NCBI RefSeq assembly: GCF_021033825.1
Contig: NZ_JAIFXZ010000004.1
Span: 1 to 64,000 of the forward strand
Length of the DNA stretch: 64,000 nt
Origin: Dietzia aurantiaca
GTDB taxonomy: Bacteria; Actinomycetota; Actinomycetes; Mycobacteriales; Mycobacteriaceae
Direction of reading: 5' to 3'
The notes under the pieces are model-generated. The model was given only the letters and a program-made list of their open reading frames with translations. It was not told the origin of the DNA and searched no databases. Below, one piece after another: positions 1 to 64,000 of this stretch. The position numbers and the translations under genes were made by a program. The number at the start of each line of letters is the position of its first letter. Within the stretch, counting starts at the first letter, position 1.

Positions 1-24
1 CGCGGGATCGATCTTCTTCGGCAT
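1..24 (-). CDS. IS3-family transposase OrfA, N-terminus only
   Basis: Only eight codons are in the window (MPKKIDPA). They follow a strong GAGGAGG ribosome-binding site at 8 nt spacing. MPKKIDP is a frequent opening of the helix-turn-helix OrfA protein of actinobacterial IS3 elements, which recognises the element ends and is fused to the OrfB integrase by frameshifting. The call is tentative because so little is visible. Confidence 0.5.
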
Positions 25-77
25 ACAGCCATCCTCCTCGACTCAAAAGGAGGCGGCGGGAAACCTGGGGCGGTTCA
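1..77 (-). mobile_element. Left end of an IS3-like insertion sequence (partial)
   Basis: On the minus strand the element appears to begin at position 77 with TGAACCGCCCC, a terminal-repeat type common in IS3-family elements. A GAGGAGG ribosome-binding site then precedes an ATG at 24. The rest of the element lies outside the window, so the second inverted repeat and the target duplication cannot be checked. The assignment rests on the end sequence, the transposase-like start MPKKIDPA and the abrupt change into unrelated coding sequence at 78. Confidence 0.55.
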
Positions 78-224
78 CCCCGGACCATCATCGACCTACC
101 AGCACACCGCCACAGCCGCTGGTGGAACCGAAACCACCACCACTACCACCCACCCGGCAACAGCACCCTGGAAAACCGCCTCAAAACCATCATCGACAAC
201 CTCACCGACCCACCACCCTTCTGA
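78..224 (+). pseudogene. 3' remnant of a host gene cut by the IS element
   Basis: From 78 to the TGA at 222-224 one frame is strongly coding-like, with G or C at almost every third position. It encodes a basic, His/Arg/Asn-rich tail ending in ENRLKTIIDNLTDPPPF. No start codon or upstream part is present; the frame runs straight into the insertion-sequence end. Tails ending in DPPPF and rich in Trp, His and Pro are seen in actinobacterial DUF222/13E12-repeat HNH proteins, so this may be such a gene. The family assignment is a guess; that it is a broken coding tail is better supported. Confidence 0.5.
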
Positions 225-290
225 CGCCGGCCGGCACCCGCGGTGCGACATCTCGCTTCGCGCGCTCCAGAGATAGGGGAAGGTGAGCGC

Positions 291-1430
291 ATGACCACGA
301 TTCCGTCCAGCCCCGCGAACAACTCCCTGGCCGACGTCATGCCCTCCCTCGCGGCCACGTTGGGAACCGAGAGCCCCAACCCCCTGGCGCTGGAGCCGGC
401 CCAGAACGCGGTGCTCGTGCTCGTAGACGGGCTGGGCGCGGAACTCATACGCCGGTACGCCGAGCAGGCGCCCACGCTCGCTGCGATGGCCACCCGGATG
501 ATCTCCGCCGGGTTCCCCAGCACTACGGCGACAAGCCTGACGAGCCTCGCGGTCGGCGCGCCCTGCTCGAAGCACGGAATCGTGGGCTACAGCTTCCGGA
601 TATCGGACTCTGAGGGGTCGACATCGTTCAACCCGCTGAGATGGACGCTCGACTCCGCCGGAGGGCCCACGGCGATCGACCGCTTCCCGCCCCGGGACGT
701 CCAGAAACTGCCCAGTCTTCTCGAGCTGCTGTCCGCCGACGGCGTCGACGTCACCTATGTCATGCGCGAAGATTTCCGCGACTCGGGGCTCACCCGCGCG
801 GCGTTCCGAGCAAGCGGCGACTACCGGCCAGCCAACGCGCTCGACGAGATCAGCCGCGCGGTGGTCGAAACCGTCGCCCGCCCCTCCCGGACGAGACGGT
901 TCGTCTACGCCTATTTCGGGGATCTCGACATGATCGGCCACATCCACGGGCCCGGCTCACCGGAGTGGCTGCAGTCGCTCCGGGAGGTCGACGCGTTCAT
1001 CGCCGATCTGGCCACGGACCTCCCCCGCGGCTGCCGATTGGTCGTCACGGCGGACCACGGGATGGTCACGGCAGAGACATCCATTGACATCGACACGACC
1101 CCCGCCCTGCTCGCCGATGTCACCACCGTGGCCGGGGAAGCTCGCGTTCGTCACGCATATGCGCGCCCGGGCGCCGAACAGAGTGTGCTCTCCGCCTGGA
1201 AGTCGGAGCTCGCGGGCCACGCACGTGTCCTCAGCCGGGAACAGGCACTTAACGAGAGCCTCTTCGGCCCCGGGCGTGACCATGCCGACCGGCTGGGCGA
1301 CGTGATCGCGATAGCGACCGGCGGTGTCGTCCTCACCCGATCGTGGAACGAAAAGCTGGAATCCTCACTGATCGGCCACCACGGCGCCAACACAGCTGCC
1401 GAGCAGCACATCCCCCTCATCGTGCGCTGA
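291..1430 (+). CDS. Alkaline phosphatase superfamily protein (nucleotide pyrophosphatase/phosphodiesterase type)
   Basis: A 379-aa metal-dependent hydrolase, probably cleaving phosphodiesters or pyrophosphates. Visible metal and catalytic motifs are VLVDGLG with Asp46, the nucleophile loop PSTTATS (Thr78/79), HGIVGY at 95-100, the Asp-rich YFGDLDMIGHIHG (Asp211, Asp213, His217), TADHGM (Asp255-His256) and a C-terminal HHG. No signal peptide is evident, so it is likely cytoplasmic. The ATG at 291 is chosen over an upstream in-frame codon because it follows a GGGGAAGG ribosome-binding site. The substrate cannot be told from sequence. It converges on the next, minus-strand gene. Confidence 0.85.
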   Translation: MTTIPSSPANNSLADVMPSLAATLGTESPNPLALEPAQNAVLVLVDGLGAELIRRYAEQAPTLAAMATRMISAGFPSTTATSLTSLAVGAPCSKHGIVGYSFRISDSEGSTSFNPLRWTLDSAGGPTAIDRFPPRDVQKLPSLLELLSADGVDVTYVMREDFRDSGLTRAAFRASGDYRPANALDEISRAVVETVARPSRTRRFVYAYFGDLDMIGHIHGPGSPEWLQSLREVDAFIADLATDLPRGCRLVVTADHGMVTAETSIDIDTTPALLADVTTVAGEARVRHAYARPGAEQSVLSAWKSELAGHARVLSREQALNESLFGPGRDHADRLGDVIAIATGGVVLTRSWNEKLESSLIGHHGANTAAEQHIPLIVR

Positions 1431-1459
1431 ACGCCCGGGGGGGCGCGGCCACCATCGGA

Positions 1460-1999
1460 CTAGCAGGTCACCAGGACCGACGGATCGCTCGTCGTGTCCA
1501 ACCACCGGCCGTATGCCGTCGACCCGGCGGAACGAACGTCCGAGCAGAGTTCCTGCTTCGAATAGCCCGAGGGCCGATATACCGCATAGATGACGTTCCC
1601 GTTCTCGTCACGCTGGCGCAGCGACGGGCACGCCATATCCGTGCGTAGATAGGACGCGCCGGGGTATTGCTCCAGCGCCGACGCGATCTCCTGCGCGTAG
1701 TCGCCCGGGGCCACCGCCGAGTACAGCACGACGATCCCGCGCCCGTCGCATGCAGGCCGCGTCAGGGGGATGGGCAGCCCCAGGTCCCCTACAGTTGTGT
1801 TTCCCCGGTCACCGACAGGGGTGACAGTGGTGGACGCCTCCGGCGGCGACGCGGAAGGGGCTGGCGCTGCGGTCACGGTGACGCGCTCGGGAGCAGGTTG
1901 CTGGCTCGAGAGATCCGCGGGTACCGCTGCCGGGGGCTCATCGTCCGGAGCCGCCAGCAGATATCCCACCACGCCCGCCAGCGCCGCCACCAACACCAC
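1460..1999 (-). CDS. Membrane-anchored exported-domain protein, possibly a broken gene
   Basis: The 179-aa protein has an N-terminal hydrophobic segment (residues 1-17), a Pro/Thr/Ser-rich linker and a C-terminal domain from about residue 82 with four Cys residues and motifs such as ASYLRTD and RWLDTTSD. As I recall, similar domains end some Ser/Thr kinases of Mycobacteriales; no kinase is present here. The GTG start at 1999 has no ribosome-binding site. The same frame continues upstream past a TAG at 2018-2020 to an ATG at 2101, adding a Pro-rich stretch that would normally precede the membrane segment. The gene may therefore carry a nonsense mutation. Confidence 0.6.
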   Translation of the reverse strand: MVLVAALAGVVGYLLAAPDDEPPAAVPADLSSQQPAPERVTVTAAPAPSASPPEASTTVTPVGDRGNTTVGDLGLPIPLTRPACDGRGIVVLYSAVAPGDYAQEIASALEQYPGASYLRTDMACPSLRQRDENGNVIYAVYRPSGYSKQELCSDVRSAGSTAYGRWLDTTSDPSVLVTC

Positions 2000-2114
2000 T
2001 ACCAGCGCACCGAGCGCCTACGTGACACCGTTACGCGACTGGGCCGGGCTCGGGGGAGCCGGGCCGCACCTGGACCGGATGCGGCCGACCCCCCGTCTCA
2101 TTACGGTCTGTGAC

Positions 2115-2130
2115 ATGCGTGAACGCGCAT
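2115..2130. promoter_or_regulatory. Small inverted repeat upstream of the alcohol dehydrogenase
   Basis: ATGCG-TGAACG-CGCAT lies 25 bp before the dehydrogenase ATG. It could be an operator half-site pair, but a 5-bp arm in GC-rich DNA is weak evidence. Confidence 0.2.
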
Positions 2131-2154
2131 CGCAACACCCGAGAGGAGCCCGCG

Positions 2155-3336
2155 ATGAAGGCAGTCACCTGGCACGGCAAGCGAGATGTCCGGGTAGAGG
2201 ACGTCCCCGACCCGCGGATCGAGCAGCCCACCGACGCGATAGTGAAGGTCACCAGCACCAACATCTGTGGTTCGGACCTGCACCTGTACGAGGTACTGGG
2301 GCCGTTCATGAACCAGGGCGACATCCTCGGCCACGAGCCGATGGGGATCGTCGAGGAGGTCGGGGCCGAGGTCACCGACCTGAAACCCGGGGACCGTGTG
2401 GTGATGCCCTTCCAGATCTCGTGCGGCCACTGCCACATGTGCGGCAAGGGCCTGCAGACCCAGTGTGAGACCACCCAGGTCCGCGACCAGGGCATGGGCG
2501 CCGCGTTGTTCGGGTATTCCGAGCTGTACGGCAGCGTGGCCGGCGGGCAGGCCGAGTACCTGCGCGTCCCGCAGGCCCAGTACACGCACATCAAGGCCCC
2601 CCACGAGCACGCTGACGACAGGTATCTCTACCTCTCCGATGTCCTGCCGACGGCCTGGCAGGGCGTGGAGTATGCGCAGATCCCGGACGGGGGCACGGTC
2701 GTGGTACTCGGGCTGGGTCCGATCGGCGACATGGCGGCCCGGATCGCGCAGCATCGCGGCCACCGGGTTATCGGTGTGGATCCGGTCGCCGAGCGTCGTG
2801 CCCGACAGGCCCACCGCGGGGTGGAGGTCCTCGACCCGACCGCGGTGCCGGGCGAAGTCGGAGATGCGATCCGGGACATCACCGACGGCCGCGGGCCTGA
2901 CTCCGTGATCGACGCGGTGGGGATGGAGGCACACGGTTCGCCTGTAGCGTCCGCGGCGCACATGGCGGTCGGGCTGCTCCCGGAGTTCCTCGGCAAGAAG
3001 ATGATGGAGCACGCCGGCGTCGACCGGCTCGGTGCCTTCTATTCGGCGATCGACATCGTCGGCCGCGGTGGCACCATTTCACTCTCCGGGGTCTACGGCG
3101 GCAGCGCCGATCCGTTGCCGATGCTCACGCTCTTCGACAAGCAGGTCACGTTGAAGATGGGCCAGGCGAACGTCAAGCACTGGGTTCCGGAGATCATGCC
3201 GCTCCTCACCGACGCCGACCCGCTGGGCGTCGACGACTTCGCCACGCACCGACTCCCGCTGGCCGAGGCGCCGGGTGCGTACGAGATGTTCCAGAAGAAG
3301 GAGGACGGCGCCGTCAAGGTGGTTCTCGAGCCGTGA
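2155..3336 (+). CDS. Zinc-dependent alcohol dehydrogenase (medium-chain, formaldehyde-dehydrogenase-like)
   Basis: A 393-aa NAD(P)-dependent medium-chain dehydrogenase. Catalytic zinc ligands are Cys38 (in ICGSDLH) and His60-Glu61 (GHEP); the structural zinc loop has Cys90, Cys93, Cys96 and Cys104. The nucleotide-binding motif is GLGPIG at 186-191 with an acidic Asp209, which favours NAD. It resembles glutathione-independent formaldehyde or threonine-type dehydrogenases, but the substrate is not evident. The ATG at 2155 follows GAGAGGAG. Its stop overlaps the GTG of the next gene (GTGA), so three genes are translationally coupled. Confidence 0.85.
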   Translation: MKAVTWHGKRDVRVEDVPDPRIEQPTDAIVKVTSTNICGSDLHLYEVLGPFMNQGDILGHEPMGIVEEVGAEVTDLKPGDRVVMPFQISCGHCHMCGKGLQTQCETTQVRDQGMGAALFGYSELYGSVAGGQAEYLRVPQAQYTHIKAPHEHADDRYLYLSDVLPTAWQGVEYAQIPDGGTVVVLGLGPIGDMAARIAQHRGHRVIGVDPVAERRARQAHRGVEVLDPTAVPGEVGDAIRDITDGRGPDSVIDAVGMEAHGSPVASAAHMAVGLLPEFLGKKMMEHAGVDRLGAFYSAIDIVGRGGTISLSGVYGGSADPLPMLTLFDKQVTLKMGQANVKHWVPEIMPLLTDADPLGVDDFATHRLPLAEAPGAYEMFQKKEDGAVKVVLEP

Positions 3337-3902
3337 ACCACTCCTCTGCCCCACACGGTCTGACGCCCGCGGCGTCCCGGCGATCAGTATCCGGTGCGGC
3401 GTGGGCGGGCTCGAGGACCGGTCGGGGCGTCGTCGCCGTCGTCGCCCTTCTGGCACTGCTCACCGCCTTCCTCGCCGGCTGCGGCACACCGTTTCCCAAG
3501 GACACCGACGGCAGCCTCGACCGGATCACCGGCGGCACGCTGCGCGTCGGGGTCTCGGAGAACCCGCCCTGGACCGAGGTGGGCGACGACGACTCCGTGA
3601 CCGGCCGCGAGGTCGACCTGCTCACCGGGTTCGCGCGCGAGTACGACGCGTCGGTGGAGTGGACCCCCGGCGCCGAGAGCGAGCTGATCATGGCGATGGT
3701 CCGCGGAGATCTGGACATCGTCGTGGGCGGGCTGACCGCTGACTCGCCGTGGGAGAAGGAAGTCGCGCTGACAAGAGCATATGCCCAGGAAGTCACCCCG
3801 GACGGGGATACAGAGGAGATGGTGATGGCCACCCCGCTCGGCGAGAACGCCCTTCTCGTGGCGCTCGAAACCTACCTCGCACACACCGGGGAGGAGTCGT
3901 GA
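3333..3902 (+). CDS. Lipoprotein with a shortened solute-binding (SBP_bac_3) domain
   Basis: The 189-aa protein has a signal peptide with a hydrophobic core (residues 33-47) and lipobox LAGC, the acylated Cys being residue 50. From residue 67 it matches the first part of family-3 amino-acid-type binding proteins (GGTLRVGVSENPPW, VDLLTGFA, RGDLDIVVGGLT). It then passes almost directly to a C-terminal helix like the family's last one (GENALLVALETYLAH). The roughly 90-100 residues that normally form lobe II are missing, so a classic two-lobe clamp cannot form. The gene overlaps both neighbours by 4 bp and probably works with the following transporter. Confidence 0.7.
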   Translation: MNHSSAPHGLTPAASRRSVSGAAWAGSRTGRGVVAVVALLALLTAFLAGCGTPFPKDTDGSLDRITGGTLRVGVSENPPWTEVGDDDSVTGREVDLLTGFAREYDASVEWTPGAESELIMAMVRGDLDIVVGGLTADSPWEKEVALTRAYAQEVTPDGDTEEMVMATPLGENALLVALETYLAHTGEES

Positions 3903-4876
3903 GCACAGAGTCCAGGCCCGCCGCCGCACACGGCCGGTCGTCGGAGCACAAGGCGGCTCAACGGCGGGCGGTGCGGCTGGAGTGGACCACCATCGCGGTC
4001 CTGCTCGTGACGGTCGCGGCCGTCTACCTCGTGTCGGGCCAGTCGCAGGCGATGAAGGTCGCGTGGATCGAGGATTCGCTCTCGCTGCTACCGCCGATCG
4101 CGTTCCTCATCGCCGCTCGTGTGGCCCACCGGGCACCGAGTACCCACTTCCCGTACGGATATCACCGGGCGGTGGGGATCGGTCACCTCGTCGCGGGGGT
4201 CGCACTGCTGGCGATGGGACTGTTCCTCGTCGTGGATTCGGGCTCCGGTCTCCTGGCCGGCGAGCGGCCGCCGCTGGGCGTCGTGGAGATCGGCGGACAG
4301 GTGATCTGGGTCGGCTGGCTGATGGTCGCGGTCATGGCGCTGTCCTGCGTGGGACCCGTCATCCTGGGCCGGATGAAGGCCGCACCGGCGGAGACGCTGC
4401 ACGACAAGGTGCTCTACGCCGACGCCGACATGAACCGCGCCGATTGGAAGACGGGGATCGCCACGATCGTCGGCGTGCTGGGCATCGGCATGGGCCTGTG
4501 GTGGGCTGACGCCGCGGCCGCGCTGGTGGTGAGCGTATCGATTCTTCGGGACGGCTGGGCCAACGTGAGCGGAGCTATCCAGGGCCTGGCCGACGCGCGC
4601 CCCACCCGCTTCGACGGCACCGACCCACACCCGCTGGTCCACGAGATCGACGAGGTTCTGGACGGCGTCGACTGGGCCGACGACCACGGCGCCCGCGTGC
4701 GCGACGAGGGCCACGTCCTTCACGTCGAGGCGTTCCTCGTCCCCGCCGACGGGCAGCAGGTCACCGTCGAGATGCTGACGGCCGTGCGGCGCCGGTTGAC
4801 GGACCTGAGCTGGAAGCTCGAGGACGTCGTGGTGACGGTGGTCGCCGAGGTACACGACACCCACCGACCGTCCTGA
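3899..4876 (+). CDS. Cation diffusion facilitator-like membrane transporter
   Basis: A 325-aa integral membrane protein with about six transmembrane segments and a cytoplasmic C-terminal domain (HEIDEVLDG, then HVEAFLVPADGQQVTVE), the CDF layout. Family signatures include FPYGYHRAVGIGH after TM2 and LYADADMNRADWKTG before TM5. The usual HxxxD metal pairs in TM2 and TM5 are not seen: TM2 reads WIEDSLSLL, and the TM5 His position appears to be Met. Metal specificity may therefore be unusual, or transport may be of another kind. The GTG start overlaps the TGA of the lipoprotein gene. Confidence 0.75.
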   Translation: MSTESRPAAAHGRSSEHKAAQRRAVRLEWTTIAVLLVTVAAVYLVSGQSQAMKVAWIEDSLSLLPPIAFLIAARVAHRAPSTHFPYGYHRAVGIGHLVAGVALLAMGLFLVVDSGSGLLAGERPPLGVVEIGGQVIWVGWLMVAVMALSCVGPVILGRMKAAPAETLHDKVLYADADMNRADWKTGIATIVGVLGIGMGLWWADAAAALVVSVSILRDGWANVSGAIQGLADARPTRFDGTDPHPLVHEIDEVLDGVDWADDHGARVRDEGHVLHVEAFLVPADGQQVTVEMLTAVRRRLTDLSWKLEDVVVTVVAEVHDTHRPS

Positions 4877-4927
4877 GCCCGGCCCACAGCGGCTGCGATG
4901 CGGCTCCATGCCTGGCACCCTCGGGGC

Positions 4928-5440
4928 ATGACTATTCGGCGAAGCACCAATGAGGACGAGATCACCGACGCCGTCGACGCCGCTACGGTTCCCGAGCCGG
5001 ACGTGCTCGAGCGCGCGCGGATGATCATCGTGGACAAGCTCGGCGAATGGGACAGCCTCGGTCTGGACGAGCTGGTCGAGTCGGTCTGCGAGGCCTACGA
5101 GGCGCCGTCGGGCGAGCCACTGCGGGTGGCCGATGTGAACCAAGATGCGCCCGACACCGACTCCCCCGCGCTCCGGAACCTGCGCTACGCCCGCGCCGCG
5201 CGCACTGCGGTCATCGCCCTGGTCGAGGCCGGGACGATCATCCCCGTCGCACCGCTGGACGAGGACACGGCCCTGGTCGGCGAGGGCTCGCGAACAGTCA
5301 CCCCGCCCGCCAGCACCCCGGCCGCCACCGCCCAGATGGAGACCACCGACTCGGCAGCACGGCAGGCCGGCACCGACGAGGTCCTCGTGAGCGTCGGCCC
5401 GCTGCCCGAGGGTCGGCGTTTCGCGCTCGCGACGCGCTGA
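4928..5440 (+). CDS. Hypothetical acidic protein
   Basis: A 170-aa, acidic, soluble-looking protein. Residues 15-100 are mainly helical with DLVES/EAYE-like patches, followed by a Thr/Pro/Ala-rich linker and a short conserved-looking tail. I recognise no domain. The start is uncertain: an upstream in-frame ATG at 4898 would add ten residues, and neither has a good ribosome-binding site. G/C-ending codons throughout support a real gene. Confidence 0.6.
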   Translation: MTIRRSTNEDEITDAVDAATVPEPDVLERARMIIVDKLGEWDSLGLDELVESVCEAYEAPSGEPLRVADVNQDAPDTDSPALRNLRYARAARTAVIALVEAGTIIPVAPLDEDTALVGEGSRTVTPPASTPAATAQMETTDSAARQAGTDEVLVSVGPLPEGRRFALATR

Positions 5441-5478
5441 CCCGACGCGCTGCTCTGACCCGCTGTTCAGACGCGCTG
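5431..5478. repeat. Three GACGCGCTG repeats between convergent genes
   Basis: The nonamer GACGCGCTG occurs at 5431, 5444 and 5470, spanning the stop of the upstream gene and the 39-bp gap to the convergent gene. CTGATCAG follows the last copy. It may help end transcription; no U-tract is seen. Confidence 0.3.
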
Positions 5479-5479
5479 A

Positions 5480-6001
5480 TCAGAGGGCGACCGTGGACTC
5501 CGGGTGGTCGGTCTCCTTGAGCGGCTTCTGCGCCCCACCGGAGAGCCCCGCGCCCTCGACACGAGCGTCCCGGTAGCGCTCTGCCTGCGCCTGCGTAATG
5601 GGGTCGCGGGCGCCGTCCTTGGCGTAACAGACCGGCAGCCAGGCGCCGTCGCCGTCGAGCCGCGCGACGATCCGCGGACGCAGACGGAAGGGCTGGATCG
5701 AATCCGACCACGCGATCAGCAGATCGAGATTCTTGCCGCTGGCGTCCGGCAGCGAATCGCTCAGGCAGAAATGCTGGACGCTGCGCCACACCGCGTACTG
5801 CGCGTCGGCCACCGACACCGGGTCGACGGTCGCGGCTCTGGGGGCACGAGTGGTGCGGCTCCTGGTGGCCGCGGCGGGCGCTGCGGGCGGGGGCGGCGGA
5901 GGGGAGTTCTCCCCCGACTCGACCCGGCGGCGAGCCTCCTCCATACGACGCTGCCGCCGCTCCGCCGCCGATACATCGCCCGAATCCCAGAAGCCCGTCA
6001 T
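5480..6001 (-). CDS. Hypothetical protein with Pro/Ala-rich linker
   Basis: A 173-aa protein: a charged N-terminal helix (AERRQRRMEEARRRVES), a Pro/Ala linker (residues 33-58), then a globular region (60-150) with QYAVWRSVQHF, NLDLLIAWSD and AWLPVCYAKDG. There is no signal peptide or membrane segment. The family is not recognised. The ATG at 6001 is the only early start. It lies downstream of the nad genes on the same strand but is separated from nadC by 116 bp. Confidence 0.6.
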   Translation of the reverse strand: MTGFWDSGDVSAAERRQRRMEEARRRVESGENSPPPPPPAAPAAATRSRTTRAPRAATVDPVSVADAQYAVWRSVQHFCLSDSLPDASGKNLDLLIAWSDSIQPFRLRPRIVARLDGDGAWLPVCYAKDGARDPITQAQAERYRDARVEGAGLSGGAQKPLKETDHPESTVAL

Positions 6002-6117
6002 GGCGGACGACTTTACGCGGCCGACACCCGTTGTCGCCTCATCGCAGCACCCGGATGGGGGCCGACCTCACACCGCCGCCCGGTCGGCGCCCGGTCCGCG
6101 TCAACGACACACGGTGT

Positions 6118-7047
6118 TCACATATCGAGGCCGAGGTCCAGGACGCCGACCGAGTGCGTCAGACCGCCCACGGCAAGGAAGTCGACACCGCAGCGCGCGT
6201 AGTCGGCGGCCACATCGAGCGTCAGTCCCCCACTGGACTCCAGGCGTGTGCCGGGCGAGACCTTGTCGCGTCGCTGGACCGCGATCTGGGTCTGCCACAC
6301 CGGGAAGTTGTCGAGCAGGACCAGGTCGACCTTCTCGTCCAGCATCTGGTCCAGTTGCTCCAGCGAGTCGACCTCCACCTCGCACGGCAGCTGCGGGAAC
6401 CTCTCACGGACCGCGGCCAGCGCGGGCAGCACACCGCCGGCGGCCACCACGTGGTTGTCCTTGACCAGGACCGCGTCCCCGAGTCCCAGCCGGTGATTGA
6501 CACCACCGCCGCAGCGCACCGCGTACTTCTGCAGCAGCCGTAGGCCGGGCATCGTCTTGCGGGTGTCTCGTACGGCGCAGTCGGTGCCGGCGAGCTCGTC
6601 GGCCCACACCCGCGTCGCCGTCGCGACACCGGACAGGTGGCACACCAGGTTGAGCAGCGTGCGTTCGGCGGTCAGCAGTCCCAGGGTCGGGGCGGCGATC
6701 TCGGCCACCACCTCGCCGGCCTCGACGCGGTCGCCGTCGGCAGCGAGCAGGGTCACGGCGAAGTCGTCGGAGCCGACTCCGGGGCCGTTGCCTCCGAGCA
6801 CCTCCGCGAGGACCATCTCGACCAGCGGTAGACCGGCCACGACCCCGTCCGATCGCGAAGCCAGCCGCGCGGTCGCCCGGTCGTCCGCCGGCACGGTCGC
6901 GAGCGAGGTCGCGTCCGGGCCGTAGCGCAGGTCCTCCTCGAGTGCACGACGGATCGCGATCACCGCGTCCGCGCGGGTGACGGCATCGAGAGTGGGGGCG
7001 CCGTGGCTAGGGGCGCTGTGGGTAGGGGCGCTGTCGTCGTCGTTCAC
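6118..7047 (-). CDS. nadC: Nicotinate-nucleotide pyrophosphorylase (quinolinate phosphoribosyltransferase)
   Basis: A 309-aa cytoplasmic enzyme that converts quinolinate and PRPP to nicotinate mononucleotide, the last dedicated step of de novo NAD synthesis. Family motifs are [28 protein letters not shown] and the C-terminal SSGGLTLD and AVGGLTHS. An unusual His/Pro/Ser-rich extension covers the first 20 residues. The GTG start at 7047 overlaps the nadA stop by 4 bp, so translation is coupled. Confidence 0.95.
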
Positions 7048-8105
7048 TCTCCCGACCCCGGATTGCCGATCGCGATCATGCGCTCGACCGACCCGCGCGC
7101 GGCCTCGGCGGTGACGGGGTCCACGTCGACCTCGTCGGCACCCTCGACCAGGGCACGCAGCAGCGCGGCCGGGGTGATCATCTTCATGAAGGGGCAGCTC
7201 GCGTCCTCGTTGACCGGCAGGAAGTCGATCTCCGGCGCCGCCTTGCGCAGTTGGTGGATCATGCCGACCTCGGTGGCCACCAGGACCTCACGCGCGCCGG
7301 AGGCGCGGGCCGCGTCGACCATCCCGCCGGTCGACAGGATCTTGACCTGCTCCGCGGGCACCGCGCCCTCGGTGGCCAGGTGCAACGCGCTGGTCGCGCA
7401 GCCGCACTCCGGATGGACGAACAGCTCGGCGCCCGGATGGGACTCCGACTTCGCGGTGAGCTGGTCGCCGTTGATCGCGGCGTGGACGTGGCACTCGCCC
7501 GCCCACACCAGGACGTTGCCGCGGCCCGTCTTGCGCCGCACGTGGGCCCCGAGGAACTGGTCGGGCAGGAAGAGGATCTCCCGGTCGGGATCGATCGACT
7601 CCACCACGTCGACCGCGTTGGAACTGGTGCAGCAGATATCGGTGAGTGCCTTCACCGCGGCGGTCGTGTTGACGTAGGAGACCACGACGGCGTCCGGATG
7701 CTCGGACTTCCACTCGGCCAACTGCTCGGCGGTGATGGAGTCGGCGAGCGAACACCCGGCGGCCTCGTCGGGGATGAGGACCGTCTTCTCGGGCGAGAGG
7801 ATCTTGGCGGTCTCCGCCATGAAATGCACGCCGCAGAAGATGATGGTCGACTGCTCGGCGCTCGCCGCGACGCGCGACAGGGCCAGCGAGTCCCCCACGT
7901 GGTGGGCGATGTCCTGGATGGCCGGAATCTCGTAGTTGTGCGCGAGGATCACGGCGTCGCGCTCGGCCGCGAGTCTGCGGATCTCCGAGGCCCACATCTC
8001 GTCGGGCTCGACGCCGGTGTACATCGATCCGTCGTGGCGGACCTTCCCGGCCAGCGGCGAATCGAGCCGCCCCACGGCGGTGTCGGTTCCAGTGGCAGTG
8101 CTCAT
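7044..8105 (-). CDS. nadA: Quinolinate synthase (4Fe-4S)
   Basis: A 353-aa enzyme that condenses iminoaspartate with dihydroxyacetone phosphate to make quinolinate. The three cluster cysteines are at 118 (AGCSLAD), 234 (HPECGC) and 304 (SCPFMKM); [14 protein letters not shown] and [11 protein letters not shown] are family signatures. The ATG at 8105 follows GAGAGGGGGCAGGG; upstream in-frame codons would run into the regulatory palindrome. It is the first gene of nadA-nadC. No nadB (aspartate oxidase) accompanies it, so the iminoaspartate source must be elsewhere. A Nudix regulator is divergent from it. Confidence 0.95.
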
Positions 8106-8153
8106 CCCTGCCCCCTCTCGGGTAGAAAGTTCAGGCCGATACCCCACCGGCCG

Positions 8154-8178
8154 CGTTTTCGTCTTACAATCGAAAACG
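8154..8178. promoter_or_regulatory. Putative NrtR/NdnR operator between nadA and the Nudix regulator
   Basis: CGTTTTCG at 8154-8161 and CGAAAACG at 8171-8178 form a perfect 8-bp inverted repeat with a 9-bp spacer. It is AT-rich compared with its surroundings. The spacer contains a -10 hexamer and the right arm ends on the first base of the regulator's GTG. It is the only strong palindrome in the 72-bp divergent region, as expected for a repressor controlling both nadA and itself. Confidence 0.65.
8165..8170 (+). promoter_or_regulatory. -10 box for leaderless transcription of the Nudix regulator
   Basis: TACAAT lies 7 nt before the GTG at 8178 and no ribosome-binding site precedes that codon. 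Transcription would start at or next to the start codon. The box sits within the spacer of the inverted repeat, so a bound repressor would cover it. Confidence 0.6.
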
Positions 8179-8885
8179 TGCATGAGTGTAACACCGGTCA
8201 CGAGGTGCTCGTCGTCGTGGGCCAGGTACGGCCGACCCCAGGTGCCGCCGCGCCGTCACTTCACGTACTGCTCTGGCAGCACTCCCTGGGCCCCGCCGCC
8301 GGACGCTGGGCGCTGCCCGGCGGTGAGGTTCGTAACGACGAGGACCTCCCCACCTCCGCCACACGTCAACTCGACGAGAAGGTCGATGTCCGCGAGCTCA
8401 GCCACCTGGAATCGGTGTCCGACTTCTCCGATCCGGGGCGTGTGCCGGGTCGTCGCGTGTTCGCGTCCGGCTTCCTCGGCGTGCTGCCGAGCGACGCCGA
8501 CCCCGACATCCCGGACGACACCGCGTGGTTCCGGGTCGACGACCTGCCGGAGACCGCGTTCGACCACGCGGAGATCATCGCCCGCGCCCGGCTCCGGCTG
8601 GCGGCCAAGCTCTCCTACTCCACGCTGGGCTTCGCCCTCGCCCCCGAGGAGTTCACGCTCTCCCTGCTCGCGCAGCTCTACGGTGCCGCGCTCGGGCACC
8701 CGGTGGACCCGACCAACCTGCAGCGGATCCTCACCCGGCGCGGCGAGCTCGTGCGGTGCGGGCGCAGCGCTCCCCCGGGCCCGTCAGGTGGTCGACCGGC
8801 GGCGCTCTACCGCTTCGCCGAGCGACGGCTACGGATCACCGATCAGTTCGCGACTCTCCGGCCACCGGGTCCGGCAGACGGCTGA
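8178..8885 (+). CDS. nrtR: NrtR/NdnR-family Nudix-related transcriptional repressor of NAD genes
   Basis: A 235-aa protein with an N-terminal Nudix fold and a C-terminal winged-helix region ([20 protein letters not shown], then a Gly-Arg-Pro-Ala-LYRF end), the NrtR layout. The Nudix box is degenerate: RQLDEK stands in place of REXXEE, so it probably senses ADP-ribose or another NAD metabolite rather than hydrolysing. The position divergent from nadA-nadC matches NdnR of Corynebacterium glutamicum and Rv1593c of M. tuberculosis, as I recall. The GTG at 8178 lacks a ribosome-binding site and fits a leaderless mRNA. The 3' end overlaps the convergent gene by 50 bp. Confidence 0.8.
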
Positions 8886-9447
8886 AGTGGGCCAGGGCCG
8901 CGACCGCGAACAGCGCGATCATCGTGCCCCACACCAGCCAGCCCGCGCCCGGCGGCAACCAGTCCCACGACGGGCCCGAGGTGCCGTAGATCATCCGGTC
9001 GAAGAACAGGGCTCCGACGGCAGGCGCCTGCGAGACCACCCCACCAGCCGGGGCGTCCTGGGGCGGCGAGGCCACGAGGTCGGCGATCCGCGTGGCGTCC
9101 ATGGCGGCAAGGGCGCACGCTAACCCTGGCAGGAGCGCGAGCGCGGGCACGCCCAGCGGGCGTCGCAGTCCCGGATGCCGGTGCCAGAGGACGAGCGCGG
9201 CGCACACGGACGCGAAGCCGAGCAGGACCACCAGCATCAAGAGCTGGCTCCCGCCGTCAACGCCGGCGTCGGGGAACCGGACGCCCCGCCCCTGCCCCAC
9301 GGACAAGAGCTCCGAGCGCGGCGCGGCGACGATCCACACCAGCACCGCGACGATGAACGGCGCGAGAAGCCCGACGAGGGTCCCCACCGCGCGCGGCAAC
9401 CCGCGGACGTTGCGCCGGTCACCTGTGGACGACGACGTGCTGGTCAT
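8836..9447 (-). CDS. Four-helix membrane protein (DUF2567-like)
   Basis: A 203-aa protein with four predicted transmembrane helices (about residues 22-42, 66-86, 96-115 and 167-187) and a positively charged N-terminus. It resembles actinobacterial DUF2567 proteins, whose function is unknown; the family call is from general resemblance. The ATG at 9447 has TACAGT 7 nt upstream and no ribosome-binding site. Its last 50 bp overlap the end of nrtR on the other strand. Confidence 0.65.
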   Translation of the reverse strand: MTSTSSSTGDRRNVRGLPRAVGTLVGLLAPFIVAVLVWIVAAPRSELLSVGQGRGVRFPDAGVDGGSQLLMLVVLLGFASVCAALVLWHRHPGLRRPLGVPALALLPGLACALAAMDATRIADLVASPPQDAPAGGVVSQAPAVGALFFDRMIYGTSGPSWDWLPPGAGWLVWGTMIALFAVAALAHFSRLPDPVAGESRTDR

Positions 9448-9454
9448 GAGCGGG

Positions 9455-9460
9455 ACTGTA
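9455..9460 (-). promoter_or_regulatory. -10 box for leaderless transcription of the DUF2567-like gene
   Basis: TACAGT on the minus strand ends 7 nt before the ATG at 9447, which has no ribosome-binding site. Confidence 0.5.
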
Positions 9461-9566
9461 CCAACGCCCGAGCGCACCGACACGGGAGATCCGGGGCGGC
9501 TGTGGTCTAATCGGACCCGGCTCCGCCCACCTATCAACCGGACGAGACGTCAGGAAGTACCCGCCA

Positions 9567-11726
9567 GTGGCCACCAGCTCTACTCCCGCGACCACTGGTC
9601 GGTCGCGGAAGACGATGGCATACCGGCACGACATCGACGGCCTGCGGGGACTGGCGATCGCCTTGGTGGTGGTCTTCCACATCTGGATGGGCCGGGTCTC
9701 CGGCGGCGTCGATGTCTTCCTCGCCCTGTCCGGGTTCTTCTTCCTCGGGTCCCTGCTCCGCGGCGCGGGTAGCACGCGCACTCCGCTGAACCCCCTGCCC
9801 CACCTCCAGCGCCTCGTGCGGCGGCTCTACCCGGCGCTCGCGGTGACCATCGCCGCCACGGTCCTGGGCACCATGCTCATCAAGCCGCCCACGCAGTGGA
9901 CGGCGATCTTCGACCAGACCGTCGCGTCGCTGCTCTACTACCAGAACTGGGAATTGGCGTACACCGCCGCGGACTACGCCGCGGCCGATGCGACCATCTC
10001 CCCGCTGCAGCATCTGTGGTCGATGTCCGTCCAGGGGCAGTTCTATCTGATCGCGCTCACCGTGATCCTCGGCGGCACCGCACTCTGGCGACTCCTTGTG
10101 CGCCGCGGCACCCCCAAACGGTTCCTGGTCGCCGTGGTCGCCGCCGGCACCATCGCCTCGGTGTGGTGGTCGGCGATCGGGCAGGACGCGAACCAGGCCT
10201 GGAACTACTACGACACCGCGTCCCGCATGTGGGAGCTACTCATCGGCGGTCTGGTGGCCATCGTGCTCGCCGGAATCGTCCTGCCGTGGCCGCTGCGTCT
10301 GATAGCCACGGTCTCCGGCCTGTTCCTCGTGGTGAGCACCGGGTTCTTCTTCGACGGCGCCGCATACTTCCCCGGCCCGCTCGCCTGGTATCCCATCGGT
10401 GGCGCACTACTCATCGTGCTCGGCGGAAACCTGCCCGCGGGCCAGCGTGCGACCCCCGCCAGGGACCCCATCACCTGGTTGCTGTCCGGAAAGGTGTTCC
10501 GCCGACTGGGCGATATCTCCTACTCGCTGTACCTGTGGCACTGGCCACTGCTCATCCTGTGGCTGTCCTACGACAGGGAGAACGAGACCACGTTCGTCTC
10601 CGGTACGGCGATTATCGTGATCTCGCTCGTGCTGGCCCTGATCACCGAGAAGTACATCGAGCGGCCGCTACGGATGGCCAGCCGGGCGAAGGGTCAGAAG
10701 ACCCCCGCCGCCCTCGCGCGCGACATGCTCAGGGGCGCACCCGCGCGAACGGGCCGCCAGAAGCGCCAGTTCGTCGGTGCGACCGCGCTCGTCGTCGTCG
10801 CCGCCGTCGCCTCGCTCGGCACGGTCGGATGGTGGAGCGCCACCGCCTCCTCCCGGTCGTCGGTCCCTTACGTCGACTCCCTCACCGACCCCGTCCACCC
10901 GGGCGCTCGCGCCTTCTTCGACGGTGTCGGCGCCCCGGCGGACGCCCCGTACCTGCCCTCCCTTCTCCAGGTCGGCCACGATCTGCCGCCCAGCACCATG
11001 GACGGCTGCATCTCGACCTTCGAGTCCAGTGACGTGATCCTGTGCGTCTACGGCGACGAGGCCGCCACCCGCACCATCGCGCTGACCGGCGGATCCCACG
11101 CCGAGCATTGGATCAGCGGACTCGACGAGGTCGGGCGCCACTACGGGTTCCGGGTGGTCACCGTCCTCAAGATGGGCTGCCCCCTCACGCTCGACGCCAC
11201 GGTCTCCGACAACGACGAACTACTGTACGAAAGCTGCGCCGAGTGGACCCCCAAGGCTCTGGGCGCCGTGGCCGGACTGCAGCCGGACTTCGTGTTCACC
11301 ACGGCGACCCGGCCGGTGGGCGTCATGGGGCCCGACGTCGCCCCGCGGCAGTACGTCGACTTGTGGCGTGCGCTCGGCGAGCAGGGCATCAACGTGATCG
11401 CCATCCGCGACACCCCGTGGCTCAACAACGGCCGCGGACCGATCCGCGCCAGCGACTGCCTGGGCGACGGCGGCACCCCCGAGGAGTGCGGGATGCCGCG
11501 CGAGAGGTCCATCTCGCCCATCAACCCCGCCTCGCTCGCCGCCGCCGGACTCGACAATGTGCGGTTGATCGACCTGACCGACGGGTTGTGCGACCCCGAG
11601 AGCTGCCCTGTCGTGGTGGGCAACGTGATCGTCTACCACGACTCGCATCACCTGTCGGGGTCGTGGGTCCGGTCCGCCTCGGGCGAGCTGGCCCGGCAAC
11701 TGGGACCCGCGACCGGCTGGTGGTGA
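9567..11726 (+). CDS. OafA/YrhL-type membrane acyltransferase with C-terminal SGNH domain
   Basis: A 719-aa protein: an acyltransferase-3 domain of about 10-11 membrane helices (to residue 370), one linking helix (about 400-420), then an extracytoplasmic SGNH-hydrolase-like domain (about 495-715). The N-terminal catalytic motif is DIDGLRGLAIALVVVFH. The SGNH block I reads LTGGSHAEHW, where Gly replaces the usual Asp before Ser; block V is YHDSHHLSGSW. Such proteins transfer acyl groups to cell-envelope polysaccharides or lipids. The GTG at 9567 follows CAGGAAG; an ATG at 9615 is the alternative. Confidence 0.85.
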   Translation: MATSSTPATTGRSRKTMAYRHDIDGLRGLAIALVVVFHIWMGRVSGGVDVFLALSGFFFLGSLLRGAGSTRTPLNPLPHLQRLVRRLYPALAVTIAATVLGTMLIKPPTQWTAIFDQTVASLLYYQNWELAYTAADYAAADATISPLQHLWSMSVQGQFYLIALTVILGGTALWRLLVRRGTPKRFLVAVVAAGTIASVWWSAIGQDANQAWNYYDTASRMWELLIGGLVAIVLAGIVLPWPLRLIATVSGLFLVVSTGFFFDGAAYFPGPLAWYPIGGALLIVLGGNLPAGQRATPARDPITWLLSGKVFRRLGDISYSLYLWHWPLLILWLSYDRENETTFVSGTAIIVISLVLALITEKYIERPLRMASRAKGQKTPAALARDMLRGAPARTGRQKRQFVGATALVVVAAVASLGTVGWWSATASSRSSVPYVDSLTDPVHPGARAFFDGVGAPADAPYLPSLLQVGHDLPPSTMDGCISTFESSDVILCVYGDEAATRTIALTGGSHAEHWISGLDEVGRHYGFRVVTVLKMGCPLTLDATVSDNDELLYESCAEWTPKALGAVAGLQPDFVFTTATRPVGVMGPDVAPRQYVDLWRALGEQGINVIAIRDTPWLNNGRGPIRASDCLGDGGTPEECGMPRERSISPINPASLAAAGLDNVRLIDLTDGLCDPESCPVVVGNVIVYHDSHHLSGSWVRSASGELARQLGPATGWW

Positions 11727-11820
11727 CCCCGGCGTAGCCCGTTACCGCCCCGAACCCCCGGTGTCGAGCACGCTGACCAGCGGCTCGATTCACGGGCGGT
11801 CCCGCGCGCGGCGTAAGCAC

Positions 11821-11826
11821 TACTCT
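11821..11826 (+). promoter_or_regulatory. -10 box for leaderless transcription of glgX
   Basis: TACTCT ends 8 nt before the GTG at 11835, which has no ribosome-binding site. It would drive glgX and treY. Confidence 0.5.
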
Positions 11827-11834
11827 TGGACTTC

Positions 11835-13979
11835 GTGACCAACGCCGACCCCCAGCCGTCCGCTCCCGAACTCGTCCGCTCCTGGCCGGGCACCGCGTAC
11901 CCACTCGGCGCGACCTACGACGGGACCGGCACCAACTTCGCGCTGTTCTCCGAGGTCGCCGAGGCGGTCGAGCTCTGCCTCATCGACCGCGACGGCGTCG
12001 AGTCGCGCATCGAACTCACCGAAGTCGACGGCCACATCTGGCACTGCTACCTGCTCGGCGTGACCCCCGGCCAGCGCTACGGCTACCGCGTGCACGGGCC
12101 CTACGAGCCCGAGCAGGGGCTGCGGTGCGACCCGTCCAAACTCCTGCTCGACCCGTACGGCAAGGCGTTCAGCGGAGCGTTCGACGGCGACCCCAGCCTC
12201 CACAGCTACGACCTCGACGACCCCACGCAGCGCAACACCGACGACTCGCTCGGGCACACCATGACCACAGTGGTGATCAACCCGTTCTTCGACTGGGGGA
12301 ACGACCGCGCGCCGGGACACGAGTACCACAACACCGTCATCTACGAGGCCCACGTCAAGGGCATGACCGCCACGCACCCGGATGTTCCGGCCGAGATGCG
12401 GGGCACCTACGCCGGACTGTGCCACCCGGCGATCATCGAGCACCTCAAGGACCTGGGCGTCACCGCCATCGAGCTGATGCCCGTCCACCAGTTCATGCAG
12501 GACCAGCGCCTGATCGACCTGGGGCTGCGGAACTACTGGGGCTACAACAGCTTCGGCTTCCTGGCCCCGCACAACGAGTACGCGTTCGCCGAGAAGCCGG
12601 GCGACGCCGTGGCCGAGTTCAAGGCCATGGTCAAGACCTTCCACGACGCGGACATCGAGGTGATCCTCGACGTGGTCTACAACCACACGGCCGAGGGCAA
12701 CCATCTGGGGCCGACGATCGGCTTCCGGGGCATCGACAACCAGGCCTACTACCGGCTGGTCGAGGGCGACGAGCAGCACTACATGGACTACACCGGAACC
12801 GGGAACACGCTCAATGTGCGGCACCCGCACTCCCTGCAGCTGATCATGGACTCGCTGCGCTACTGGATCCTCGAGATGCACGTCGACGGTTTCCGCTTCG
12901 ACCTGGCCTCCACCCTGGCGCGCGGTCTGCACGACGTGGACCGGCTGTCGTCGTTCTTCGACCTGGTGCAGCAGGACCCGGTGGTCAGTCAGGTCAAACT
13001 CATCGCCGAGCCGTGGGACGTCGGCGAGGGCGGCTACCAGGTCGGCAACTTCCCTCCGCTGTGGACCGAGTGGAACGGGCAGTTCCGTGACACGGTTCGC
13101 GACTTCTGGCGCGGTGAGCCCGCCACCGTGGGCGAATTCGCCTCGCGACTGACCGGGTCCTCCGACCTGTACGAGCACACCGGTCGCCGTCCCACCGCGT
13201 CGATCAACTTCGTCACCGCGCACGACGGGTTCACTCTCAACGACCTGGTCAGCTATAACGAGAAGCACAACGACGCCAACGGCGAGGACGGCAACGACGG
13301 CGAGAGCCATAACCGTTCCTGGAACTGCGGCGTCGAAGGCCCCACGGACGACCCCGACGTGCTCGCGCTGCGCCACCGGCAGCGCCGCAATCTGCTCACC
13401 ACGCTCATCCTGTCCCAGGGCACGCCGATGATCGCGCACGGTGACGAGATAGCCCGCACCCAGGACGGCAACAACAACGTCTACTGCCAGGACAACGAGC
13501 TCGCCTGGATGAACTGGGAACTCGACGACGAACAGGCCGACCTCCTCGAGTTCACCCGCGCACTCATCCGGCTGCGCAAGGACCACCCGGTGTTCCGCCG
13601 CCGCCGCTTCTTCGGGACACCGTTGCGCGGCGAGGAGGACCCGCAGGACATCGCCTGGTTCGCCCCGGACGGCTCCGAGATGACCAGCAAGGACTGGGAC
13701 TCCGGCTTCGGCAAGTCCCTGGGCGTGTTCCTCAACGGCGAGGGCATCCACGAGCCGGACGAGCGTGGCCAGCGGATCGTCGATGACTCGTTCCTGCTGC
13801 TGTTCAACGCCCACCACGAGCCGATCGAGTTCGCCCTCCTGGGCAGCGAGTACGCGCACGAGTGGCAGGTCGTCCTGGACACCGCGAGCTACACGGGCGA
13901 CGAGACCCCCGCTCTGCCGGCCGACGGTTCCCTCTCGGTCGACGGCCGCTCGACAGTGGTACTGCGGAAGCTGAGCTGA
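11835..13979 (+). CDS. glgX: Glycogen debranching enzyme (GlgX/TreX)
   Basis: A 714-aa GH13 isoamylase-type enzyme that cleaves alpha-1,6 branches of glycogen and supplies linear chains for TreY. It has an N-terminal CBM48-like domain (LGATYDGTGTNFALFS) and the four GH13 regions DVVYNHTAEG, GFRFDLA (nucleophile Asp), IAEPWDVG (acid Glu) and TAHDGFT. The GTG at 11835 is supported by the upstream TACTCT box. It lies 2 bp before treY, so the two are cotranscribed for trehalose synthesis. Confidence 0.92.
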   Translation: MTNADPQPSAPELVRSWPGTAYPLGATYDGTGTNFALFSEVAEAVELCLIDRDGVESRIELTEVDGHIWHCYLLGVTPGQRYGYRVHGPYEPEQGLRCDPSKLLLDPYGKAFSGAFDGDPSLHSYDLDDPTQRNTDDSLGHTMTTVVINPFFDWGNDRAPGHEYHNTVIYEAHVKGMTATHPDVPAEMRGTYAGLCHPAIIEHLKDLGVTAIELMPVHQFMQDQRLIDLGLRNYWGYNSFGFLAPHNEYAFAEKPGDAVAEFKAMVKTFHDADIEVILDVVYNHTAEGNHLGPTIGFRGIDNQAYYRLVEGDEQHYMDYTGTGNTLNVRHPHSLQLIMDSLRYWILEMHVDGFRFDLASTLARGLHDVDRLSSFFDLVQQDPVVSQVKLIAEPWDVGEGGYQVGNFPPLWTEWNGQFRDTVRDFWRGEPATVGEFASRLTGSSDLYEHTGRRPTASINFVTAHDGFTLNDLVSYNEKHNDANGEDGNDGESHNRSWNCGVEGPTDDPDVLALRHRQRRNLLTTLILSQGTPMIAHGDEIARTQDGNNNVYCQDNELAWMNWELDDEQADLLEFTRALIRLRKDHPVFRRRRFFGTPLRGEEDPQDIAWFAPDGSEMTSKDWDSGFGKSLGVFLNGEGIHEPDERGQRIVDDSFLLLFNAHHEPIEFALLGSEYAHEWQVVLDTASYTGDETPALPADGSLSVDGRSTVVLRKLS

Positions 13980-13981
13980 CC

Positions 13982-16438
13982 GTGCGCCGGCTCCCCTCCA
14001 GCACCTATCGGCTCCAGCTCCGCACCCCGTCCTCCGACCCCGACGGCTGTGGCTTCACCCTTGCCGACGCCCGCGATCTGCTGCCCTACCTCGCCGACCT
14101 CGGGGTGGGTGCGGTGTACCTGTCGCCGATCCTCGAGGCCACGCCCGGCTCGACCCACGGCTACGACGTGGTGGATCCGACCACGGTCTCAGCCGAGCTC
14201 GGCGGGATCGACGGACTACGCGAGTTACGGGCCGCCTGCCGGGAGCACGGACTGGGCCTGGTGGTGGACATCGTGCCCAACCACCTGGGTGTGGACGAGC
14301 CGGCCGCCAACCCCTGGTGGTGGGATGCGCTGCGCAGGGGCCCGGAGTCACCGTATTACCCGTTCTTCGACTTCGACACGTCCCCCGCCAACGGCGCCGA
14401 CGGTCGGATCGCCATCCCGGTGCTCGGCTCGCCGGACGATGTGGCGGACCTCGTCGTCGTCGCCCCCACCGACACTCCCAGCGGTGAGGCGGAGCTCCAC
14501 TTCTACGAGCACCGGTTCCCGATCGCCCCCGGCACGGACGGACCAGTCCCCGGCACGGAGGGATCAGCCCCCGACACCGACGGCGGCTCGGCGCGGGAGG
14601 TCCACGACCGGCAGCACTACCGGCTGGTGCACTGGCGCGAGCCGCTGCTGGGCTACCGGCGGTTCTTCACCGTCACCGGCCTGGCAGGGCTGCGACAGGA
14701 GGACCCGGCCGTCTTCGACGCCACGCACGCCGAGGTGCGCCGGTGGTGCGAGGAGGACCTGGTCGACGGGATCCGCGTCGATCACCCCGACGGGCTGGCC
14801 GATCCCGTGGAGTACACACGGCGGCTCCGCGAGCTGGTCGGCGACGAGCGCTGGCTGTTGCTGGAGAAGATCCTCGCGCCCGGTGACGCCACGACCCCGC
14901 CCGAGGTGCTGGATCCGGTGATGCCCGTAGACGGAACCACCGGGTACGACGCATTGCGCCTCATCGACCAACTGCTGGTCGACACCCGCGGCGAGGCGCG
15001 GCTGTCCGCGCTGGCCGCGCGGTACTGCGGCGGTCCCGGTGACGAGGCTCAGGTGCACGCGCAGTCCGCGGAGATCAAACGCCGGATCGTGAGCGAGGAC
15101 CTGGCGCCCGAGTTGGCGCGGTTGGTTCGGGCGGTGCGCCGCGACGGTGGTAGTGGCGACGACGACGAGGCCACCACCGGCGCCGACGCTCACCTGAGGG
15201 AGGCACTGCTCTCCGTGATCGCGCAGACACCGTTCTATCGGGCCGACTATCCCGTCCTGCGTGGCACTCTCCCGGCGATCCTGAACCGGCTGCGTGGGCA
15301 GCGGCCCGAGCTGGCGCCGCCGCTGCGGCTCCTGGGTGTCGCACTGGCCCGCGGGGGCGAGGCGTCGGTCAGGCTCGCACAGGTCACCGGGGCCGTCACC
15401 GCGAAGGCCGAGGAGGACCGGCTGTTCTATCGGCTCGGTCGGCTCGTCTCGCTCAACGAGGTGGGCGGGTCGCCGGGGCGGATGGACCTGTCGGTCGAGG
15501 CGTTCCATCTGACGATGGCCGAGCGCGCCTCCTCGACACCAGGGGCCATGACGGCACTGTCCACCCACGACACCAAACGCGGTGAGGACGTGCGCGCCAG
15601 GATCTCCGTACTGTCCCAGGTCCCCGACGAGTGGGCCGGATTCGTCGCGGCGGTGTTCGACGAGTTCCCACCGCCTGCCGAAGACGCCGCGTATTTCCTG
15701 TTACAGGTGATCGTGGGCGTGTGGCCGGAGCCGGGCGGCCCGTCCGAGCAGCTGCGCTCGCGACTGCACGCGTACGCCGACAAGGCGATGCGGGAGGCCG
15801 CCGTCCATACGACGTGGACGGATCAGGATGCCGGGTTCGAGTCGCGGATGCACCGGTGGATCGACGCGCTGATCGACTCCGGTGCCGGGGCGGTGGGCGC
15901 GTTCGTCGAGCGCATCGCGCCTGCAGGGCGGGACAATTCGCTCGTGGCCAAGGCCGTGCAACTGCTGTCGCCCGGCGTGCCGGACGTCTACCAGGGCACG
16001 GAGGTCTGGGAGGACTCGCTCGTCGACCCCGACAACCGCCGGTTCGTGGACTTCGAGCCGCTGCGGTCGGGGGCGGTCGCGCGGGCCGGTCATTGCAAGT
16101 TCCTGCTGGTGCGCGAACTCCTGAGGCTGCGGCGCGAGCATCCGGAGGCGATGGCCGGTGGCGCGTACCTACCGATACCGGTGCACGGCCCGGCCGCCGC
16201 CGACGTCGTGGCGTTCCGGCGGCCTCTCGTGCCCGCCGCCGACGGGAGCCGGCCCGCGGTCGGACTCATCGCCCGACTACGCACCGCGGCGAAGTCAGCC
16301 GACGAGCTCCTCGGGACGGTCGCCGAGTTGCCCGCGGGTTCGTGGGTGGTGCGCCCCGATGGCGCCGAGATCTCGGGCCGCGTCGACGTGGGTGAACTGC
16401 TGTCGGCGACGCCCGTCGTCGTCATCGTCCGCGAGTAG
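13982..16438 (+). CDS. treY: Maltooligosyl trehalose synthase
   Basis: An 818-aa GH13 enzyme that isomerises the reducing-end alpha-1,4 bond of maltodextrins to alpha,alpha-1,1, giving maltooligosyl trehalose. Family motifs include STYRLQL near the start, VVDIVPNHLG, GIRVDHPDGLADP, LLLEKIL and LSTHDTKRGEDVRAR. The length is normal to slightly long because of a repetitive insert near residues 183-203. The GTG start is 2 bp after the glgX stop. TreZ, which releases trehalose, is encoded 2.5 kb downstream. Confidence 0.93.
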   Translation: MRRLPSSTYRLQLRTPSSDPDGCGFTLADARDLLPYLADLGVGAVYLSPILEATPGSTHGYDVVDPTTVSAELGGIDGLRELRAACREHGLGLVVDIVPNHLGVDEPAANPWWWDALRRGPESPYYPFFDFDTSPANGADGRIAIPVLGSPDDVADLVVVAPTDTPSGEAELHFYEHRFPIAPGTDGPVPGTEGSAPDTDGGSAREVHDRQHYRLVHWREPLLGYRRFFTVTGLAGLRQEDPAVFDATHAEVRRWCEEDLVDGIRVDHPDGLADPVEYTRRLRELVGDERWLLLEKILAPGDATTPPEVLDPVMPVDGTTGYDALRLIDQLLVDTRGEARLSALAARYCGGPGDEAQVHAQSAEIKRRIVSEDLAPELARLVRAVRRDGGSGDDDEATTGADAHLREALLSVIAQTPFYRADYPVLRGTLPAILNRLRGQRPELAPPLRLLGVALARGGEASVRLAQVTGAVTAKAEEDRLFYRLGRLVSLNEVGGSPGRMDLSVEAFHLTMAERASSTPGAMTALSTHDTKRGEDVRARISVLSQVPDEWAGFVAAVFDEFPPPAEDAAYFLLQVIVGVWPEPGGPSEQLRSRLHAYADKAMREAAVHTTWTDQDAGFESRMHRWIDALIDSGAGAVGAFVERIAPAGRDNSLVAKAVQLLSPGVPDVYQGTEVWEDSLVDPDNRRFVDFEPLRSGAVARAGHCKFLLVRELLRLRREHPEAMAGGAYLPIPVHGPAAADVVAFRRPLVPAADGSRPAVGLIARLRTAAKSADELLGTVAELPAGSWVVRPDGAEISGRVDVGELLSATPVVVIVRE
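14527..14589 (+). repeat. Three 21-bp tandem repeats inside treY
   Basis: Units start at 14527, 14548 and 14569 and encode PGTDGPV, PGTEGSA and PDTDGGS. The reading frame is kept. The insert lies between structured parts of the catalytic domain and looks like a flexible surface loop that can change length by slippage. Confidence 0.7.
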
Positions 16439-16474
16439 GGCTGGCGGCGGCGAGCCTGCACCCCCGGCAGCGGC

Positions 16475-16846
16475 TCATCGCGGCTCGCGGCCCAGCAGCC
16501 GGTCGGTCTCGCGCCGCTCCCGCTTGGTCGGCCGGCCGGCGCCCCGGTCCCGCCTCGGCTGAGACGCCACGATCTCCTTGGGTGGCGGCGGGGGCGAATG
16601 GTCGATGTAGCAGGTCGCGGCCACCGGCGCGCCCACCCGCTTGCTGACGGTCTCGACCACCTCGAGGATGCGGATCCGCCCCAGCGCGCCCGTGACCTGC
16701 ACCCGGTCGCCGGGGACCACACTCTTCGAGGGCTGCACCGCCTCGCCGTTGACCTTGACGTGCCCGCCCCTGCACGCGGCTGCCGCCTTGGTGCGGGACG
16801 GGAACAACCGCACCGACCAGGTCCATGCGTCCACCCGAACTCCCAT
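16475..16846 (-). CDS. S4-domain RNA-binding protein (HslR-like)
   Basis: A 123-aa protein with an S4 domain in residues 1-60 (RVDAWTWSVRLFPSRTKA, GHVKVNGEAVQPSKSVVPGD) and a basic Pro/Arg-rich tail. Small S4 proteins of the heat-shock protein 15 type bind rRNA, for example to help recycle stalled large subunits; the exact role here is not shown. The ATG at 16846 has TATCCT 6 nt upstream and no ribosome-binding site. Confidence 0.85.
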   Translation of the reverse strand: MGVRVDAWTWSVRLFPSRTKAAAACRGGHVKVNGEAVQPSKSVVPGDRVQVTGALGRIRILEVVETVSKRVGAPVAATCYIDHSPPPPPKEIVASQPRRDRGAGRPTKRERRETDRLLGREPR

Positions 16847-16852
16847 GGGCCG

Positions 16853-16858
16853 AGGATA
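16853..16858 (-). promoter_or_regulatory. -10 box for leaderless transcription of the S4 gene
   Basis: TATCCT on the minus strand ends 6 nt before the ATG at 16846. Confidence 0.5.
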
Positions 16859-17191
16859 GCGACCCAGCGCGGCCCACTGCCGCCGGCGCGCGACTGCGTC
16901 CGGGGCCCCGGCCCGCAGCCCGTGCTGGTGACGCGGCCTCAGCCCGATAACCCCCGCAGCCCGAGCCCGTGCGAAATCTGCCGCTCGAGTACCGATCTGC
17001 TGCGAGAGGTACGGCGGCAGATCGCATTCGGAGGCGCGGATCGTGAGGCTGCGACCGGCGTGGCGAACCCCGAAGTACGGCCGGCGCGGCGAGCGCCGAA
17101 GGCCGGGCCGCGGAGGCGGGCGTCGAGCGTGCGAGACTGGGAACACAGTCCTCGCATTACATCCAGCCCCGCGACTCACACGGGAGTGCCC
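16859..17191. other. Divergent intergenic region, no gene seen
   Basis: This 333-bp stretch separates the S4 and nitroreductase genes. Open frames across it have no start signals and no codon bias. Apart from the inverted repeat at 17131-17155 I see no clear structure; it should contain the nitroreductase promoter. Confidence 0.5.
17131..17155. promoter_or_regulatory. Inverted repeat upstream of the nitroreductase gene
   Basis: GCGAGACTG and CAGTC-C-TCGC are complementary with one bulged base and a 6-nt loop (GGAACA). It lies 37 bp before the ATG and could be an operator or a leader hairpin. Confidence 0.35.
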
Positions 17192-17911
17192 ATGTCCGAC
17201 CCCACCGTCACGCCCGGCCCCGTCACTACCGACGGCCCTTCCACCGCCGCCGACGTGCTCGAGCGGATCCTCGAGGATCGCCACAGTTGCCGAGCATTCA
17301 ACCCGGAGCCGGTCGACGAGGCGACGATCGAGAAGATCCTGCGAATGGCGCAGCGAACCGCGTCGTGGTGTAACTCACAGGCCTGGCAGATCGACCTGGT
17401 GTCGGGTGATGCGACGGCCGCGTTCGGCAAGGCCCTCACCGACTACGTGGCGTCCAACGACATGCGATCGGATCTCCCGGCACCCGAGCGTTATGACGGC
17501 GTGTACGGCGATCGCCGCCGGGCCAGCGGGTACGGGCTCTACTCGGCGCTGGGGATCGAGCGGTCCGACCACGACGCCCGCGCGCGTCAGATGCTCGAGA
17601 ACTACCGGTTCTTCGGCGCCCCGCACGTCGCCATCATCACGTCCGACGCGGGACTGGGGACCTACGGCGCGGTGGACTGCGGCGCGTATGTGTCCACGTT
17701 CCTGGCGGCGGCGTCATCGCTGGGTGTGGCGACCTGCGCGCAGGCCGCGCTGGCGTTGTACTCGGACGGGGTCCGCGAGCACCTGGCCATTCCGGAGGAC
17801 CGGCTGATCGTGTGCGGAATCGCGTTCGGCTACGCTGACCCGGAGCACCCTGCGAACGCGTTCCGCACCGAGCGTGCCGAGCTCGCGGATGTGGTGCGTC
17901 GACACTACTGA
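17192..17911 (+). CDS. Nitroreductase-family FMN oxidoreductase
   Basis: A 239-aa protein of the nitroreductase fold, normally an FMN-dependent dimer using NAD(P)H to reduce nitro groups, quinones or enones. Visible features are the FMN-binding RHSCRAFNPEPVDEATIEKIL near residue 30, ASWCNSQAWQ and the C-terminal CGIAFGYADPEHPANAFRTER. The ATG at 17192 follows GGGAGTG. The physiological substrate is unknown. It converges on the small membrane protein gene. Confidence 0.88.
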   Translation: MSDPTVTPGPVTTDGPSTAADVLERILEDRHSCRAFNPEPVDEATIEKILRMAQRTASWCNSQAWQIDLVSGDATAAFGKALTDYVASNDMRSDLPAPERYDGVYGDRRRASGYGLYSALGIERSDHDARARQMLENYRFFGAPHVAIITSDAGLGTYGAVDCGAYVSTFLAAASSLGVATCAQAALALYSDGVREHLAIPEDRLIVCGIAFGYADPEHPANAFRTERAELADVVRRHY

Positions 17912-17933
17912 GCAGGGACGCTGACCGAGTCTG

Positions 17934-18176
17934 TCAGTAGCCGATCTGTCCGCGCGGGGAGTCCGGCCCCTTGATGCCCTTGCGCACCTTGAGCCCGTAG
18001 TAGACGGTGGCGATCCCGGCGAGGATCGCCACGACCATGAAGAACGAGCTCGCGAACAGTCCGATCGGCAGCGACACAACCGTCACGCCCAGCGCGATCG
18101 CGGTGTTCCGCGAATTCTTGCGGACCTGCTGCTTCCGGAGCTCGATCGAGTTCGGCTGGTAGGGCTGCATGCTCAT
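17934..18176 (-). CDS. Small two-helix membrane protein
   Basis: An 80-aa protein with a basic N-terminal region and two hydrophobic segments (residues 26-44 and 45-61), then a short polar tail. No known function. It begins 4 bp after the yigZ stop, so the two genes form an operon. An in-frame ATG at 18170 is an alternative start. Confidence 0.7.
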   Translation of the reverse strand: MSMQPYQPNSIELRKQQVRKNSRNTAIALGVTVVSLPIGLFASSFFMVVAILAGIATVYYGLKVRKGIKGPDSPRGQIGY

Positions 18177-18180
18177 GTAC

Positions 18181-18858
18181 TCAGGATTCCATATCCCGGC
18201 GGGTGGCCGCGTTCTCGGTGGTCGCGACCCCCACGGACTCCCACTCGACGCCCCCGGACGTACGGGCAGCGAGGATCGGTCCGAGCACCTCGAACTCGCC
18301 GGCCACGCTCAACCGCACCCGCCGCCCGTAGTCCACATCCCGCACCTGCGCCCCGGCCGCGCGGAGGGCCGACTCGAGTCCGCCGGCCACGGCGTGGTCG
18401 ACCTCGGCGACCCAGGCCGGCGTCTGCACGACCTCCACCACGCGTCCGGCACGCCACGCCTCGTCCACCGCGTCCGTCACCGCCGCCGCATACGCCCTGG
18501 CCAGCCCGCCGGTGCCCAACTTGGTGCCGCCGAACCACCGCACCACCACCGCACACAGCCCGGTCAGTCGGCTGCCGCGCAGCACGTCCAGCATGGGGGT
18601 TCCCGCGGTCCCGGACGGCTCGCCGTCGTCGTTGGACCGCTCGATCCGGCCGGCCCCGTCCGCGTCCACCAGGTAGGCGCTGCAGTGATGGCGCGCGGTC
18701 GGATACGTGGCCCGGAGCTCGGCGATCAGGGCGCGGGCGGCCTCGTCGTCGTCGCACCTGCGCAGTACCGCCACGAACCTGGAGCGTTTCTCCTCGTACT
18801 CCCCCGTCACGTCCGGTCCGGCGGTGAGGCGGAGAGCGCGGGGCGCGATCTGGTCCAT
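18181..18858 (-). CDS. yigZ: YigZ/IMPACT-family protein
   Basis: A 225-aa protein of the UPF0029 family. Signatures are EEKRSRFVA, RSNDDGEPSGTAGTPMLD and VVRWFGGTKLGTGGLARAY, followed by the C-terminal DUF1949-type domain. IMPACT relatives bind ribosomes or regulate translation in eukaryotes; the bacterial role is not settled. The ATG at 18858 has GATACT 6 nt upstream, a weaker version of the leaderless pattern seen at other genes here. Confidence 0.88.
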   Translation of the reverse strand: MDQIAPRALRLTAGPDVTGEYEEKRSRFVAVLRRCDDDEAARALIAELRATYPTARHHCSAYLVDADGAGRIERSNDDGEPSGTAGTPMLDVLRGSRLTGLCAVVVRWFGGTKLGTGGLARAYAAAVTDAVDEAWRAGRVVEVVQTPAWVAEVDHAVAGGLESALRAAGAQVRDVDYGRRVRLSVAGEFEVLGPILAARTSGGVEWESVGVATTENAATRRDMES

Positions 18859-18932
18859 GCCCCCAGTATCACGGTCCGCACGGCGTCCCGCCCGGCCGCC
18901 CGCGGCCCCACACATCCCGCGCGACACTTGCC

Positions 18933-18938
18933 TACCCT
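18933..18938 (+). promoter_or_regulatory. -10 box for leaderless transcription of treZ
   Basis: TACCCT ends 6 nt before the GTG at 18945, which has no ribosome-binding site. Confidence 0.55.
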
Positions 18939-18944
18939 GGCCAT

Positions 18945-20759
18945 GTGACCTCCCCGCGCCACGCGACCAACTCCCACCGCGACCCCTCCCCCAATCCTCT
19001 CGACGACGTCTTCTCGGTCTGGGCGCCGTACGCCCGCGCCATCGGCCTGGTTCTCGACTCCACCGACACCACCCCGATCCCGATGCACCGCACCGACAAC
19101 GGATGGTGGGTCTCAGACCTGCGCCGGGAGGAGGGCAGGGACTACGGGTTCGTGCTGACGGGCGACGACGACGAGGTGCGCCCCGCCCGACCCGACCCGC
19201 GATCGACGCGACAGCCCTCCGGTGTGCACGGGCTGTCACGGGTGCACCGCGTCGACCCGGCGCGCTGGACCGATTCGTCCTGGACGGGGCGGCAGCTGGC
19301 CGGGTCGGTGATCTACGAGATGCACGTGGGCACGTTCTCGGCCGGTGGGACCCTGACCAGCGCGATCGAGCATCTGGACGAACTGGTCGCCCTCGGCGTC
19401 GACATGGTCGAGGTGATGCCGGTGAACGCCTTCAACGGCGAGCACGGCTGGGGTTACGACGGCGTGGCGTGGTTCGCGGTGCACGAGGCCTACGGCGGAC
19501 CGGACGCGTTCCAGGAGTTCGTCGACGCGTGTCACGCGCGCGGGCTCGCCGTGTGTCTGGACGTGGTCTACAACCACCTGGGGCCGTCGGGGAACTATCT
19601 GCCGGAGTTCGGGCCGTACTTGTCAGCGGCCGACGGCCCCTGGGGGTCGGGGCTCAATCTGGACGGTCGGGATTCCGACGAGGTGCGGCGATACATCATC
19701 GACAATGCGCTGCGGTGGTTCGACGAGTTCCATGTGGACGCGTTGCGGCTGGATGCGGTGCATGCCCTGCACGACGGCTCGGCGGTGCACCTGCTCGAAG
19801 AGCTGGCAGTGGCGACGGAGTCGCTGTCCACACATCTGGGGCGGCCGTTGTCCCTGGTGGCGGAGTCGGACCGGAACGATCCGCGGACGATCACCGCACG
19901 GGAGGCCGGCGGTCTCGGACTGCACGCCCAGTGGGACGACGACGTGCACCACGCCGTCCACGCCGCGGTCTCCGGGGAACGGCAGGGATACTTCTCGGAT
20001 TTCGGCTCACTCGAGGCGCTGCGTCAGGCGCTGACAGGGGCGTTCGTGCATGCGGGGACGTGGTCGTCGTTCCGGGGCCGGGTGCACGGCCGGCCGGTGG
20101 ACGTGGGCCGCCTTCCGGGATCGCGCTTCGTCGCCTACACGCTCACCCACGACCAGGTGGGCAACCGCGCGGCCGGCGATCGGCCGTCCATGAGCTTGTC
20201 ACCGCAGCAACTGTTGGCCAAGGCGGCGATCGTGCTGTGCTCGCCGTTCACCCCGATGCTGTTCCAGGGCGAGGAGTGGGGTGCAGCGACACCGTTCTGC
20301 TACTTCTCCTCGCATCCCGAGCCGGAGTTGGCCGAGGCGGTGCGGGGTGGCCGGCGGCGGGAGTTCGCGGCGACGGGCTGGGACCCGGCCGAGGTGGCGG
20401 ACCCGCAGGACCCGGGGACGTTCCACCGGTCGAAACTCGACCGCGCCGAGCAGACCGCCGAGCCGCACGCCGGAATCCTCCGAGTCTACCGGGAGTTGAT
20501 CGCCCTGCGGCGAGCCGAGCCGGAACTCAGTGATCCGTGGCTGGGCTATGTCCGCGTCGAGACGGGAACGGAGGCCGCGGACGACCGGTGGCTCGTCGTT
20601 CACCGCGGATCGGTGGCCCTCGCGGTCAATCTGGGCACCGAACCGTGCCGGGTCCCGCTGGACGGCGAGCCGCTGCTCGCCTCGGGAGCGGTCGCCGACA
20701 CGGACTCGGTGTTCTGCCAGGCATTTGGGTTCGCGGTGCTGAAGAAGCACGCCGGCTGA
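18945..20759 (+). CDS. treZ: Maltooligosyl trehalose trehalohydrolase
   Basis: A 604-aa GH13 enzyme that releases free trehalose from maltooligosyl trehalose, completing the TreX-TreY-TreZ route. It has an N-terminal beta-sandwich (FSVWAPYA) and the catalytic regions CLDVVYNHLGPSGNY, ALRLDAVHAL (nucleophile), LVAESDRND (acid) and THDQVGNRA. The GTG at 18945 is fixed by the TACCCT box. Unlike many actinobacteria, treZ is not adjacent to treY here and has its own promoter. Confidence 0.93.
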   Translation: MTSPRHATNSHRDPSPNPLDDVFSVWAPYARAIGLVLDSTDTTPIPMHRTDNGWWVSDLRREEGRDYGFVLTGDDDEVRPARPDPRSTRQPSGVHGLSRVHRVDPARWTDSSWTGRQLAGSVIYEMHVGTFSAGGTLTSAIEHLDELVALGVDMVEVMPVNAFNGEHGWGYDGVAWFAVHEAYGGPDAFQEFVDACHARGLAVCLDVVYNHLGPSGNYLPEFGPYLSAADGPWGSGLNLDGRDSDEVRRYIIDNALRWFDEFHVDALRLDAVHALHDGSAVHLLEELAVATESLSTHLGRPLSLVAESDRNDPRTITAREAGGLGLHAQWDDDVHHAVHAAVSGERQGYFSDFGSLEALRQALTGAFVHAGTWSSFRGRVHGRPVDVGRLPGSRFVAYTLTHDQVGNRAAGDRPSMSLSPQQLLAKAAIVLCSPFTPMLFQGEEWGAATPFCYFSSHPEPELAEAVRGGRRREFAATGWDPAEVADPQDPGTFHRSKLDRAEQTAEPHAGILRVYRELIALRRAEPELSDPWLGYVRVETGTEAADDRWLVVHRGSVALAVNLGTEPCRVPLDGEPLLASGAVADTDSVFCQAFGFAVLKKHAG

Positions 20760-20790
20760 TCGACGGGGTACCGCTTCCCGCCGTGCCCCC

Positions 20791-20849
20791 TCGAGAAGAG
20801 TGTTTGGAACATCTCTACTCGCGCAACGTGCGCGCAATGCTCTTCTCGA
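20791..20849. terminator. Nested palindromes between convergent treZ and ilvA
   Basis: TCGAGAAGAG at 20791-20800 pairs with CTCTTCTCGA at 20840-20849 (10 bp perfect). The loop holds a second hairpin, CGCGCA-ACG-TGCGCG at 20820-20834, and the short TGTT-TGG-AACA. The symmetric placement in a 115-bp convergent gap fits a bidirectional terminator. Confidence 0.55.
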
Positions 20850-20874
20850 CGAGGGGAGGGCTCGGGAGGACGGT

Positions 20875-22149
20875 TCAGGTGAGGTACTCGTACGCGGCGG
20901 TACCGGGCTCCAGCCGCTCGCATTCGATGCGCGAGGCGTCCATCCGCTCGAGGAGGGAGTGCAGGCCCGTCGGCGAGCCGAGTTCGATGCCGACCAGGGC
21001 GGCACCGATCTCGCGATTGTTGCGCTTGAGGTAGTCGAACTGGGTGATGTCGTCTTCCGGGCCGAGCACCTCGTCGAGGAAGCGGCGCAGCTGGCCGGGC
21101 TCCTGAGGGAACTTGACCAGGAAATAGTGCTTGAGCCCCCGGTGGACCAGCGAGCGTTCGATGATCTCGCTGTAGCGCGAGACGTCGTTGTTCCCGCCGG
21201 AGACGATGCAGACGACGGTCGCACCCTCGTCGATGTCCAACTGTTCCAGCGCGGTCACGGCGAGTGCCCCGGCGGGCTCGGCGATGACTCCCTCGGTCTG
21301 ATAGAGGTCGAGCATGGCGGTGCAGACCGCCCCCTCGTCCACCGTGAGGACCCGGATCCGATCCGTCATGGAGGAGATCACCTCGAACGGCAGCTCGCCG
21401 AGCCGCGCGACGGAAGCCCCGTCGACAAAGGTGTCGACCGTATCGAGAGTGACGGGCTCCCCCGCCTCGAGCGCCCGGGTGAGGGAGGGGGCGCCGGCGG
21501 GCTCGACCGCGATGATCTTGCAGTCCGGCGCGTACTCGGCCAGGTACGTGGCGATCCCCCCGACAAGGCCGCCGCCACCGACCGGTACCACCACGGCGTC
21601 GGGCGCCCGGTCGAGCTGCGCGAGGATCTCCGCGGCAATGGTGCCCTGGCCGGCCATGGTCGCGGGGTGGTCGAACGGCGGAACCAGTGTCGCTCCGGTC
21701 CGGTCGGCGTCCGCGCACGCTGCTGTCTGGGCGGCGTCGAAGTTGGCGCCGGTCACCACGAGCTCCACCCAGTTGCGGCCGTGGGACAGGATGCGATCAC
21801 GCTTCTGCTTGGGCGTGTTGTTGGGCACGTAGATGCGCCCGTTGATGCCGAGCACGCGGCAGGCGAACGCCACACCCTGGGCGTGGTTACCGGCACTGGC
21901 CGCCACCACCCCGGCGCTGCGCTCGTCCTCGCCCAGTTGCGCCATGAGGTTGTAGGCGCCACGGATCTTGTACGAGCGGACGCCCTGCAGGTCCTCACGC
22001 TTGAGCAGGACCCGCGCACCGGTCTGCTCACTGAGCCGCTCACTGACGTCCAGATCGGTCGACCTGATCACGTCGCCGATCCGCCGGGCGGCAGCGTCGA
22101 TGTCGTCGGTTGTCACGGCCTGGTCGGTGGCGGCGTCAGTGGAGGTCAC
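20875..22149 (-). CDS. ilvA: Threonine ammonia-lyase (threonine dehydratase, biosynthetic)
   Basis: A 424-aa PLP enzyme that deaminates threonine to 2-oxobutanoate for isoleucine synthesis. The PLP lysine is Lys61 in SYKIRGAYN; SAGNHAQGVA and GGGGLVGGIA bind the cofactor. The C-terminus (from about residue 335) has a single ACT-like regulatory domain (HYFLVKFPQEPGQLRRFL), the short form. The GTG at 22149 lies 42 bp after the dnaE stop. Confidence 0.93.
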   Translation of the reverse strand: MTSTDAATDQAVTTDDIDAAARRIGDVIRSTDLDVSERLSEQTGARVLLKREDLQGVRSYKIRGAYNLMAQLGEDERSAGVVAASAGNHAQGVAFACRVLGINGRIYVPNNTPKQKRDRILSHGRNWVELVVTGANFDAAQTAACADADRTGATLVPPFDHPATMAGQGTIAAEILAQLDRAPDAVVVPVGGGGLVGGIATYLAEYAPDCKIIAVEPAGAPSLTRALEAGEPVTLDTVDTFVDGASVARLGELPFEVISSMTDRIRVLTVDEGAVCTAMLDLYQTEGVIAEPAGALAVTALEQLDIDEGATVVCIVSGGNNDVSRYSEIIERSLVHRGLKHYFLVKFPQEPGQLRRFLDEVLGPEDDITQFDYLKRNNREIGAALVGIELGSPTGLHSLLERMDASRIECERLEPGTAAYEYLT

Positions 22150-22191
22150 GACGACCAGTCTCCCACCGCCACCGTCGCCGCCGCCAACCGG

Positions 22192-25100
22192 TCAGCCCGT
22201 GAGACACCCCGGGCCCAGGAGCGCCTTGAGATCGCCCATGAGCGAGGAGGAGGTCTCGACCCGGAGATGATCGTCGAGCCGCAGCACCGTGGACGAATCC
22301 CCGCTGACCAGCCGCAGGTGAACATCCGACGGGCCGGGATGCCGGCCCAGGACCTGCTTGAGCGCGGTGACCGTCTCGATGGTGCACATCCGTGTGGCCA
22401 GCGTCAGCGCGAGCGGCGCGCCGTTCCCGCCGACCACCAGGTCCGGCACCTCGAGGGTGTCGCCGAACACCGAGACCCGGTCTTCGCGGATATTGATACG
22501 GGCCTTGACCAGCACCACCGCGTCCTCCGCGATATCCAGCGCCGCGAGCCGGTAGGTCTTGGGGAAGAACAGGACCTCGACGCTCCCGTTGAAGTCCTCG
22601 ATCGTGACGATCGCCCACGGCTCGCCGTTCTTGTTGACCCGGCGGTCGACGCCCGAGATGATCCCGCCGATCGTCACCGCGGTTCCGTGCGCGAGTTCAC
22701 CCTCGTGGATCGTCGCGATGGTCGTGTCGGTTTTGGCCTCGAGTGCGGCTTCGAGTCCGTCGAGCGGGTGACCGGAGACGTACAGGCCCAGCATCTCGCG
22801 TTCCAGCGCGAGCTTCTGCTTGGTGTCCCACTCCTCGTCGGGCACGCGGACGGCGAACACGTCACCGAAACCGCTGTCGGCCCCGGTGTCGTCTCCCCCA
22901 CCGAACAGGTCGAACTGTCCGACGGCCTCGGCCTTCTTCGTGGACATCACCGACTCGACGGCGTCCGCGTGGACGAGGAACAGGCCCTTGCGCGGATGCT
23001 CGAGAGCATCGAACGCGCCGGCCTTGATGAGCGACTCGGTGACCTTCTTGGTGCAGGCCGTCTGGTCGATCTTGGCCAGATAGTCCGAGAAGTCGGTGAA
23101 CGCGCCCTTCGCCTCGCGTGCGGCGACCACGGACTCGACCACGTGCGCGCCGACATTTCGCACGGCGCCCATGCCGAAGCGGATGTCCGTGCCCACCGAG
23201 GCGAAGTTGGTGAGCGAGTCGTTGACCGACGGCGGCAGGACACGGATGCCCATCTGGCGACAGTTGGACAGGTACAGGGCAGCCTTGTCCTTGTCGTCAC
23301 CCACCGAGGTGAGCAGGGCGGCCATGTACTCGGCCGGATAGTTGGCCTTGAGGTAGCCGGTCCAGAAGGAGACCAGGCCGTAGCCGGCGGCGTGCGACTT
23401 GTTGAACGCGTACGAGGCGAACGGCTCGATGGTGCCCCAAAGGGCGTCCACGGCGTCCTTGGAGAAGCCGCGCTCGAACATGCCGCCGGAGAACTTCTCG
23501 TACTCGGCGGCCAGGACCTCGGCCTTCTTCTTACCCATGGCCTTACGGAAGCCGTCGGCTTCGCCGGCCGTGTATCCCGCGAGCTCGCGGGAGATGGCCA
23601 TGATCTGCTCCTGGTAGACGATCAGACCGTGCGTCTCGCCGAGGATCTCCTTGAGTGGTTCCTCCAACTCGGGGTGGATGGGCACCAGTTCCTGCTTGCC
23701 GTTCTTGCGATCGGCGTAGTTCCAGTGCGTCCCCATGCCCATCGGGCCGGGCCGGTACAGGGCGAGGGCGGCCACGATGTCGTTGAAGCCGGTCGGCTTC
23801 ATCCGCTTGAGCAGCTCGCGCATACCGCCGGAGTCGAGCTGGAACACGCCGAGGGTGTCGCCCCGGGCGAGCAGTTCGTAGGTGGGCAGGTCGTCGGTGC
23901 TCAGGGTGTCGAGGTCGATCTCCTCGCCGCGGTTGAGCTTGATGTTCTCCAGGCAGTCACCGATCACGGTGAGGTTCCGCAGGCCGAGGAAGTCCATCTT
24001 CAGCAGGCCGATGTCCTCACAGGAGGGGTAGTCCCACCCGGTGATGAGGGCCCCGTCCTGTGCGCGCTTCCACATGGGGATCACGTCGAGCAGCGGCTCG
24101 GAGGACATGATCACCGCACACGCGTGCACGCCGGCCTGACGGACCATGCCCTCGAAGCCGCGGGCGGTCTCGTAGATCCGCTTGACGTCCGGGTCCGTCT
24201 CGAGGAGCTGGCGGACCTCGGCTGCCTCGCCGTAACGCTCGTGCCCCGAATCGGTGATGCCGGACAGCGGGATGTCCTTGGCCATGATCGGCGGCGGCAG
24301 CGCCTTGGTGATGCGGTCGGCGATCGCGTAACCGGGCTGTCCGAAGTTGACGCGTGCGGCGTCCTTGATGGCGGCCTTGGTCTTGATGGTGCCGAACGTG
24401 ATGACCTGGGCGATCTTGTCCGCGCCCCATTTGTCGGAGGCGTAGCGGATCATCTCGCCGCGGCGACGGTCATCGAAGTCGATATCGATATCCGGCGCGG
24501 ACGGTCGCTCCGGATTGAGGAACCTCTCGAACAGCAGGCCGTGCTCGATGGGATCGATATTGGTGATCTTGAGCGCATAGGCGACCAGCGCGCCGGCGGC
24601 CGAGCCTCGGCCCGGCCCGACCTTGATCCCGATGGAACGGGCGTGCTCGATGAGGTCACCGACCACGAGGAAGTAGCCCGGGTAGCCCTTGCCCTTGATG
24701 ACCTCGAGCTCGAATTCCGCGCGGTCGATGTACTCCTGCGGTACGCCGTCCGGGAAACGCCACTGCAGGCCCTTGTGGACCTCCCTAGACAGCCAGGTGT
24801 CCTCCGTCTCGCCCTCCGGCACGGGGAACTTGGGCATCCGGTCCTTGGGCGTCCAGATGTCCTCGTAGGACTGCACGCGCTCGGCGACCCACAGAGTGTT
24901 GTCGCACCCCTGGGGGACCTCGGAGTCCCACTGGGCACGCATCTCCTCGGCGGACTTGAGGAAGTACCCGTCCCCGTCGAACTTGAAGCGGTTCTCGTCG
25001 GCCAACGTCTTGCCGGTCTGCACGCAGAGCATGGCCTCGTGGGCGTGGGCCTGGTCGCGGGTGACGTAATGGCAGTCGTTGGTGACCAGCGGCGGCATCC

Positions 25101-25740
25101 CGAGGTCCTTGCCGAGCTTGAGCAGGTCCTCGCGGACCCGACGCTCGATGTCGATCCCGTGGTCCATCAGCTCGAGGAAGAAGTTGTCCTTACCGAAGAT
25201 CGACTGCCACTTCTCAGCGGCCTCGTAGGCCTCCTTGATGTGCCCGAGCCGCAACCGCGTCTGGATCTCACCCGACGGGCAGCCGGAGGTGGCGATGATC
25301 CCCTCGGAGTGCTCGGCGAGGATCTCCGCGTCCATACGGGCCCACTTGCCGAGTTGGCCCTCGTAGGAGGCCAGAGAGGACAGCAGGAAGAGGTTGCGCA
25401 GACCGGTGGCGTTCTCCGCCACCATCGTCATGTGCGTGTAGGCACCCGAACCGGCGACATCGTCACCCTTCTGGTGCTTCTCGCCCCACAGGACGCGTTT
25501 CTTGTTGAACCGCGACTCGGGCGCGACGTAGGCCTCGATACCGATGATCGGCTTGATGCCGGACTTGACGGCCTCCTTGTAGAAGTCCGACGACCCGTAC
25601 ATGTTGCCGTGGTCCGTCATCCCCACCGCGGGCATCCCGAGCCGGGACGCCTCCTTGAACAGGGGATCGATCTGAGCCATCCCGTCGAGCATCGAGAACT
25701 CGGTGTGATTGTGCAGATGCACGAACTGGGATCCGCCCAC
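22192..25740 (-). CDS. dnaE: DNA polymerase III alpha subunit
   Basis: The 1182-aa replicative polymerase of the DnaE1 type. It has an N-terminal PHP domain ([15 protein letters not shown]), the catalytic palm with [12 protein letters not shown], the tandem helix-hairpin-helix region and a C-terminal OB fold ([20 protein letters not shown]). PHP metal-ligand residues look intact, which fits intrinsic proofreading as reported for mycobacterial DnaE1. The GTG start follows TAGGAGG. Confidence 0.95.
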
Positions 25741-25773
25741 GCAGCATTCCTCCTAGGACTTGTCCGGCCCAGT

Positions 25774-26745
25774 CTAGGACGGATCTACGACAGCCTTCGA
25801 CTTGCCGACGTACGCCCTGCGCGGCGACCTCCCTGCCAGCGTGAACGCCACGACCGCTGCCCAGATGAGGGCGAAACCGACCCACTGCACGGCGTCGAGC
25901 CGCTCCCCCACGACGATCAGACCCCACGCCATCTGCAGCACCGGGACGATGTACTGGAGCATGCCGACGGTGGCCAGGGGGATGCGCTGCGCAGCGAAGG
26001 CGAACAGCAGAAGCGGCACCACCGTGACCAGCCCGGAGGCGACGAGCACCGCCGTGTGCCCGGGGCCGAAGCCGGTGAACGTGCCCGCCCCGGTCGCGCC
26101 GAGCCACAGGAGCAGGGCCAGGGCGAGTGGAGCGATCACCGCCACCTCGCCGGTCATGCCGATCACCGGGTCCACCCGCAGCTTCTTCTTGAAGACCCCG
26201 TACAGGCCGAAGCTCACCGCGAGGATCACCGAGAGGGTGGGAAAATGACCGTAGCCGACGGTCAAGACGCCGACGGCGATGACGGCGAGGCCCACGGCCG
26301 ACCACTGTGGGCGTGTGAGTCGTTCACCGAAGATGACCACCCCGAGCAACACACTCACCAATGGGTTGATCGTGTATCCGAGGGCCGCCTCCGTGACGCG
26401 CCCGGAGTTGACCGTGAACACGTACACGCCCCAGTTGGCGGAGACGAACACCGCGGCGCCGGAGATCCAGCCCCACGAGGCCCGGTCCACGGCCCGCAGG
26501 TCGCGCCAGCGGCGCAGGAGCGTGAGCACGATCGCCATGACGACCAGCGACCACACGATGCGGTTGGCGAGGATCTCCAGGGCGCCCGCGGGTTCGAGGA
26601 GCGGGAAGAACGCGGGGAAGAACCCCCACAGGGTGTAGGCGGCCACGCCCGCGGCCATCCCACCGGCGACGGGCTTGTCGACGGCCGCCGGGCCCGTGCT
26701 CCCGCCCGCCCGCTCGCCTGCATCGCCACCGCTCACTGTCGCCAC
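25774..26745 (-). CDS. RarD/EamA-family membrane transporter
   Basis: A 323-aa protein with about ten transmembrane helices in the drug/metabolite transporter fold. RarD-type marks are GVAAYTLWGFFPAFF near residue 34, NWGVYVFTVNSG, EAALGYTINPLVSVLLG and LLFAFAAQRIPLATVG. The substrate is unknown; relatives include chloramphenicol-sensitivity protein RarD. The first GTG is at 26745, but a GTG at 26736 is better spaced after AGGTGG and may be the true start. Confidence 0.85.
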   Translation of the reverse strand: MATVSGGDAGERAGGSTGPAAVDKPVAGGMAAGVAAYTLWGFFPAFFPLLEPAGALEILANRIVWSLVVMAIVLTLLRRWRDLRAVDRASWGWISGAAVFVSANWGVYVFTVNSGRVTEAALGYTINPLVSVLLGVVIFGERLTRPQWSAVGLAVIAVGVLTVGYGHFPTLSVILAVSFGLYGVFKKKLRVDPVIGMTGEVAVIAPLALALLLWLGATGAGTFTGFGPGHTAVLVASGLVTVVPLLLFAFAAQRIPLATVGMLQYIVPVLQMAWGLIVVGERLDAVQWVGFALIWAAVVAFTLAGRSPRRAYVGKSKAVVDPS

Positions 26746-26877
26746 CTGCTCATTCGCGCCACCTGCTCACCGCCGCAACCATAGCCGCGACACGGTGTCG
26801 GCCCGCCCCCGATAACCGCCCCCGCGGACACCTCCGCCGCGAGCAGGGCCCGCGACTACGGCCGGGCCGCAGTCAGA

Positions 26878-26931
26878 CGTCGGTCGGGTGGCCGGCGCCG
26901 GTCAGGCGGCCGACGTCGGTCAGCTGGCCGG
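26878..26931. repeat. Three 18-bp tandem repeats
   Basis: Imperfect units begin at 26878, 26896 and 26914 (CGTCGGTCGGGTGGCCGG and variants). They straddle the 3' end of the neighbouring membrane-protein gene, whose stop is at 26920-26922, so the last unit overlaps the final codons. The rest of the 174-bp gap to the transporter gene shows no gene. Confidence 0.6.
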
Positions 26932-27690
26932 GACAGGAGCACTGTCGGGCAGCGGCGAGGCCGACCGGACGTGCTGCGGCAGGAGCGGCCGCACGGCGAA
27001 ACGCCCCGACACCGCGTCGGCGGGCAGTGCCTCGACCGCCCGGACGCCGGGCCGTCCGGACACCGCGCGCAACTGCTCGGGCGTACCGCGGACGAGCAGC
27101 CCGACGATCGCCGGATCCCCGTCCCGGATCCGCGCGGCGGTCAGCGCGGAGGTCTGCGCCCCGCGATCGGCGCCGACGTCTCCGGGCCCCGGCTCGCGAC
27201 CCGCCCCGAGCCCGCTGACCACCCCGTCCAGGCCGCGACCGAACGCCGGCTCGCGCGAGGGCTCCCCCGCCACCGGCTCGGCCAGGACGACCTCGGCCAC
27301 CGGCATGGCGACGCCCTCCACCGGCACCTGCGCGATCAGCCCGGACACGCGCGGCAGCCCCCGCGCGACAGCAACCGCGTCCGCGACCGACCATGCCTGA
27401 ACCGCCGAGACGAGCGCCCAGTGGTCCGTGTCGGGATCGGTGGACGGGTCCGGGGAGCCGGTGGTGTCGTCGTCGTCGCGGTGGTCGTCTCCCGCACCCA
27501 CGTCGAGCGACGCGGCGGCGCGCTCCAGATACTCGGCCACGGGCTCGCCCGGATCGGGCCCTACGGCGTCACTCATCACGCCCGGCGCGCGCGGCAATTC
27601 GGTGCGCAGCGCGGTGAGGATGGTGACCAGCGCCAGCACGATCACCACGCCCACTCCCGCGACCCTGGCCACCCGCGCGGCGACGGTCAT
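26920..27690 (-). CDS. Hypothetical membrane-anchored protein
   Basis: A 256-aa protein with one N-terminal transmembrane segment (about residues 8-28) and a long outward-facing region of low complexity, rich in Asp, Pro, Val and Ala. The acidic linker ([20 protein letters not shown]) lies near residues 68-90. No domain is recognised. The ATG overlaps the rluD stop by 4 bp (ATGA), so it is coupled to lspA-rluD. The 3' end lies in a tandem repeat and may vary between strains. Confidence 0.6.
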
Positions 27691-28613
27691 GCCGAACGCA
27701 ACACGTCCAGCGCGTGCTGGAGATCGCCGGGGTAGGAGCTGGCGAAGTCGACGCGCGCGCCCGTCCCGGGATGCTCGAAGCCCAGTCCGACCGCGTGCAG
27801 CCACTGCCGCTCCAGCCCGAGTCGCGAGGCCAGGACGGGATCCGCGCCATAGGTGAGGTCACCCGCGCACGGATGGTGCAGCGCCGAGAAGTGCACGCGG
27901 ATCTGGTGCGTGCGACCGGTCTCGAGCTTCACCTCGACGAGGGTGGCGGCCTGGTGCGCCTCGAGGGTGTCGTAGTGGGTGATCGAGTGCTTGCCGTCGG
28001 AGGTCACCGCGAAGCGCCAGTCCGACGACGTGTGACGCCCGATCGGCGCGTCGATGGTCCCCGACAGCGGATCGGGGTGCCCCTGGACCAGCGCGTGGTA
28101 GGTCTTGTCGACCGTGCGGTCGCGGAACGCGCGCTTGAGGAGGGTGTAGGCGCGCTCGGACGCGGCCACCACCATCAGGCCGGACGTGCCCACGTCGAGG
28201 CGGTGGACGATGCCCTTGCGCTCCGGCGGGCCCGAGGTGGAGATGCGGTACCCGGCGGCGGCGAGGCCGCCGATCACGGTGGGACCGGTCCAGCCGACCG
28301 AGGCGTGCGCCGCGACGCCCACGGGCTTGTCGACGACGACGATGTCGCTGTCCGAATACAAGACCGTCATGCCCTCGACGGGTTCGGCGACCACCGCGGG
28401 CTCGGCCCGGGGTTCGGGCATCTCGACTTCGATCCAGCTCATCCCGGTGAGCTTGTCCGACTTGCCGACGGTCTGCCCGTCGAGCAGGACCTTGCCCTCC
28501 GCGGTGAGATCGGCCACCGCGGTGCGCGAGATGCCCAGGAGTCGGGAGACGCCGGCGTCGACACGCATGCCGTCGAGGCCGTCGGGGACGGGGAAGGTGC
28601 GGACCTCACCCAT
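27687..28613 (-). CDS. rluD: RluA-family 23S rRNA pseudouridine synthase
   Basis: A 308-aa enzyme with an N-terminal S4 RNA-binding domain (residues 15-65) and a catalytic domain. The catalytic Asp140 lies in [28 protein letters not shown] is the other signature. It converts specific uridines of large-subunit rRNA to pseudouridine. The ATG at 28613 overlaps the lspA stop by 8 bp, the usual lspA-rluD pairing. Confidence 0.9.
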
Positions 28614-29244
28614 CGGCGGTCTTCTCGCCATCGTTGTCGGAGACCGCCGTGCGCTTCGGCCTGTCCGCCCGGTCCGACCGGTCCGAGGCCAGAGTGCCGT
28701 CGTAGTCGATGTTGCGGAACACCGCGACGGCGACGACGATCACGCCGGCCACGAGGCACGAGTCGGCCACGTTGAACACGGGCCACCAGCCGACGGACAT
28801 GTAGTCCACGACATGCCCGCGCAGGACGCCGGGGTCGCGCACCAGGCGGTCCACCAGGTTGCCGGCGGCACCGCCCATGATCAGGCCCAGCCCCCACGCC
28901 CACCAGCGTGAGTGGACCCGGCGCGAGAACCAGATCAGCGCCAGCACCACGATGATCGCGACCACGCTCAGCACGGCCGTCAGTTCGGTGCCCATCGAGA
29001 ACGCCGCGCCGGGGTTGCGGATCAGCACCAGCCGAACGTTTTCTCCGATGAGCTCGATCGGCCGACCCGGCTCGAGACCGATCACCGCCAGGACCTTCGC
29101 GAGCTGATCGAGGAGCACGACCACCACACCGATCACCAGCATGACCGTCGGTCCTGCCGCGAAGTAGCCCGGCGCCGCGCTCGCGGGTGCCGGGCCGGGC
29201 GTGTGCCCCGTCGCGTCCGACCGCGTCTCGTTGGTGTCCGTCAT
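28606..29244 (-). CDS. lspA: Lipoprotein signal peptidase (signal peptidase II)
   Basis: A 212-aa inner-membrane aspartyl protease that removes the signal peptide of prolipoproteins after lipid attachment. Four transmembrane helices are visible. The catalytic aspartates are Asp147 (VVDYM) and Asp161 (FNVADS), with GNLVDR at 128-133. The polar N-terminus (residues 1-27) and acidic/basic C-tail are longer than in E. coli. The ATG at 29244 has GATACT 7 nt upstream. Its substrates here include the lipoproteins at 3333, 29315, 30326 and 62042. Confidence 0.95.
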
Positions 29245-29301
29245 GGGACCCAGTATCCCTGATGACGCCGCCGAGCCGGATGACGCGGGTGGGCCACCCT
29301 C

Positions 29302-29307
29302 TAGGCT
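29302..29307 (+). promoter_or_regulatory. -10 box for leaderless transcription of the lipoprotein gene
   Basis: TAGGCT ends 7 nt before the GTG at 29315; no ribosome-binding site is present. Confidence 0.5.
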
Positions 29308-29314
29308 CGGTGCC

Positions 29315-30325
29315 GTGGAACCGCGATCGCACAGTGCCCCCGCCCGCCCGCGCGCCGCCCGCCGTGGCCGTCGACTCCTCGCCACCGCCGTGGCGGCCTC
29401 GGTGCTCCTCGGCACTGCGGCCTGCGGGGATTCCGAGTCCGAGGACCCCTCGACCGGCGCCGGCGGCTCGAGCGTCGCCGCGGACGACCAGTCACTGGAA
29501 CCCGAGGTGACGGTCGATCCCGGCCCCGCGCCTGTGGTCGAGGTCCTGGACGCCGGGGCCGGCGAGCGGCGCGTCCTGTCGTACGGGCCCTCCCGCGAGC
29601 CGGCGACGGTCGAGGTGTCCCAGTCGGGCACCACGCGCACCGAGGTGCCGGGCGCCCAGACGCGCGTCGATCAGACCCCCGCGCAGACCCTCACACTCGA
29701 GGGCCGTTCCGAGCCCGACGTGGACGGGGCCCAGCGCGCCGAGGTCACGGTCCGGGAGTTCACCTCCACGGACGAGCTGCGTGCCGCCCAGTTCTCCACG
29801 GCCCCGGGGTTCACGGCGACATGGACGCGCAGCGCGGACGGCAGCATTCGCGAGCTGGGGCTCGCCGCACCCGTGGACGCCACCGACGCCGCCCGCGCGG
29901 CGGTGGAGATCGCCGCCAACGCCATCTCGGACGCCACCGTGGTCTTCCCCACCGAGGCGATCGGCGAGGGTGCCCGATGGACGGCCACCCGTCAGGTCGA
30001 CGACGCGGTGGCATCGACGCGCGTCGTGACCTACGAACTCGTCGAGCTCGACGGCGACCTCGCCACCGTCCGAACGGAGACCACCGCCCCGGATGCCGCG
30101 GACACCCTGACCGCCCCGGCCCCCGACGGCGGGCCCGGCGTCACCCTCGACGTGGCGACCTACGACATCACCGGCTCCGGCGAGCTGACCGTCGACCTCC
30201 GGGCGGCGCTACCGACCGACGGAGAGACCGAGTCCTCGACGAGAGCCGTGTACGTCGACCCCGAGACGGGGCAACGTACGACCTTCGACGAGGACTCGGT
30301 CCTGGAGTTCCGCAGCGTCGGCTGA
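29315..30325 (+). CDS. Putative lipoprotein of unknown function
   Basis: A 336-aa exported protein: basic N-region, hydrophobic core and a lipobox-like LGTAAC with Cys37 as the acylation site. A Ser/Glu/Asp-rich linker precedes a beta-rich domain with repeated T-E-V-x-V and acidic motifs. No catalytic motif is recognised. It may be a substrate-binding or envelope-stability lipoprotein, but this is speculation. The GTG start is supported by the TAGGCT box. Its stop abuts the stop of the convergent MTB12-like gene with no gap. Confidence 0.75.
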   Translation: MEPRSHSAPARPRAARRGRRLLATAVAASVLLGTAACGDSESEDPSTGAGGSSVAADDQSLEPEVTVDPGPAPVVEVLDAGAGERRVLSYGPSREPATVEVSQSGTTRTEVPGAQTRVDQTPAQTLTLEGRSEPDVDGAQRAEVTVREFTSTDELRAAQFSTAPGFTATWTRSADGSIRELGLAAPVDATDAARAAVEIAANAISDATVVFPTEAIGEGARWTATRQVDDAVASTRVVTYELVELDGDLATVRTETTAPDAADTLTAPAPDGGPGVTLDVATYDITGSGELTVDLRAALPTDGETESSTRAVYVDPETGQRTTFDEDSVLEFRSVG

Positions 30326-30820
30326 TCAGGCCGCCGCGCAGGTGGCCGGCGGCTCGAGGCCGGCGTTGGTGATCAGCGCGCAGGCGAAGGACTTCTGGAG
30401 CATCCAGTTGCCGCCCTGGTTGATGAACTGGGCCTGGACGTTGATGGGCTCCTGCCCGGGCTGGTTGATCACGGCGTTGGCGATGAGGGTGCCGGGGATG
30501 TCGCCCTCGGCGACGCCCGTGATCACCACGGAGGCGCCCTGCTGCTCCTTGAGGGCCGCGATCTGGTCGAAGATCTCGGGCGCCTCGGCGCCACCCTCGA
30601 CCAGGTTGACCTTCTCCTCCACCGGGACGTTCGGATCCGAAGCCTGGTCGAGTAGCACGGTCAGCTCCTCGGCGGTGGGGACCGCCGCCGCCTGCTGTGA
30701 GCTCGTGGTGGGCGCCGGGGCGGTCTCCCGGCCGTCGTTGTCGTCACCACCGCAGGCGGCCAGACCGCCCAGGGCGAAAGCGGACAGGGAGACTGCGGCG
30801 ATGGTCCGTCGAAGACTCAC
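30326..30820 (-). CDS. MTB12-like low-molecular-weight antigen lipoprotein
   Basis: A 164-aa exported lipoprotein with signal peptide and lipobox LAAC (Cys23). The mature part (DPNVPVEEKVNLVEGG, then QFINQGGNWML) resembles the secreted MTB12/CFP-2 antigens of mycobacteria in length and motif order. The function of that family is not known; the fold is a small cystatin-like domain as I recall. The GTG at 30820 follows AAAGGA. It is divergent from the asparaginase gene. Confidence 0.75.
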   Translation of the reverse strand: MSLRRTIAAVSLSAFALGGLAACGGDDNDGRETAPAPTTSSQQAAAVPTAEELTVLLDQASDPNVPVEEKVNLVEGGAEAPEIFDQIAALKEQQGASVVITGVAEGDIPGTLIANAVINQPGQEPINVQAQFINQGGNWMLQKSFACALITNAGLEPPATCAAA

Positions 30821-30981
30821 GCGGGGTCCTTTCGTCGAATGTGCGGTTCCGGGTGGACGCTCCGGGCCCGGGGCGGTCCGAGGACCGCGTCACCGGCCCA
30901 ACGAACACGGAGGTGCCATTGTTCCATCGACAGCGGCCCGGGTGGTTGACGACGGGCCGTGCGACCACCACTGTGGACCGG

Positions 30982-32034
30982 GTGAACAGCGCCGAGACCA
31001 GCACAGATGCCCCCCATGTCGTGATCTGCACCACGGGTGGCACGATCACGGCGTCGACAGCCACGGACGGCGCGGTCGTCGCCGGGGACTCCGACGCCGT
31101 CACCGGGGCGATGCTCGACGAGCTCCGGGCCGTACTCCCGGGCGGGATACGGGTGAGCGCGCGGCCCGTTCTGGACGGCGACTCATCGACGTTCGGCCCC
31201 GCCGAGTGGGACCTCCTCGTCGCCGCCGTCACCGACGTCCTGGCCGACCCCTCCGTGACCGGGGTGGTGATCTCCCACGGCACCGACTCGCTGGAGGAAT
31301 CGGCGATCGCGCTGGATCTCCACCACAGCGATCCCCGACCCGTGGCGCTGACCGGGGCGCAGCTCCCCGCCGATCATCCGGAGGCAGACGGCCCCGCCAA
31401 CCTGCTCGACGCCGTCCTCCTCGCCGCCGATCCGGTCTCCCGCGGGCTCGGGGTGCTGGTGGTGCTCGGGCGCGCGATCCTGCAGGCCCGGGGGGTGCGC
31501 AAGTGGCACACCACCGACCCCGTCGCCTTCGCGCGCAACTCCCCCGAGCAGCCGGTCGAGGACCTGCCGCCCGAGCTCGAGCGCCCGGTGCTCGACGGGC
31601 GCGCCCGGTTCGCCGACGTCCGGGTCGACGTGGTGGCCTGCCCGCCCGGATCAGACGCCGCCGCCCTCCGGGCGTGCGTGGACGCCGGGGCCCGCGGGCT
31701 CGTCCTCGAGGGCTCGGGTTCCGGCAACCTGCCCCCGCTCGTGGCGGATGCGGTCGCGGAGCTGACGGACGACCGGCCCGACATCGTGGTGGTGGCCGGC
31801 ACCCGCGTCCCCCGGGGGGAGGCGACAGCCACCTACGGCGGGCGCGGCGGCGGTGCCGAACTCGCGAGCCGGGGCGTCCTCTCCGCCGGCTACCTGCGAT
31901 CGGGGCAGGCCCGGGTCCTGCTCGCCGCGCTCCTCAGCGTCGCCGAGGCCGGCGACACCACTTCCGATGATGAGCGCGCCGCTGCCGCGACCGCGGTGCG
32001 GCGGCAGTGGTCGCGGTACCACCTCTACAGCTGA
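30982..32034 (+). CDS. ansA: L-asparaginase
   Basis: A 350-aa type I/II-fold asparaginase, hydrolysing asparagine to aspartate and ammonia. The catalytic threonines are Thr21 in TTGGTIT and Thr101 in SHGTDSLEES; the GAQLPADHPEADGP loop is also conserved. No signal peptide, so it is likely cytoplasmic. The GTG at 30982 is chosen because conserved sequence begins about 15 codons later; a GTG at 30973 is possible and neither has a clear ribosome-binding site. Confidence 0.88.
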   Translation: MNSAETSTDAPHVVICTTGGTITASTATDGAVVAGDSDAVTGAMLDELRAVLPGGIRVSARPVLDGDSSTFGPAEWDLLVAAVTDVLADPSVTGVVISHGTDSLEESAIALDLHHSDPRPVALTGAQLPADHPEADGPANLLDAVLLAADPVSRGLGVLVVLGRAILQARGVRKWHTTDPVAFARNSPEQPVEDLPPELERPVLDGRARFADVRVDVVACPPGSDAAALRACVDAGARGLVLEGSGSGNLPPLVADAVAELTDDRPDIVVVAGTRVPRGEATATYGGRGGGAELASRGVLSAGYLRSGQARVLLAALLSVAEAGDTTSDDERAAAATAVRRQWSRYHLYS

Positions 32035-32070
32035 CGAGAGCACCGGGCTCGCACCTCAGGGCCGCGCGCG

Positions 32071-32100
32071 ACGGAGCAGGACGGAGCAGGACGGAGCGGG
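32071..32100. repeat. Three 10-bp tandem repeats in the ansA-dinB gap
   Basis: ACGGAGCAGG is repeated at 32071, 32081 and (as ACGGAGCGGG) 32091. It is flanked by GCCGCGCGCG at 32061 and a matching CGCGCGCGGC-type run near 32110-32119, which could pair across the repeats. The 112-bp convergent gap holds no gene; this may be the terminator region. Confidence 0.5.
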
Positions 32101-32146
32101 ACGAAGGCCGCGCGCGGCACGATCGGACAAACCGGTCGGACGCCGG

Positions 32147-33676
32147 TCACCACCCGAGGGAATCCAGCGGATCAGCGGGCTCGAGGGCGGGATCGTCATC
32201 GGCGAAGGTGCGCATGCGTCCCGGCCCGGTGGCCGCCGTCTCGAACCGCACCGACACCCGGCCGTGGCCCGAGCCCTGCACCCACCCGTGCCCGAACTCG
32301 GGATGACGCACATCCGACCCGGTGCGGAACCGCTCGTCAGAGTCCTGCCGCCACGCACCGATCGTCGGGACCACGCCGGCCGAGCCGCCGTTCCCAGCAC
32401 CGGCGCCCGCGAGATCCTGCCCCACCGTGGTGATCCCGCCCGGCTCGGCGTTCTCGTCCAGCACGCCGCCCGGCTCCTCCCCCGGGTCCGCGCTCTCGGA
32501 TGTCACGGTGGTGCCCACTCCGACGATGTCGGGCAGCTCGTCGTCGTCGTCGGATCCTGACCCTCCACCCACGCCGCCACCCGCCCGGTGGTCCGGCACG
32601 AACTCCTGCTCGAACAACGCGTCCTGATGGAACTGCGTCAGACCCGAGAGCCCCACGCCGAGCAGGCGGATCGCGCCGAACTCGACGGGGTCCGGGGCCA
32701 GCGAGCGGGCCACCGAGATGATCGTCTCCAGCGACGTGGTGCCCTGCGGCAGCGTGTACGAGCGGGTGATCGACGTGAAATCGGAACGCTTGACCTTGAC
32801 CGTCACCGTGCGAGCCGCACGCCCATCCGTGAGCAGGCGGCGGTGCGCACCTTCCGCGGCCCGGCGTACGGCGGCCACCACCTGGCCGGCCGTGGTGAGG
32901 TCGGCGGCGAACGTGCTCTCGGCGCTGATCTGCTTGGCCTCGGCCCGTTCCTCGACGGGGCGGTCATCGTAACCGCGCGCGATGCGGGCGATCGCCGGGC
33001 CCACCGTCCGGCCGAGGGCGTGCACGACGTCGTCGTCATCCATCGCCGCCAGGTCACCGATTGTCGCGATCCCGAACTGCGCCAGCCGCTCCCCCGCCAC
33101 CGGGCCCACACCCCACAGGCTCCGGGCGGGAAGGGGCCCCAGGACGTCGGCGTGATCGCGGCGCGAGACCACCGCGATGCCGTCAGGTTTCGCCAGGTCA
33201 GAGGCGATCTTGGCGTACTGCTTGCCGGCCCCCGCACCCACCGACGCCGGTAGCCCTGTGGCCTCGCGGATCGCCGTGCGCAGATCCTGCGCCCAGGCCC
33301 GCGTCCGATCGGCGTCCGCGCCGCGGAGCTCCGGGGGTTCGAGGAACGCCTCGTCGACCGACACCTGCTCGACCACCGGGGCGTGCTCGGCGAACACCTC
33401 GAACACGCGACGGCTCAGCGCGCGGTACACCGGCATCCGCGGCGGCACGAACACCGCCGACGGACCGACAAGGCGGCGCGCCTGATGCGACGGCATCGCC
33501 GACCGAGCACCGAAGGCTCGGGCCTCATACGAGGCACCTGCCACGACCCCGCGGCCGCCGGTACCGCCGACCAGCACCGGCCGACCCCGAAGGGTCGGCC
33601 GCGTGAGCTGCTCACAGGACGCGAAGAACGCATCCATGTCCACGTGCAGGACCCACCGGTCCTGCCCCTCACCCAC
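32147..33676 (-). CDS. dinB: DNA polymerase IV (Y family) with C-terminal extension
   Basis: A 509-aa translesion polymerase, about 150 residues longer than E. coli DinB. Catalytic motifs are [13 protein letters not shown] (Asp13) and [25 protein letters not shown] is the Y-family finger motif. After the little-finger domain come a Gly/Asp/Glu-rich linker (about 365-445) and a final domain with [18 protein letters not shown] and VSVRFE, like small Tudor/SH3-like folds at the ends of some helicases. A canonical beta-clamp motif was not identified. The GTG start lies 12 bp after the ileS stop. Confidence 0.88.
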
Positions 33677-33688
33677 GAGGGAGTCCGA

Positions 33689-36600
33689 TCAGACCCGAGA
33701 CAGCGTCATCCTGACGCCCTCGGCGAGCTCGATCGGATCCCCGTCGGCCGGATCCAGCGCGTCGACCACCGCGAAGTCGGTGGCCAGCACCTCGCCCGCG
33801 ATGAGCTGCGCGTGGCGGTCGGCCCACTCGCGTCGCTCTGCCGGAACCGCCATGCGCACCCGGATACGGTCGGAGATGTCGAGGCCCGCCGCACGGCGCG
33901 CCTCCTGCAGTTCGCGGATGCGGTCCTTGGCCCACCCCTCGGCCTCCAACTCCTCCGTCACCGTGAGGTCCAGGACCACCAGGCCCGCGCCCCCGGGAAG
34001 CGCAGCGGTGGACTCCGGGTCGGCGGCCACGAGCCGGTGCTCGAACTCGCCCTCCACCAGACGTACGCCGCCGGCCGTCACCACACCGTCGACCTCCGTC
34101 CAGTCGCCGGTCTTGGCGGCCTTGATACAGGCCTGGACCTGCTTGCCCAGACGGGGGCCCGCGGCGCGCGCGTTGACCGCGAGCTCCATCCGACCGTGTG
34201 CGGCGACGTCGCTGGTGAGGACAACGTTCTTGACGTTGACCTCATCAGCGATGATCCCGGTGAACGGCTGCAACCGCTCGGCGTCCGGCATGGCCACGGT
34301 GAGTGTGTCGAGCGGCAGTCGCACGCGCAGCTGCTTGGCCTTGCGCACCGAGGACACGGTCGAACACACCGCCCGCACGGCCTCCATCGCCTCGACCAGG
34401 CCCGGGTCGCGCGGCAGCGAGTCCGCGTCCGGCCAGTCCACCAGGTGTACGGAATCCTCGCCCGTCAGCCCGGTCCAGATCACCTCGGACATCAGCGGCA
34501 GCAGCGGGGCCGCCAGACGCATCGTGGTCTCGAGCACCGTATAGAGCGTGTCGAACGCATCGCGCGAATCCTGACCGCTGGACTCACCCGCCCAGAAGCG
34601 CGAGCGCGACCGTCGCACGTACCAGTTGGTCAGGGCGTCGGCGAACAGACGCAGCTCGTCGCAGGCCGCCGCGATATCGGTGATGTCCAGGGCCTCGGTC
34701 ATGGCATCGCGCGTCGACGCCAACCGGGACAGGATGTACCGGTCCAACACATGCTGGGAATCGGTCCGCCAGGTCGCGCGCTCGGAGGCGTACAGCTGGA
34801 AGAAGCTGTACGAGTTCCACAGCGGCAGCATCGCCTGGCGCACGCCCTCACGGATGCCCTGCTCGGTCACCACGAGGTTGCCACCGCGCAGGATCGGCGA
34901 GCTCATGAGGAACCAGCGCATGGCGTCGGAGCCGTCCCGCGAGAACACCTCGTTGACATCCGGGTAGTTGCCCTTGGACTTGCTCATCTTGAGCCCGTCG
35001 TTGCCCAGGACGATGCCGTGGGCGGCGACGTGGGTGAACGCGGGGCGGTCGAACAGCGCCGTGGCCAGGACGTGCATGGTGTAGAACCAGCCGCGCGTCT
35101 GGCCGTTGTACTCGACGATGAAGTCGCCCGGGAAGTGGGTCTCGAACCACTCCTTGTTCTCGAACGGGTAGTGGACCTGCGCGAACGGCATGGAGCCGGA
35201 CTCGAACCAGCAGTCGAACACGTCCGCCACGCGGCGCATCGTGGACCTGCCGGTCGGGTCGTCCGGGTTCGGCCGGGTCAGGTCGTCGATGTACGGGCGG
35301 TGCAGGTCCGTCGGCCGCACGCCGAAGTCCCGCTCGAGCTCGTCGAGGGAGCCGTAGACGTCCACGCGCGGGTAGGCCGGGTCGTCGGACTCCCAGACCG
35401 GGATGGGCGCGCCCCAGTAGCGGTTGCGGTTGATGTTCCAGTCTCGGGCGCCCTCGAGCCACTTGCCGAACTGCCCGTCGCGCACGTGCTCGGGCATCCA
35501 GGTGATCTGCTCGCGGTTGAGCTCGACCATGCGGTCGCGGAACGCGGTGACCCGGACGAACCACGCGGGCAGCGCCATGTAGATGAGCGGTTGTCCGGAG
35601 CGCCACGAGTGCGGGTAGGAGTGCTCGATGGTCTCGTGGCGGATCAGCCGACCGGCGGCCCGCAGGTCGCGCGAGATGGGCGCGTTGGCGTCGAAGACCA
35701 GCTGGCCCGCGTACGGCGGCACCTCGGAGGTGAACTTGCCGTCCGGGCCGACGGGGATCACCAGTTCGATCCCCGCGACGCTACAGGTCTCCATGTCCTC
35801 CTCACCGAACGCGGGGGCCTGGTGGACGATGCCGGTGCCGGACTCGGTGGTCACGTAATCGGCGGCCAGGACCACATGGGAGTTCGGGTGTCCGGCGAAG
35901 AAGTCGAACGGCGGGGTGTACCGCAGGCCCACGAGTTCGGAGCCCTTGACGGTGGCCACGACCTCGGCCTCCTCACCGAACTCGGCAGCGTAGACCCCAC
36001 GCCGGGCCTCGGCCACGACGAAGGTGCGGCCGGCGAACTCACCGGCGGCCACGCGGACCACCGAGTAGTCGATGTCCGGGTGCACGGCGGCCGCGAGGTT
36101 CGACGGCAGGGTCCACGGGGTGGTGGTCCACACCAGCGCCTCGGCGCCGTGGAACGGGCTGTCCTGCGGAGCCTCGAGCGGCAGACCGACGGTGACGGCC
36201 GGGTCCTGACGCATCTTGTAGGCGTCGTCCAGACGGGTCTCCTGGTTGGACAGCGGCGTCTGCTCGTACCAGGAGTACGGCAGCACGCGGAAGCCCTTGT
36301 AGATCAGCCCCTTGTCGTACAGCTGCTTGAACGCCCACAGCACGGACTCGGTGAAGTCGATGTCGAGGGTCTTGTAGTCGTTCTCGAAGTCCACCCAACG
36401 GGCCTGACGGTGGACGTACTCCTCCCATTCGTCGGTGTACTGCAGCACCGACTTCTTGCACGCTGCGTTGAACTCGGCCAGACCCATGTCGAGGATCTGC
36501 GACTTCTCCGTGATGCCCAGCTGCTTCTCCGCCTCGAGCTCTGCGGGCAGGCCGTGGCAGTCCCAACCGAAGCGGCGGTCGACCTTGTAGCCACGCATGG

Positions 36601-36898
36601 TGCGGTAGCGAGGGACGACGTCCTTGACGTACCCGGTGAGCAGGTGGCCGTAATGGGGCAGGCCGTTGGCGAAGGGGGGCCCGTCGTAGAAGACGTACTC
36701 CTCGGCGTCCGCACGGTTGCGGATGGACTCGCGGAAGGTGTCCCGGTCGTCCCAGCGGGCAAGGACCGTCTCTTCGAGCGCGGGGAACGACGGCGACTGC
36801 GACATGCCGCCGCCGGTCAGGTCAAGGATCGGGTACGCGCTACCGGTGACGGCGGTTCCGGGGTTCTCGGCATCCGGGGTCGCGGATTCGGTACTCAT
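33689..36898 (-). CDS. ileS: Isoleucyl-tRNA synthetase
   Basis: The 1069-aa class I synthetase. The HIGH motif is HYGH at 82-85 (in [12 protein letters not shown]) and KMSKS occurs as LKMSKSKGN. The editing (CP1) domain lies between them and the tRNA-binding C-terminus follows. The layout is the long type lacking the C-terminal zinc finger, as in many actinobacteria. The ATG at 36898 follows GAGGAG at about 10 nt spacing. That site is the expected target of the upstream T-box leader, so translation should rise when uncharged tRNA-Ile accumulates. Confidence 0.95.
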
Positions 36899-36913
36899 CT
36901 GGGCGGGACTCCT

Positions 36914-37140
36914 CGCGTACGGGGCCCGCACGAGTTCGCATCCGTGGGGCCGTCAGGCCTGCGCTCGGGGACGATCCGGGTGCGACCAGCGCACCCGTCC
37001 GCGGTACCACCCCGTTTGACGACGACGACGCGACGCCCACTCGTGGGTCAGGCTGTGACGGGCCTTCCCGTTCGGTTCTACTGAGCCATCCCGTAAAGGA
37101 TCGGCCGTTCTTCCGAGCGCTCCCCGGTGATGGTCGGATC
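36914..37140 (-). promoter_or_regulatory. T-box riboswitch in the ileS leader
   Basis: On the minus strand TGGTACCGCG at 37000-37009 is the T-box core; TGGT matches the ACCA end of tRNA-Ile. A short Stem I starts near 37136, with ATC at 37129-37131 as candidate isoleucine specifier, followed by CACCGGGGAGCGCTCGGAAG. The AGTAGAACCGAACGGG segment matches the stem II region of actinobacterial ileS T-boxes. A GC hairpin (GGGTGCG-CTGGT-CGCACCC) follows the core, then the GAGGAG ribosome-binding site. No U-tract terminator is seen, so control of translation is likely. Confidence 0.9.
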
Positions 37141-37174
37141 AGTGCGCGTCCGGATCGAGGCCGGATAGTTCCAG

Positions 37175-37180
37175 ATCCTA
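37175..37180 (-). promoter_or_regulatory. -10 box of the ileS T-box transcript
   Basis: TAGGAT on the minus strand, overlapping the stop codon of the preceding small gene. Transcription would begin near 37168, giving a 270-nt leader that contains the whole T-box. Confidence 0.5.
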
Positions 37181-37390
37181 CCCGTCGGCGTTGGTGTCCG
37201 CCTCTTCCGCGTCAGCGGTCGGTGCTTCGTCACGACCGCCGCGGCCACGGATGAGGTCGACCAGCAGGAGGAGCAGACCGATCCCACCGACCGCGATGCA
37301 TGCCCACGCCCACCCGATGTTGCCGGTGGCGACCGCCGCGACGAGGAATGCGAACCCGAGGATCGTCAGTCCGAGTGCGGCGACGAGCAT
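37178..37390 (-). CDS. Small two-helix membrane protein
   Basis: A 70-aa protein with two hydrophobic helices (residues 2-21 and 25-47) and a charged, acidic C-tail. The ATG at 37390 is chosen over upstream in-frame starts because it follows CAGGAGG with ideal spacing. No function is known. It has its own -10 box after the wag31 terminator, and its stop codon lies within the ileS promoter. Confidence 0.75.
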   Translation of the reverse strand: MLVAALGLTILGFAFLVAAVATGNIGWAWACIAVGGIGLLLLLVDLIRGRGGRDEAPTADAEEADTNADG

Positions 37391-37467
37391 CGTTCCTCCT
37401 GGTGCTTGTGGAGCGGGTGCCGGTGGCGGGGACGACGACACCGACCGGCGGTCGTCCACTGCCCTCG

Positions 37468-37473
37468 AATATA
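37468..37473 (-). promoter_or_regulatory. -10 box of the small membrane protein gene
   Basis: TATATT on the minus strand lies just after the wag31 terminator hairpin and about 78 bp before the ATG at 37390. It stands out in GC-rich surroundings. Confidence 0.45.
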
Positions 37474-37479
37474 CGTCGA

Positions 37480-37506
37480 CCCCCGCACCCTGGGCAGGGG
37501 CGGGGG
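37480..37506 (-). terminator. Hairpin terminator downstream of wag31
   Basis: On the minus strand CCCCCGC and GCGGGGG (7 bp) enclose an inner CCCTG-CC-CAGGG. It lies 45 bp after the wag31 stop and immediately before a new promoter. No clear U-tract. Confidence 0.5.
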
Positions 37507-37550
37507 CCGAGGCCTCAGATCACCGGCTGGTCAGCGCGGTGTCCGGATTC

Positions 37551-38426
37551 CTACTTGCTGTCCTTGTCAGACGCGGAGCTGACGTCACCGGGCGCTGCCG
37601 GGGCGGCGGAACCGCTCTTACCCAGCTCATTGAGCTGGTTCTCGAGGTAGCTGGTGAGCCGGCTGCGGTAGTCCTTCTCGAAGGTGCGGAGCTGGTCGAT
37701 CCGGCCCTCGAGCACGCCGCGCTGCTGGTTGATCGTGGCCATGATCTCGGTGTGCTTGCGCTCGGCGTCGGCCTGCAGGGCGTCGGCCTTGGCCTGCGCC
37801 TCCTTGACCTGCTGCTCGGAGCGGGCCTGGGCGTCCTTGACGATCCCGTCGGATTTGTTCTTGGCCTCGCCGAGGATGCGGTCGGCCTCCTTGCGGGCGT
37901 CACCGACCATCTTCTCGGAGTCGGACTTGGCGCTGCCGACCAGTCGATCCGACTCGCCGCGGGCCTTGGACATCAGCCCGTCGGACTCCTTCTTGGCCTC
38001 GCCGGTGAGACGATCGGCCATCTCCTGCGCCATGGCCAGCACGCGGGCGGCACGCAGGTGGGTGTCGGAGTTGGCTGCGCCGTCGTCCTCCGATTTGCCG
38101 AGCGACGGGGTGGCCGCGGCCGGCGTCGCAGCAGGCGCGGGCGCGGGGGCAGCCGGCGCGGCCGGGGCCGCAGCCTGCGGGGCGCTCGTGGCACCGGAGT
38201 CAGCGGAACCCTTGTCGCTCTTGTCGCCGGACTTGCGGGCCTTCTCGAGGTCCTTGCTCAGCTCGTCGACCCGATGACGGAGATCCTCGTTCTCCCCCAC
38301 GAGTTCCGCGAGCTCCTTCTCGACCAGGTCGAGGAACTGGTCGACCTCGTCCTCGTTATAGCCCCGCTTACCGATCGGTGGCTTGGAGAACGCGACGTTG
38401 TGCACATCGGCTGGAGTCAACGGCAT
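37551..38426 (-). CDS. wag31: Polar growth protein Wag31 (DivIVA)
   Basis: A 291-aa coiled-coil protein that marks curved membrane at the poles and directs tip growth in rod-shaped actinobacteria. The DivIVA N-terminus is clear ([31 protein letters not shown]). An Ala/Pro linker (about 80-118) follows. Residues 133-231 are nine consecutive 11-residue repeats (for example [22 protein letters not shown]), a hendecad coiled coil. The C-terminal [19 protein letters not shown] is conserved with mycobacterial Wag31. The ATG follows GAGGGGT. Confidence 0.95.
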
Positions 38427-38456
38427 GGGATACCCCTCGTGGTCGTCTCGGGTGCC

Positions 38457-38480
38457 GGTCCGGCGTTTTCGCACCGGACC
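38457..38480 (-). promoter_or_regulatory. Hairpin in the wag31 leader
   Basis: GGTCCGGTG and CGCCGGACC can pair over nine positions (one G-U) around a CGAAAA loop. It lies between the likely start of transcription and the wag31 ribosome-binding site, 30 bp before the ATG. Confidence 0.45.
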
Positions 38481-38495
38481 CACGACATCATTACT

Positions 38496-38523
38496 ACCTT
38501 AACGCGTGCCAATCTAGTCACAA
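38496..38523 (-). promoter_or_regulatory. Candidate wag31 promoter
   Basis: On the minus strand TTGTGA (38518-38523), a 16-bp spacer and TAAGGT (38496-38501). This fits a primary sigma factor promoter in the 130-bp gap after yggT, and suggests wag31 can be expressed apart from the division operon. Confidence 0.45.
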
Positions 38524-38556
38524 TCAGCCCGCGCGTCACCATGACCCCGCAGAGAC

Positions 38557-38856
38557 TCAGGCGACGCTGAACATCAGGTACCGCAGGATCACCTGGATCA
38601 CGATGATGATCACGAACAGTACGAGCACGGAGAGATCCAGCGAGATCTGACCCAGCCGGACCGGCTTGATCACCTTCCGCAACGCCTTGACCGGCGGGTC
38701 CGTGAGGGTGAACAGCCATTCCAACATCACGGCGACGAACCCCTTCGGACTCCAGCTACGGGAGAACGAGGCGATCATCTCGACGACGATCCGGGCCAGC
38801 AGCAGATACCAGAAGACCTGGGTGGCGATATAGAGGACCAGCAGGATTTCACGCAC
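38557..38856 (-). CDS. YggT-family membrane protein
   Basis: A 99-aa protein with two YggT-type transmembrane regions (residues 3-30 and 73-95) joined by a basic loop (SWSPKGFVAVMLEWLFTLTD, then PPVKALRKVIKPVRLG). YggT proteins accompany sepF and wag31 in Gram-positive division clusters; the role is not settled. The GTG at 38856 has TAGGGT 6 nt upstream, so a leaderless transcript is possible. Confidence 0.88.
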   Translation of the reverse strand: MREILLVLYIATQVFWYLLLARIVVEMIASFSRSWSPKGFVAVMLEWLFTLTDPPVKALRKVIKPVRLGQISLDLSVLVLFVIIIVIQVILRYLMFSVA

Positions 38857-38862
38857 GACTCA

Positions 38863-38868
38863 ACCCTA
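38863..38868 (-). promoter_or_regulatory. -10 box for leaderless transcription of the yggT gene
   Basis: TAGGGT on the minus strand ends 6 nt before the GTG at 38856, in the 47-bp gap after sepF. Confidence 0.45.
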
Positions 38869-38903
38869 CTGTCACCTCGTGGGAGCGCGTCGGCCGGCGT
38901 CGG

Positions 38904-39599
38904 TCAGCGACGGAATGCACCGTTGACGGCGTCACGGACCTCGGCCTCGGTGAGGTCCATGCCGGCCGGCTGCAATAGGAAGGTGCGCTCGCGATCGGCG
39001 ACCTTCTCCATGCGGCCGTCCAGACCGAAGACGAGCCCGGCGGCGAAGTCGACCATGCGGCGCGCGTCACCGGAGGCCATCGTGGACAGGTCCAGGACCA
39101 CGGCGCGGCCGGCGCGGAAGTGATCGCCCAGGCTCTTCCCGTCACCGAAGCCACGGGGACGCTCGACCACGGTCTCGGGGACGGTGACCAGACCGTCCTC
39201 GATGAAGTCCTCCTCGGGGGCGAGGGCGACCGCTCCGCGGGTGGCGGGCACACCGCGCATCGAGGCGCGGGCGCCGGCCTCGGCGGCGTGGTAGCGCCGG
39301 GGCCGCGGCGCGACCTCGTCTGCCATGGCCCTGCGGGGGGCGGCGGCCCGATCGTCGATCGGGTCCAGCTCCTCGAGGCGGGGACGCGGTGCGGGCTCCT
39401 CGGCGTACCGGTCCGCGGCGTAGCCGTAATCGTCCCGCCGATCGCGTCCGATCGCGTCCAGGTCATCCATCTCGTGCATCGCGCGAGAGGCCCGGGGGTC
39501 GTGGTGCACGGGGCGGTCGTAGTCGTCCAGGTACTCGTCCTCGTACGCCGCGACGGGCGCCATTCCGAAGTACTCCTTGAACCGGGCGATTGCGCTCAT
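38904..39599 (-). CDS. sepF: Cell division protein SepF
   Basis: A 231-aa FtsZ-membrane tether that replaces FtsA in actinobacteria. The N-terminal amphipathic helix (MSAIARFKEYFGM) inserts into the membrane; a long Asp/Arg/Ala-rich linker covers residues 20-135; the SepF core (from about 140) has RAVVLDLSTMASGDARRMVDF and RTFLLQPAGM. The core binds the FtsZ C-terminal peptide. The ATG follows AGGAAGG. Confidence 0.95.
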   Translation of the reverse strand: MSAIARFKEYFGMAPVAAYEDEYLDDYDRPVHHDPRASRAMHEMDDLDAIGRDRRDDYGYAADRYAEEPAPRPRLEELDPIDDRAAAPRRAMADEVAPRPRRYHAAEAGARASMRGVPATRGAVALAPEEDFIEDGLVTVPETVVERPRGFGDGKSLGDHFRAGRAVVLDLSTMASGDARRMVDFAAGLVFGLDGRMEKVADRERTFLLQPAGMDLTEAEVRDAVNGAFRR

Positions 39600-39673
39600 C
39601 TTCCGGGACCTTCCTGGTAACGGGGTCGTCGCGGGCTAGGCGTCGTGGGAGACGCCTCCCACGAGGTTGGATC

Positions 39674-40408
39674 TCAAACTACTGGGCGGGGGCCGAGGAT
39701 CGCCGTTCCGACACGCACGCAGGTCGATCCCGCGGCTATCGCGGCCTCGATGTCGCCGGACATGCCGGCGGAGAACCCGATCGCCCCGGGGTGCGCACGT
39801 CGGAGACCTTCCGCGATCTCCGCGGCATCGGCGAAGTGCGCGGCCGCGTCCCCCTCGAGTGGGGGCACCACCATCAGTCCGGAGAGGGTGAGATGCGCGA
39901 GTCCGGCCACGTGGTCGGCGAGCGCGGGCAGGTCCTCTCGCGAGACCCCACCGCGCGAGGTGTCGCCGTCGAGGCTGAGCTGGAGGAGGACGGGCAGCGG
40001 CGGCACGTCGTCACGCTCGTCGGCCAGTCGTGCCCGGCCGCGGTCGAGGCCGCCTGCGACCTTCGCCGAGTGCACGGAGTGGACCCGGTCGGCCCACCCT
40101 GCGACCGCGGTCGCCTTGTTGGACTGGATGTTGCCCACCATGTTCCACCGCACCGAGGAAGCGAGCCCGGCGTCGGCCGCCGCGAGGTCGGCGACCTTGG
40201 CGGCCGCCTCCTGGACCCTGTTCTCCCCCACGTCGCGCACGCCGAGCCGCGCGAGACGGATCACGTCGTCGACGGGATGGAACTTGGTGACGACGACGAG
40301 GTCGACCTCGTCCGTCCGGCCGGCAGCCGCCAGGGCGGCGTCGAGTCGCTCGCGGGTGGCGGCCAGTCGGATCGCCAGTTCGTCTGTCCGGGGGTCAGTC
40401 ACGACCAC
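39674..40408 (-). CDS. yggS: YggS-family PLP homeostasis protein
   Basis: A 244-aa PLP-binding TIM-barrel protein without known catalytic turnover, important for vitamin B6 balance. The PLP lysine lies in VVVTKFHP near residue 41; GENRVQEAAAK and WNMVGNIQSNK follow; the phosphate-binding end is VRVGTAILGPR. It sits in the usual place between pgeF and sepF. The GTG start has no clear ribosome-binding site, and the 130 bp before it hold no gene. Confidence 0.92.
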   Translation of the reverse strand: MVVTDPRTDELAIRLAATRERLDAALAAAGRTDEVDLVVVTKFHPVDDVIRLARLGVRDVGENRVQEAAAKVADLAAADAGLASSVRWNMVGNIQSNKATAVAGWADRVHSVHSAKVAGGLDRGRARLADERDDVPPLPVLLQLSLDGDTSRGGVSREDLPALADHVAGLAHLTLSGLMVVPPLEGDAAAHFADAAEIAEGLRRAHPGAIGFSAGMSGDIEAAIAAGSTCVRVGTAILGPRPVV

Positions 40409-40538
40409 CTACCGATACGCCGACGCAGTGCTGCATGGCCCGTAACCTATCGGAATACCCGTCGGCCCGGCCAGACACACCGTGGCCCGGTCAGACCGCG
40501 GCCCGACGCGGTCGCGATCCTGCAGGCGTCGTGGACGC

Positions 40539-41258
40539 CTAGTCGCGCCAGATGACGGAGGCCTGTCGTCCGGTCCGGCCCTGCCGGCGATACGAGAACA
40601 GGGACTCGTCGGCGATCGTGCACCGCGGATCGGAGTCGACCCTGCTCACGCCGAGTCCGGCGAGCTGCCGGGTGATGCCCGCCCGGAGGTCGACCCCGGA
40701 GGTGCCGCCGACGGTACGGGTCCGACTGCCGGGCAACGCGGCCTCGACCTCGTCTGCGAGTTCGTCCGGGAGTTCGTAGTGCTCCCCCGCCGCGGCGGGG
40801 CCGAGCAGGACCGTGAGGCGCTCGGCGCGGGCACCGAGGGAGGTCATGGCCCCGATGAGCGCGGGCACGATCCCCCCGACGGCACCGACCCGTCCGGCGT
40901 GGACCGCACCGATCACACCGGCCTCGGAGTCCGCGGCCAGCACGGGCACGCAGTCCGCGGTGAGCACGGCCAGGGCCAGACCCGGCTTGTCGGTCACCAG
41001 ACCGTCGGTGGCGGGGACGGGCCCGCCGGTCGCCCGGGTGACGCGGGCGATGCGGGTGCCGTGGACCTGATCCATCCACACGACATCGGAGGCGGGCAGA
41101 CCGAGGCGGCGTGCGAGCCGCGCCCGGTTCGCCGCGACCGCCGCGGGGGCGTCGCCGACGTGGTCGCCCAGGTTGAACGAGTCGAAATCACCGGTGGACG
41201 CGCCGCCACGGCGGTCGGTGACCACCCGGCGGACGCGTCCGGTGCTGTGAGATGCCAC
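40539..41258 (-). CDS. pgeF: PgeF/YfiH-family multicopper-polyphenol oxidoreductase-like protein
   Basis: A 239-aa protein of the laccase-domain (DUF152) family; relatives act in peptidoglycan editing or as purine nucleoside phosphorylases. Zinc ligands lie in MDQVHGTRI, LTADCVPVL and AVHAGRVGAVGG. The last motif is usually HAGWRG, so the Trp is missing here. The GTG at 41258 is 8 bp after the ftsZ stop. Confidence 0.88.
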   Translation of the reverse strand: MASHSTGRVRRVVTDRRGGASTGDFDSFNLGDHVGDAPAAVAANRARLARRLGLPASDVVWMDQVHGTRIARVTRATGGPVPATDGLVTDKPGLALAVLTADCVPVLAADSEAGVIGAVHAGRVGAVGGIVPALIGAMTSLGARAERLTVLLGPAAAGEHYELPDELADEVEAALPGSRTRTVGGTSGVDLRAGITRQLAGLGVSRVDSDPRCTIADESLFSYRRQGRTGRQASVIWRD

Positions 41259-41266
41259 TATCGGCC

Positions 41267-42472
41267 TCAGTGCCGCATGAACGGCGGGACGTCGATGTCG
41301 TCGTCCTCGTCACGGCGGCGGGACGACGGTGCGGGCGAGGACGAGGGCCCGGCCGAGCCGGCGGACGCCGGGTACGAAGGCTCCTCGCGACGGCCTCCAC
41401 CGAGGGGCGTCGAGCCGAGCTCGGAGGCTCCGCCGGTGTCCCCGGAGGCTCCGGGTACCGCATCCTCGTCGTCGAGATGGTGACGGCCGCGGCGCGGCTG
41501 GGCACCACCCGCGGTGATCGGACGCGATCCGCCCTCGAACCCGGCGGCGATGACGGTCACGCGGACCTCGTCGCCCAGCGAGTCGTCCACGACGGTGCCG
41601 AAGATGATGTTGGCGTCCGGGTGCGCCTCCTCCTGCACGAGCGAGGCGGCCTCGTTGATCTCGAACAGCCCCAGGTCGCTGCCGCCGGCGATGGACATGA
41701 GCACGCCCTTGGCGCCCTCCATCGTGGTCTCGAGCAGCGGCGAGTTGATCGCGGCCTCCGCGGCCTTGAACGCGCGACCCTCCCCCCGTGACGAACCGAT
41801 TCCCATGAGGGCGCTGCCCGCGCCGGACATCACGCCCTTGACGTCGGCGAAGTCGACGTTGATCACGCCCGGGGTGGTGATGAGGTCGGTGATGCCCTGG
41901 ACACCGTTGAGCAGGACCTCGTCGGCGGTCTTGAACGCCTCCATCATCGACACCCCCGCGTCGCCCAGCTGGAGGAGACGGTCGTTCGGGATCACGATGA
42001 GCGTGTCGCAGGCCTCGCGCAGCTGATCGATGCCCGAGTCCGCCTGGCCGCCGCGACGCTTGCCCTCGAACGAGAACGGACGGGTGACCACACCCACGGT
42101 GAGCGCGCCGAGCTTGCGCGCGATCGCCGCCACGACGGGCGCGCCGCCCGTGCCGGTGCCACCCCCCTCGCCGGCGGTGACGAAGACCATGTCGGCCCCC
42201 TTGAGGACCTCTTCGATCTCGTCCTTGTGGTCCTCGGCGGCCTTACGGCCGACCTCCGGGTCGGCGCCGGCACCGAGCCCGCGGGTGAGCTCCCGGCCCA
42301 CGTCGAGCTTGACATCGGCGTCCGACATGAGCAGGGCCTGCGCGTCGGTGTTCACCGCGATGAACTCGACGCCCTTGAGCCCCTCGTCGATCATGCGGTT
42401 GACCGCGTTGACGCCACCGCCGCCGATTCCGACGACCTTGATGACTGCGAGGTAGTTATGCGGTGAGCTCAT
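41267..42472 (-). CDS. ftsZ: Cell division GTPase FtsZ
   Basis: The 401-aa tubulin-like protein that forms the division ring. It has [13 protein letters not shown] near residue 16, the nucleotide-binding GGGTGTG at 103-109 and a variable Gly/Ser/Pro linker (about 325-390). It ends with the conserved peptide DVPPFMRH that binds SepF and FtsW. The ATG at 42472 is well conserved. A 218-bp gap to ftsQ carries its own regulatory palindrome. Confidence 0.97.
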
Positions 42473-42550
42473 CGAGGCCCGGCCTTCCTTTGGGGGTGTC
42501 GTGCTCGGTTGCGTGCTGTCTCGACGAAAGTTCTGTGAACCTGAAGTCTC

Positions 42551-42567
42551 ACCCTCTAGTTGAGGGT
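42551..42567. promoter_or_regulatory. Palindrome in the ftsZ upstream region
   Basis: ACCCTC-TAGTT-GAGGGT is a perfect 6-bp inverted repeat about 80 bp before the ftsZ ATG. TTTAACCCTCAACTAGAGGG on the minus strand resembles sequences I recall upstream of ftsZ in other actinobacteria. It could overlap a -10 region or be an operator. The rest of the 218-bp ftsQ-ftsZ gap shows no gene. Confidence 0.45.
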
Positions 42568-42690
42568 TAAACTTGCTGGTCAGAGGCCTTTTCCGCCGTC
42601 GGATCACACGGTAGGGGCAGCAACCCCGTGCGTCCACGAAGCGCGTGGGCGTGTCGTGTCGACCGGCGCGTGAAGGGGCCGTCCGGCCGG

Positions 42691-43515
42691 CTAGCGGGAG
42701 GTCGGCAGCGCCGGATTGGAGACGTTCCAGGTCTCGCCGGGCTGCTCGAGCACCATCTGCAGGGCGATCGCCTTCTCCTGGTCGCGGCCCGCCGCGCCCC
42801 ATTCGACGATCCGGCCGTCCCCGAGGGTGAGGACGATCGAGGCCGGGGTGTCCACCTCGACCTCGGTGAGCTCCTGTCCGGCCGTACCCCGGACCGCGTC
42901 GAACACGGTCGCCAGGTCCCGCACGATCCCCGGCAGGTTGCTCTGCGCGTCCTCGCCCACGGTCAGCAGCGGCGTTCCCGGCGGCGCCTCCCCCTCACCG
43001 AAGTCGATGCCCTGGGCGTCCACGAGATGCTGTGCGCCGTCGACGTCCACCACGACCAGGGCGGTCCGCTCGACCAGCTCGATCCGTAGGGCCGACGGGT
43101 AGTCGCGCGTCACCGTCACCTGGTCGACCCGGGGGATCCCCGCGACCCGGCGGGCCACCGCGTGGGTGTCCACCTGTAGCAGCGGGGTGCCGGGGGCCAC
43201 CGCGGCACGCTCCACGACGACCTCCGCGGGGATGGTCTGCGGTCCGTTGACGTTGACCTCGCGCACCGCGAACACCGGGAGGAAGTACATGGCGATGTAC
43301 GCGATGAGGACGACGACCAGGGCCACGCCGAGCCCGATGTAGATGCGGTTGGTCCGGCGACGTCGACGCCGCAACCTGGCGCGGACGGCCGGATCGGAGT
43401 GCCGGACACGCTCGTCGGACTCGCGAACGGCGGCCGCATCCCGGTGGCGGTCGGGGTCGTCGGTCAGCGGGCCCTCCCGTCCGGGATCAGGCCGGTCGAC
43501 GGGGTCGTCGGTCAC
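42691..43515 (-). CDS. ftsQ: Cell division protein FtsQ
   Basis: A 274-aa single-pass protein of the FtsQBL divisome subcomplex. A polar, acidic cytoplasmic N-terminus (about 55 residues) precedes the transmembrane helix (about 60-80). Then come a POTRA domain ([17 protein letters not shown]) and the FtsQ domain ([19 protein letters not shown]). The GTG at 43515 follows GAGGAGG and lies 13 bp after murC. No ddl or ftsA gene lies between murC and ftsZ. Confidence 0.93.
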
Positions 43516-43528
43516 CGTCCGGCCCTCC

Positions 43529-44998
43529 TCACGACCCCTGCCCGGCGCCGGCGACGAGGCGCGGGCCGAGCGTGGTGATGTCGCCGGCGCCGAGCGTGAA
43601 CACCACATCGTCCGGGGCCAGCAGGCCGGTGACGGTGGACAGGGCCTCGTCGAGGTCGGCGGCCCTGTGCACGGGCGCGGTGACGTGACGGGTGATGAGC
43701 CCCGCGTCGACGCCGGGCTCGGGCTGCTCCCGGGCGCCGTAGACCTCGAGCACGACCACCTCGTCCGCCAGCGACAGCGCCAGGCCGAACTCCTCCGCGA
43801 AGATCCGCGTCCGCGAGTACAGGTGGGGCTGGAACACGGCCACGAGGCGTCCGCCGTCGGCCTCGACGATCTCGCGTGCCGCGCCGAGAACCGCGGTCAC
43901 CTCGGTGGGATGGTGCGCGTAGTCGTCGAAGACGCGCGCCCGGCCGCCGGCCACCCGCGCCTCGCCCTTGGGCTCGAACCGGCGCCCCACTCCCCCGAAC
44001 CCGGACAGCCCCGCCAGGAAGCCCTCGAGGTCGAATCGGTCGTGGCCCGTCACCTCACGTGCGGCCAGCAGTGCGGCGAGTGCGTTGAGCGCCATGTGCT
44101 CGCCCGGCGTACCCACGTGCAGTTCGCCCCGGGCCCCACCGTCGAGGGTGAGCCCGGCGCGGGCGCCGGTCGAGTCGACCGTGACCGTGTCGAGCGCGGC
44201 GGCGACGGGGAGGCCGGTGTCCGGGCCGGTGGTGGTGCGGTACCCCAGCACGCGCACGCCGGCCGCGGCGGCGCGGCGGGCGCGCTCGGCCGCGCCCTCG
44301 TCGTCGAGGCACACCACGAGCGCACCTGACGCGGGGATGCGGGCGAGGAAGGTGTCGAACACCTCGAAGTAGGCCTCGGCTGTCCCGAAGTGGTCGAGGT
44401 GGTCCGGTTCGGCGTTGGTGAGGATCACCACGTCGGGGTCGTAGTGCACCAACGAACCGTCGGACTCGTCGGCCTCGGCGACGAACACCGGGTCCGCGCC
44501 GCCCCGGGCGTTGGTACCGAACTGAAGTACCGTCCCGCCCACGGCGAAGGACGGATCCGATCCGGCCGCGGCCATCCCCGCGATGAGCATCGAGGTGGTG
44601 GAGGTCTTGCCGTGGGTCCCACACACCATGATCGACCGGACAGAGCGCGCCAGCTGCCCGAGCACCTGGGAGCGGGTCACCACGGGGATGCCGGCCTCAC
44701 GGGCCGCGACGAGTTCGGGGTTGTCCGCGGGGATCGCGGCCTTGGAGACCACCACGATCTCGGGGGCCTGCCCCAGCGCGCCGAGCGCCTCGCCGTGGTG
44801 GCCGACGCGGACCACCGCGCCGCGATGCTCGAGCGCGCGCAGCTCGACCGAGTCTCGCGCATCGCTGCCCGACACCGCCACTCCGTGATCGAGCAGGATG
44901 CGGGCGACGGCGGACATGCCGGCGCCGCCGATCCCGATCATGTGCACGCGGTTCAGGACCACGGGCACCGCGGCGTGGGTGGCGGGGGCATCGGTCAC
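43529..44998 (-). CDS. murC: UDP-N-acetylmuramate--L-alanine ligase
   Basis: A 489-aa Mur ligase adding the first amino acid, L-Ala, to UDP-MurNAc. Its Rossmann start is [12 protein letters not shown] (19-30), the ATP loop [10 protein letters not shown] (126-135), with EADESDGS and [10 protein letters not shown] downstream. The GTG at 44998 overlaps the murG stop by 4 bp. The upstream long open frame through murG is not coding. Confidence 0.96.
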
Positions 44999-46122
44999 CG
45001 GGCGGCCTTTCCGGCGGCGTCGAGCGCGGCCCGGGCCACGACCTCCGCCGCGTTTCGGGAGCCGCCGCTGACGGCGGCCACGGACATCGCGTCGAGCCGG
45101 TCGCGGTCGAGCAAGAGCGGCAACACCGTCGACCGCAGGTAGTCGGGGCTCAGGTCGGCGTCGTCGACCATCAGGGAGCCGCCGCCGGCGACGAGGTCCC
45201 GCGCATTGAGCGCCTGCTCGCCGTTGCCGTGGGGCAGCGGGACGAACACGGCGGGCAGCCCGACGGCCGAGACCTCGGCCACGGTGATCGCGCCGGAGCG
45301 GCACAGGATGAGGTCGGCGGCGGCGTACGCGAGATCCATGCGGTCCAGGTACGGCACCGTCACGTACGGCGCGCCGGCTCCGGTCACGGTCGGTGCGTCG
45401 TCGACGTTCTTCGGGCCCACCGCGTGGAGCACGCCGACGCCGGCGGCGGCGAACTCCTCCGCGACCGCGGACATCGCCGTGTTCAGCGAGCGGGCGCCCT
45501 GGGAACCGCCGACCACCAGCAGGGTCGGTGCGTCCGGGTCGAGGCCGAACGCCCGACGCGCCTCGTCGCGCAGCTCCCGACGGTCGAGGTTCGCGACCGA
45601 CTGTCTGACGGGATTGCCGACCACCAGGGCATCGAGCCCCGAGTCGGTCACGGCCGTGAGCGTCGCCTCGGCGTACCGGGCGCCGAGCTTGTTGGCGATC
45701 CCGGCACGGGCGTTGGCCTCGTGCACGACGATCGGCACCCGCCGACCGCGGCCGGCGAGCGGTCCGGCGGCGAGGTAGACCGGCACGCAGGCGTAGCCGC
45801 CGAATCCCACCACGACGTCGGCCCCGGTCCGGCGCAACATCGCGCGCGCGCCGCGGACGGCCCTGAAGAGCCGTCCGGGCAGCCGGAACAGGTCGCCGTT
45901 GACGCGCCGCGGGAGCGGGACCGGGTCCACGAGTTCGAGGGGGACGCCGCGCTGCGGGACGATCTCGGTCTCCAACCCGCGTGGGGTGCCGACCGCGGTG
46001 ACACGGGCGGTGGGGTCCAGGACGGTGACGGCCTCGCCCACCGCGAGGGCGGGTTCGATGTGACCGGCGGTCCCGCCGCCGACCACCAGGACCGAGGGCC
46101 CGCGTGTCGTACTCGTACTCAT
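44995..46122 (-). CDS. murG: Lipid II synthase MurG (GlcNAc transferase)
   Basis: A 375-aa peripheral membrane GT-B glycosyltransferase converting lipid I to lipid II. The N-terminal glycine loop is GGGTAGH at 15-21; [16 protein letters not shown] and [12 protein letters not shown] bind acceptor and membrane; [10 protein letters not shown] and [12 protein letters not shown] bind UDP-GlcNAc. The ATG overlaps the ftsW stop by 4 bp. Confidence 0.96.
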
Positions 46123-47837
46123 CGCTCCCTACCGCGGTGGATCGGACTTGGTCTGGGGGTCCCCGGGGTCGGCCGGGCGCCGGGGTCGGTGGCACGTCGC
46201 GGCTGGCGACGCTCCTCTTCGCGACCGCGCACGGGGCGCGCGTTGCGGCCGGTCATGGCGGTCGCGCCGCGCCGACGGTCGCGGGCGGCGTCGCCGGGGA
46301 TCGGCATCGTCTCGTACACCGGGGCCCGCGGCGCGCCGCGGGGTGGCCTGGGCACCGGAGCCGGCTCCGCCACGCGACGGCCGCCCCCACTCCTACGCGG
46401 CGTCGGACCGCCGGGGCCGGAGGCCGGCCGGCGGGTCACCGGCTCGCCGTAGCGGCGGGCGCCCTCGCTGGAACGACCGGGGGCCGCCGAGGCGGGCACC
46501 GGACGCTCAGGGGTGTAGGGCTGCGGGTCGGGAAGAGAGAATCGACGACGACGGCGACGCTGCGGCGACGAGAGGATCGCGGAGATCGCCTCGGGCTCGT
46601 GCCGTGCACAGTTGGCCAGCAGACCGAGTGAGGTCAGGGTGACCACCGCCGAGGTGCCGCCGTTGGAGATGAGCGGCAACTGCAGGCCGGTCACGGGCAG
46701 CAGGCCCACCACGTAGCCGATGTTGATGAACGCCTGCAGGACGATCGTCGCCGTGATGGTGCCCGCGAGCAGCCGACGGAACGGGTCGACCGACCGCATC
46801 GCGATCCGCAGGCCGGCCCAGCCGAGCGTGAGGTACAGGGAGACCACGACCGCCGCGCCGAACCAGCCGAGTTCCTCGCCGATGATCGCGAAGATGAAGT
46901 CGTTCGTCGCCTCGGGCAGGTAGAACCACTTCGCACTGGACTGTCCCAGCCCCACGCCGAACAGACCGCCGTCGGCGAGGGAGAGCATTCCCTGATACGA
47001 CTGGTAGGCCGCGCCCTGGGGGTTGGAGAAGTCGCCCCGGAGGGTGTCGATGTAGGTGCGGATCCGCTCGAAGCGGTAGGCGAACGCCACCGCGAGGACG
47101 CCGAAAAGGGCGGTGCCGAACGCGATCACCAGGACGAAATGGCGCGTGGGGTAACCCGCGAACCACAGGATGCACAGGAACGCGATGGTCACCGCGGTCG
47201 CCATGCCCAGGTCGGGGGCGACGACGACGAGGCCCGCCACCACGAGGAAGCCGACCACCGCAGGGAACAGCAGGTCCAGCCAGTACCCCGTCCGGATGCG
47301 CTTGGCGACCACCGAGGATGCCCAGATGATGAACGCGAACTTGGCGATCTCGGCGGGCTGGATGGAGAAGAACCCGAGGTTGATCCAGCCGCGAGAACCA
47401 TTGATCTCGGAACCGATGCCCGGGATGAGGACCGCCACGAGCAGGCCGATCGAGACCAGCAGCATCGGCGTCCCCAACCTGCGTAACAGGTCGAAGCGCA
47501 TCCGCAGCGCCGCCGCGAACCCGATCACGCCGAGACCGACGAACATGGCCTGGCGCAGGAAGATGTCGAACGGGGTGCCGCCGCCGGAGAAGGCGAGCAC
47601 GTTCGAGCTGGACAGCACCATGCCGAGCCCGATCACGGTGAGCAATGCCGTGACCACCATGACCACGTGGTACGACGTCAGCGGGGCACGGTTGATCGCC
47701 ACCAGCGGCGCGGCGATGCGGCCGAGCAGATCAGGACGGGTCTCCCGGTCACCGCTGTCGCCGGTGGGCCTGTCGGCGGCGCGGTCGGCGTCGGTGCCGG
47801 GGCGTCGCCCACGGCGAGCGGGGTTCTCCAGTGCCAT
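46119..47837 (-). CDS. ftsW: SEDS peptidoglycan glycosyltransferase FtsW
   Basis: A 572-aa membrane protein with about ten helices (residues 55-435) that polymerises lipid II with FtsI at the septum. SEDS motifs include [27 protein letters not shown], and [13 protein letters not shown] near the end. A cytoplasmic tail of about 130 residues is strongly basic and Pro/Arg-rich, longer than in most bacteria; similar tails in mycobacteria bind FtsZ. The ATG follows CGGGAGG. Confidence 0.95.
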
Positions 47838-47840
47838 GCC

Positions 47841-49331
47841 CTACCTCCCGGCCACGCGGCCCACGGCGAGGACGAAGCTGCGCCCGCGGTGGCCGTAGTC
47901 GGTGAACATGTCCATCGACGCGGCTGCGGGGGCGAGCAACACCGTGTCGCCACCTGTGGCCATCCGTGCGGCCTCCGCGACCGCGCGGTCCATCGTCTGC
48001 TGCGGCTCGTCGGGAACCGCCGCTACGCCATCGTCCCCTGATTCCAGCTGCACGACGGGCACGTCGGGCGCGTGTCGGGCCAATGCCTCCGCGATCCGGC
48101 CGCGATCACGGCCGATCAGCACGACACCGCGCAGCACGGGCGCGACCTCGGCCACGAGCGGATCCACGTCGGCGCCCTTGAGCAGGCCACCGGCGATCCA
48201 CACCCGCCGCCCGCCCGCGAGCAGCGACGTGCGCGCCGCGTGGGGGTTGGTGGCCTTCGAGTCGTCCACGTAGTGCACGCCGTCGATCGTCTCGACCGGC
48301 GCCGCGCGGTGGGCCCCCACCTCGAACGCATGCAGGGCCGCGGCGACGTGCTCCGGACGCGCCCCCACGGACAGTGCCACCGCCGAGGCGGCGAGCGCGT
48401 CGAGGACGCCCGCGGGGCCCGCCGGGGACACGTCGGCGGCCGGTAGCAGCGGGACGGGATCGACGGTCTCGTCGTCGTCACCCCGGTGTGTTCCGAGACA
48501 TGCGGTGAGGGTCCCGTCCGTCACGCCCAGTTCGCCCGGCGCCGGTGCGCCCAGGCGCACCCCGATGTGCGTGCCCGCAGGGGCGTCGGCGAGCAGGCGT
48601 GCGGCGATCTCGTCGTCGGCACCGGCGACCGCCACGCGACCGGTGAGGACCTGCGCCTTGGCCGCGGCGTAGGCCGCCATCGATCCGTGCCAGTCCAGAT
48701 GGTCCTCGGCCACGTTGAGCACCACGCCCACGTCCGGGCGGCAACTCGGCGCCCAGTGGAGTTGGAAGCTCGACAGCTCGGCGGCGAGCACGTCCACCCG
48801 CGGTTCGGCGAGCAGCACGTCGGTCACCGGCAGACCGATGTTCCCGCACGCGCGGACGGCCATCCCGGCCTCGAGGCAGATCGCCTCGAGCATCGCGGTG
48901 GTGGTGGTCTTGCCGTTGGTGCCGGTCACGGCGAGCCACGTGCGGCGCGGGCCGAACAGCTCGGCGGCGTCGGCACGCCACGCCAACTCCACGTCTCCCC
49001 ACACCGGCACCCCCGACCCGGCGGCGGCGACCAACAACGGAGAGTCCGGACGCCACCCCGGGCTGGTCACGACCAGCTCCACGGGGCTACGCCCGTCGCC
49101 GGCGGCGAGCAGCCCGGCGGCACGGTCGAGGTCGACCCCCGCGCACGTCACGCCCTCGGGCAGTGCCGCGCGCAGGCGCTCGATCGCCTCGGGCCGTGAA
49201 TCGGCGACCACCGGCTCGGCACCCAGGGCGTCGAGGATCCGCACCGCACCGGGGCCGGACACGCCGGCGCCCAGCACCAGCACCCGGGCACCGGTCAGCG
49301 CACGCACATCGATCTCGGCCACGGCCGTCAT
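47841..49331 (-). CDS. murD: UDP-N-acetylmuramoylalanine--D-glutamate ligase
   Basis: A 496-aa Mur ligase adding D-Glu. It has an N-terminal Rossmann start VLVLGAGVSGPGAVR, the ATP loop TGTNGKTTT (136-144), NVAEDHLDWHGS and DDSKATNPHAA. The ATG at 49331 touches the AGGGGAG ribosome-binding site, so a GTG at 49322 with normal spacing may be the true start. It lies 14 bp after mraY and 3 bp before ftsW. Confidence 0.94.
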   Translation of the reverse strand: MTAVAEIDVRALTGARVLVLGAGVSGPGAVRILDALGAEPVVADSRPEAIERLRAALPEGVTCAGVDLDRAAGLLAAGDGRSPVELVVTSPGWRPDSPLLVAAAGSGVPVWGDVELAWRADAAELFGPRRTWLAVTGTNGKTTTTAMLEAICLEAGMAVRACGNIGLPVTDVLLAEPRVDVLAAELSSFQLHWAPSCRPDVGVVLNVAEDHLDWHGSMAAYAAAKAQVLTGRVAVAGADDEIAARLLADAPAGTHIGVRLGAPAPGELGVTDGTLTACLGTHRGDDDETVDPVPLLPAADVSPAGPAGVLDALAASAVALSVGARPEHVAAALHAFEVGAHRAAPVETIDGVHYVDDSKATNPHAARTSLLAGGRRVWIAGGLLKGADVDPLVAEVAPVLRGVVLIGRDRGRIAEALARHAPDVPVVQLESGDDGVAAVPDEPQQTMDRAVAEAARMATGGDTVLLAPAAASMDMFTDYGHRGRSFVLAVGRVAGR

Positions 49332-49345
49332 CTCCCCTACACCCC

Positions 49346-50437
49346 TCACACCGACGCCGCGAGCCAGTCGCCGTAGAACAGTGCGATCGCCAGACCACAC
49401 GAGATCGCGACCAGGAGCCAGAACCGGATGGTCACCGTGGTCTCGGCCCATCCGCCGTTCTCGAAGTGGTGGTGGATGGGGGTCATGCGGAACGGTCGGC
49501 GCCCCGTGGTCCGGAACGCGATCACCTGGATGAGGACCGAGACGAACTCGATGACGAACACCGCGCCCACCACGACCATGAGCAGCTCGGTGCGCGAGAC
49601 CACCGAGACGCCGGCGACGATGCCACCGAGGAACATCGACCCGGTGTCGCCCATGAAGATCTTGGCCGGGGCCGCGTTCCACCACAGGAAGCCGAGGCAG
49701 GCGCCGAGCGCCGCCGAACACACCACGGCGATGTCGAGGGGGTCACGGACCTGGTAACAGCCCGACAGGTCCACGCCCTCCGCGGTGGAGAAGCAGGAGT
49801 AGCGGAACTGCCAGAAACTGAACACGACGTAGGTGCCCATGACCATGGCCATCGAGCCCGCCGCCAGACCGTCCAGCCCGTCGGTGAAGTTGACCGCGTT
49901 GGACCAGCCGTAGACGAGGACGACGATGAAGACCAGGAACACGACGAACGGGAACGACACCGCGACGAAGTCCCGCACATAGCTCAGCGACTGGCTGGCC
50001 GGGGTGACCCCGTCGGCGTTGCGGAACTGCAGCACGAGGATGCCGAACGCGACCGCGGCGAGGACCTGACCCACCGTCTTGGACAGGATGCCCAGACCCT
50101 TGTTCTGACGCTTGAACACCTTGAGGCCGTCGTCGATCATCCCGACGACGGCCAGCGCGGTGGCCAGACCGAGGATCAGCAGTCCGGAGGCGGTGAAGCC
50201 GCCGCCACCCACCGTCACCTGGCCGACGATGCCGGCCACGATGTACCCGAGCCACACCGCGGTCAGGATCGCGAGACCGCCCATGTTCGGCGTCCCGCGC
50301 TTGCTCATGTGGGACTTCGGGCCCTCGAGCCGGATCTCCTGGCCGTACCCGTGGCGGCGGAAGTAGATGATGAGCAGCGGAGTGAGGAAGATGCTCACGA
50401 CGAACGCCACGACGCCGGCGACCATGATCTGTGTCAC
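49346..50437 (-). CDS. mraY: Phospho-MurNAc-pentapeptide transferase MraY
   Basis: A 363-aa enzyme with ten transmembrane helices that makes lipid I by joining phospho-MurNAc-pentapeptide to undecaprenyl phosphate. Catalytic motifs are MIDDGLK (paired Asp), [25 protein letters not shown] and the His-rich MTPIHHHFE. The GTG overlaps the murF stop by 4 bp. Confidence 0.97.
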
Positions 50438-51939
50438 TGCTGGTTCTCCTCACCACGCGCCGCGAGCACGTGCTCGGCGACACCCCACAAACCGACGGCC
50501 GACGAGGCCTTGACCAACACGATGTCCCCCGGGGCCAGGCGTTCGTCCAGGATCGCCGATGCCTCCTCGGCGGTGGCGACGTGGTCCGCCTCCGAACCCC
50601 ACGAGCCCTCCTGCACCGCGCCCTGGAACATCGCCCGCTGCGGGCGGCCGTGACCGACGACGACGAGCTGGGACACGTCGAGCCGGACCAGGAACCGGCC
50701 CACCAGATCGTGCTCGATCACCGAGTCGTCGCCGAGTTCCGCCATCTCGCCCAGAACGGCCCAGGTGCGGCGGTGGCCGCCCCCCGAGCGGGCCATCACG
50801 GCCAGGGACTTCAGCGCGGCCCGCATCGAGTCGGGGTTCGCGTTGTACGAATCGTTGATGACCGTGACGCCGTCCGGGGTCACCCGGACGTCCATCCGGC
50901 GTTCCGAGGCTGCCTCGGCGGTCCCGAGTGCGGCGGCGACCCGGTCGACACCCATCCCGCAGGCCAGGCCGACGGCGGCCGCGGACAGCGCGTTGCCGAC
51001 CTGGTGTTCGCCGTGCACCCGGAGTGCGACGTCGGCCTCACCATCCGGGGTGATCAGCCGGAAGGACGCGCGCGCCTCGTCGTCGAGGGACACCCGCTCG
51101 GCGCGCACGTCCGCCGACGACCCGAGGCCCACCCGGACGACGTCCGCCGACGTGCGGGAGGCCATCGCGGAGACACGCTCGTCGTCGTCGTTCAGTACGG
51201 CGACACCACCGTCGGCGGCGGACGGGAGCGCCTCGACGAGCTCCCCCTTGGTCGCCGCGATGACGTCGCGCGAGCCGAACTCGCCCAGGTGGGCCGTTCC
51301 CACGTTGAGCACGACCCCCACCCGCGGCGGGGCGATGGCCGCGAGCTCGGTGATGTTGCCCGGGGCCCGGGCGCTGAGCTCGAGGACGAGGAAGTCGGTC
51401 GACTCGTCCGCACGCAGAGCGGTCCAGGGGTGGCCGATCTCGTTGTTGAACGAGCCGGGCGGGGCGATGACGGTGCCCGCCGCCGTGAGCACGGCCCCGA
51501 TGAGGTCCTTGGTGCTGGTCTTGCCGGACGAGCCGGTCACCCCGACCACGGTGAGGCCGTGCTCGGCGACCAGGCGCTCGACGCTGGCGCGGGCCAGCGA
51601 ACCGAGTGCCGCCAGCACCGCCGCCCCGGAGCCGTCGGTGTCGGCGGCCAGCGCCATGGCGTTGGTCTCACGCCGATCGACCTGCGGCACCACGATCTGT
51701 GGGCCCCCCGCACCGTCGACCTCTCTGGCCACCAGCGCCGCGGCCGCCCCCGATCGCAGGGCGCGCGCGACGAAATCGTGGCCATCGACCCGCTCGCCGG
51801 GAAGGGCCAGGAACAGCCCGCCCTCCGCGACGCGCCGGGAGTCGAACTCGACGGTTCCGGTGACGGCAGTGGACGGGTCACCTCCGACCAATCGACCACC
51901 GACGATCTCGGTGATCTCACCGAGGGTGAGGTCGATCAT
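50434..51939 (-). CDS. murF: UDP-MurNAc-tripeptide--D-alanyl-D-alanine ligase
   Basis: A 501-aa Mur ligase adding the D-Ala-D-Ala dipeptide. It shows [14 protein letters not shown], the ATP loop [13 protein letters not shown] (133-145), [12 protein letters not shown] and [14 protein letters not shown] overlaps the murE stop by 4 bp. Part of the coupled murE-murF-mraY run. Confidence 0.96.
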
Positions 51940-53495
51940 GACGTGCTGTCCTCCGTCTCGCCCTCATGGGCGGTGTATCCAAGGCGTCTGACGAGTTCTT
52001 CCGCCGCCCGGGCGCGGTCGTCGAACGGGTACACGGTCCCGTTGACCTCCTGGCCCGTCTCGTGGCCCTTGCCGGCGATCACCACGATGTCTCCCGTGCG
52101 GGCCCAGTCGATCGCCGTCCCGATTGCGGCGCCGCGATCACCGATCTCGCGGACCAGCGTGTGTTCCCCGGCGGCGGATTCGGCGCCCGCCCGGACGGCG
52201 GCCCGGATCGACGCCGGATCCTCAGTGCGCGGATTGTCGTCGGTGACCACCACGAGGTCGGCGATGTCCGCTGCCGCCGCGCCCATCAGCTCGCGCTTTC
52301 CGGCGTCGCGGTCGCCTCCCGCACCGAGCACGACGGCAATCCGCCCCGTGGCCTGGGCGCGAACGGACGTGAGGACGGCAGCCACCGCTCCGGGCTTGTG
52401 GGCATAGTCCACCAGAACGCGGAAGTCCTGCCCGCGAACGACCGGCTCGAGGCGGCCGGGGACCCGCACCTGCGTCAGCCCGACCGCCGCGGTCCGCACG
52501 TCGACACCGAGCGCGTCGACGATCGCGAGCGCGACCAGTGCGTTGGCCACGTTGAACCGCCCGAGGATCGGGAGCTCCACCTCCGTGGTGAACCCGCCCG
52601 GTCCGTGGACGGTGAACGTCTGGGTGCCGTACTCGGTGGTGACGGACTCCCCGGCCGTCCAGTCCGCGTCCGCCCCCGGCTCGGCCGAGACCGTGACGGC
52701 GTCCGGGCGCATCTCCTTGAGACGCCGGCCCCAGTCGTCGTCGATCACCACGACCGCCTTCACGGCGGGCGCGACGGCGGAGCCGGGGTCCGCGGCGGCG
52801 TCGAAAAGTCGGCACTTGGCCCGGAAATAGTCCTCCATATCCGGGTGGAAGTCGAGGTGGTCCTGCGAGAGGTTGAGGAACGCGCCGACCTCGAATCGGG
52901 TCCCGTCGACGCGGCCGAGCCGCAGCGCGTGGCTCGAGACCTCGGCGGCCACCGCGCGGGCCCCCTCGGCGCGCATCCGGGAGAGCAGTGCCTGGAACTC
53001 CGGCGCCTCCGGGGTGGTGAGGCGGCTCGGGAGCACCCGGTCGGCCACCCGGCTGCCGGTGGTCCCGATGAGTCCGGCGACGGCCCCGCTGCCCAGCAGC
53101 GCGGCCTCCACGAGATAGGACGTCGTGGTCTTGCCGGAGGTGCCGGTGATCCCCACGACGTCGAGCTCCGCCGACGGATCCCCGGCCACCAGGGCGGAGG
53201 CGGCGCCCAGCACCGAGCGGGGCTCGGGGTGGACGAGAACCGGCAACTGCCCCGCCACGGCCGACAGGATCGCGATGCCCTCCGGGTCGGTCAGGATCGC
53301 GGAGGCCCCCGCCTCGATGGCGGTGGCACCGAACGAGGCGCCATGGACCCGTGCGCCGGGCAGTGCCGCGAACAGGATTCCGGGCCCCGCATCCTGGGCG
53401 CGGATGGTGGCGCCGACCAGGTCGACGTCGGCACCGGCCCTGTCGCCGAGTACCGCGGCATCCACCGCGTCGGCCAACTGTGCGGCTGTGATCAT
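51936..53495 (-). CDS. murE: UDP-MurNAc-L-alanyl-D-glutamate--meso-diaminopimelate ligase
   Basis: A 519-aa Mur ligase adding the third residue. The ATP loop is GITGTSGKTTTSYL; NLSQDHLDFHPDMEDYF carries the carbamylated-Lys neighbourhood. The motif DDNPR in VVTDDNPRTEDP selects meso-diaminopimelate over lysine, fitting A1-gamma peptidoglycan of mycolata. The ATG lies 74 bp after ftsI; the gap shows no gene. Confidence 0.96.
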   Translation of the reverse strand: MITAAQLADAVDAAVLGDRAGADVDLVGATIRAQDAGPGILFAALPGARVHGASFGATAIEAGASAILTDPEGIAILSAVAGQLPVLVHPEPRSVLGAASALVAGDPSAELDVVGITGTSGKTTTSYLVEAALLGSGAVAGLIGTTGSRVADRVLPSRLTTPEAPEFQALLSRMRAEGARAVAAEVSSHALRLGRVDGTRFEVGAFLNLSQDHLDFHPDMEDYFRAKCRLFDAAADPGSAVAPAVKAVVVIDDDWGRRLKEMRPDAVTVSAEPGADADWTAGESVTTEYGTQTFTVHGPGGFTTEVELPILGRFNVANALVALAIVDALGVDVRTAAVGLTQVRVPGRLEPVVRGQDFRVLVDYAHKPGAVAAVLTSVRAQATGRIAVVLGAGGDRDAGKRELMGAAAADIADLVVVTDDNPRTEDPASIRAAVRAGAESAAGEHTLVREIGDRGAAIGTAIDWARTGDIVVIAGKGHETGQEVNGTVYPFDDRARAAEELVRRLGYTAHEGETEDSTS

Positions 53496-53569
53496 CGCCT
53501 GTTCTCGCCTTGCCTTCCTTGCTCGCGCCCTCCCGTGAACTCGCTACACGCTACCCTGCCGCGCTGCGG

Positions 53570-55483
53570 TCACTGCGCCTGTAGGATCAGTTCGCGGGCG
53601 GGCGCGGACGGCGGGATGTTGTCCCTGTTGACCAGCCACGAGGCGATGTCGTGGAACAACGGTGCGGCGGAGGCGCCGAGCACGCCACGTTGTGGCGCGT
53701 CGAGCATGATCGCGATCACATACTCGGGGTCATCGGCCGGCAGGATCCCCGCGAAGGTGATCCAGTACCGCGAGTTGGAGTAGCAGGAGCACCCGGGATC
53801 GATCTGCTGGGCGGTTCCGGTCTTGCCACTGATCTGGTAGCCGGCAAGAGCGGCCTGCGGGCCCGTGCCGGCCTGTGCGCCGGGGCCCGATTGAACGACC
53901 GCGCGGAACATGTCCCGCACGGTGCGGGCCGTCTCCTCGCTCACCACCCGAACCCCCTCGGGGCGCTCGGTCTGCACAGCGGCGCCGTCAGGGCCGACCT
54001 GCTCTGCCACGATCCGGGGCGGGACCCGCACGCCGTCGTTGGCGATGGCCTGGTAGATCCCTGCCATCTGCAGGGTGGTCATGGACAGGCCCTGACCGAT
54101 CGGGAGGTTGGCGAACGTGCCGCCCTGCCAGTTCTGCAGGTCCGGCACGAGCCCCTCGGACTCACCGGCGAGCGCGATCCCCGTCCGTTGGCCGAGCCCG
54201 AACTTCTCCAGGTACTCGGAGAACGGCTGCTTGCCCACCCGCTGGGCGAGCATCAGGGTGCCGACGTTGGAGGACTTACCGAAGATCCCGGTGGTTGTAT
54301 ACGGGGTCGGCCCGTGCTCCCACGCGTCGGCGACCGTGACACCCTCCATACTGATGCTGCCGTCGACGGAGTGGACCTCGTCGGGGTCGGTCAGGCCGGC
54401 CTCGATCGCCGCGGCGGCGGTGATGATCTTCTGGACCGAGCCGGGCTCGAACGGCGAGGTGATCGCCGGGTTGCCGAGGTCGGCCCCGCGTTCGAGTTCC
54501 GCCCCGATCCCCACGGCCGGGTTGAAGGTGTTGTCGTTGGCCATCGCCCGGACCTCCCCGGTGTGGGCATCCAGGACGACGGCGGAGGCGTTCTCGGCGC
54601 CGGACGAGTCCTTGGCGGACTGGATGGCCTTCTGCACGTGCCACTGGAGGTCCGCGTCGAGGGTGAGTCGGACGGTGTCGCCGTCCCGGGGTTCGGCGAC
54701 GTTGCGCAGCGTGCCCGGGATGACCGTGTTGTCCTGGGCCCGGTCGAACGTCTGGCGCCCGTCCTCGCCGTCGAGGGCGTCGTTGAAATACGCCTCGATC
54801 CCCTGTAGTCCGATGAGCTTGCCCTCGTCGCTCTTCGTCGTGGCACCCACGACGTTGGCACCGAGCGAGCCGCCCGGGTACTCACGGATGTCCACGCGCT
54901 CGGCGCCGATCATCGGGAACTTCTTGGTGATCTCGTTGGCCTGCGTGACGTCAACATTGCGGGCCAGGTAGGTGAAGCCGCCGCCCGAGTCGAGCTTGGC
55001 CTCGATCTCGTCCCGGTCGACGGAGTCGCCGAGGACCTTCTCGAACTCGTCGGCGATGTCGTCGACCAGCTCGTCCCAGCCGGGCTTGGTGCTGTCGAGC
55101 TTGCGCCGCTCCTCGGCGTTGGCCTCTTCCACCTTCGGCTGGATGGACAGATCGCGTGCCTCGCGGGTGAACGCGATCGGGTCGCCGCTGACATCCACGA
55201 TCGATCCGCGGGTGGCGGGCAGCACCTGGTGCACCTGCCGCTGGCTCTCCGCGCGGGCGGCCAGCTCCGTGCCGCCGATCGTCTGCACCCACAGCAACTT
55301 GACCAGGGCGACCACCATGATGATGGCGAACAGCGTCCGCATGAACGTGAACCGCCCGTCCGTGGAGGCGGTGGTGCGGATCCGTCCGGACCGGTTCGGT
55401 GGCCGCCCGTTTCCCGGCGGCACGCCGCGCGGGGCGCCTGAGGGGCCCCGCCGGCCCGTTCCCGGGGTGCGTCGGTCGGTCAT
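53570..55483 (-). CDS. ftsI: Septal transpeptidase FtsI (PBP3/PbpB)
   Basis: A 637-aa class B penicillin-binding protein that crosslinks septal peptidoglycan. A Gly/Arg/Pro-rich cytoplasmic N-terminus (1-45) precedes the transmembrane helix (48-66) and the pedestal domain. The transpeptidase has SVQK (nucleophile Ser349), SSN at 404-406 and KTG at 554-556. Two Cys residues in a CSC motif follow near 565. The ATG follows GAAAGG. Confidence 0.96.
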   Translation of the reverse strand: MTDRRTPGTGRRGPSGAPRGVPPGNGRPPNRSGRIRTTASTDGRFTFMRTLFAIIMVVALVKLLWVQTIGGTELAARAESQRQVHQVLPATRGSIVDVSGDPIAFTREARDLSIQPKVEEANAEERRKLDSTKPGWDELVDDIADEFEKVLGDSVDRDEIEAKLDSGGGFTYLARNVDVTQANEITKKFPMIGAERVDIREYPGGSLGANVVGATTKSDEGKLIGLQGIEAYFNDALDGEDGRQTFDRAQDNTVIPGTLRNVAEPRDGDTVRLTLDADLQWHVQKAIQSAKDSSGAENASAVVLDAHTGEVRAMANDNTFNPAVGIGAELERGADLGNPAITSPFEPGSVQKIITAAAAIEAGLTDPDEVHSVDGSISMEGVTVADAWEHGPTPYTTTGIFGKSSNVGTLMLAQRVGKQPFSEYLEKFGLGQRTGIALAGESEGLVPDLQNWQGGTFANLPIGQGLSMTTLQMAGIYQAIANDGVRVPPRIVAEQVGPDGAAVQTERPEGVRVVSEETARTVRDMFRAVVQSGPGAQAGTGPQAALAGYQISGKTGTAQQIDPGCSCYSNSRYWITFAGILPADDPEYVIAIMLDAPQRGVLGASAAPLFHDIASWLVNRDNIPPSAPARELILQAQ

Positions 55484-55508
55484 CGAGAGGCCTTTCGGGT
55501 TCTGACGG

Positions 55509-56312
55509 TCAGAAGGGCTGTCCGGGCACGGGGGCCAGGGTGGCGAGCTCGCCACCGGTCGGCGCGGGCGCGGGAGCATCCGGTTGTGGCGCGGGATCCG
55601 CCGGTGCGGCGGGGGCCTGCGGGACGCGGTCGGCCACGGGTGCCGGTGCCGCGAGCGGCGCCGGCGGGCCGGACATCGGCGGGTACGGGACGGGCGAGAC
55701 CCCTCGGGGTGCACGGTCCTGGGGGGCCTGGGCGGGTGGTGCGTCGAACCCGTCGCGGTCCGACGACTTCGGCGGATCGGACGCTACCGGAGCAGGCTGG
55801 AGCGGCTTGATCGGCGCGCCGAGCTTCGCCTCGGGCTCGCCGACGATCTGGATGACCCCGTCCGACCCCCTGGTGAGTATCGGCGCGCTCGCGACGCCGA
55901 CCATGCCGAGCTTCTCTGCGCGTTGCGCGAGAACCTCCGCCGACCGGGCACGCTCGTTGGAGGCCTGGAGCGACTCCATCCGTTCGACCAGTTCGACGTT
56001 GGCGTCACGAGCGTTCTTGAGGTCGTAGGTATCCTGGGTGGTCTGCGCGGACAGGAGGAGGGTGCCTCCGACGCCGGCCCCGATGACGAGGAGGAGGACG
56101 ACGACGAAGGGCACTCTCGCGGCGAGTTCAGCTGCGCTGAGGCGTTCAGCGGGGACGACGACCGTGCGTCGACCGCGGACCGAGCGGGTGACCGGCTTGC
56201 GCCGCAGACCGACTGCCCGCCTCGCCGGTGCGGGCCCGTCGAGCTCAGGTCCAGCGGGTGCCGGAGCCGCGGTCCGGGTATCGGCTCCGGCCGTGTCGAT
56301 GGTGCTCGTCAT
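55509..56312 (-). CDS. FtsL-like divisome membrane protein with proline-rich tail
   Basis: A 267-aa protein: basic cytoplasmic N-terminus, one transmembrane helix (67-88), a coiled coil (about 93-134, LKNARDANVELVERMESL) and then about 130 residues of Pro/Ala-rich sequence outside the membrane. Position between rsmH and ftsI and the helix-coil layout identify it as FtsL-like, comparable to Rv2164c of M. tuberculosis. FtsL usually ends soon after the coil, so the Pro-rich tail is a lineage feature that may span the wall. The ATG overlaps the rsmH stop by 4 bp. Confidence 0.82.
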   Translation of the reverse strand: MTSTIDTAGADTRTAAPAPAGPELDGPAPARRAVGLRRKPVTRSVRGRRTVVVPAERLSAAELAARVPFVVVLLLVIGAGVGGTLLLSAQTTQDTYDLKNARDANVELVERMESLQASNERARSAEVLAQRAEKLGMVGVASAPILTRGSDGVIQIVGEPEAKLGAPIKPLQPAPVASDPPKSSDRDGFDAPPAQAPQDRAPRGVSPVPYPPMSGPPAPLAAPAPVADRVPQAPAAPADPAPQPDAPAPAPTGGELATLAPVPGQPF

Positions 56313-57331
56313 GGGATTCTCCCGTCGATTCGCCGGACGCATCGCACTCGGACCGAGGCCGAACGCGGGTTGTGATCGATTTCCGTCGGTGACGCCTTCT
56401 CCGCTCCACGGGTGACGGCTGCGAACTCCGGCCCGTGGCCCGGCAGCTCGACCGGCAGGCCCGCCGGGGTCCGGGACGCGGTCCGCGTGGACAGTTCGCG
56501 CTTGACGATCTTGTCCTCCAGCGAGTGGTAGGCCATGAACACGGCACGGCCGCCCCCGCGGAGGAGGTCGAGATACCCGGGGACGGCGTTCTCCACCGCC
56601 TCCAGCTCCGCGTTGACCTCGATCCGCAGCGCCTGGAAGACGCGCTTGCCCGGGTGTCCGCCGGTCCTACGCGCACCCTGCGGGATGGTGTCGTAGAGCA
56701 ACTCCACGAGCTCGGAACTTGTGCGTAGAGGATCAGTGTCGCGACGGCGGACGATCGCGGCGGCAATCTGACGTGCGAAGCGCTCTTCGCCGTAGACGCG
56801 GAAGATCCGCGCCAGGTCGTCACGCGGATAATCGGCCAGGATGTCGGCCGCGGTGGGCCCCGTGGTGGGATCCATCCTCATGTCGAGCGGCGCATCGACG
56901 GAGTATGCGAAGCCGCGGTCCGCCACGTCGAGCTGCATCGATGAGACCCCGAAGTCCAGTAGGATGCCGTCGATCGCCGGGCCGGCGTCATCCCTGGAAT
57001 CTGCCGGGAGTGCGGCCACCACTGAGTCGAAGTCGTCAAAACGAGCGTGCACCGGTGTGAACCGGTCACGGAAGGCGGTGAGCCGGCGGGTGGCCATCTC
57101 GAGCGCGGCCGGGTCGCGGTCGACCCCGAGCACCCGAAGGGTCTCGAACTCCGCGAGGAGGTGGGAGGTGTGTCCGCCGAGCCCGAGCGTGCCGTCCACT
57201 ATCACCGGACGGCGGCCTTCGGTTGTAGCGGTCGCGACGACGGGGCGGAAGAGTTCGATTGTCCGCTCGAGGAAGACGGGAACATGCCCTGAGCGAGCGT
57301 CGTCGCGGTCGGCATCGGGCTCTGTCGCCAT
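56309..57331 (-). CDS. rsmH: 16S rRNA (cytosine1402-N4)-methyltransferase
   Basis: A 340-aa SAM-dependent enzyme (MraW) that methylates C1402 in the ribosomal P site. It shows HVPVFLERTIEL, DGTLGLGGHTSHLL (SAM loop), DFGVSSMQLD and MAYHSLEDKIVK. The ATG at 57331 follows AGGAGGCGAG. A 171-bp leader with strong structure lies upstream. An annotated mycobacterial form has a longer N-terminus; the corresponding peptide here is in another frame. Confidence 0.95.
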   Translation of the reverse strand: MATEPDADRDDARSGHVPVFLERTIELFRPVVATATTEGRRPVIVDGTLGLGGHTSHLLAEFETLRVLGVDRDPAALEMATRRLTAFRDRFTPVHARFDDFDSVVAALPADSRDDAGPAIDGILLDFGVSSMQLDVADRGFAYSVDAPLDMRMDPTTGPTAADILADYPRDDLARIFRVYGEERFARQIAAAIVRRRDTDPLRTSSELVELLYDTIPQGARRTGGHPGKRVFQALRIEVNAELEAVENAVPGYLDLLRGGGRAVFMAYHSLEDKIVKRELSTRTASRTPAGLPVELPGHGPEFAAVTRGAEKASPTEIDHNPRSASVRVRCVRRIDGRIP

Positions 57332-57375
57332 CTCGCCTCCTCGCATCCGGAATGGGTGTGCGCTCCGGTTGTGGT

Positions 57376-57458
57376 GGAGCCCCCTGGTCCCCGTCCGGTA
57401 CCCACCTGGCGTTGGGGAAGTACGTCAGGGTGGTGCCGGGCAGGGGCCGGGGGGCTCC
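57376..57458 (-). ncRNA. Structured leader between mraZ and rsmH (mraW-motif-like)
   Basis: Outer arms GGAGCCCCC (minus strand 57458-57450) and GGGGGCTCC (57384-57376) are perfect 9-bp complements. Inside is a second hairpin (57434-57402) with near-complementary CCACCCTG and CAGGTGG arms and a loop containing ACTTCCCC, which could pair with a ribosome-binding site. Rfam lists an mraW RNA motif in this position in actinobacteria; I cannot run its model. The same bases also encode LTYFPNARWV in a frame offset from rsmH. Confidence 0.6.
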
Positions 57459-57502
57459 GTCCGTCGTGCGGTCGTTCCTCTTCTCGCGCCCTCTCCCCCG
57501 GA

Positions 57503-57979
57503 TCAGAATTCGATCCCGAGAGAGGTGCCCTCCATCTCGGAGAACACGGGCAGGTTCTCTTCGCTGTAGCGGTCCCACGCGTCGGCGTCCCAGACCTCGA
57601 GACGCTCCCCGAGACCGTTGACGACGCAGTCTTTTCCAAGACCCGCGTACTTCCGCTGACTCGTCGGGATGGAGATCCGCCCCTGCGAGTCCAACTGCTG
57701 GACTTCCGCGCCGCTCACCAGGAGCCGGAAGAACGCCATGTGCCTCTCACTGAGGTTGGCGGTCGGCCGGACCTTTCTGACCAATGCGTCGAACTCGTCT
57801 TCCGGGAAGACCGACAGCGTGTTGGTGAACCACCCACACACGACCACCCCGTCCGCCAGACCAGGCCTGAATCTGGCGGGGATCGTCAGCCGCCCCTTGT
57901 CGTCGAGTTTGGGACGGTGGGTCCCGTACCCGACAAAGGCTCGTTCGCGTCCGGAGTCGACGGGATCGGTGTCGGTCAC
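57503..57979 (-). CDS. mraZ: Transcriptional regulator MraZ
   Basis: A 158-aa protein with two tandem AbrB/MraZ DNA-binding modules: KLDDKGRLTIPARFRPGL (24-41) and QLDSQGRISIPTSQRKYAGL. MraZ forms ring oligomers, binds TGGGN repeats and represses its own division operon in several bacteria. About 10 extra residues lie at the N-terminus. The GTG at 57979 follows AGGAGGTGG and sits 41 bp from the nearest repeat of its putative operator. Confidence 0.95.
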   Translation of the reverse strand: MTDTDPVDSGRERAFVGYGTHRPKLDDKGRLTIPARFRPGLADGVVVCGWFTNTLSVFPEDEFDALVRKVRPTANLSERHMAFFRLLVSGAEVQQLDSQGRISIPTSQRKYAGLGKDCVVNGLGERLEVWDADAWDRYSEENLPVFSEMEGTSLGIEF

Positions 57980-58020
57980 CCGCCACCTCCTGGGGTTCAG
58001 GCCCTTCGATCTCCTTGCGT

Positions 58021-58076
58021 GCCCCACTGTACCCCACAATGCCCCACAAACAAGGCCTGAGCCCCACTTCGCCCCA
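58021..58076 (-). promoter_or_regulatory. MraZ operator: five TGGGGY repeats on a 10-bp grid
   Basis: On the minus strand TGGGGC starts at 58076, 58066, 58046 and 58026, and TGGGGT at 58036. Spacing is exactly 10 bp except for one empty cell at 58056. Repeats of one helical turn with TGGG cores match known MraZ boxes, so autoregulation of the dcw operon is likely. Confidence 0.8.
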
Positions 58077-58087
58077 CCGGCGGCCAT

Positions 58088-58709
58088 AACAGCAGGTCGT
58101 GCGTGTGGTTTTCTCTTAGATCCTCAGCGGCGCCCCGCCGCGACCACAGGAGTTATTGCCACGATCGCAGCTTGGAAGTGACGAATGAGACTGAAGCGAT
58201 CAAGAGCGGCCGTTGGGGCAGCAACGGTGGGAGGAAGTGGGGAGACGGGGCGGGCACACTGGAACCCCAGGTCAGAGCTCTCTCGGTTACCCGTAGCCCC
58301 GGTCGACCCAAGCAGGCGTGCTTTAGCGCACCACGGGTGCCGTCATCCGACCCGGCTGGCGACTGCCAGGGCCCAATCCGCCAGCCGACTCCGCCTGCGA
58401 GGTGCGGTCACAACTGCGCGACCACTCCTCCCGATACCGCGATGACCTGCGGAACCAGACGAGAACACGCACGCGTGATGCGCCACCACTGTTCGCTTGC
58501 AGCACGTGCGTCGTGATGTGAAGTGATGCGGGTATCCGTCCGGTGGGCCACGGTGGGGGCGGCCACCACCCGGGGACGGGCTCCGCCCGGTGGCGATAAG
58601 TGGGGCGATCCCCGGCGGTGTGGGGACGCGTGGGGCGCCAGCCTCTGCTGCGAACCGGGAGCGGCGTCCTCCTACGCCGCCACGACCAGTAGTGGGGTTC
58701 GGCAACAGA
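58088..58709. other. Gene-free region between mraZ and the DUF3040 gene
   Basis: Open frames here have no ribosome-binding sites and irregular third positions, so I call no gene. The stretch is rich in TGGGN on the plus strand (58214, 58228, 58238, 58544, 58554, 58601, 58621, 58631, 58693). The mraZ promoter should lie at its left end. A small RNA cannot be excluded. Confidence 0.5.
58544..58636 (+). promoter_or_regulatory. Additional TGGGN clusters with 10-bp spacing
   Basis: TGGGC at 58544 and TGGGG at 58554 are 10 bp apart; TGGGGC at 58601, TGGGGA at 58621 and TGGGGC at 58631 keep 10-bp steps with one empty cell, echoing the mraZ operator but in the opposite orientation. No plus-strand gene follows, so function is unclear. 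Confidence 0.4.
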
Positions 58710-58745
58710 AAGGAGGGGTGAGCGCGACTGCGCTCACCCCTCCTT
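58710..58745 (-). terminator. Strong hairpin terminator of the DUF3040 gene
   Basis: A perfect 16-bp stem (AAGGAGGGGTGAGCGC and its complement) with loop GACT on the plus strand. On the minus strand it is followed by TTCTGTT, and lies 17 bp after the DUF3040 stop. It should insulate mraZ from the upstream gene. Confidence 0.8.
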
Positions 58746-58762
58746 GGAAGATATTCGGACGA

Positions 58763-59182
58763 CTAGGGGCCCTGCTCGAAACGACGGCGGAAACGGTCCT
58801 CCATGCGAGTGGAGTACGACCGGCCGTCCCCCCCGCCGGAGGACGAAGCCCGGCCGCCACCCGGCATGCGGGGGCCGCCCGACTTCTTCGGACCGGCGGC
58901 GGCCGGGCCCGGCCTGGAACGAAGCGCGAGAACGCCAGCGGCGAACATCACGAGAAAACCGACGAGGCTGAGGACCGGGAACCCTCCCGGCTTGAAATCG
59001 AGTGCCAGACCGCCGATGAGGAGGGCCACACCGAGGATGCCGAGTCCCACGACGAGTCCGGTGGGACGACGAACGCCGGTCGCGCCGGTCTTGCGAACGG
59101 ACGACGCGAACTTCGGGTCGTCGGCGTAGAGCGCGCTCTCAATCTCCTTGAGCATGCGCTGCTCGTGCTCGGACAGGGGCAC
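58763..59182 (-). CDS. DUF3040 membrane protein
   Basis: A 139-aa protein with the DUF3040 start VPLSEHEQRMLKEIE, two transmembrane helices (about residues 43-60 and 69-86) and a Gly/Arg-rich cytoplasmic tail. The start is placed at the GTG (59182) because AAGGAGG precedes it; an ATG at 59197 would put that ribosome-binding site inside the gene. DUF3040 proteins are common beside mraZ in actinobacteria (Rv2169c). Function unknown. Confidence 0.85.
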   Translation of the reverse strand: MPLSEHEQRMLKEIESALYADDPKFASSVRKTGATGVRRPTGLVVGLGILGVALLIGGLALDFKPGGFPVLSLVGFLVMFAAGVLALRSRPGPAAAGPKKSGGPRMPGGGRASSSGGGDGRSYSTRMEDRFRRRFEQGP

Positions 59183-59227
59183 TTCGACCTCCTTCATGTG
59201 CTCGCGTAGACGAGCGCGGCCGGCTAA

Positions 59228-59243
59228 GTCGGTACATACCGAC
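59228..59243. promoter_or_regulatory. Palindrome upstream of the DUF3040 gene
   Basis: GTCGGTA-CA-TACCGAC is a perfect 7-bp inverted repeat, 46 bp before the GTG. A GCTCG-CGTAGA-CGAGC hairpin lies between it and the gene. The 175-bp gap to the HEPN gene has no other structure I can see. Confidence 0.5.
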
Positions 59244-59357
59244 CGGTTCTGGAATCAGCCGGTCAAGGCTGCCCTCCATCATACGAGGGCAACGCCGTGC
59301 TGACCACTGGGATTCCCAGGGAGCGCGGGAAACCCCCCGGCCGGAGCACTCGACCGA

Positions 59358-59783
59358 TCAGGCAGCAGGACCGAGAACCCCCAGCCGCTGGTCCACCAGA
59401 TCGAGAAAGCGGCCGACCGCCCACAGGAAGTCATCGGCCATCTGGGGCTGCACAGTCCGCGGTAGTCCGTCCTCGACGGCGGCCGCCAGCGACGAGTACC
59501 CCCCGAACGCGGCCGCCCACTCACTCATCTCCGGCACTTCGACGGCGAGCCTGTGCCAGACGTCGGACGGGCCACGCTTCCTCGCACCGGGGACGAGTAG
59601 CGCGCCTGCGGCAGAGCGTGCGGCGCGGTACGACTCGAGGAACCGGTCCTCGGGAGTCACGGCGGATATCGCCCGGCCACGATGCGACTCGGCTCGTTCG
59701 GCCCTCCCCAGAGACACCCGGGCGCAGCCTCCGCCGGCAACCCTCAATCCGGTGACCTTCTCCATGCCCACTGCACCACCCAT
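59358..59783 (-). CDS. SAV_6107-type HEPN domain protein
   Basis: A 141-aa, mostly helical protein. From about residue 45 it has RFLESYRAARSAAGALLV, EWAAAFGGYSSLAAAVEDG and ADDFLWAVGRFLDLV, the pattern of the SAV_6107 HEPN family. A clear RX4-6H nuclease motif is not obvious, so activity is uncertain. Start may be ATG 59783 or 59765. It is divergent from the GNAT gene. Confidence 0.75.
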   Translation of the reverse strand: MGGAVGMEKVTGLRVAGGGCARVSLGRAERAESHRGRAISAVTPEDRFLESYRAARSAAGALLVPGARKRGPSDVWHRLAVEVPEMSEWAAAFGGYSSLAAAVEDGLPRTVQPQMADDFLWAVGRFLDLVDQRLGVLGPAA

Positions 59784-59866
59784 CTCCGCCGACTCTCCGC
59801 GTCTGTCCGCACGCTATCGCCGGGGTACGACACAACCCGGGGCGCGCGACGCACGCTCGTGGTGAG

Positions 59867-60457
59867 ATGGAGCGGATGGATACGGTGATCACCCGGCTCG
59901 ACGCGGCCGACTTCAGAGATCGACTTCCCGAGGCGCTCGGGGTATACGTCGACGCGATGGGCTACCCACCCCAGGTGATCCGCTCGCGGGCAGCGGCGTG
60001 GTTGGAGCACAGCCGCCGCGACGGCTGGTCCGGCGTGGCCGCGTTCGAAACCCCCAGTCGTCGGCTGCTCGGGCCGTCGCGGGGACCGCTGATCGCCATC
60101 TGCTACGGCTACCGTGGCGCCCCGGGTCAATGGTGGTACGAGCAGGTCTCGCGGGGTCTCCGGGAGCGGGACGGCTCGCTGCCGGAGGACTACGTGGAAC
60201 TGACCGAGCTTCACGTCGCGCCGTCCTACCAGGGCAAAGGCATCGGCACGGCCCTGCTACGAGAGTTCCTCTCCGACCGCCCCGAGAGCACCGTTCTGCT
60301 GTCGACCCCCGAGGTCGAGAAGGAGAGCAACGGGGCCTGGAGACTGTACCGCTCACTGGGTTTCCGTGACGTTCTGAGGTCATACCGCTTCGACGGCGAC
60401 GCCCGGCCGTTCGCGGTGCTCTCCCGCCCCCTCCCTCTGCCCGAGCAGGAGGACTGA
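59867..60457 (+). CDS. GNAT-family N-acetyltransferase
   Basis: A 196-aa acetyltransferase. Motif A is LTELHVAPSYQGKGIGTALL with the acetyl-CoA loop QGKGIG; WRLYRSLGFRDV is motif B. By position it corresponds to Rv2170 of M. tuberculosis. The ATG at 59867 follows GGTGAG closely; ATG 59876 is possible. The next gene starts 1 bp after its stop. Confidence 0.85.
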   Translation: MERMDTVITRLDAADFRDRLPEALGVYVDAMGYPPQVIRSRAAAWLEHSRRDGWSGVAAFETPSRRLLGPSRGPLIAICYGYRGAPGQWWYEQVSRGLRERDGSLPEDYVELTELHVAPSYQGKGIGTALLREFLSDRPESTVLLSTPEVEKESNGAWRLYRSLGFRDVLRSYRFDGDARPFAVLSRPLPLPEQED

Positions 60458-60458
60458 G

Positions 60459-62045
60459 TTGTCCACCGGTCATGACGTGGTGGTGATCGGGTCCGGCCAC
60501 AACGGACTGGTCTGCGCCGCCTACCTCGCCGCTGCCGGACTCGATGTCCACGTGGTGGAGAAGGACACCGTGATCGGCGGCGCGACGTCGACCGTCGAGC
60601 GCTACCCGGGCCATCTCACCGATCGCGGCTCCTCGGCGCATCTGATGATCCGCCACACGAGCATCCCCGAGGAGCTCGATCTGGCCTCGCACGGCCTGCA
60701 CTACGTCGACTGCGATCCCTGGGGCTTCGCGCCGGCGCCGCCCGGGACCGACGAACCGCCGATCGTCTTCCACCGCGACCTCGACGCGACCTGCGCGAGC
60801 ATCGCCGAAGCCTGCGGAACGGCTGACGCACAGGCGTACCGCGCGTTCGTCCGTCGTTGGGAGGTGCTGGCCGGGCGGATGATGAAGGGCTTCGCGGTGC
60901 GACCGAGTGCTGCGGGCCTGGGTTCGGCCTTCCTCGGAGTGGAGGACTTCCGGGATCCCTTCGGGGCTGTCCAGACGTTCCTGTCGTCGGGGGACGCGCT
61001 CCTCGACGCCACGTTCACCTCGGAGCGGCTGAAGGCCGCTCTCTCGTGGTTCGGGGCGCAGTCCGGTCCCCCGATGTCGCATCCGGCCACGGCTCCGATG
61101 ATCGGGTTCGCCGCGCTGATGCACACGATCCCGCCGGGCCGCGCGATCGGTGGCTCCGGAGCCCTCGCCGATGCCCTCGCCTCGGTCATCCGCACGCATG
61201 GCGGCGCCATCACCGCCGGCGCCGGCGCAACGGCGATCCGCCGGTCCGGACGCGGATGGCGCGTGGAGACCGAGGGTGGCCCCACACTCTCCTGCTCGGC
61301 CGTCGTGTCGGCCTGCCATGTCCACACCACGCTCGGCCTCCTCACTGACGTGCTCCCGACTTCGACGCTGGACACCTGGCGGAGGCGGATCCGCCCCGGG
61401 TTCGGGCTGGGAATGGTCGTCCGGCTCGGCACTACCGACCTGCCGCGTTACCCCGGCGTGCCCGTCGAATCGAGCGCTCACGGCCTCCAGTTCCTGGTGA
61501 CGGATCGCCGCCACCTGGATCGTCGCCACGGTGTCGCCGCGGCCGGCGGGCTGGATGCGGACCCCGCCGTCCTCGCGATGAGTTTCAGCTCGCTTGACCC
61601 GTCACTCGCCCCCGAGGGCCGACACGAACTCACGTTGTGGTCGCAGTGGCATCCCCGCCACCTCGCGGACGGCCGGTCCTGGGCGGCGGCCGGTCCGGAC
61701 GAAGCCGACCGGATCATCGCGGCTGCGGACCGGTTCGCGCCCGGGCTGGCCGACTCGGTCGTCCACCGTCACGTCCAGACCCCCGAGGATCTCGAACGCG
61801 AACTGGGCTTGATCGGCGGAAACGTGATGCACGTCGAGATGTCGCTGGATCAGATGTTGCCCATGCGGCCCCATCCGGACCTGCGCGGCTACGCGGTTCC
61901 GGGGGCAGACGGCGTCTTCCTGGCGGGTGCATCGACCCATCCCGGTGGCGGCGTCATCGGGACCAGCGGCCGGACGGTCGCACGGCTTGTCGGTCGGCGA
62001 CTCGGCACGTCGACACGCCGCCGCCGCGGGGCACGGGCAGAATGA
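60459..62045 (+). CDS. FAD-dependent oxidoreductase of the phytoene desaturase type
   Basis: A 528-aa flavoprotein with an N-terminal dinucleotide fold (VVVIGSGHNGLVCAAYLAAAG, VVEKDTVIGGATST) and the C-terminal FAD motif DGVFLAGASTHPGGGVIGTSG, as in CrtI-like and NAD(P)-independent desaturases. The polar middle part and lack of a carotenoid cluster leave the substrate open. The TTG at 60459 follows CAGGAGG at 7 nt. It overlaps lppM by 4 bp. Confidence 0.85.
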   Translation: MSTGHDVVVIGSGHNGLVCAAYLAAAGLDVHVVEKDTVIGGATSTVERYPGHLTDRGSSAHLMIRHTSIPEELDLASHGLHYVDCDPWGFAPAPPGTDEPPIVFHRDLDATCASIAEACGTADAQAYRAFVRRWEVLAGRMMKGFAVRPSAAGLGSAFLGVEDFRDPFGAVQTFLSSGDALLDATFTSERLKAALSWFGAQSGPPMSHPATAPMIGFAALMHTIPPGRAIGGSGALADALASVIRTHGGAITAGAGATAIRRSGRGWRVETEGGPTLSCSAVVSACHVHTTLGLLTDVLPTSTLDTWRRRIRPGFGLGMVVRLGTTDLPRYPGVPVESSAHGLQFLVTDRRHLDRRHGVAAAGGLDADPAVLAMSFSSLDPSLAPEGRHELTLWSQWHPRHLADGRSWAAAGPDEADRIIAAADRFAPGLADSVVHRHVQTPEDLERELGLIGGNVMHVEMSLDQMLPMRPHPDLRGYAVPGADGVFLAGASTHPGGGVIGTSGRTVARLVGRRLGTSTRRRRGARAE

Positions 62046-62770
62046 CGGACGTGACCGAACCTCATCCGACCGCTACCGCACACGCCACCGGTGGACGTAG
62101 CTCCCTGGCCCGGCGGCTGACCGGTGTCACGGCACTGGTCACGATGCTGTTCGTTCTCACCGGATGCCTCCAGCTCAACGCGCAGATGAGCGTCCGGAAG
62201 GACGACACGGTCTCCGGCCGGATACTCATCGCCGCCGATCAGCCCGCGCAGGCCGCCGCACTGGAGCGACTGGGCACGCCGTCCGGACTCGAGCAGAAGG
62301 TCCGGATCACCCCGTACTCGGCGGACGGCTTCACCGGCAGGGAGATCTACTTCACCCAGTTGACCTTCGCCGAGATGGACACCCTCTCGCTCGCGGTGGA
62401 CATCGAAGGGGCGCGTCCCTACTCCATGAGCTTCCGCCGCAGCGGTGACACCGTGTCGTTCAGCGGCTCCGTGGACCTGTCGGGGCTTCCCGCCGATCGT
62501 GCGGAGTCGGCCACCACACGGGTCGATCTGACCTTCCCCAACCGCATCAGCGAGACGAACGGGACGATCGGGACCGGAAACTCCGTCAGTTGGACGCCGG
62601 CGCCGGGGTCCATCACACGGATGCAGGCGTCGTCCTCCTACCCGGACCCCGCCGCGCGCGGATTCGCCGTGTGGATGATCGTCGGCATAGGCGCGGCGCT
62701 TCTGGTGTCGATCGGCACGGTGCTCGCCGCCCGCACCTCGAGGGCTCGTTCGGACCGGCTGTCGCGCTGA
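62042..62770 (+). CDS. lppM: LppM-family lipoprotein
   Basis: A 242-aa exported protein: signal peptide, lipobox LTGC (Cys42), an LppM domain (QMSVRKDDTVSGRILIAAD, SFRRSGDTVSFSGS) and a C-terminal transmembrane helix (about 214-232). In M. tuberculosis LppM (Rv2171) affects entry and trafficking in macrophages; in a non-pathogen it is probably an envelope lipid-binding protein. ATG overlaps the preceding stop (ATGA). Confidence 0.85.
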   Translation: MTDVTEPHPTATAHATGGRSSLARRLTGVTALVTMLFVLTGCLQLNAQMSVRKDDTVSGRILIAADQPAQAAALERLGTPSGLEQKVRITPYSADGFTGREIYFTQLTFAEMDTLSLAVDIEGARPYSMSFRRSGDTVSFSGSVDLSGLPADRAESATTRVDLTFPNRISETNGTIGTGNSVSWTPAPGSITRMQASSSYPDPAARGFAVWMIVGIGAALLVSIGTVLAARTSRARSDRLSR

Positions 62771-62792
62771 CCGCTGCCTACGCGATGACCAC

Positions 62793-62823
62793 AGCGCCGC
62801 GCCGTTCCGACCGGCGCGGCGCT
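62793..62823. terminator. Bidirectional hairpin between lppM and the MetF-like gene
   Basis: AGCGCCGCGCC and GGCGCGGCGCT form a perfect 11-bp stem with a 9-nt loop in the 76-bp gap between convergent genes. No U-tract, as is common in actinobacteria. Confidence 0.7.
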
Positions 62824-62846
62824 CCGGCGAATGCGGGTGTCGGGGG

Positions 62847-63824
62847 TCAGGCGGTGCCGATCGAGGCCCCTGCCGCGGGCACCATCGACAGGTTGGCCAG
62901 GACCTCGTGCGTGGCCCGCGAGAAGTTCAGGGTGTTGAAGTGCAGACAGGGCACGCCTTCGGCGATCAGGCGCTCGCAGAGCCGCGTCGCGAACCCGATC
63001 CCGACCTCGCGCACTGCGGCCCGGTTCTCCTCGGGGCCGTCACCGGCCGCGAGCCGGAGCTGCTCTGCCAGGCCGGTCGGCAGTTCGCAGCCGGACAACT
63101 CCACCATGCGGCGCACCACCCGGAGGCTCGTGACCGGCATCAGCCCGGGGATGATCGGCTTGGCCCCCTGCTCCGGGTCCGCCTCGACGACACGATCACG
63201 CAGCCGCAGGTAGTCGTCGACATCCCAGAACATCTGGGTGATCGAATACTCCGCCCCGGCGCGCAACTTGCCGACCAGCACCTCCGTGTCGTGGTGCAGG
63301 TCGCGGGCGCGGTAATGCCCTTCCGGGAACGACGCCACGCCCACATGGAAATCGCCCACCTCGTGGATGAGACGGACCAGCTCCTCCGCGTAATGCAGCC
63401 CCTCGGGGTGCGCGGCCCACTCGCCGAGCGGGTCCCCGGGCGGGTCCCCCCGGAGGGCGAGAATGTTCGAGACCCCGACCTCGCCGTACACGCGGACCAT
63501 CTCGCGCAACTCGTCGACGGTGTGTCCGACGGCGGTGAGGTGCGCGATGGGCACGATGTCGGTCTCGCGGACGATGCGCTCCACCACTCGAACCGTGCGA
63601 TCGCGTGTCGAGCCACCGGCGCCGTAGGTGACGGAGGCGAACGCCGCCCCGAGCTCGGAGAACACGGAGGCGGCACGCCAGAGTCGCTCCTCCGCCGCTT
63701 CATCGCGCGGCGGGTAGAACTCCACGGAGAACGGAACCCTGGGGGTGGTGGACGCGGCGATGCGCTCCACGATGCACGGGTGCCGGCCGCCGTCCGTCGG
63801 GTCGAAGTCGGGGAGCTGGGTCAC
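62847..63824 (-). CDS. Methylenetetrahydrofolate reductase family protein
   Basis: A 325-aa TIM-barrel protein of the MetF family, reducing 5,10-methylene-THF to 5-methyl-THF with FAD. Signatures are FSVEFYPPRDEAAEERLW, FASVTYGAGGSTRDRT, ALRGDPPGDP and QMFWDVDDYLRL; PGLMPVTSLRVVRRM follows. It is somewhat longer than E. coli MetF. The GTG at 63824 is preferred over one at 63845 because TACGCT lies 6 nt before it. By position it matches Rv2172c. Confidence 0.88.
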   Translation of the reverse strand: MTQLPDFDPTDGGRHPCIVERIAASTTPRVPFSVEFYPPRDEAAEERLWRAASVFSELGAAFASVTYGAGGSTRDRTVRVVERIVRETDIVPIAHLTAVGHTVDELREMVRVYGEVGVSNILALRGDPPGDPLGEWAAHPEGLHYAEELVRLIHEVGDFHVGVASFPEGHYRARDLHHDTEVLVGKLRAGAEYSITQMFWDVDDYLRLRDRVVEADPEQGAKPIIPGLMPVTSLRVVRRMVELSGCELPTGLAEQLRLAAGDGPEENRAAVREVGIGFATRLCERLIAEGVPCLHFNTLNFSRATHEVLANLSMVPAAGASIGTA

Positions 63825-63830
63825 CGGACC

Positions 63831-63836
63831 AGCGTA
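63831..63836 (-). promoter_or_regulatory. -10 box for leaderless transcription of the MetF-like gene
   Basis: TACGCT on the minus strand ends 6 nt before the GTG at 63824, which supports that start over the upstream GTG. Confidence 0.5.
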
Positions 63837-63873
63837 GCCCGACACGTGCCCGGGACTGCTTCCGCCCGGGGAC

Positions 63874-63879
63874 TAGGAT
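63874..63879 (+). promoter_or_regulatory. -10 box of the last, truncated gene
   Basis: TAGGAT in the divergent region; transcription would start near 63886, giving a leader of about 45 nt with a GGAAGG ribosome-binding site. Confidence 0.45.
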
Positions 63880-63929
63880 TGACGACGACGAGGGCGACCG
63901 GACCGGACGCCCGGAAGGGATGGTGCCCG

Positions 63930-64000
63930 TTGGCCCCGACGACTCGCCCCGACGACGGAGAACGCGTCCTCACAGCGCTCCGCCGGCATCTCGACGGGCG
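63930..64000 (+). CDS. Probable polyprenyl diphosphate synthase, N-terminus only
   Basis: Only 23 codons fit before the window ends. The frame from TTG 63930 (APTTRPDDGERVLTALRRHLDG) follows GGAAGGGA. In mycobacteria the gene after the MetF-like gene is idsA2, a geranylgeranyl-type diphosphate synthase, so the call rests mainly on gene order. An overlapping ATG frame at 63920 is Arg/Pro-rich and less likely. Confidence 0.45.
   Translation, partial: MAPTTRPDDGERVLTALRRHLDG

Follow-up and report, generated by a model that had tools for sequence, protein, structure and literature searches.

The mraW RNA motif between mraZ and rsmH of Dietzia aurantiaca and its in-frame and doubled forms in relatives

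An ordinary copy of the mraW RNA motif

The segment between mraZ and rsmH in Dietzia aurantiaca is an ordinary copy of the known mraW RNA motif (Rfam RF01746). It occupies positions 57365–57465 on the minus strand of the window, i.e., the whole 64,000-nt stretch of contig NZ_JAIFXZ010000004.1 that was analyzed. On the evidence of sequence comparison, both the membership of this copy in the family and its structure on the RNA strand are established. We consider it slightly more probable than the opposite (about 55%) that the mraW RNA works at the RNA level as a cis element of the mraZ–rsmH region, with a trans factor at its exposed loop, and that it lies in frame with rsmH in Mycobacterium.

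The element is a long interrupted hairpin, delimited by cmscan, the predicted fold, and covariation. In the cmscan search, the mraW model matched the window with 67 bits against a cut-off of 50 (E 3.9e-12, model positions 1–107). It was the only Rfam match above its cut-off in the window, and the whole Dietzia genome contained only one mraW match at E ≤ 0.001. The 101-nt minus strand folded at −57.1 kcal/mol (z = −4.33), a value equaled by none of 200 dinucleotide shuffles. A preliminary description, made from the letters of the sequence, had claimed two 9-bp arms enclosing a hairpin loop. The arms at 57450–57458 (the 5′ outer arm) and 57376–57384 (the 3′ outer arm) are indeed exact reverse complements on the minus strand, and the loop between them is present. 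This apical loop, ACUUCCCC, lies at 57414–57421 on the minus strand, where the letters are ACTTCCCC, and its CUUCCCC columns were invariant in all 43 aligned sequences.

Both flanking genes lie on the minus strand. The frame at 56309–57346 matched Pfam Methyltransf_5 with 328 bits, and rsmH (mraW) likely runs from the ATG at 57329–57331 to give a gene at 56309–57331; this start was chosen by its ribosome-binding site, the likely GAGGAGG at 57336–57342, which was the best-scoring site for the rsmH start. With rsmH beginning at this ATG, the hairpin lies entirely inside the mraZ–rsmH gap. The frame at 57503–58087 matched Pfam MraZ with 103 bits, and mraZ was placed at 57503–57979, with a likely GTG start at 57977–57979, also by its ribosome-binding site. 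Further on, Pfam identified a PBP-type transpeptidase. The 12 closest named relatives of the window's RsmH were all from Dietzia, with 83–93% identity.

Two other features of the surroundings were recorded. Just 5′ of mraZ, at 58022–58077 on the minus strand, there are three matches to GTGGGG-N4-GTGGGG, repeats that presumably resemble MraZ operator repeats; the whole window contains four such matches against 0.05 expected, with the fourth at 58620–58635 on the plus strand. In addition, a long G+C-rich inverted repeat (AAGGAGGGGTGAGCGC...GCGCTCACCCCTCCTT) at 58710–58745 lies directly behind the minus-strand frame 58763–59197 and is possibly its terminator.

Conservation and RNA structure across relatives

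For comparison, 224 loci of relatives were gathered and 214 were counted, after L050 (without an RsmH match), L051–L058 (antisense reads of loci already in the set), and L224 (the same place as L139) had been dropped. The 214 loci include the window's own locus (L001) and count some genomes twice (L045/L075 and L047/L127, whose RsmH sequences are identical or almost so, and L033/L067). A hairpin was defined by TTCCC in a fixed neighborhood and ≥ 6 pairs, which is a loose criterion. Within the family, 247 of 251 genomes matched the mraW model at E ≤ 0.001, and 197 were over the cut-off; within the class, 119 of 158 matched at E ≤ 0.01, and 41 were over the cut-off. Among the 19 loci fetched first from the class search, which were the top scorers and included four from the window's own family, rsmH was present in all 19. 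Some genomes also gave second mraW matches better than E 0.001; in the genomes that were re-examined, these proved to be antisense reads of the same palindrome and were rejected.

When 80 loci were instead gathered through the RsmH protein, every one had a TTCCC hairpin ≤ 480 nt upstream of the conserved rsmH proline codon, and the loop was CUUCCCC in 78 and UUUCCCC in two. Across the full set, the loop was CUUCCCC in 212 of 214 loci, a count to be read with the fact that the criterion itself demanded TTCCC. Wherever both genes could be located, the mraW RNA was between mraZ and rsmH.

The preliminary description had suspected a conserved RNA motif here, and had advised running the Rfam mraW model and looking for compensatory change in the stems. 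Both lines of evidence bore out the suspicion: beside the RF01746 match given above, the 43 aligned sequences (window included) showed strong compensatory change, with two-sided change in 16 of 25 stem pairs and 95.4% of cells able to pair. The covariation score was 0.390 against 0.175 for shuffled alignments, and none of 500 shuffles scored as high. In the same alignment, stem pairs on the transcribed strand included 74 G.U against 10 A.C, and because G.U far exceeds A.C, the sense strand is the structured strand. The stem is interrupted by conserved mismatches: at column pair 48–65 of the apical stem, A.C occurred in 23 of 43 sequences, with G-C in 13, G-U in 5, and A-U in 2, and at column pair 21–91, C.A or A.C occurred in 40 of 43. 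The apical loop was the most conserved part of the RNA, and its predicted probability of being unpaired was about 1 in all 44 group representatives, in a fold prediction that leaves pseudoknots outside the model. As a separate observation, locus L031 (genus g7) carries at about 1546 an mraW-like hairpin with loop GCUUCCCC and an uninterrupted helix of 38 pairs, far more perfect than those of its relatives.

The out-of-frame peptide in Dietzia

The preliminary description had also noted that the same DNA encodes a peptide out of frame with rsmH and had proposed a short regulatory upstream frame. The first of these points was correct, in that the open frame carrying TTLTYFPNARWVPD (57066–57578, minus strand) is one base out of phase with rsmH. 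In the window this frame is open, a GTG stands 159 nt ahead of the loop codon, and a conserved regulatory peptide TTLTYFPNARWVPD could be read from it; however, we find such a product in Dietzia hardly credible. No Pfam match was obtained, and neither the frame nor its start is preserved across the genus. In 10 of 15 Dietzia loci, the 450 nt scanned ahead of the rsmH match contained no in-frame ATG, GTG, or TTG for the peptide, and the phase from loop to rsmH took two values within Dietzia. The frame was therefore judged not to be a gene. Moreover, the letters of TTLTYFPNARWVPD follow from the RNA consensus, and on this comparison the Dietzia peptide is most simply a by-product, the RNA consensus read as codons. 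Among the 128 loci outside genus g29 (see below), loop phases 1/2/0 were found in 45/44/39 loci, and in 92 of the 128 the rsmH frame was interrupted by a stop between the two genes. The mraW RNA thus appears to be untranslated in Dietzia and in most of the relatives examined.

The RNA inside the rsmH frame in a Mycobacterium-like genus

In genus g29, the mraW RNA lies inside the rsmH frame. In one g29 genome, the PBP encoded two genes after rsmH matched PbpB of Mycobacterium tuberculosis (6kgh) with 1101.7 bits, and from this match we infer that g29 is Mycobacterium. All 78 g29 genomes searched carried an mraW RNA over the cut-off. The 86 g29 rows analyzed were all found by the RNA search and so give no gauge of the frequency of the RNA, for which the 80 RsmH-gathered loci can serve. 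In a tree of 78 RsmH rows, eight of them from g29, the genus formed one clade (100/100), with the bootstrap unsettled.

The loop was in phase with rsmH in 86 of 86 g29 loci, and the frame was open through the hairpin. Between the end of mraZ and rsmH, rsmH-frame stops occurred in 0 of 85 loci, against 85 of 85 and 56 of 85 for the other two frames. The distance from loop to rsmH took 32 values, all multiples of three, with at least 59 changes on a FastTree phylogeny of RsmH, and the distance from the mraZ stop to the loop took 13 values in one phase, with at least 23 changes on the RsmH tree. An rsmH-frame ATG preceded the mraZ end in 85 of 86 loci; the exception was L140, whose mraZ end was miscalled and which was excluded from the spacing and Asp counts. 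This ATG stands 26 nt ahead of where mraZ ends in 83 of the 85 loci, and the remaining two have it 23 nt ahead. It arises from a mraZ Asp codon, which was GAT in all 80 rows with Asp there; at five other conserved mraZ Asp columns of g29, GAT accounted for 0/82, 31/83, 9/83, 18/83, and 5/83. Synonymous variation is low over the whole mraZ end, however: the top codon reached 0.94–1.0 at codons 11–13, 15, and 16 before the stop, and another Asp was GAC in 82 of 82. Codon usage is for this reason a weaker argument that the ATG is selected, and conservation in this region may concern something else as well. The last 20 mraZ codons in g29 (e.g., in L147), where synonymous variation is unusually low ahead of the overlapping ATG, also carry the palindrome GAGAACTTCTC.

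Several g29 loci read ..LAYFPNARF.. in the rsmH frame. The preliminary description had mentioned such a peptide for the annotated N-terminus of M. tuberculosis RsmH, and the same kind of peptide was found in the rsmH frame of these Mycobacterium-like genomes. It had further advised testing whether change in the peptide frame is confined to synonymous sites. In 18 disjoint g29 pairs, the leader frame showed no third-position excess that would indicate amino-acid constraint. Substitutions at codon positions 1/2/3 numbered 9/23/17 before the hairpin, 37/35/26 within it, and 136/136/133 in the linker, and the codon changes in the linker comprised 40 synonymous and 205 non-synonymous ones in the same pairs. 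For the linker outside g29, nine pairs gave 41/47/38. Selection on the peptide in g29 was rejected for this absence of a third-position excess. The idea of an RNA motif misread as protein in mycobacteria is not supported, since the frame is kept in its phase (86/86), its freedom from stops (0/85), and its ATG, although the amino acids are unconstrained.

In 68 of 86 g29 loci there remains an internal start whose ribosome-binding site reaches at least −8 kcal/mol in strength; 10 of 86 had only a site weaker than −6, with four changes on the RsmH tree. The out-of-frame control for internal starts was clean in g29 (3/172), Rhodococcus (1/26), and Dietzia (0/24), and was not clean in Nocardia (18/40). 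Since a strong internal start is kept in 68 of the 86 loci, the long RsmH product may be minor, and most g29 loci likely have two rsmH starts. For an N-terminal extension of RsmH in g29, an open frame, frame-keeping spacing, and a conserved start codon were all found. Because the frame is kept in phase, without stops, and with its ATG, translation through the mraW RNA is probable in this genus, as judged from comparison of the loci. Only tentatively, and with the odds somewhat against it, do we suggest that the mraW RNA of Mycobacterium has a dual use, as a structured regulatory RNA and as a translated part of a long RsmH whose synthesis begins within mraZ through translational coupling. The ribosome arriving from mraZ would then open the hairpin, so that the element would sense the translation of mraZ; two forms of RsmH would be made, a long one read through the RNA and a short one begun at the internal start, and the frame, not the peptide, would be selected.

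Doubled hairpins in Rhodococcus and its kin

In 13 loci of Rhodococcus, Rhodococcoides, and other genera, two CUUCCCC hairpins 37–41 nt apart were found on the usual base stem (L045–L048, L075, L092, L094, L097, L100, L104, L107, L125, and L127, some of which represent the same organism twice). Fifteen two-hairpin loci are reached when two more are included: L102, where the first of the pair probably matches within mraZ by chance, and L049, which has two hairpins and a different outer part. In the doubled form, both loops are kept and the stems differ by paired changes, and all three of the loci that were folded gave two heads on one stem. A single hairpin is present in further Rhodococcus loci (L077, L082, L083, L085, and L090). 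Because the loop hairpin has been doubled in Rhodococcus, the CUUCCCC hairpin is the likely unit of recognition. Separately, about 2.4 kb upstream of rsmH in the Rhodococcus loci L082, L083, L085, L094, and L107, there is a strong hairpin with loop GAGGGAAGC on the rsmH strand; this loop is nearly complementary to the mraW loop.

Proposed pairing between the loop and the rsmH ribosome-binding site

The preliminary description had proposed that the loop binds the rsmH ribosome-binding site, so that CUUCCCC would act as an anti-ribosome-binding-site and shut off translation. The pairing was compared with that of permuted loops (21 permutations) in 44 group representatives, with mraZ sites as a control; some groups overlap (Dietzia, g1, and the window's own genome), so the 44 are not independent genera. 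The rsmH start at each locus was taken as the one with the best ribosome-binding site, a choice that favors G-rich sites and should therefore have helped the pairing hypothesis. Even so, the pairing of CUUCCCC with rsmH sites ranked 17 of 21 over the 44 representatives, worse than its rank of 8 of 21 on the mraZ control. The loop thus pairs no better than permuted loops do, and loop–site pairing was rejected as a general function.

Among the seven larger groups, pairing of the loop beat the median permutation in four, g29, Nocardia, Amycolatopsis, and Pseudonocardia, where CUUCCCC ranked 4–7 of 21; however, the mraZ control did the same there, with ranks of 5–9. In Dietzia, Rhodococcus, and Corynebacterium, the ranks were 18, 20, and 18. 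In 21 of 86 g29 loci, the internal start that was selected is preceded by GGGGAGG, a sequence also noted for M. tuberculosis in the part of PMC3526491 available; outside g29, 6 of 128 loci have either this sequence or GGGGAAG. Against this, the loop is unchanged where the site does not fit it, e.g., TAGGAG in group g20. The fold prediction gave zero loop-to-site pairing, which is uninformative because the program excludes pseudoknots. Of the predicted pairing of the ribosome-binding site, the median share that goes to the mraW stem was 0.002 over the 44 representatives. In the window copy, the share of site pairing that goes to the mraW region was 0.40, so that the site could be occluded locally there, and in three groups this share was 0.59–0.90. 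In Amycolatopsis, four of seven loci (L129, L133, L134, and L136) have a second, local UUCCCC 31–37 nt before the rsmH start, which faces a GGGGAAG-type site; it is predicted to pair with the site and thereby to occlude it directly, in a hairpin separate from the mraW RNA. Taking both sides together, we regard it as improbable that the mraW loop itself works by pairing with the rsmH site.

Published transcripts and literature

The accessible portion of PMC3890552 lists the mraW motif as observed in Corynebacterium glutamicum, with a transcript 5′ end inside the motif that is listed as a transcription start, and in the accessible portion of PMC5784534, the transcript mapped for mraW in C. diphtheriae begins downstream of the motif. 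Given these 5′ ends inside or downstream of the motif, some of the rsmH mRNA in both corynebacteria does not carry the element. For M. tuberculosis, the available text of PMC3526491 reports a Northern-positive small RNA with bands of 60 and 30 nt within annotated Rv2165c; these bands may correspond to the mraW hairpin. The same text argues that the annotated start of Rv2165c is wrong, as the part homologous to the BCG protein starts 53 residues further in, at a GTG that follows GGGGAGG. The g29 frame, as far as the comparison of loci can tell, would speak against discarding the upstream rsmH frame in the genus as a whole.

As far as the excerpts available extend, the motif originates from Weinberg et al. 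(2010; PMC2864571), where the main text has only a table row for it; it is counted among the core mycobacterial ncRNAs in PMC9569102 and merely listed in PMC8600241, PMC4046766, and PMC3890534; and a paper on the Dietzia mraZ promoter (PMC9602371) does not name mraW. The name 6C likewise appears in the available parts of PMC9569102 and PMC8600241. Neither mraW nor rsmH occurs in the main text of PMC4633059, PMC9597629, or PMC10641625. Within the literature covered, which included few subscription journals and mostly partial texts, there was no statement that the mraW RNA lies in the rsmH frame and no mention of the doubling in Rhodococcus, and the published passages on the mraW RNA that were available named no trans factor, ligand, or regulatory effect.

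Proposed function and alternative explanations

Rfam types RF01746 as Cis-reg, and the likeliest function would be that of a post-transcriptional cis element read by a trans factor at the exposed loop. The long hairpin with its conserved mismatches would present the near-invariant single-stranded CUUCCCC loop, a factor acting in trans would recognize it, and this recognition may tune the translation or stability of rsmH and of the division genes behind it. Such a factor would most likely be a protein that binds RNA, and the KH-domain proteins KhpA/KhpB and RsmH itself are conceivable first candidates. In Mycobacterium, the ATG overlapping the mraZ end would start a frame running through the hairpin into rsmH; ribosomes from this ATG would melt the hairpin, so that whether it is folded should be governed by translation that comes in from mraZ. 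The distance from the loop to the conserved rsmH proline codon varied from 69 to 315 nt across loci, and therefore no single geometry of control fits.

The main rival to reading by a trans factor is cleavage of the transcript, in which the element is a site of mRNA processing or stability, a nuclease cuts the long helix between mraZ and rsmH, and the ratio of the two proteins is thereby set. The position of the element between the two genes, in the loci where both were located, would suit such a site, as would the mapped C. glutamicum 5′ end inside the motif and the 60- and 30-nt RNAs from annotated Rv2165c, as given in the accessible portions of those papers. However, the C. glutamicum end was recorded as a transcription start in the text available, and the near-invariance of the single-stranded loop, together with its duplication, suggests that the loop is recognized and that the helix is not simply being cut; we therefore hold cleavage to be unlikely, though worth serious consideration. 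The transcript starts in or behind the element in the two corynebacteria, as far as those partial texts show, could also point to action at the DNA level, as a palindromic transcription-factor site or part of an rsmH promoter. This is disfavored by the excess of G.U over A.C on the sense strand, and the loop is the best-conserved portion, so that we consider action on the DNA very unlikely. Recognition of the RNA loop by a trans factor thus stays our preferred reading.

Comparison with known systems

The variant forms lie in the relatives, i.e., the in-frame RNA of what is presumably Mycobacterium and the two-headed RNA of Rhodococcus, and the window copy is ordinary. The M. tuberculosis rsmH start has been called possibly erroneous (PMC3526491, in the text available), and our comparison suggests that the longer frame is kept in the genus. 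There, a structured RNA and a reading frame would share the same bases, with only the frame, and not the peptide, under selection. The natural doubling in Rhodococcus may offer a bait for a partner with possible control over the beginning of the cluster of division genes.

Compared with the mraW RNA motif RF01746 of Actinomycetales, the window copy is the same in sequence, structure, strand, and place upstream of mraW/rsmH, and it does not differ in kind. Departures from that description occur in the presumed Mycobacterium, where the RNA lies inside the rsmH frame, and in Rhodococcus and its kin, which carry two loop hairpins on one base stem. Translationally coupled leaders and leader-peptide attenuators are further systems for comparison. 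As in these, a ribosome from an upstream start would refold the leader in Mycobacterium; unlike in them, the Mycobacterium frame has no stop before rsmH, its amino acids are unconstrained, and it is fused to the gene that it may control. The actinobacterial 6C sRNA has C-rich hairpin loops and acts in trans. The mraW element similarly exposes C-rich hairpin loops, two of them side by side in Rhodococcus; unlike the trans-acting 6C, it lies beside rsmH, is present as a single copy in the window's genome, and gave a negative result overall in the pairing test.
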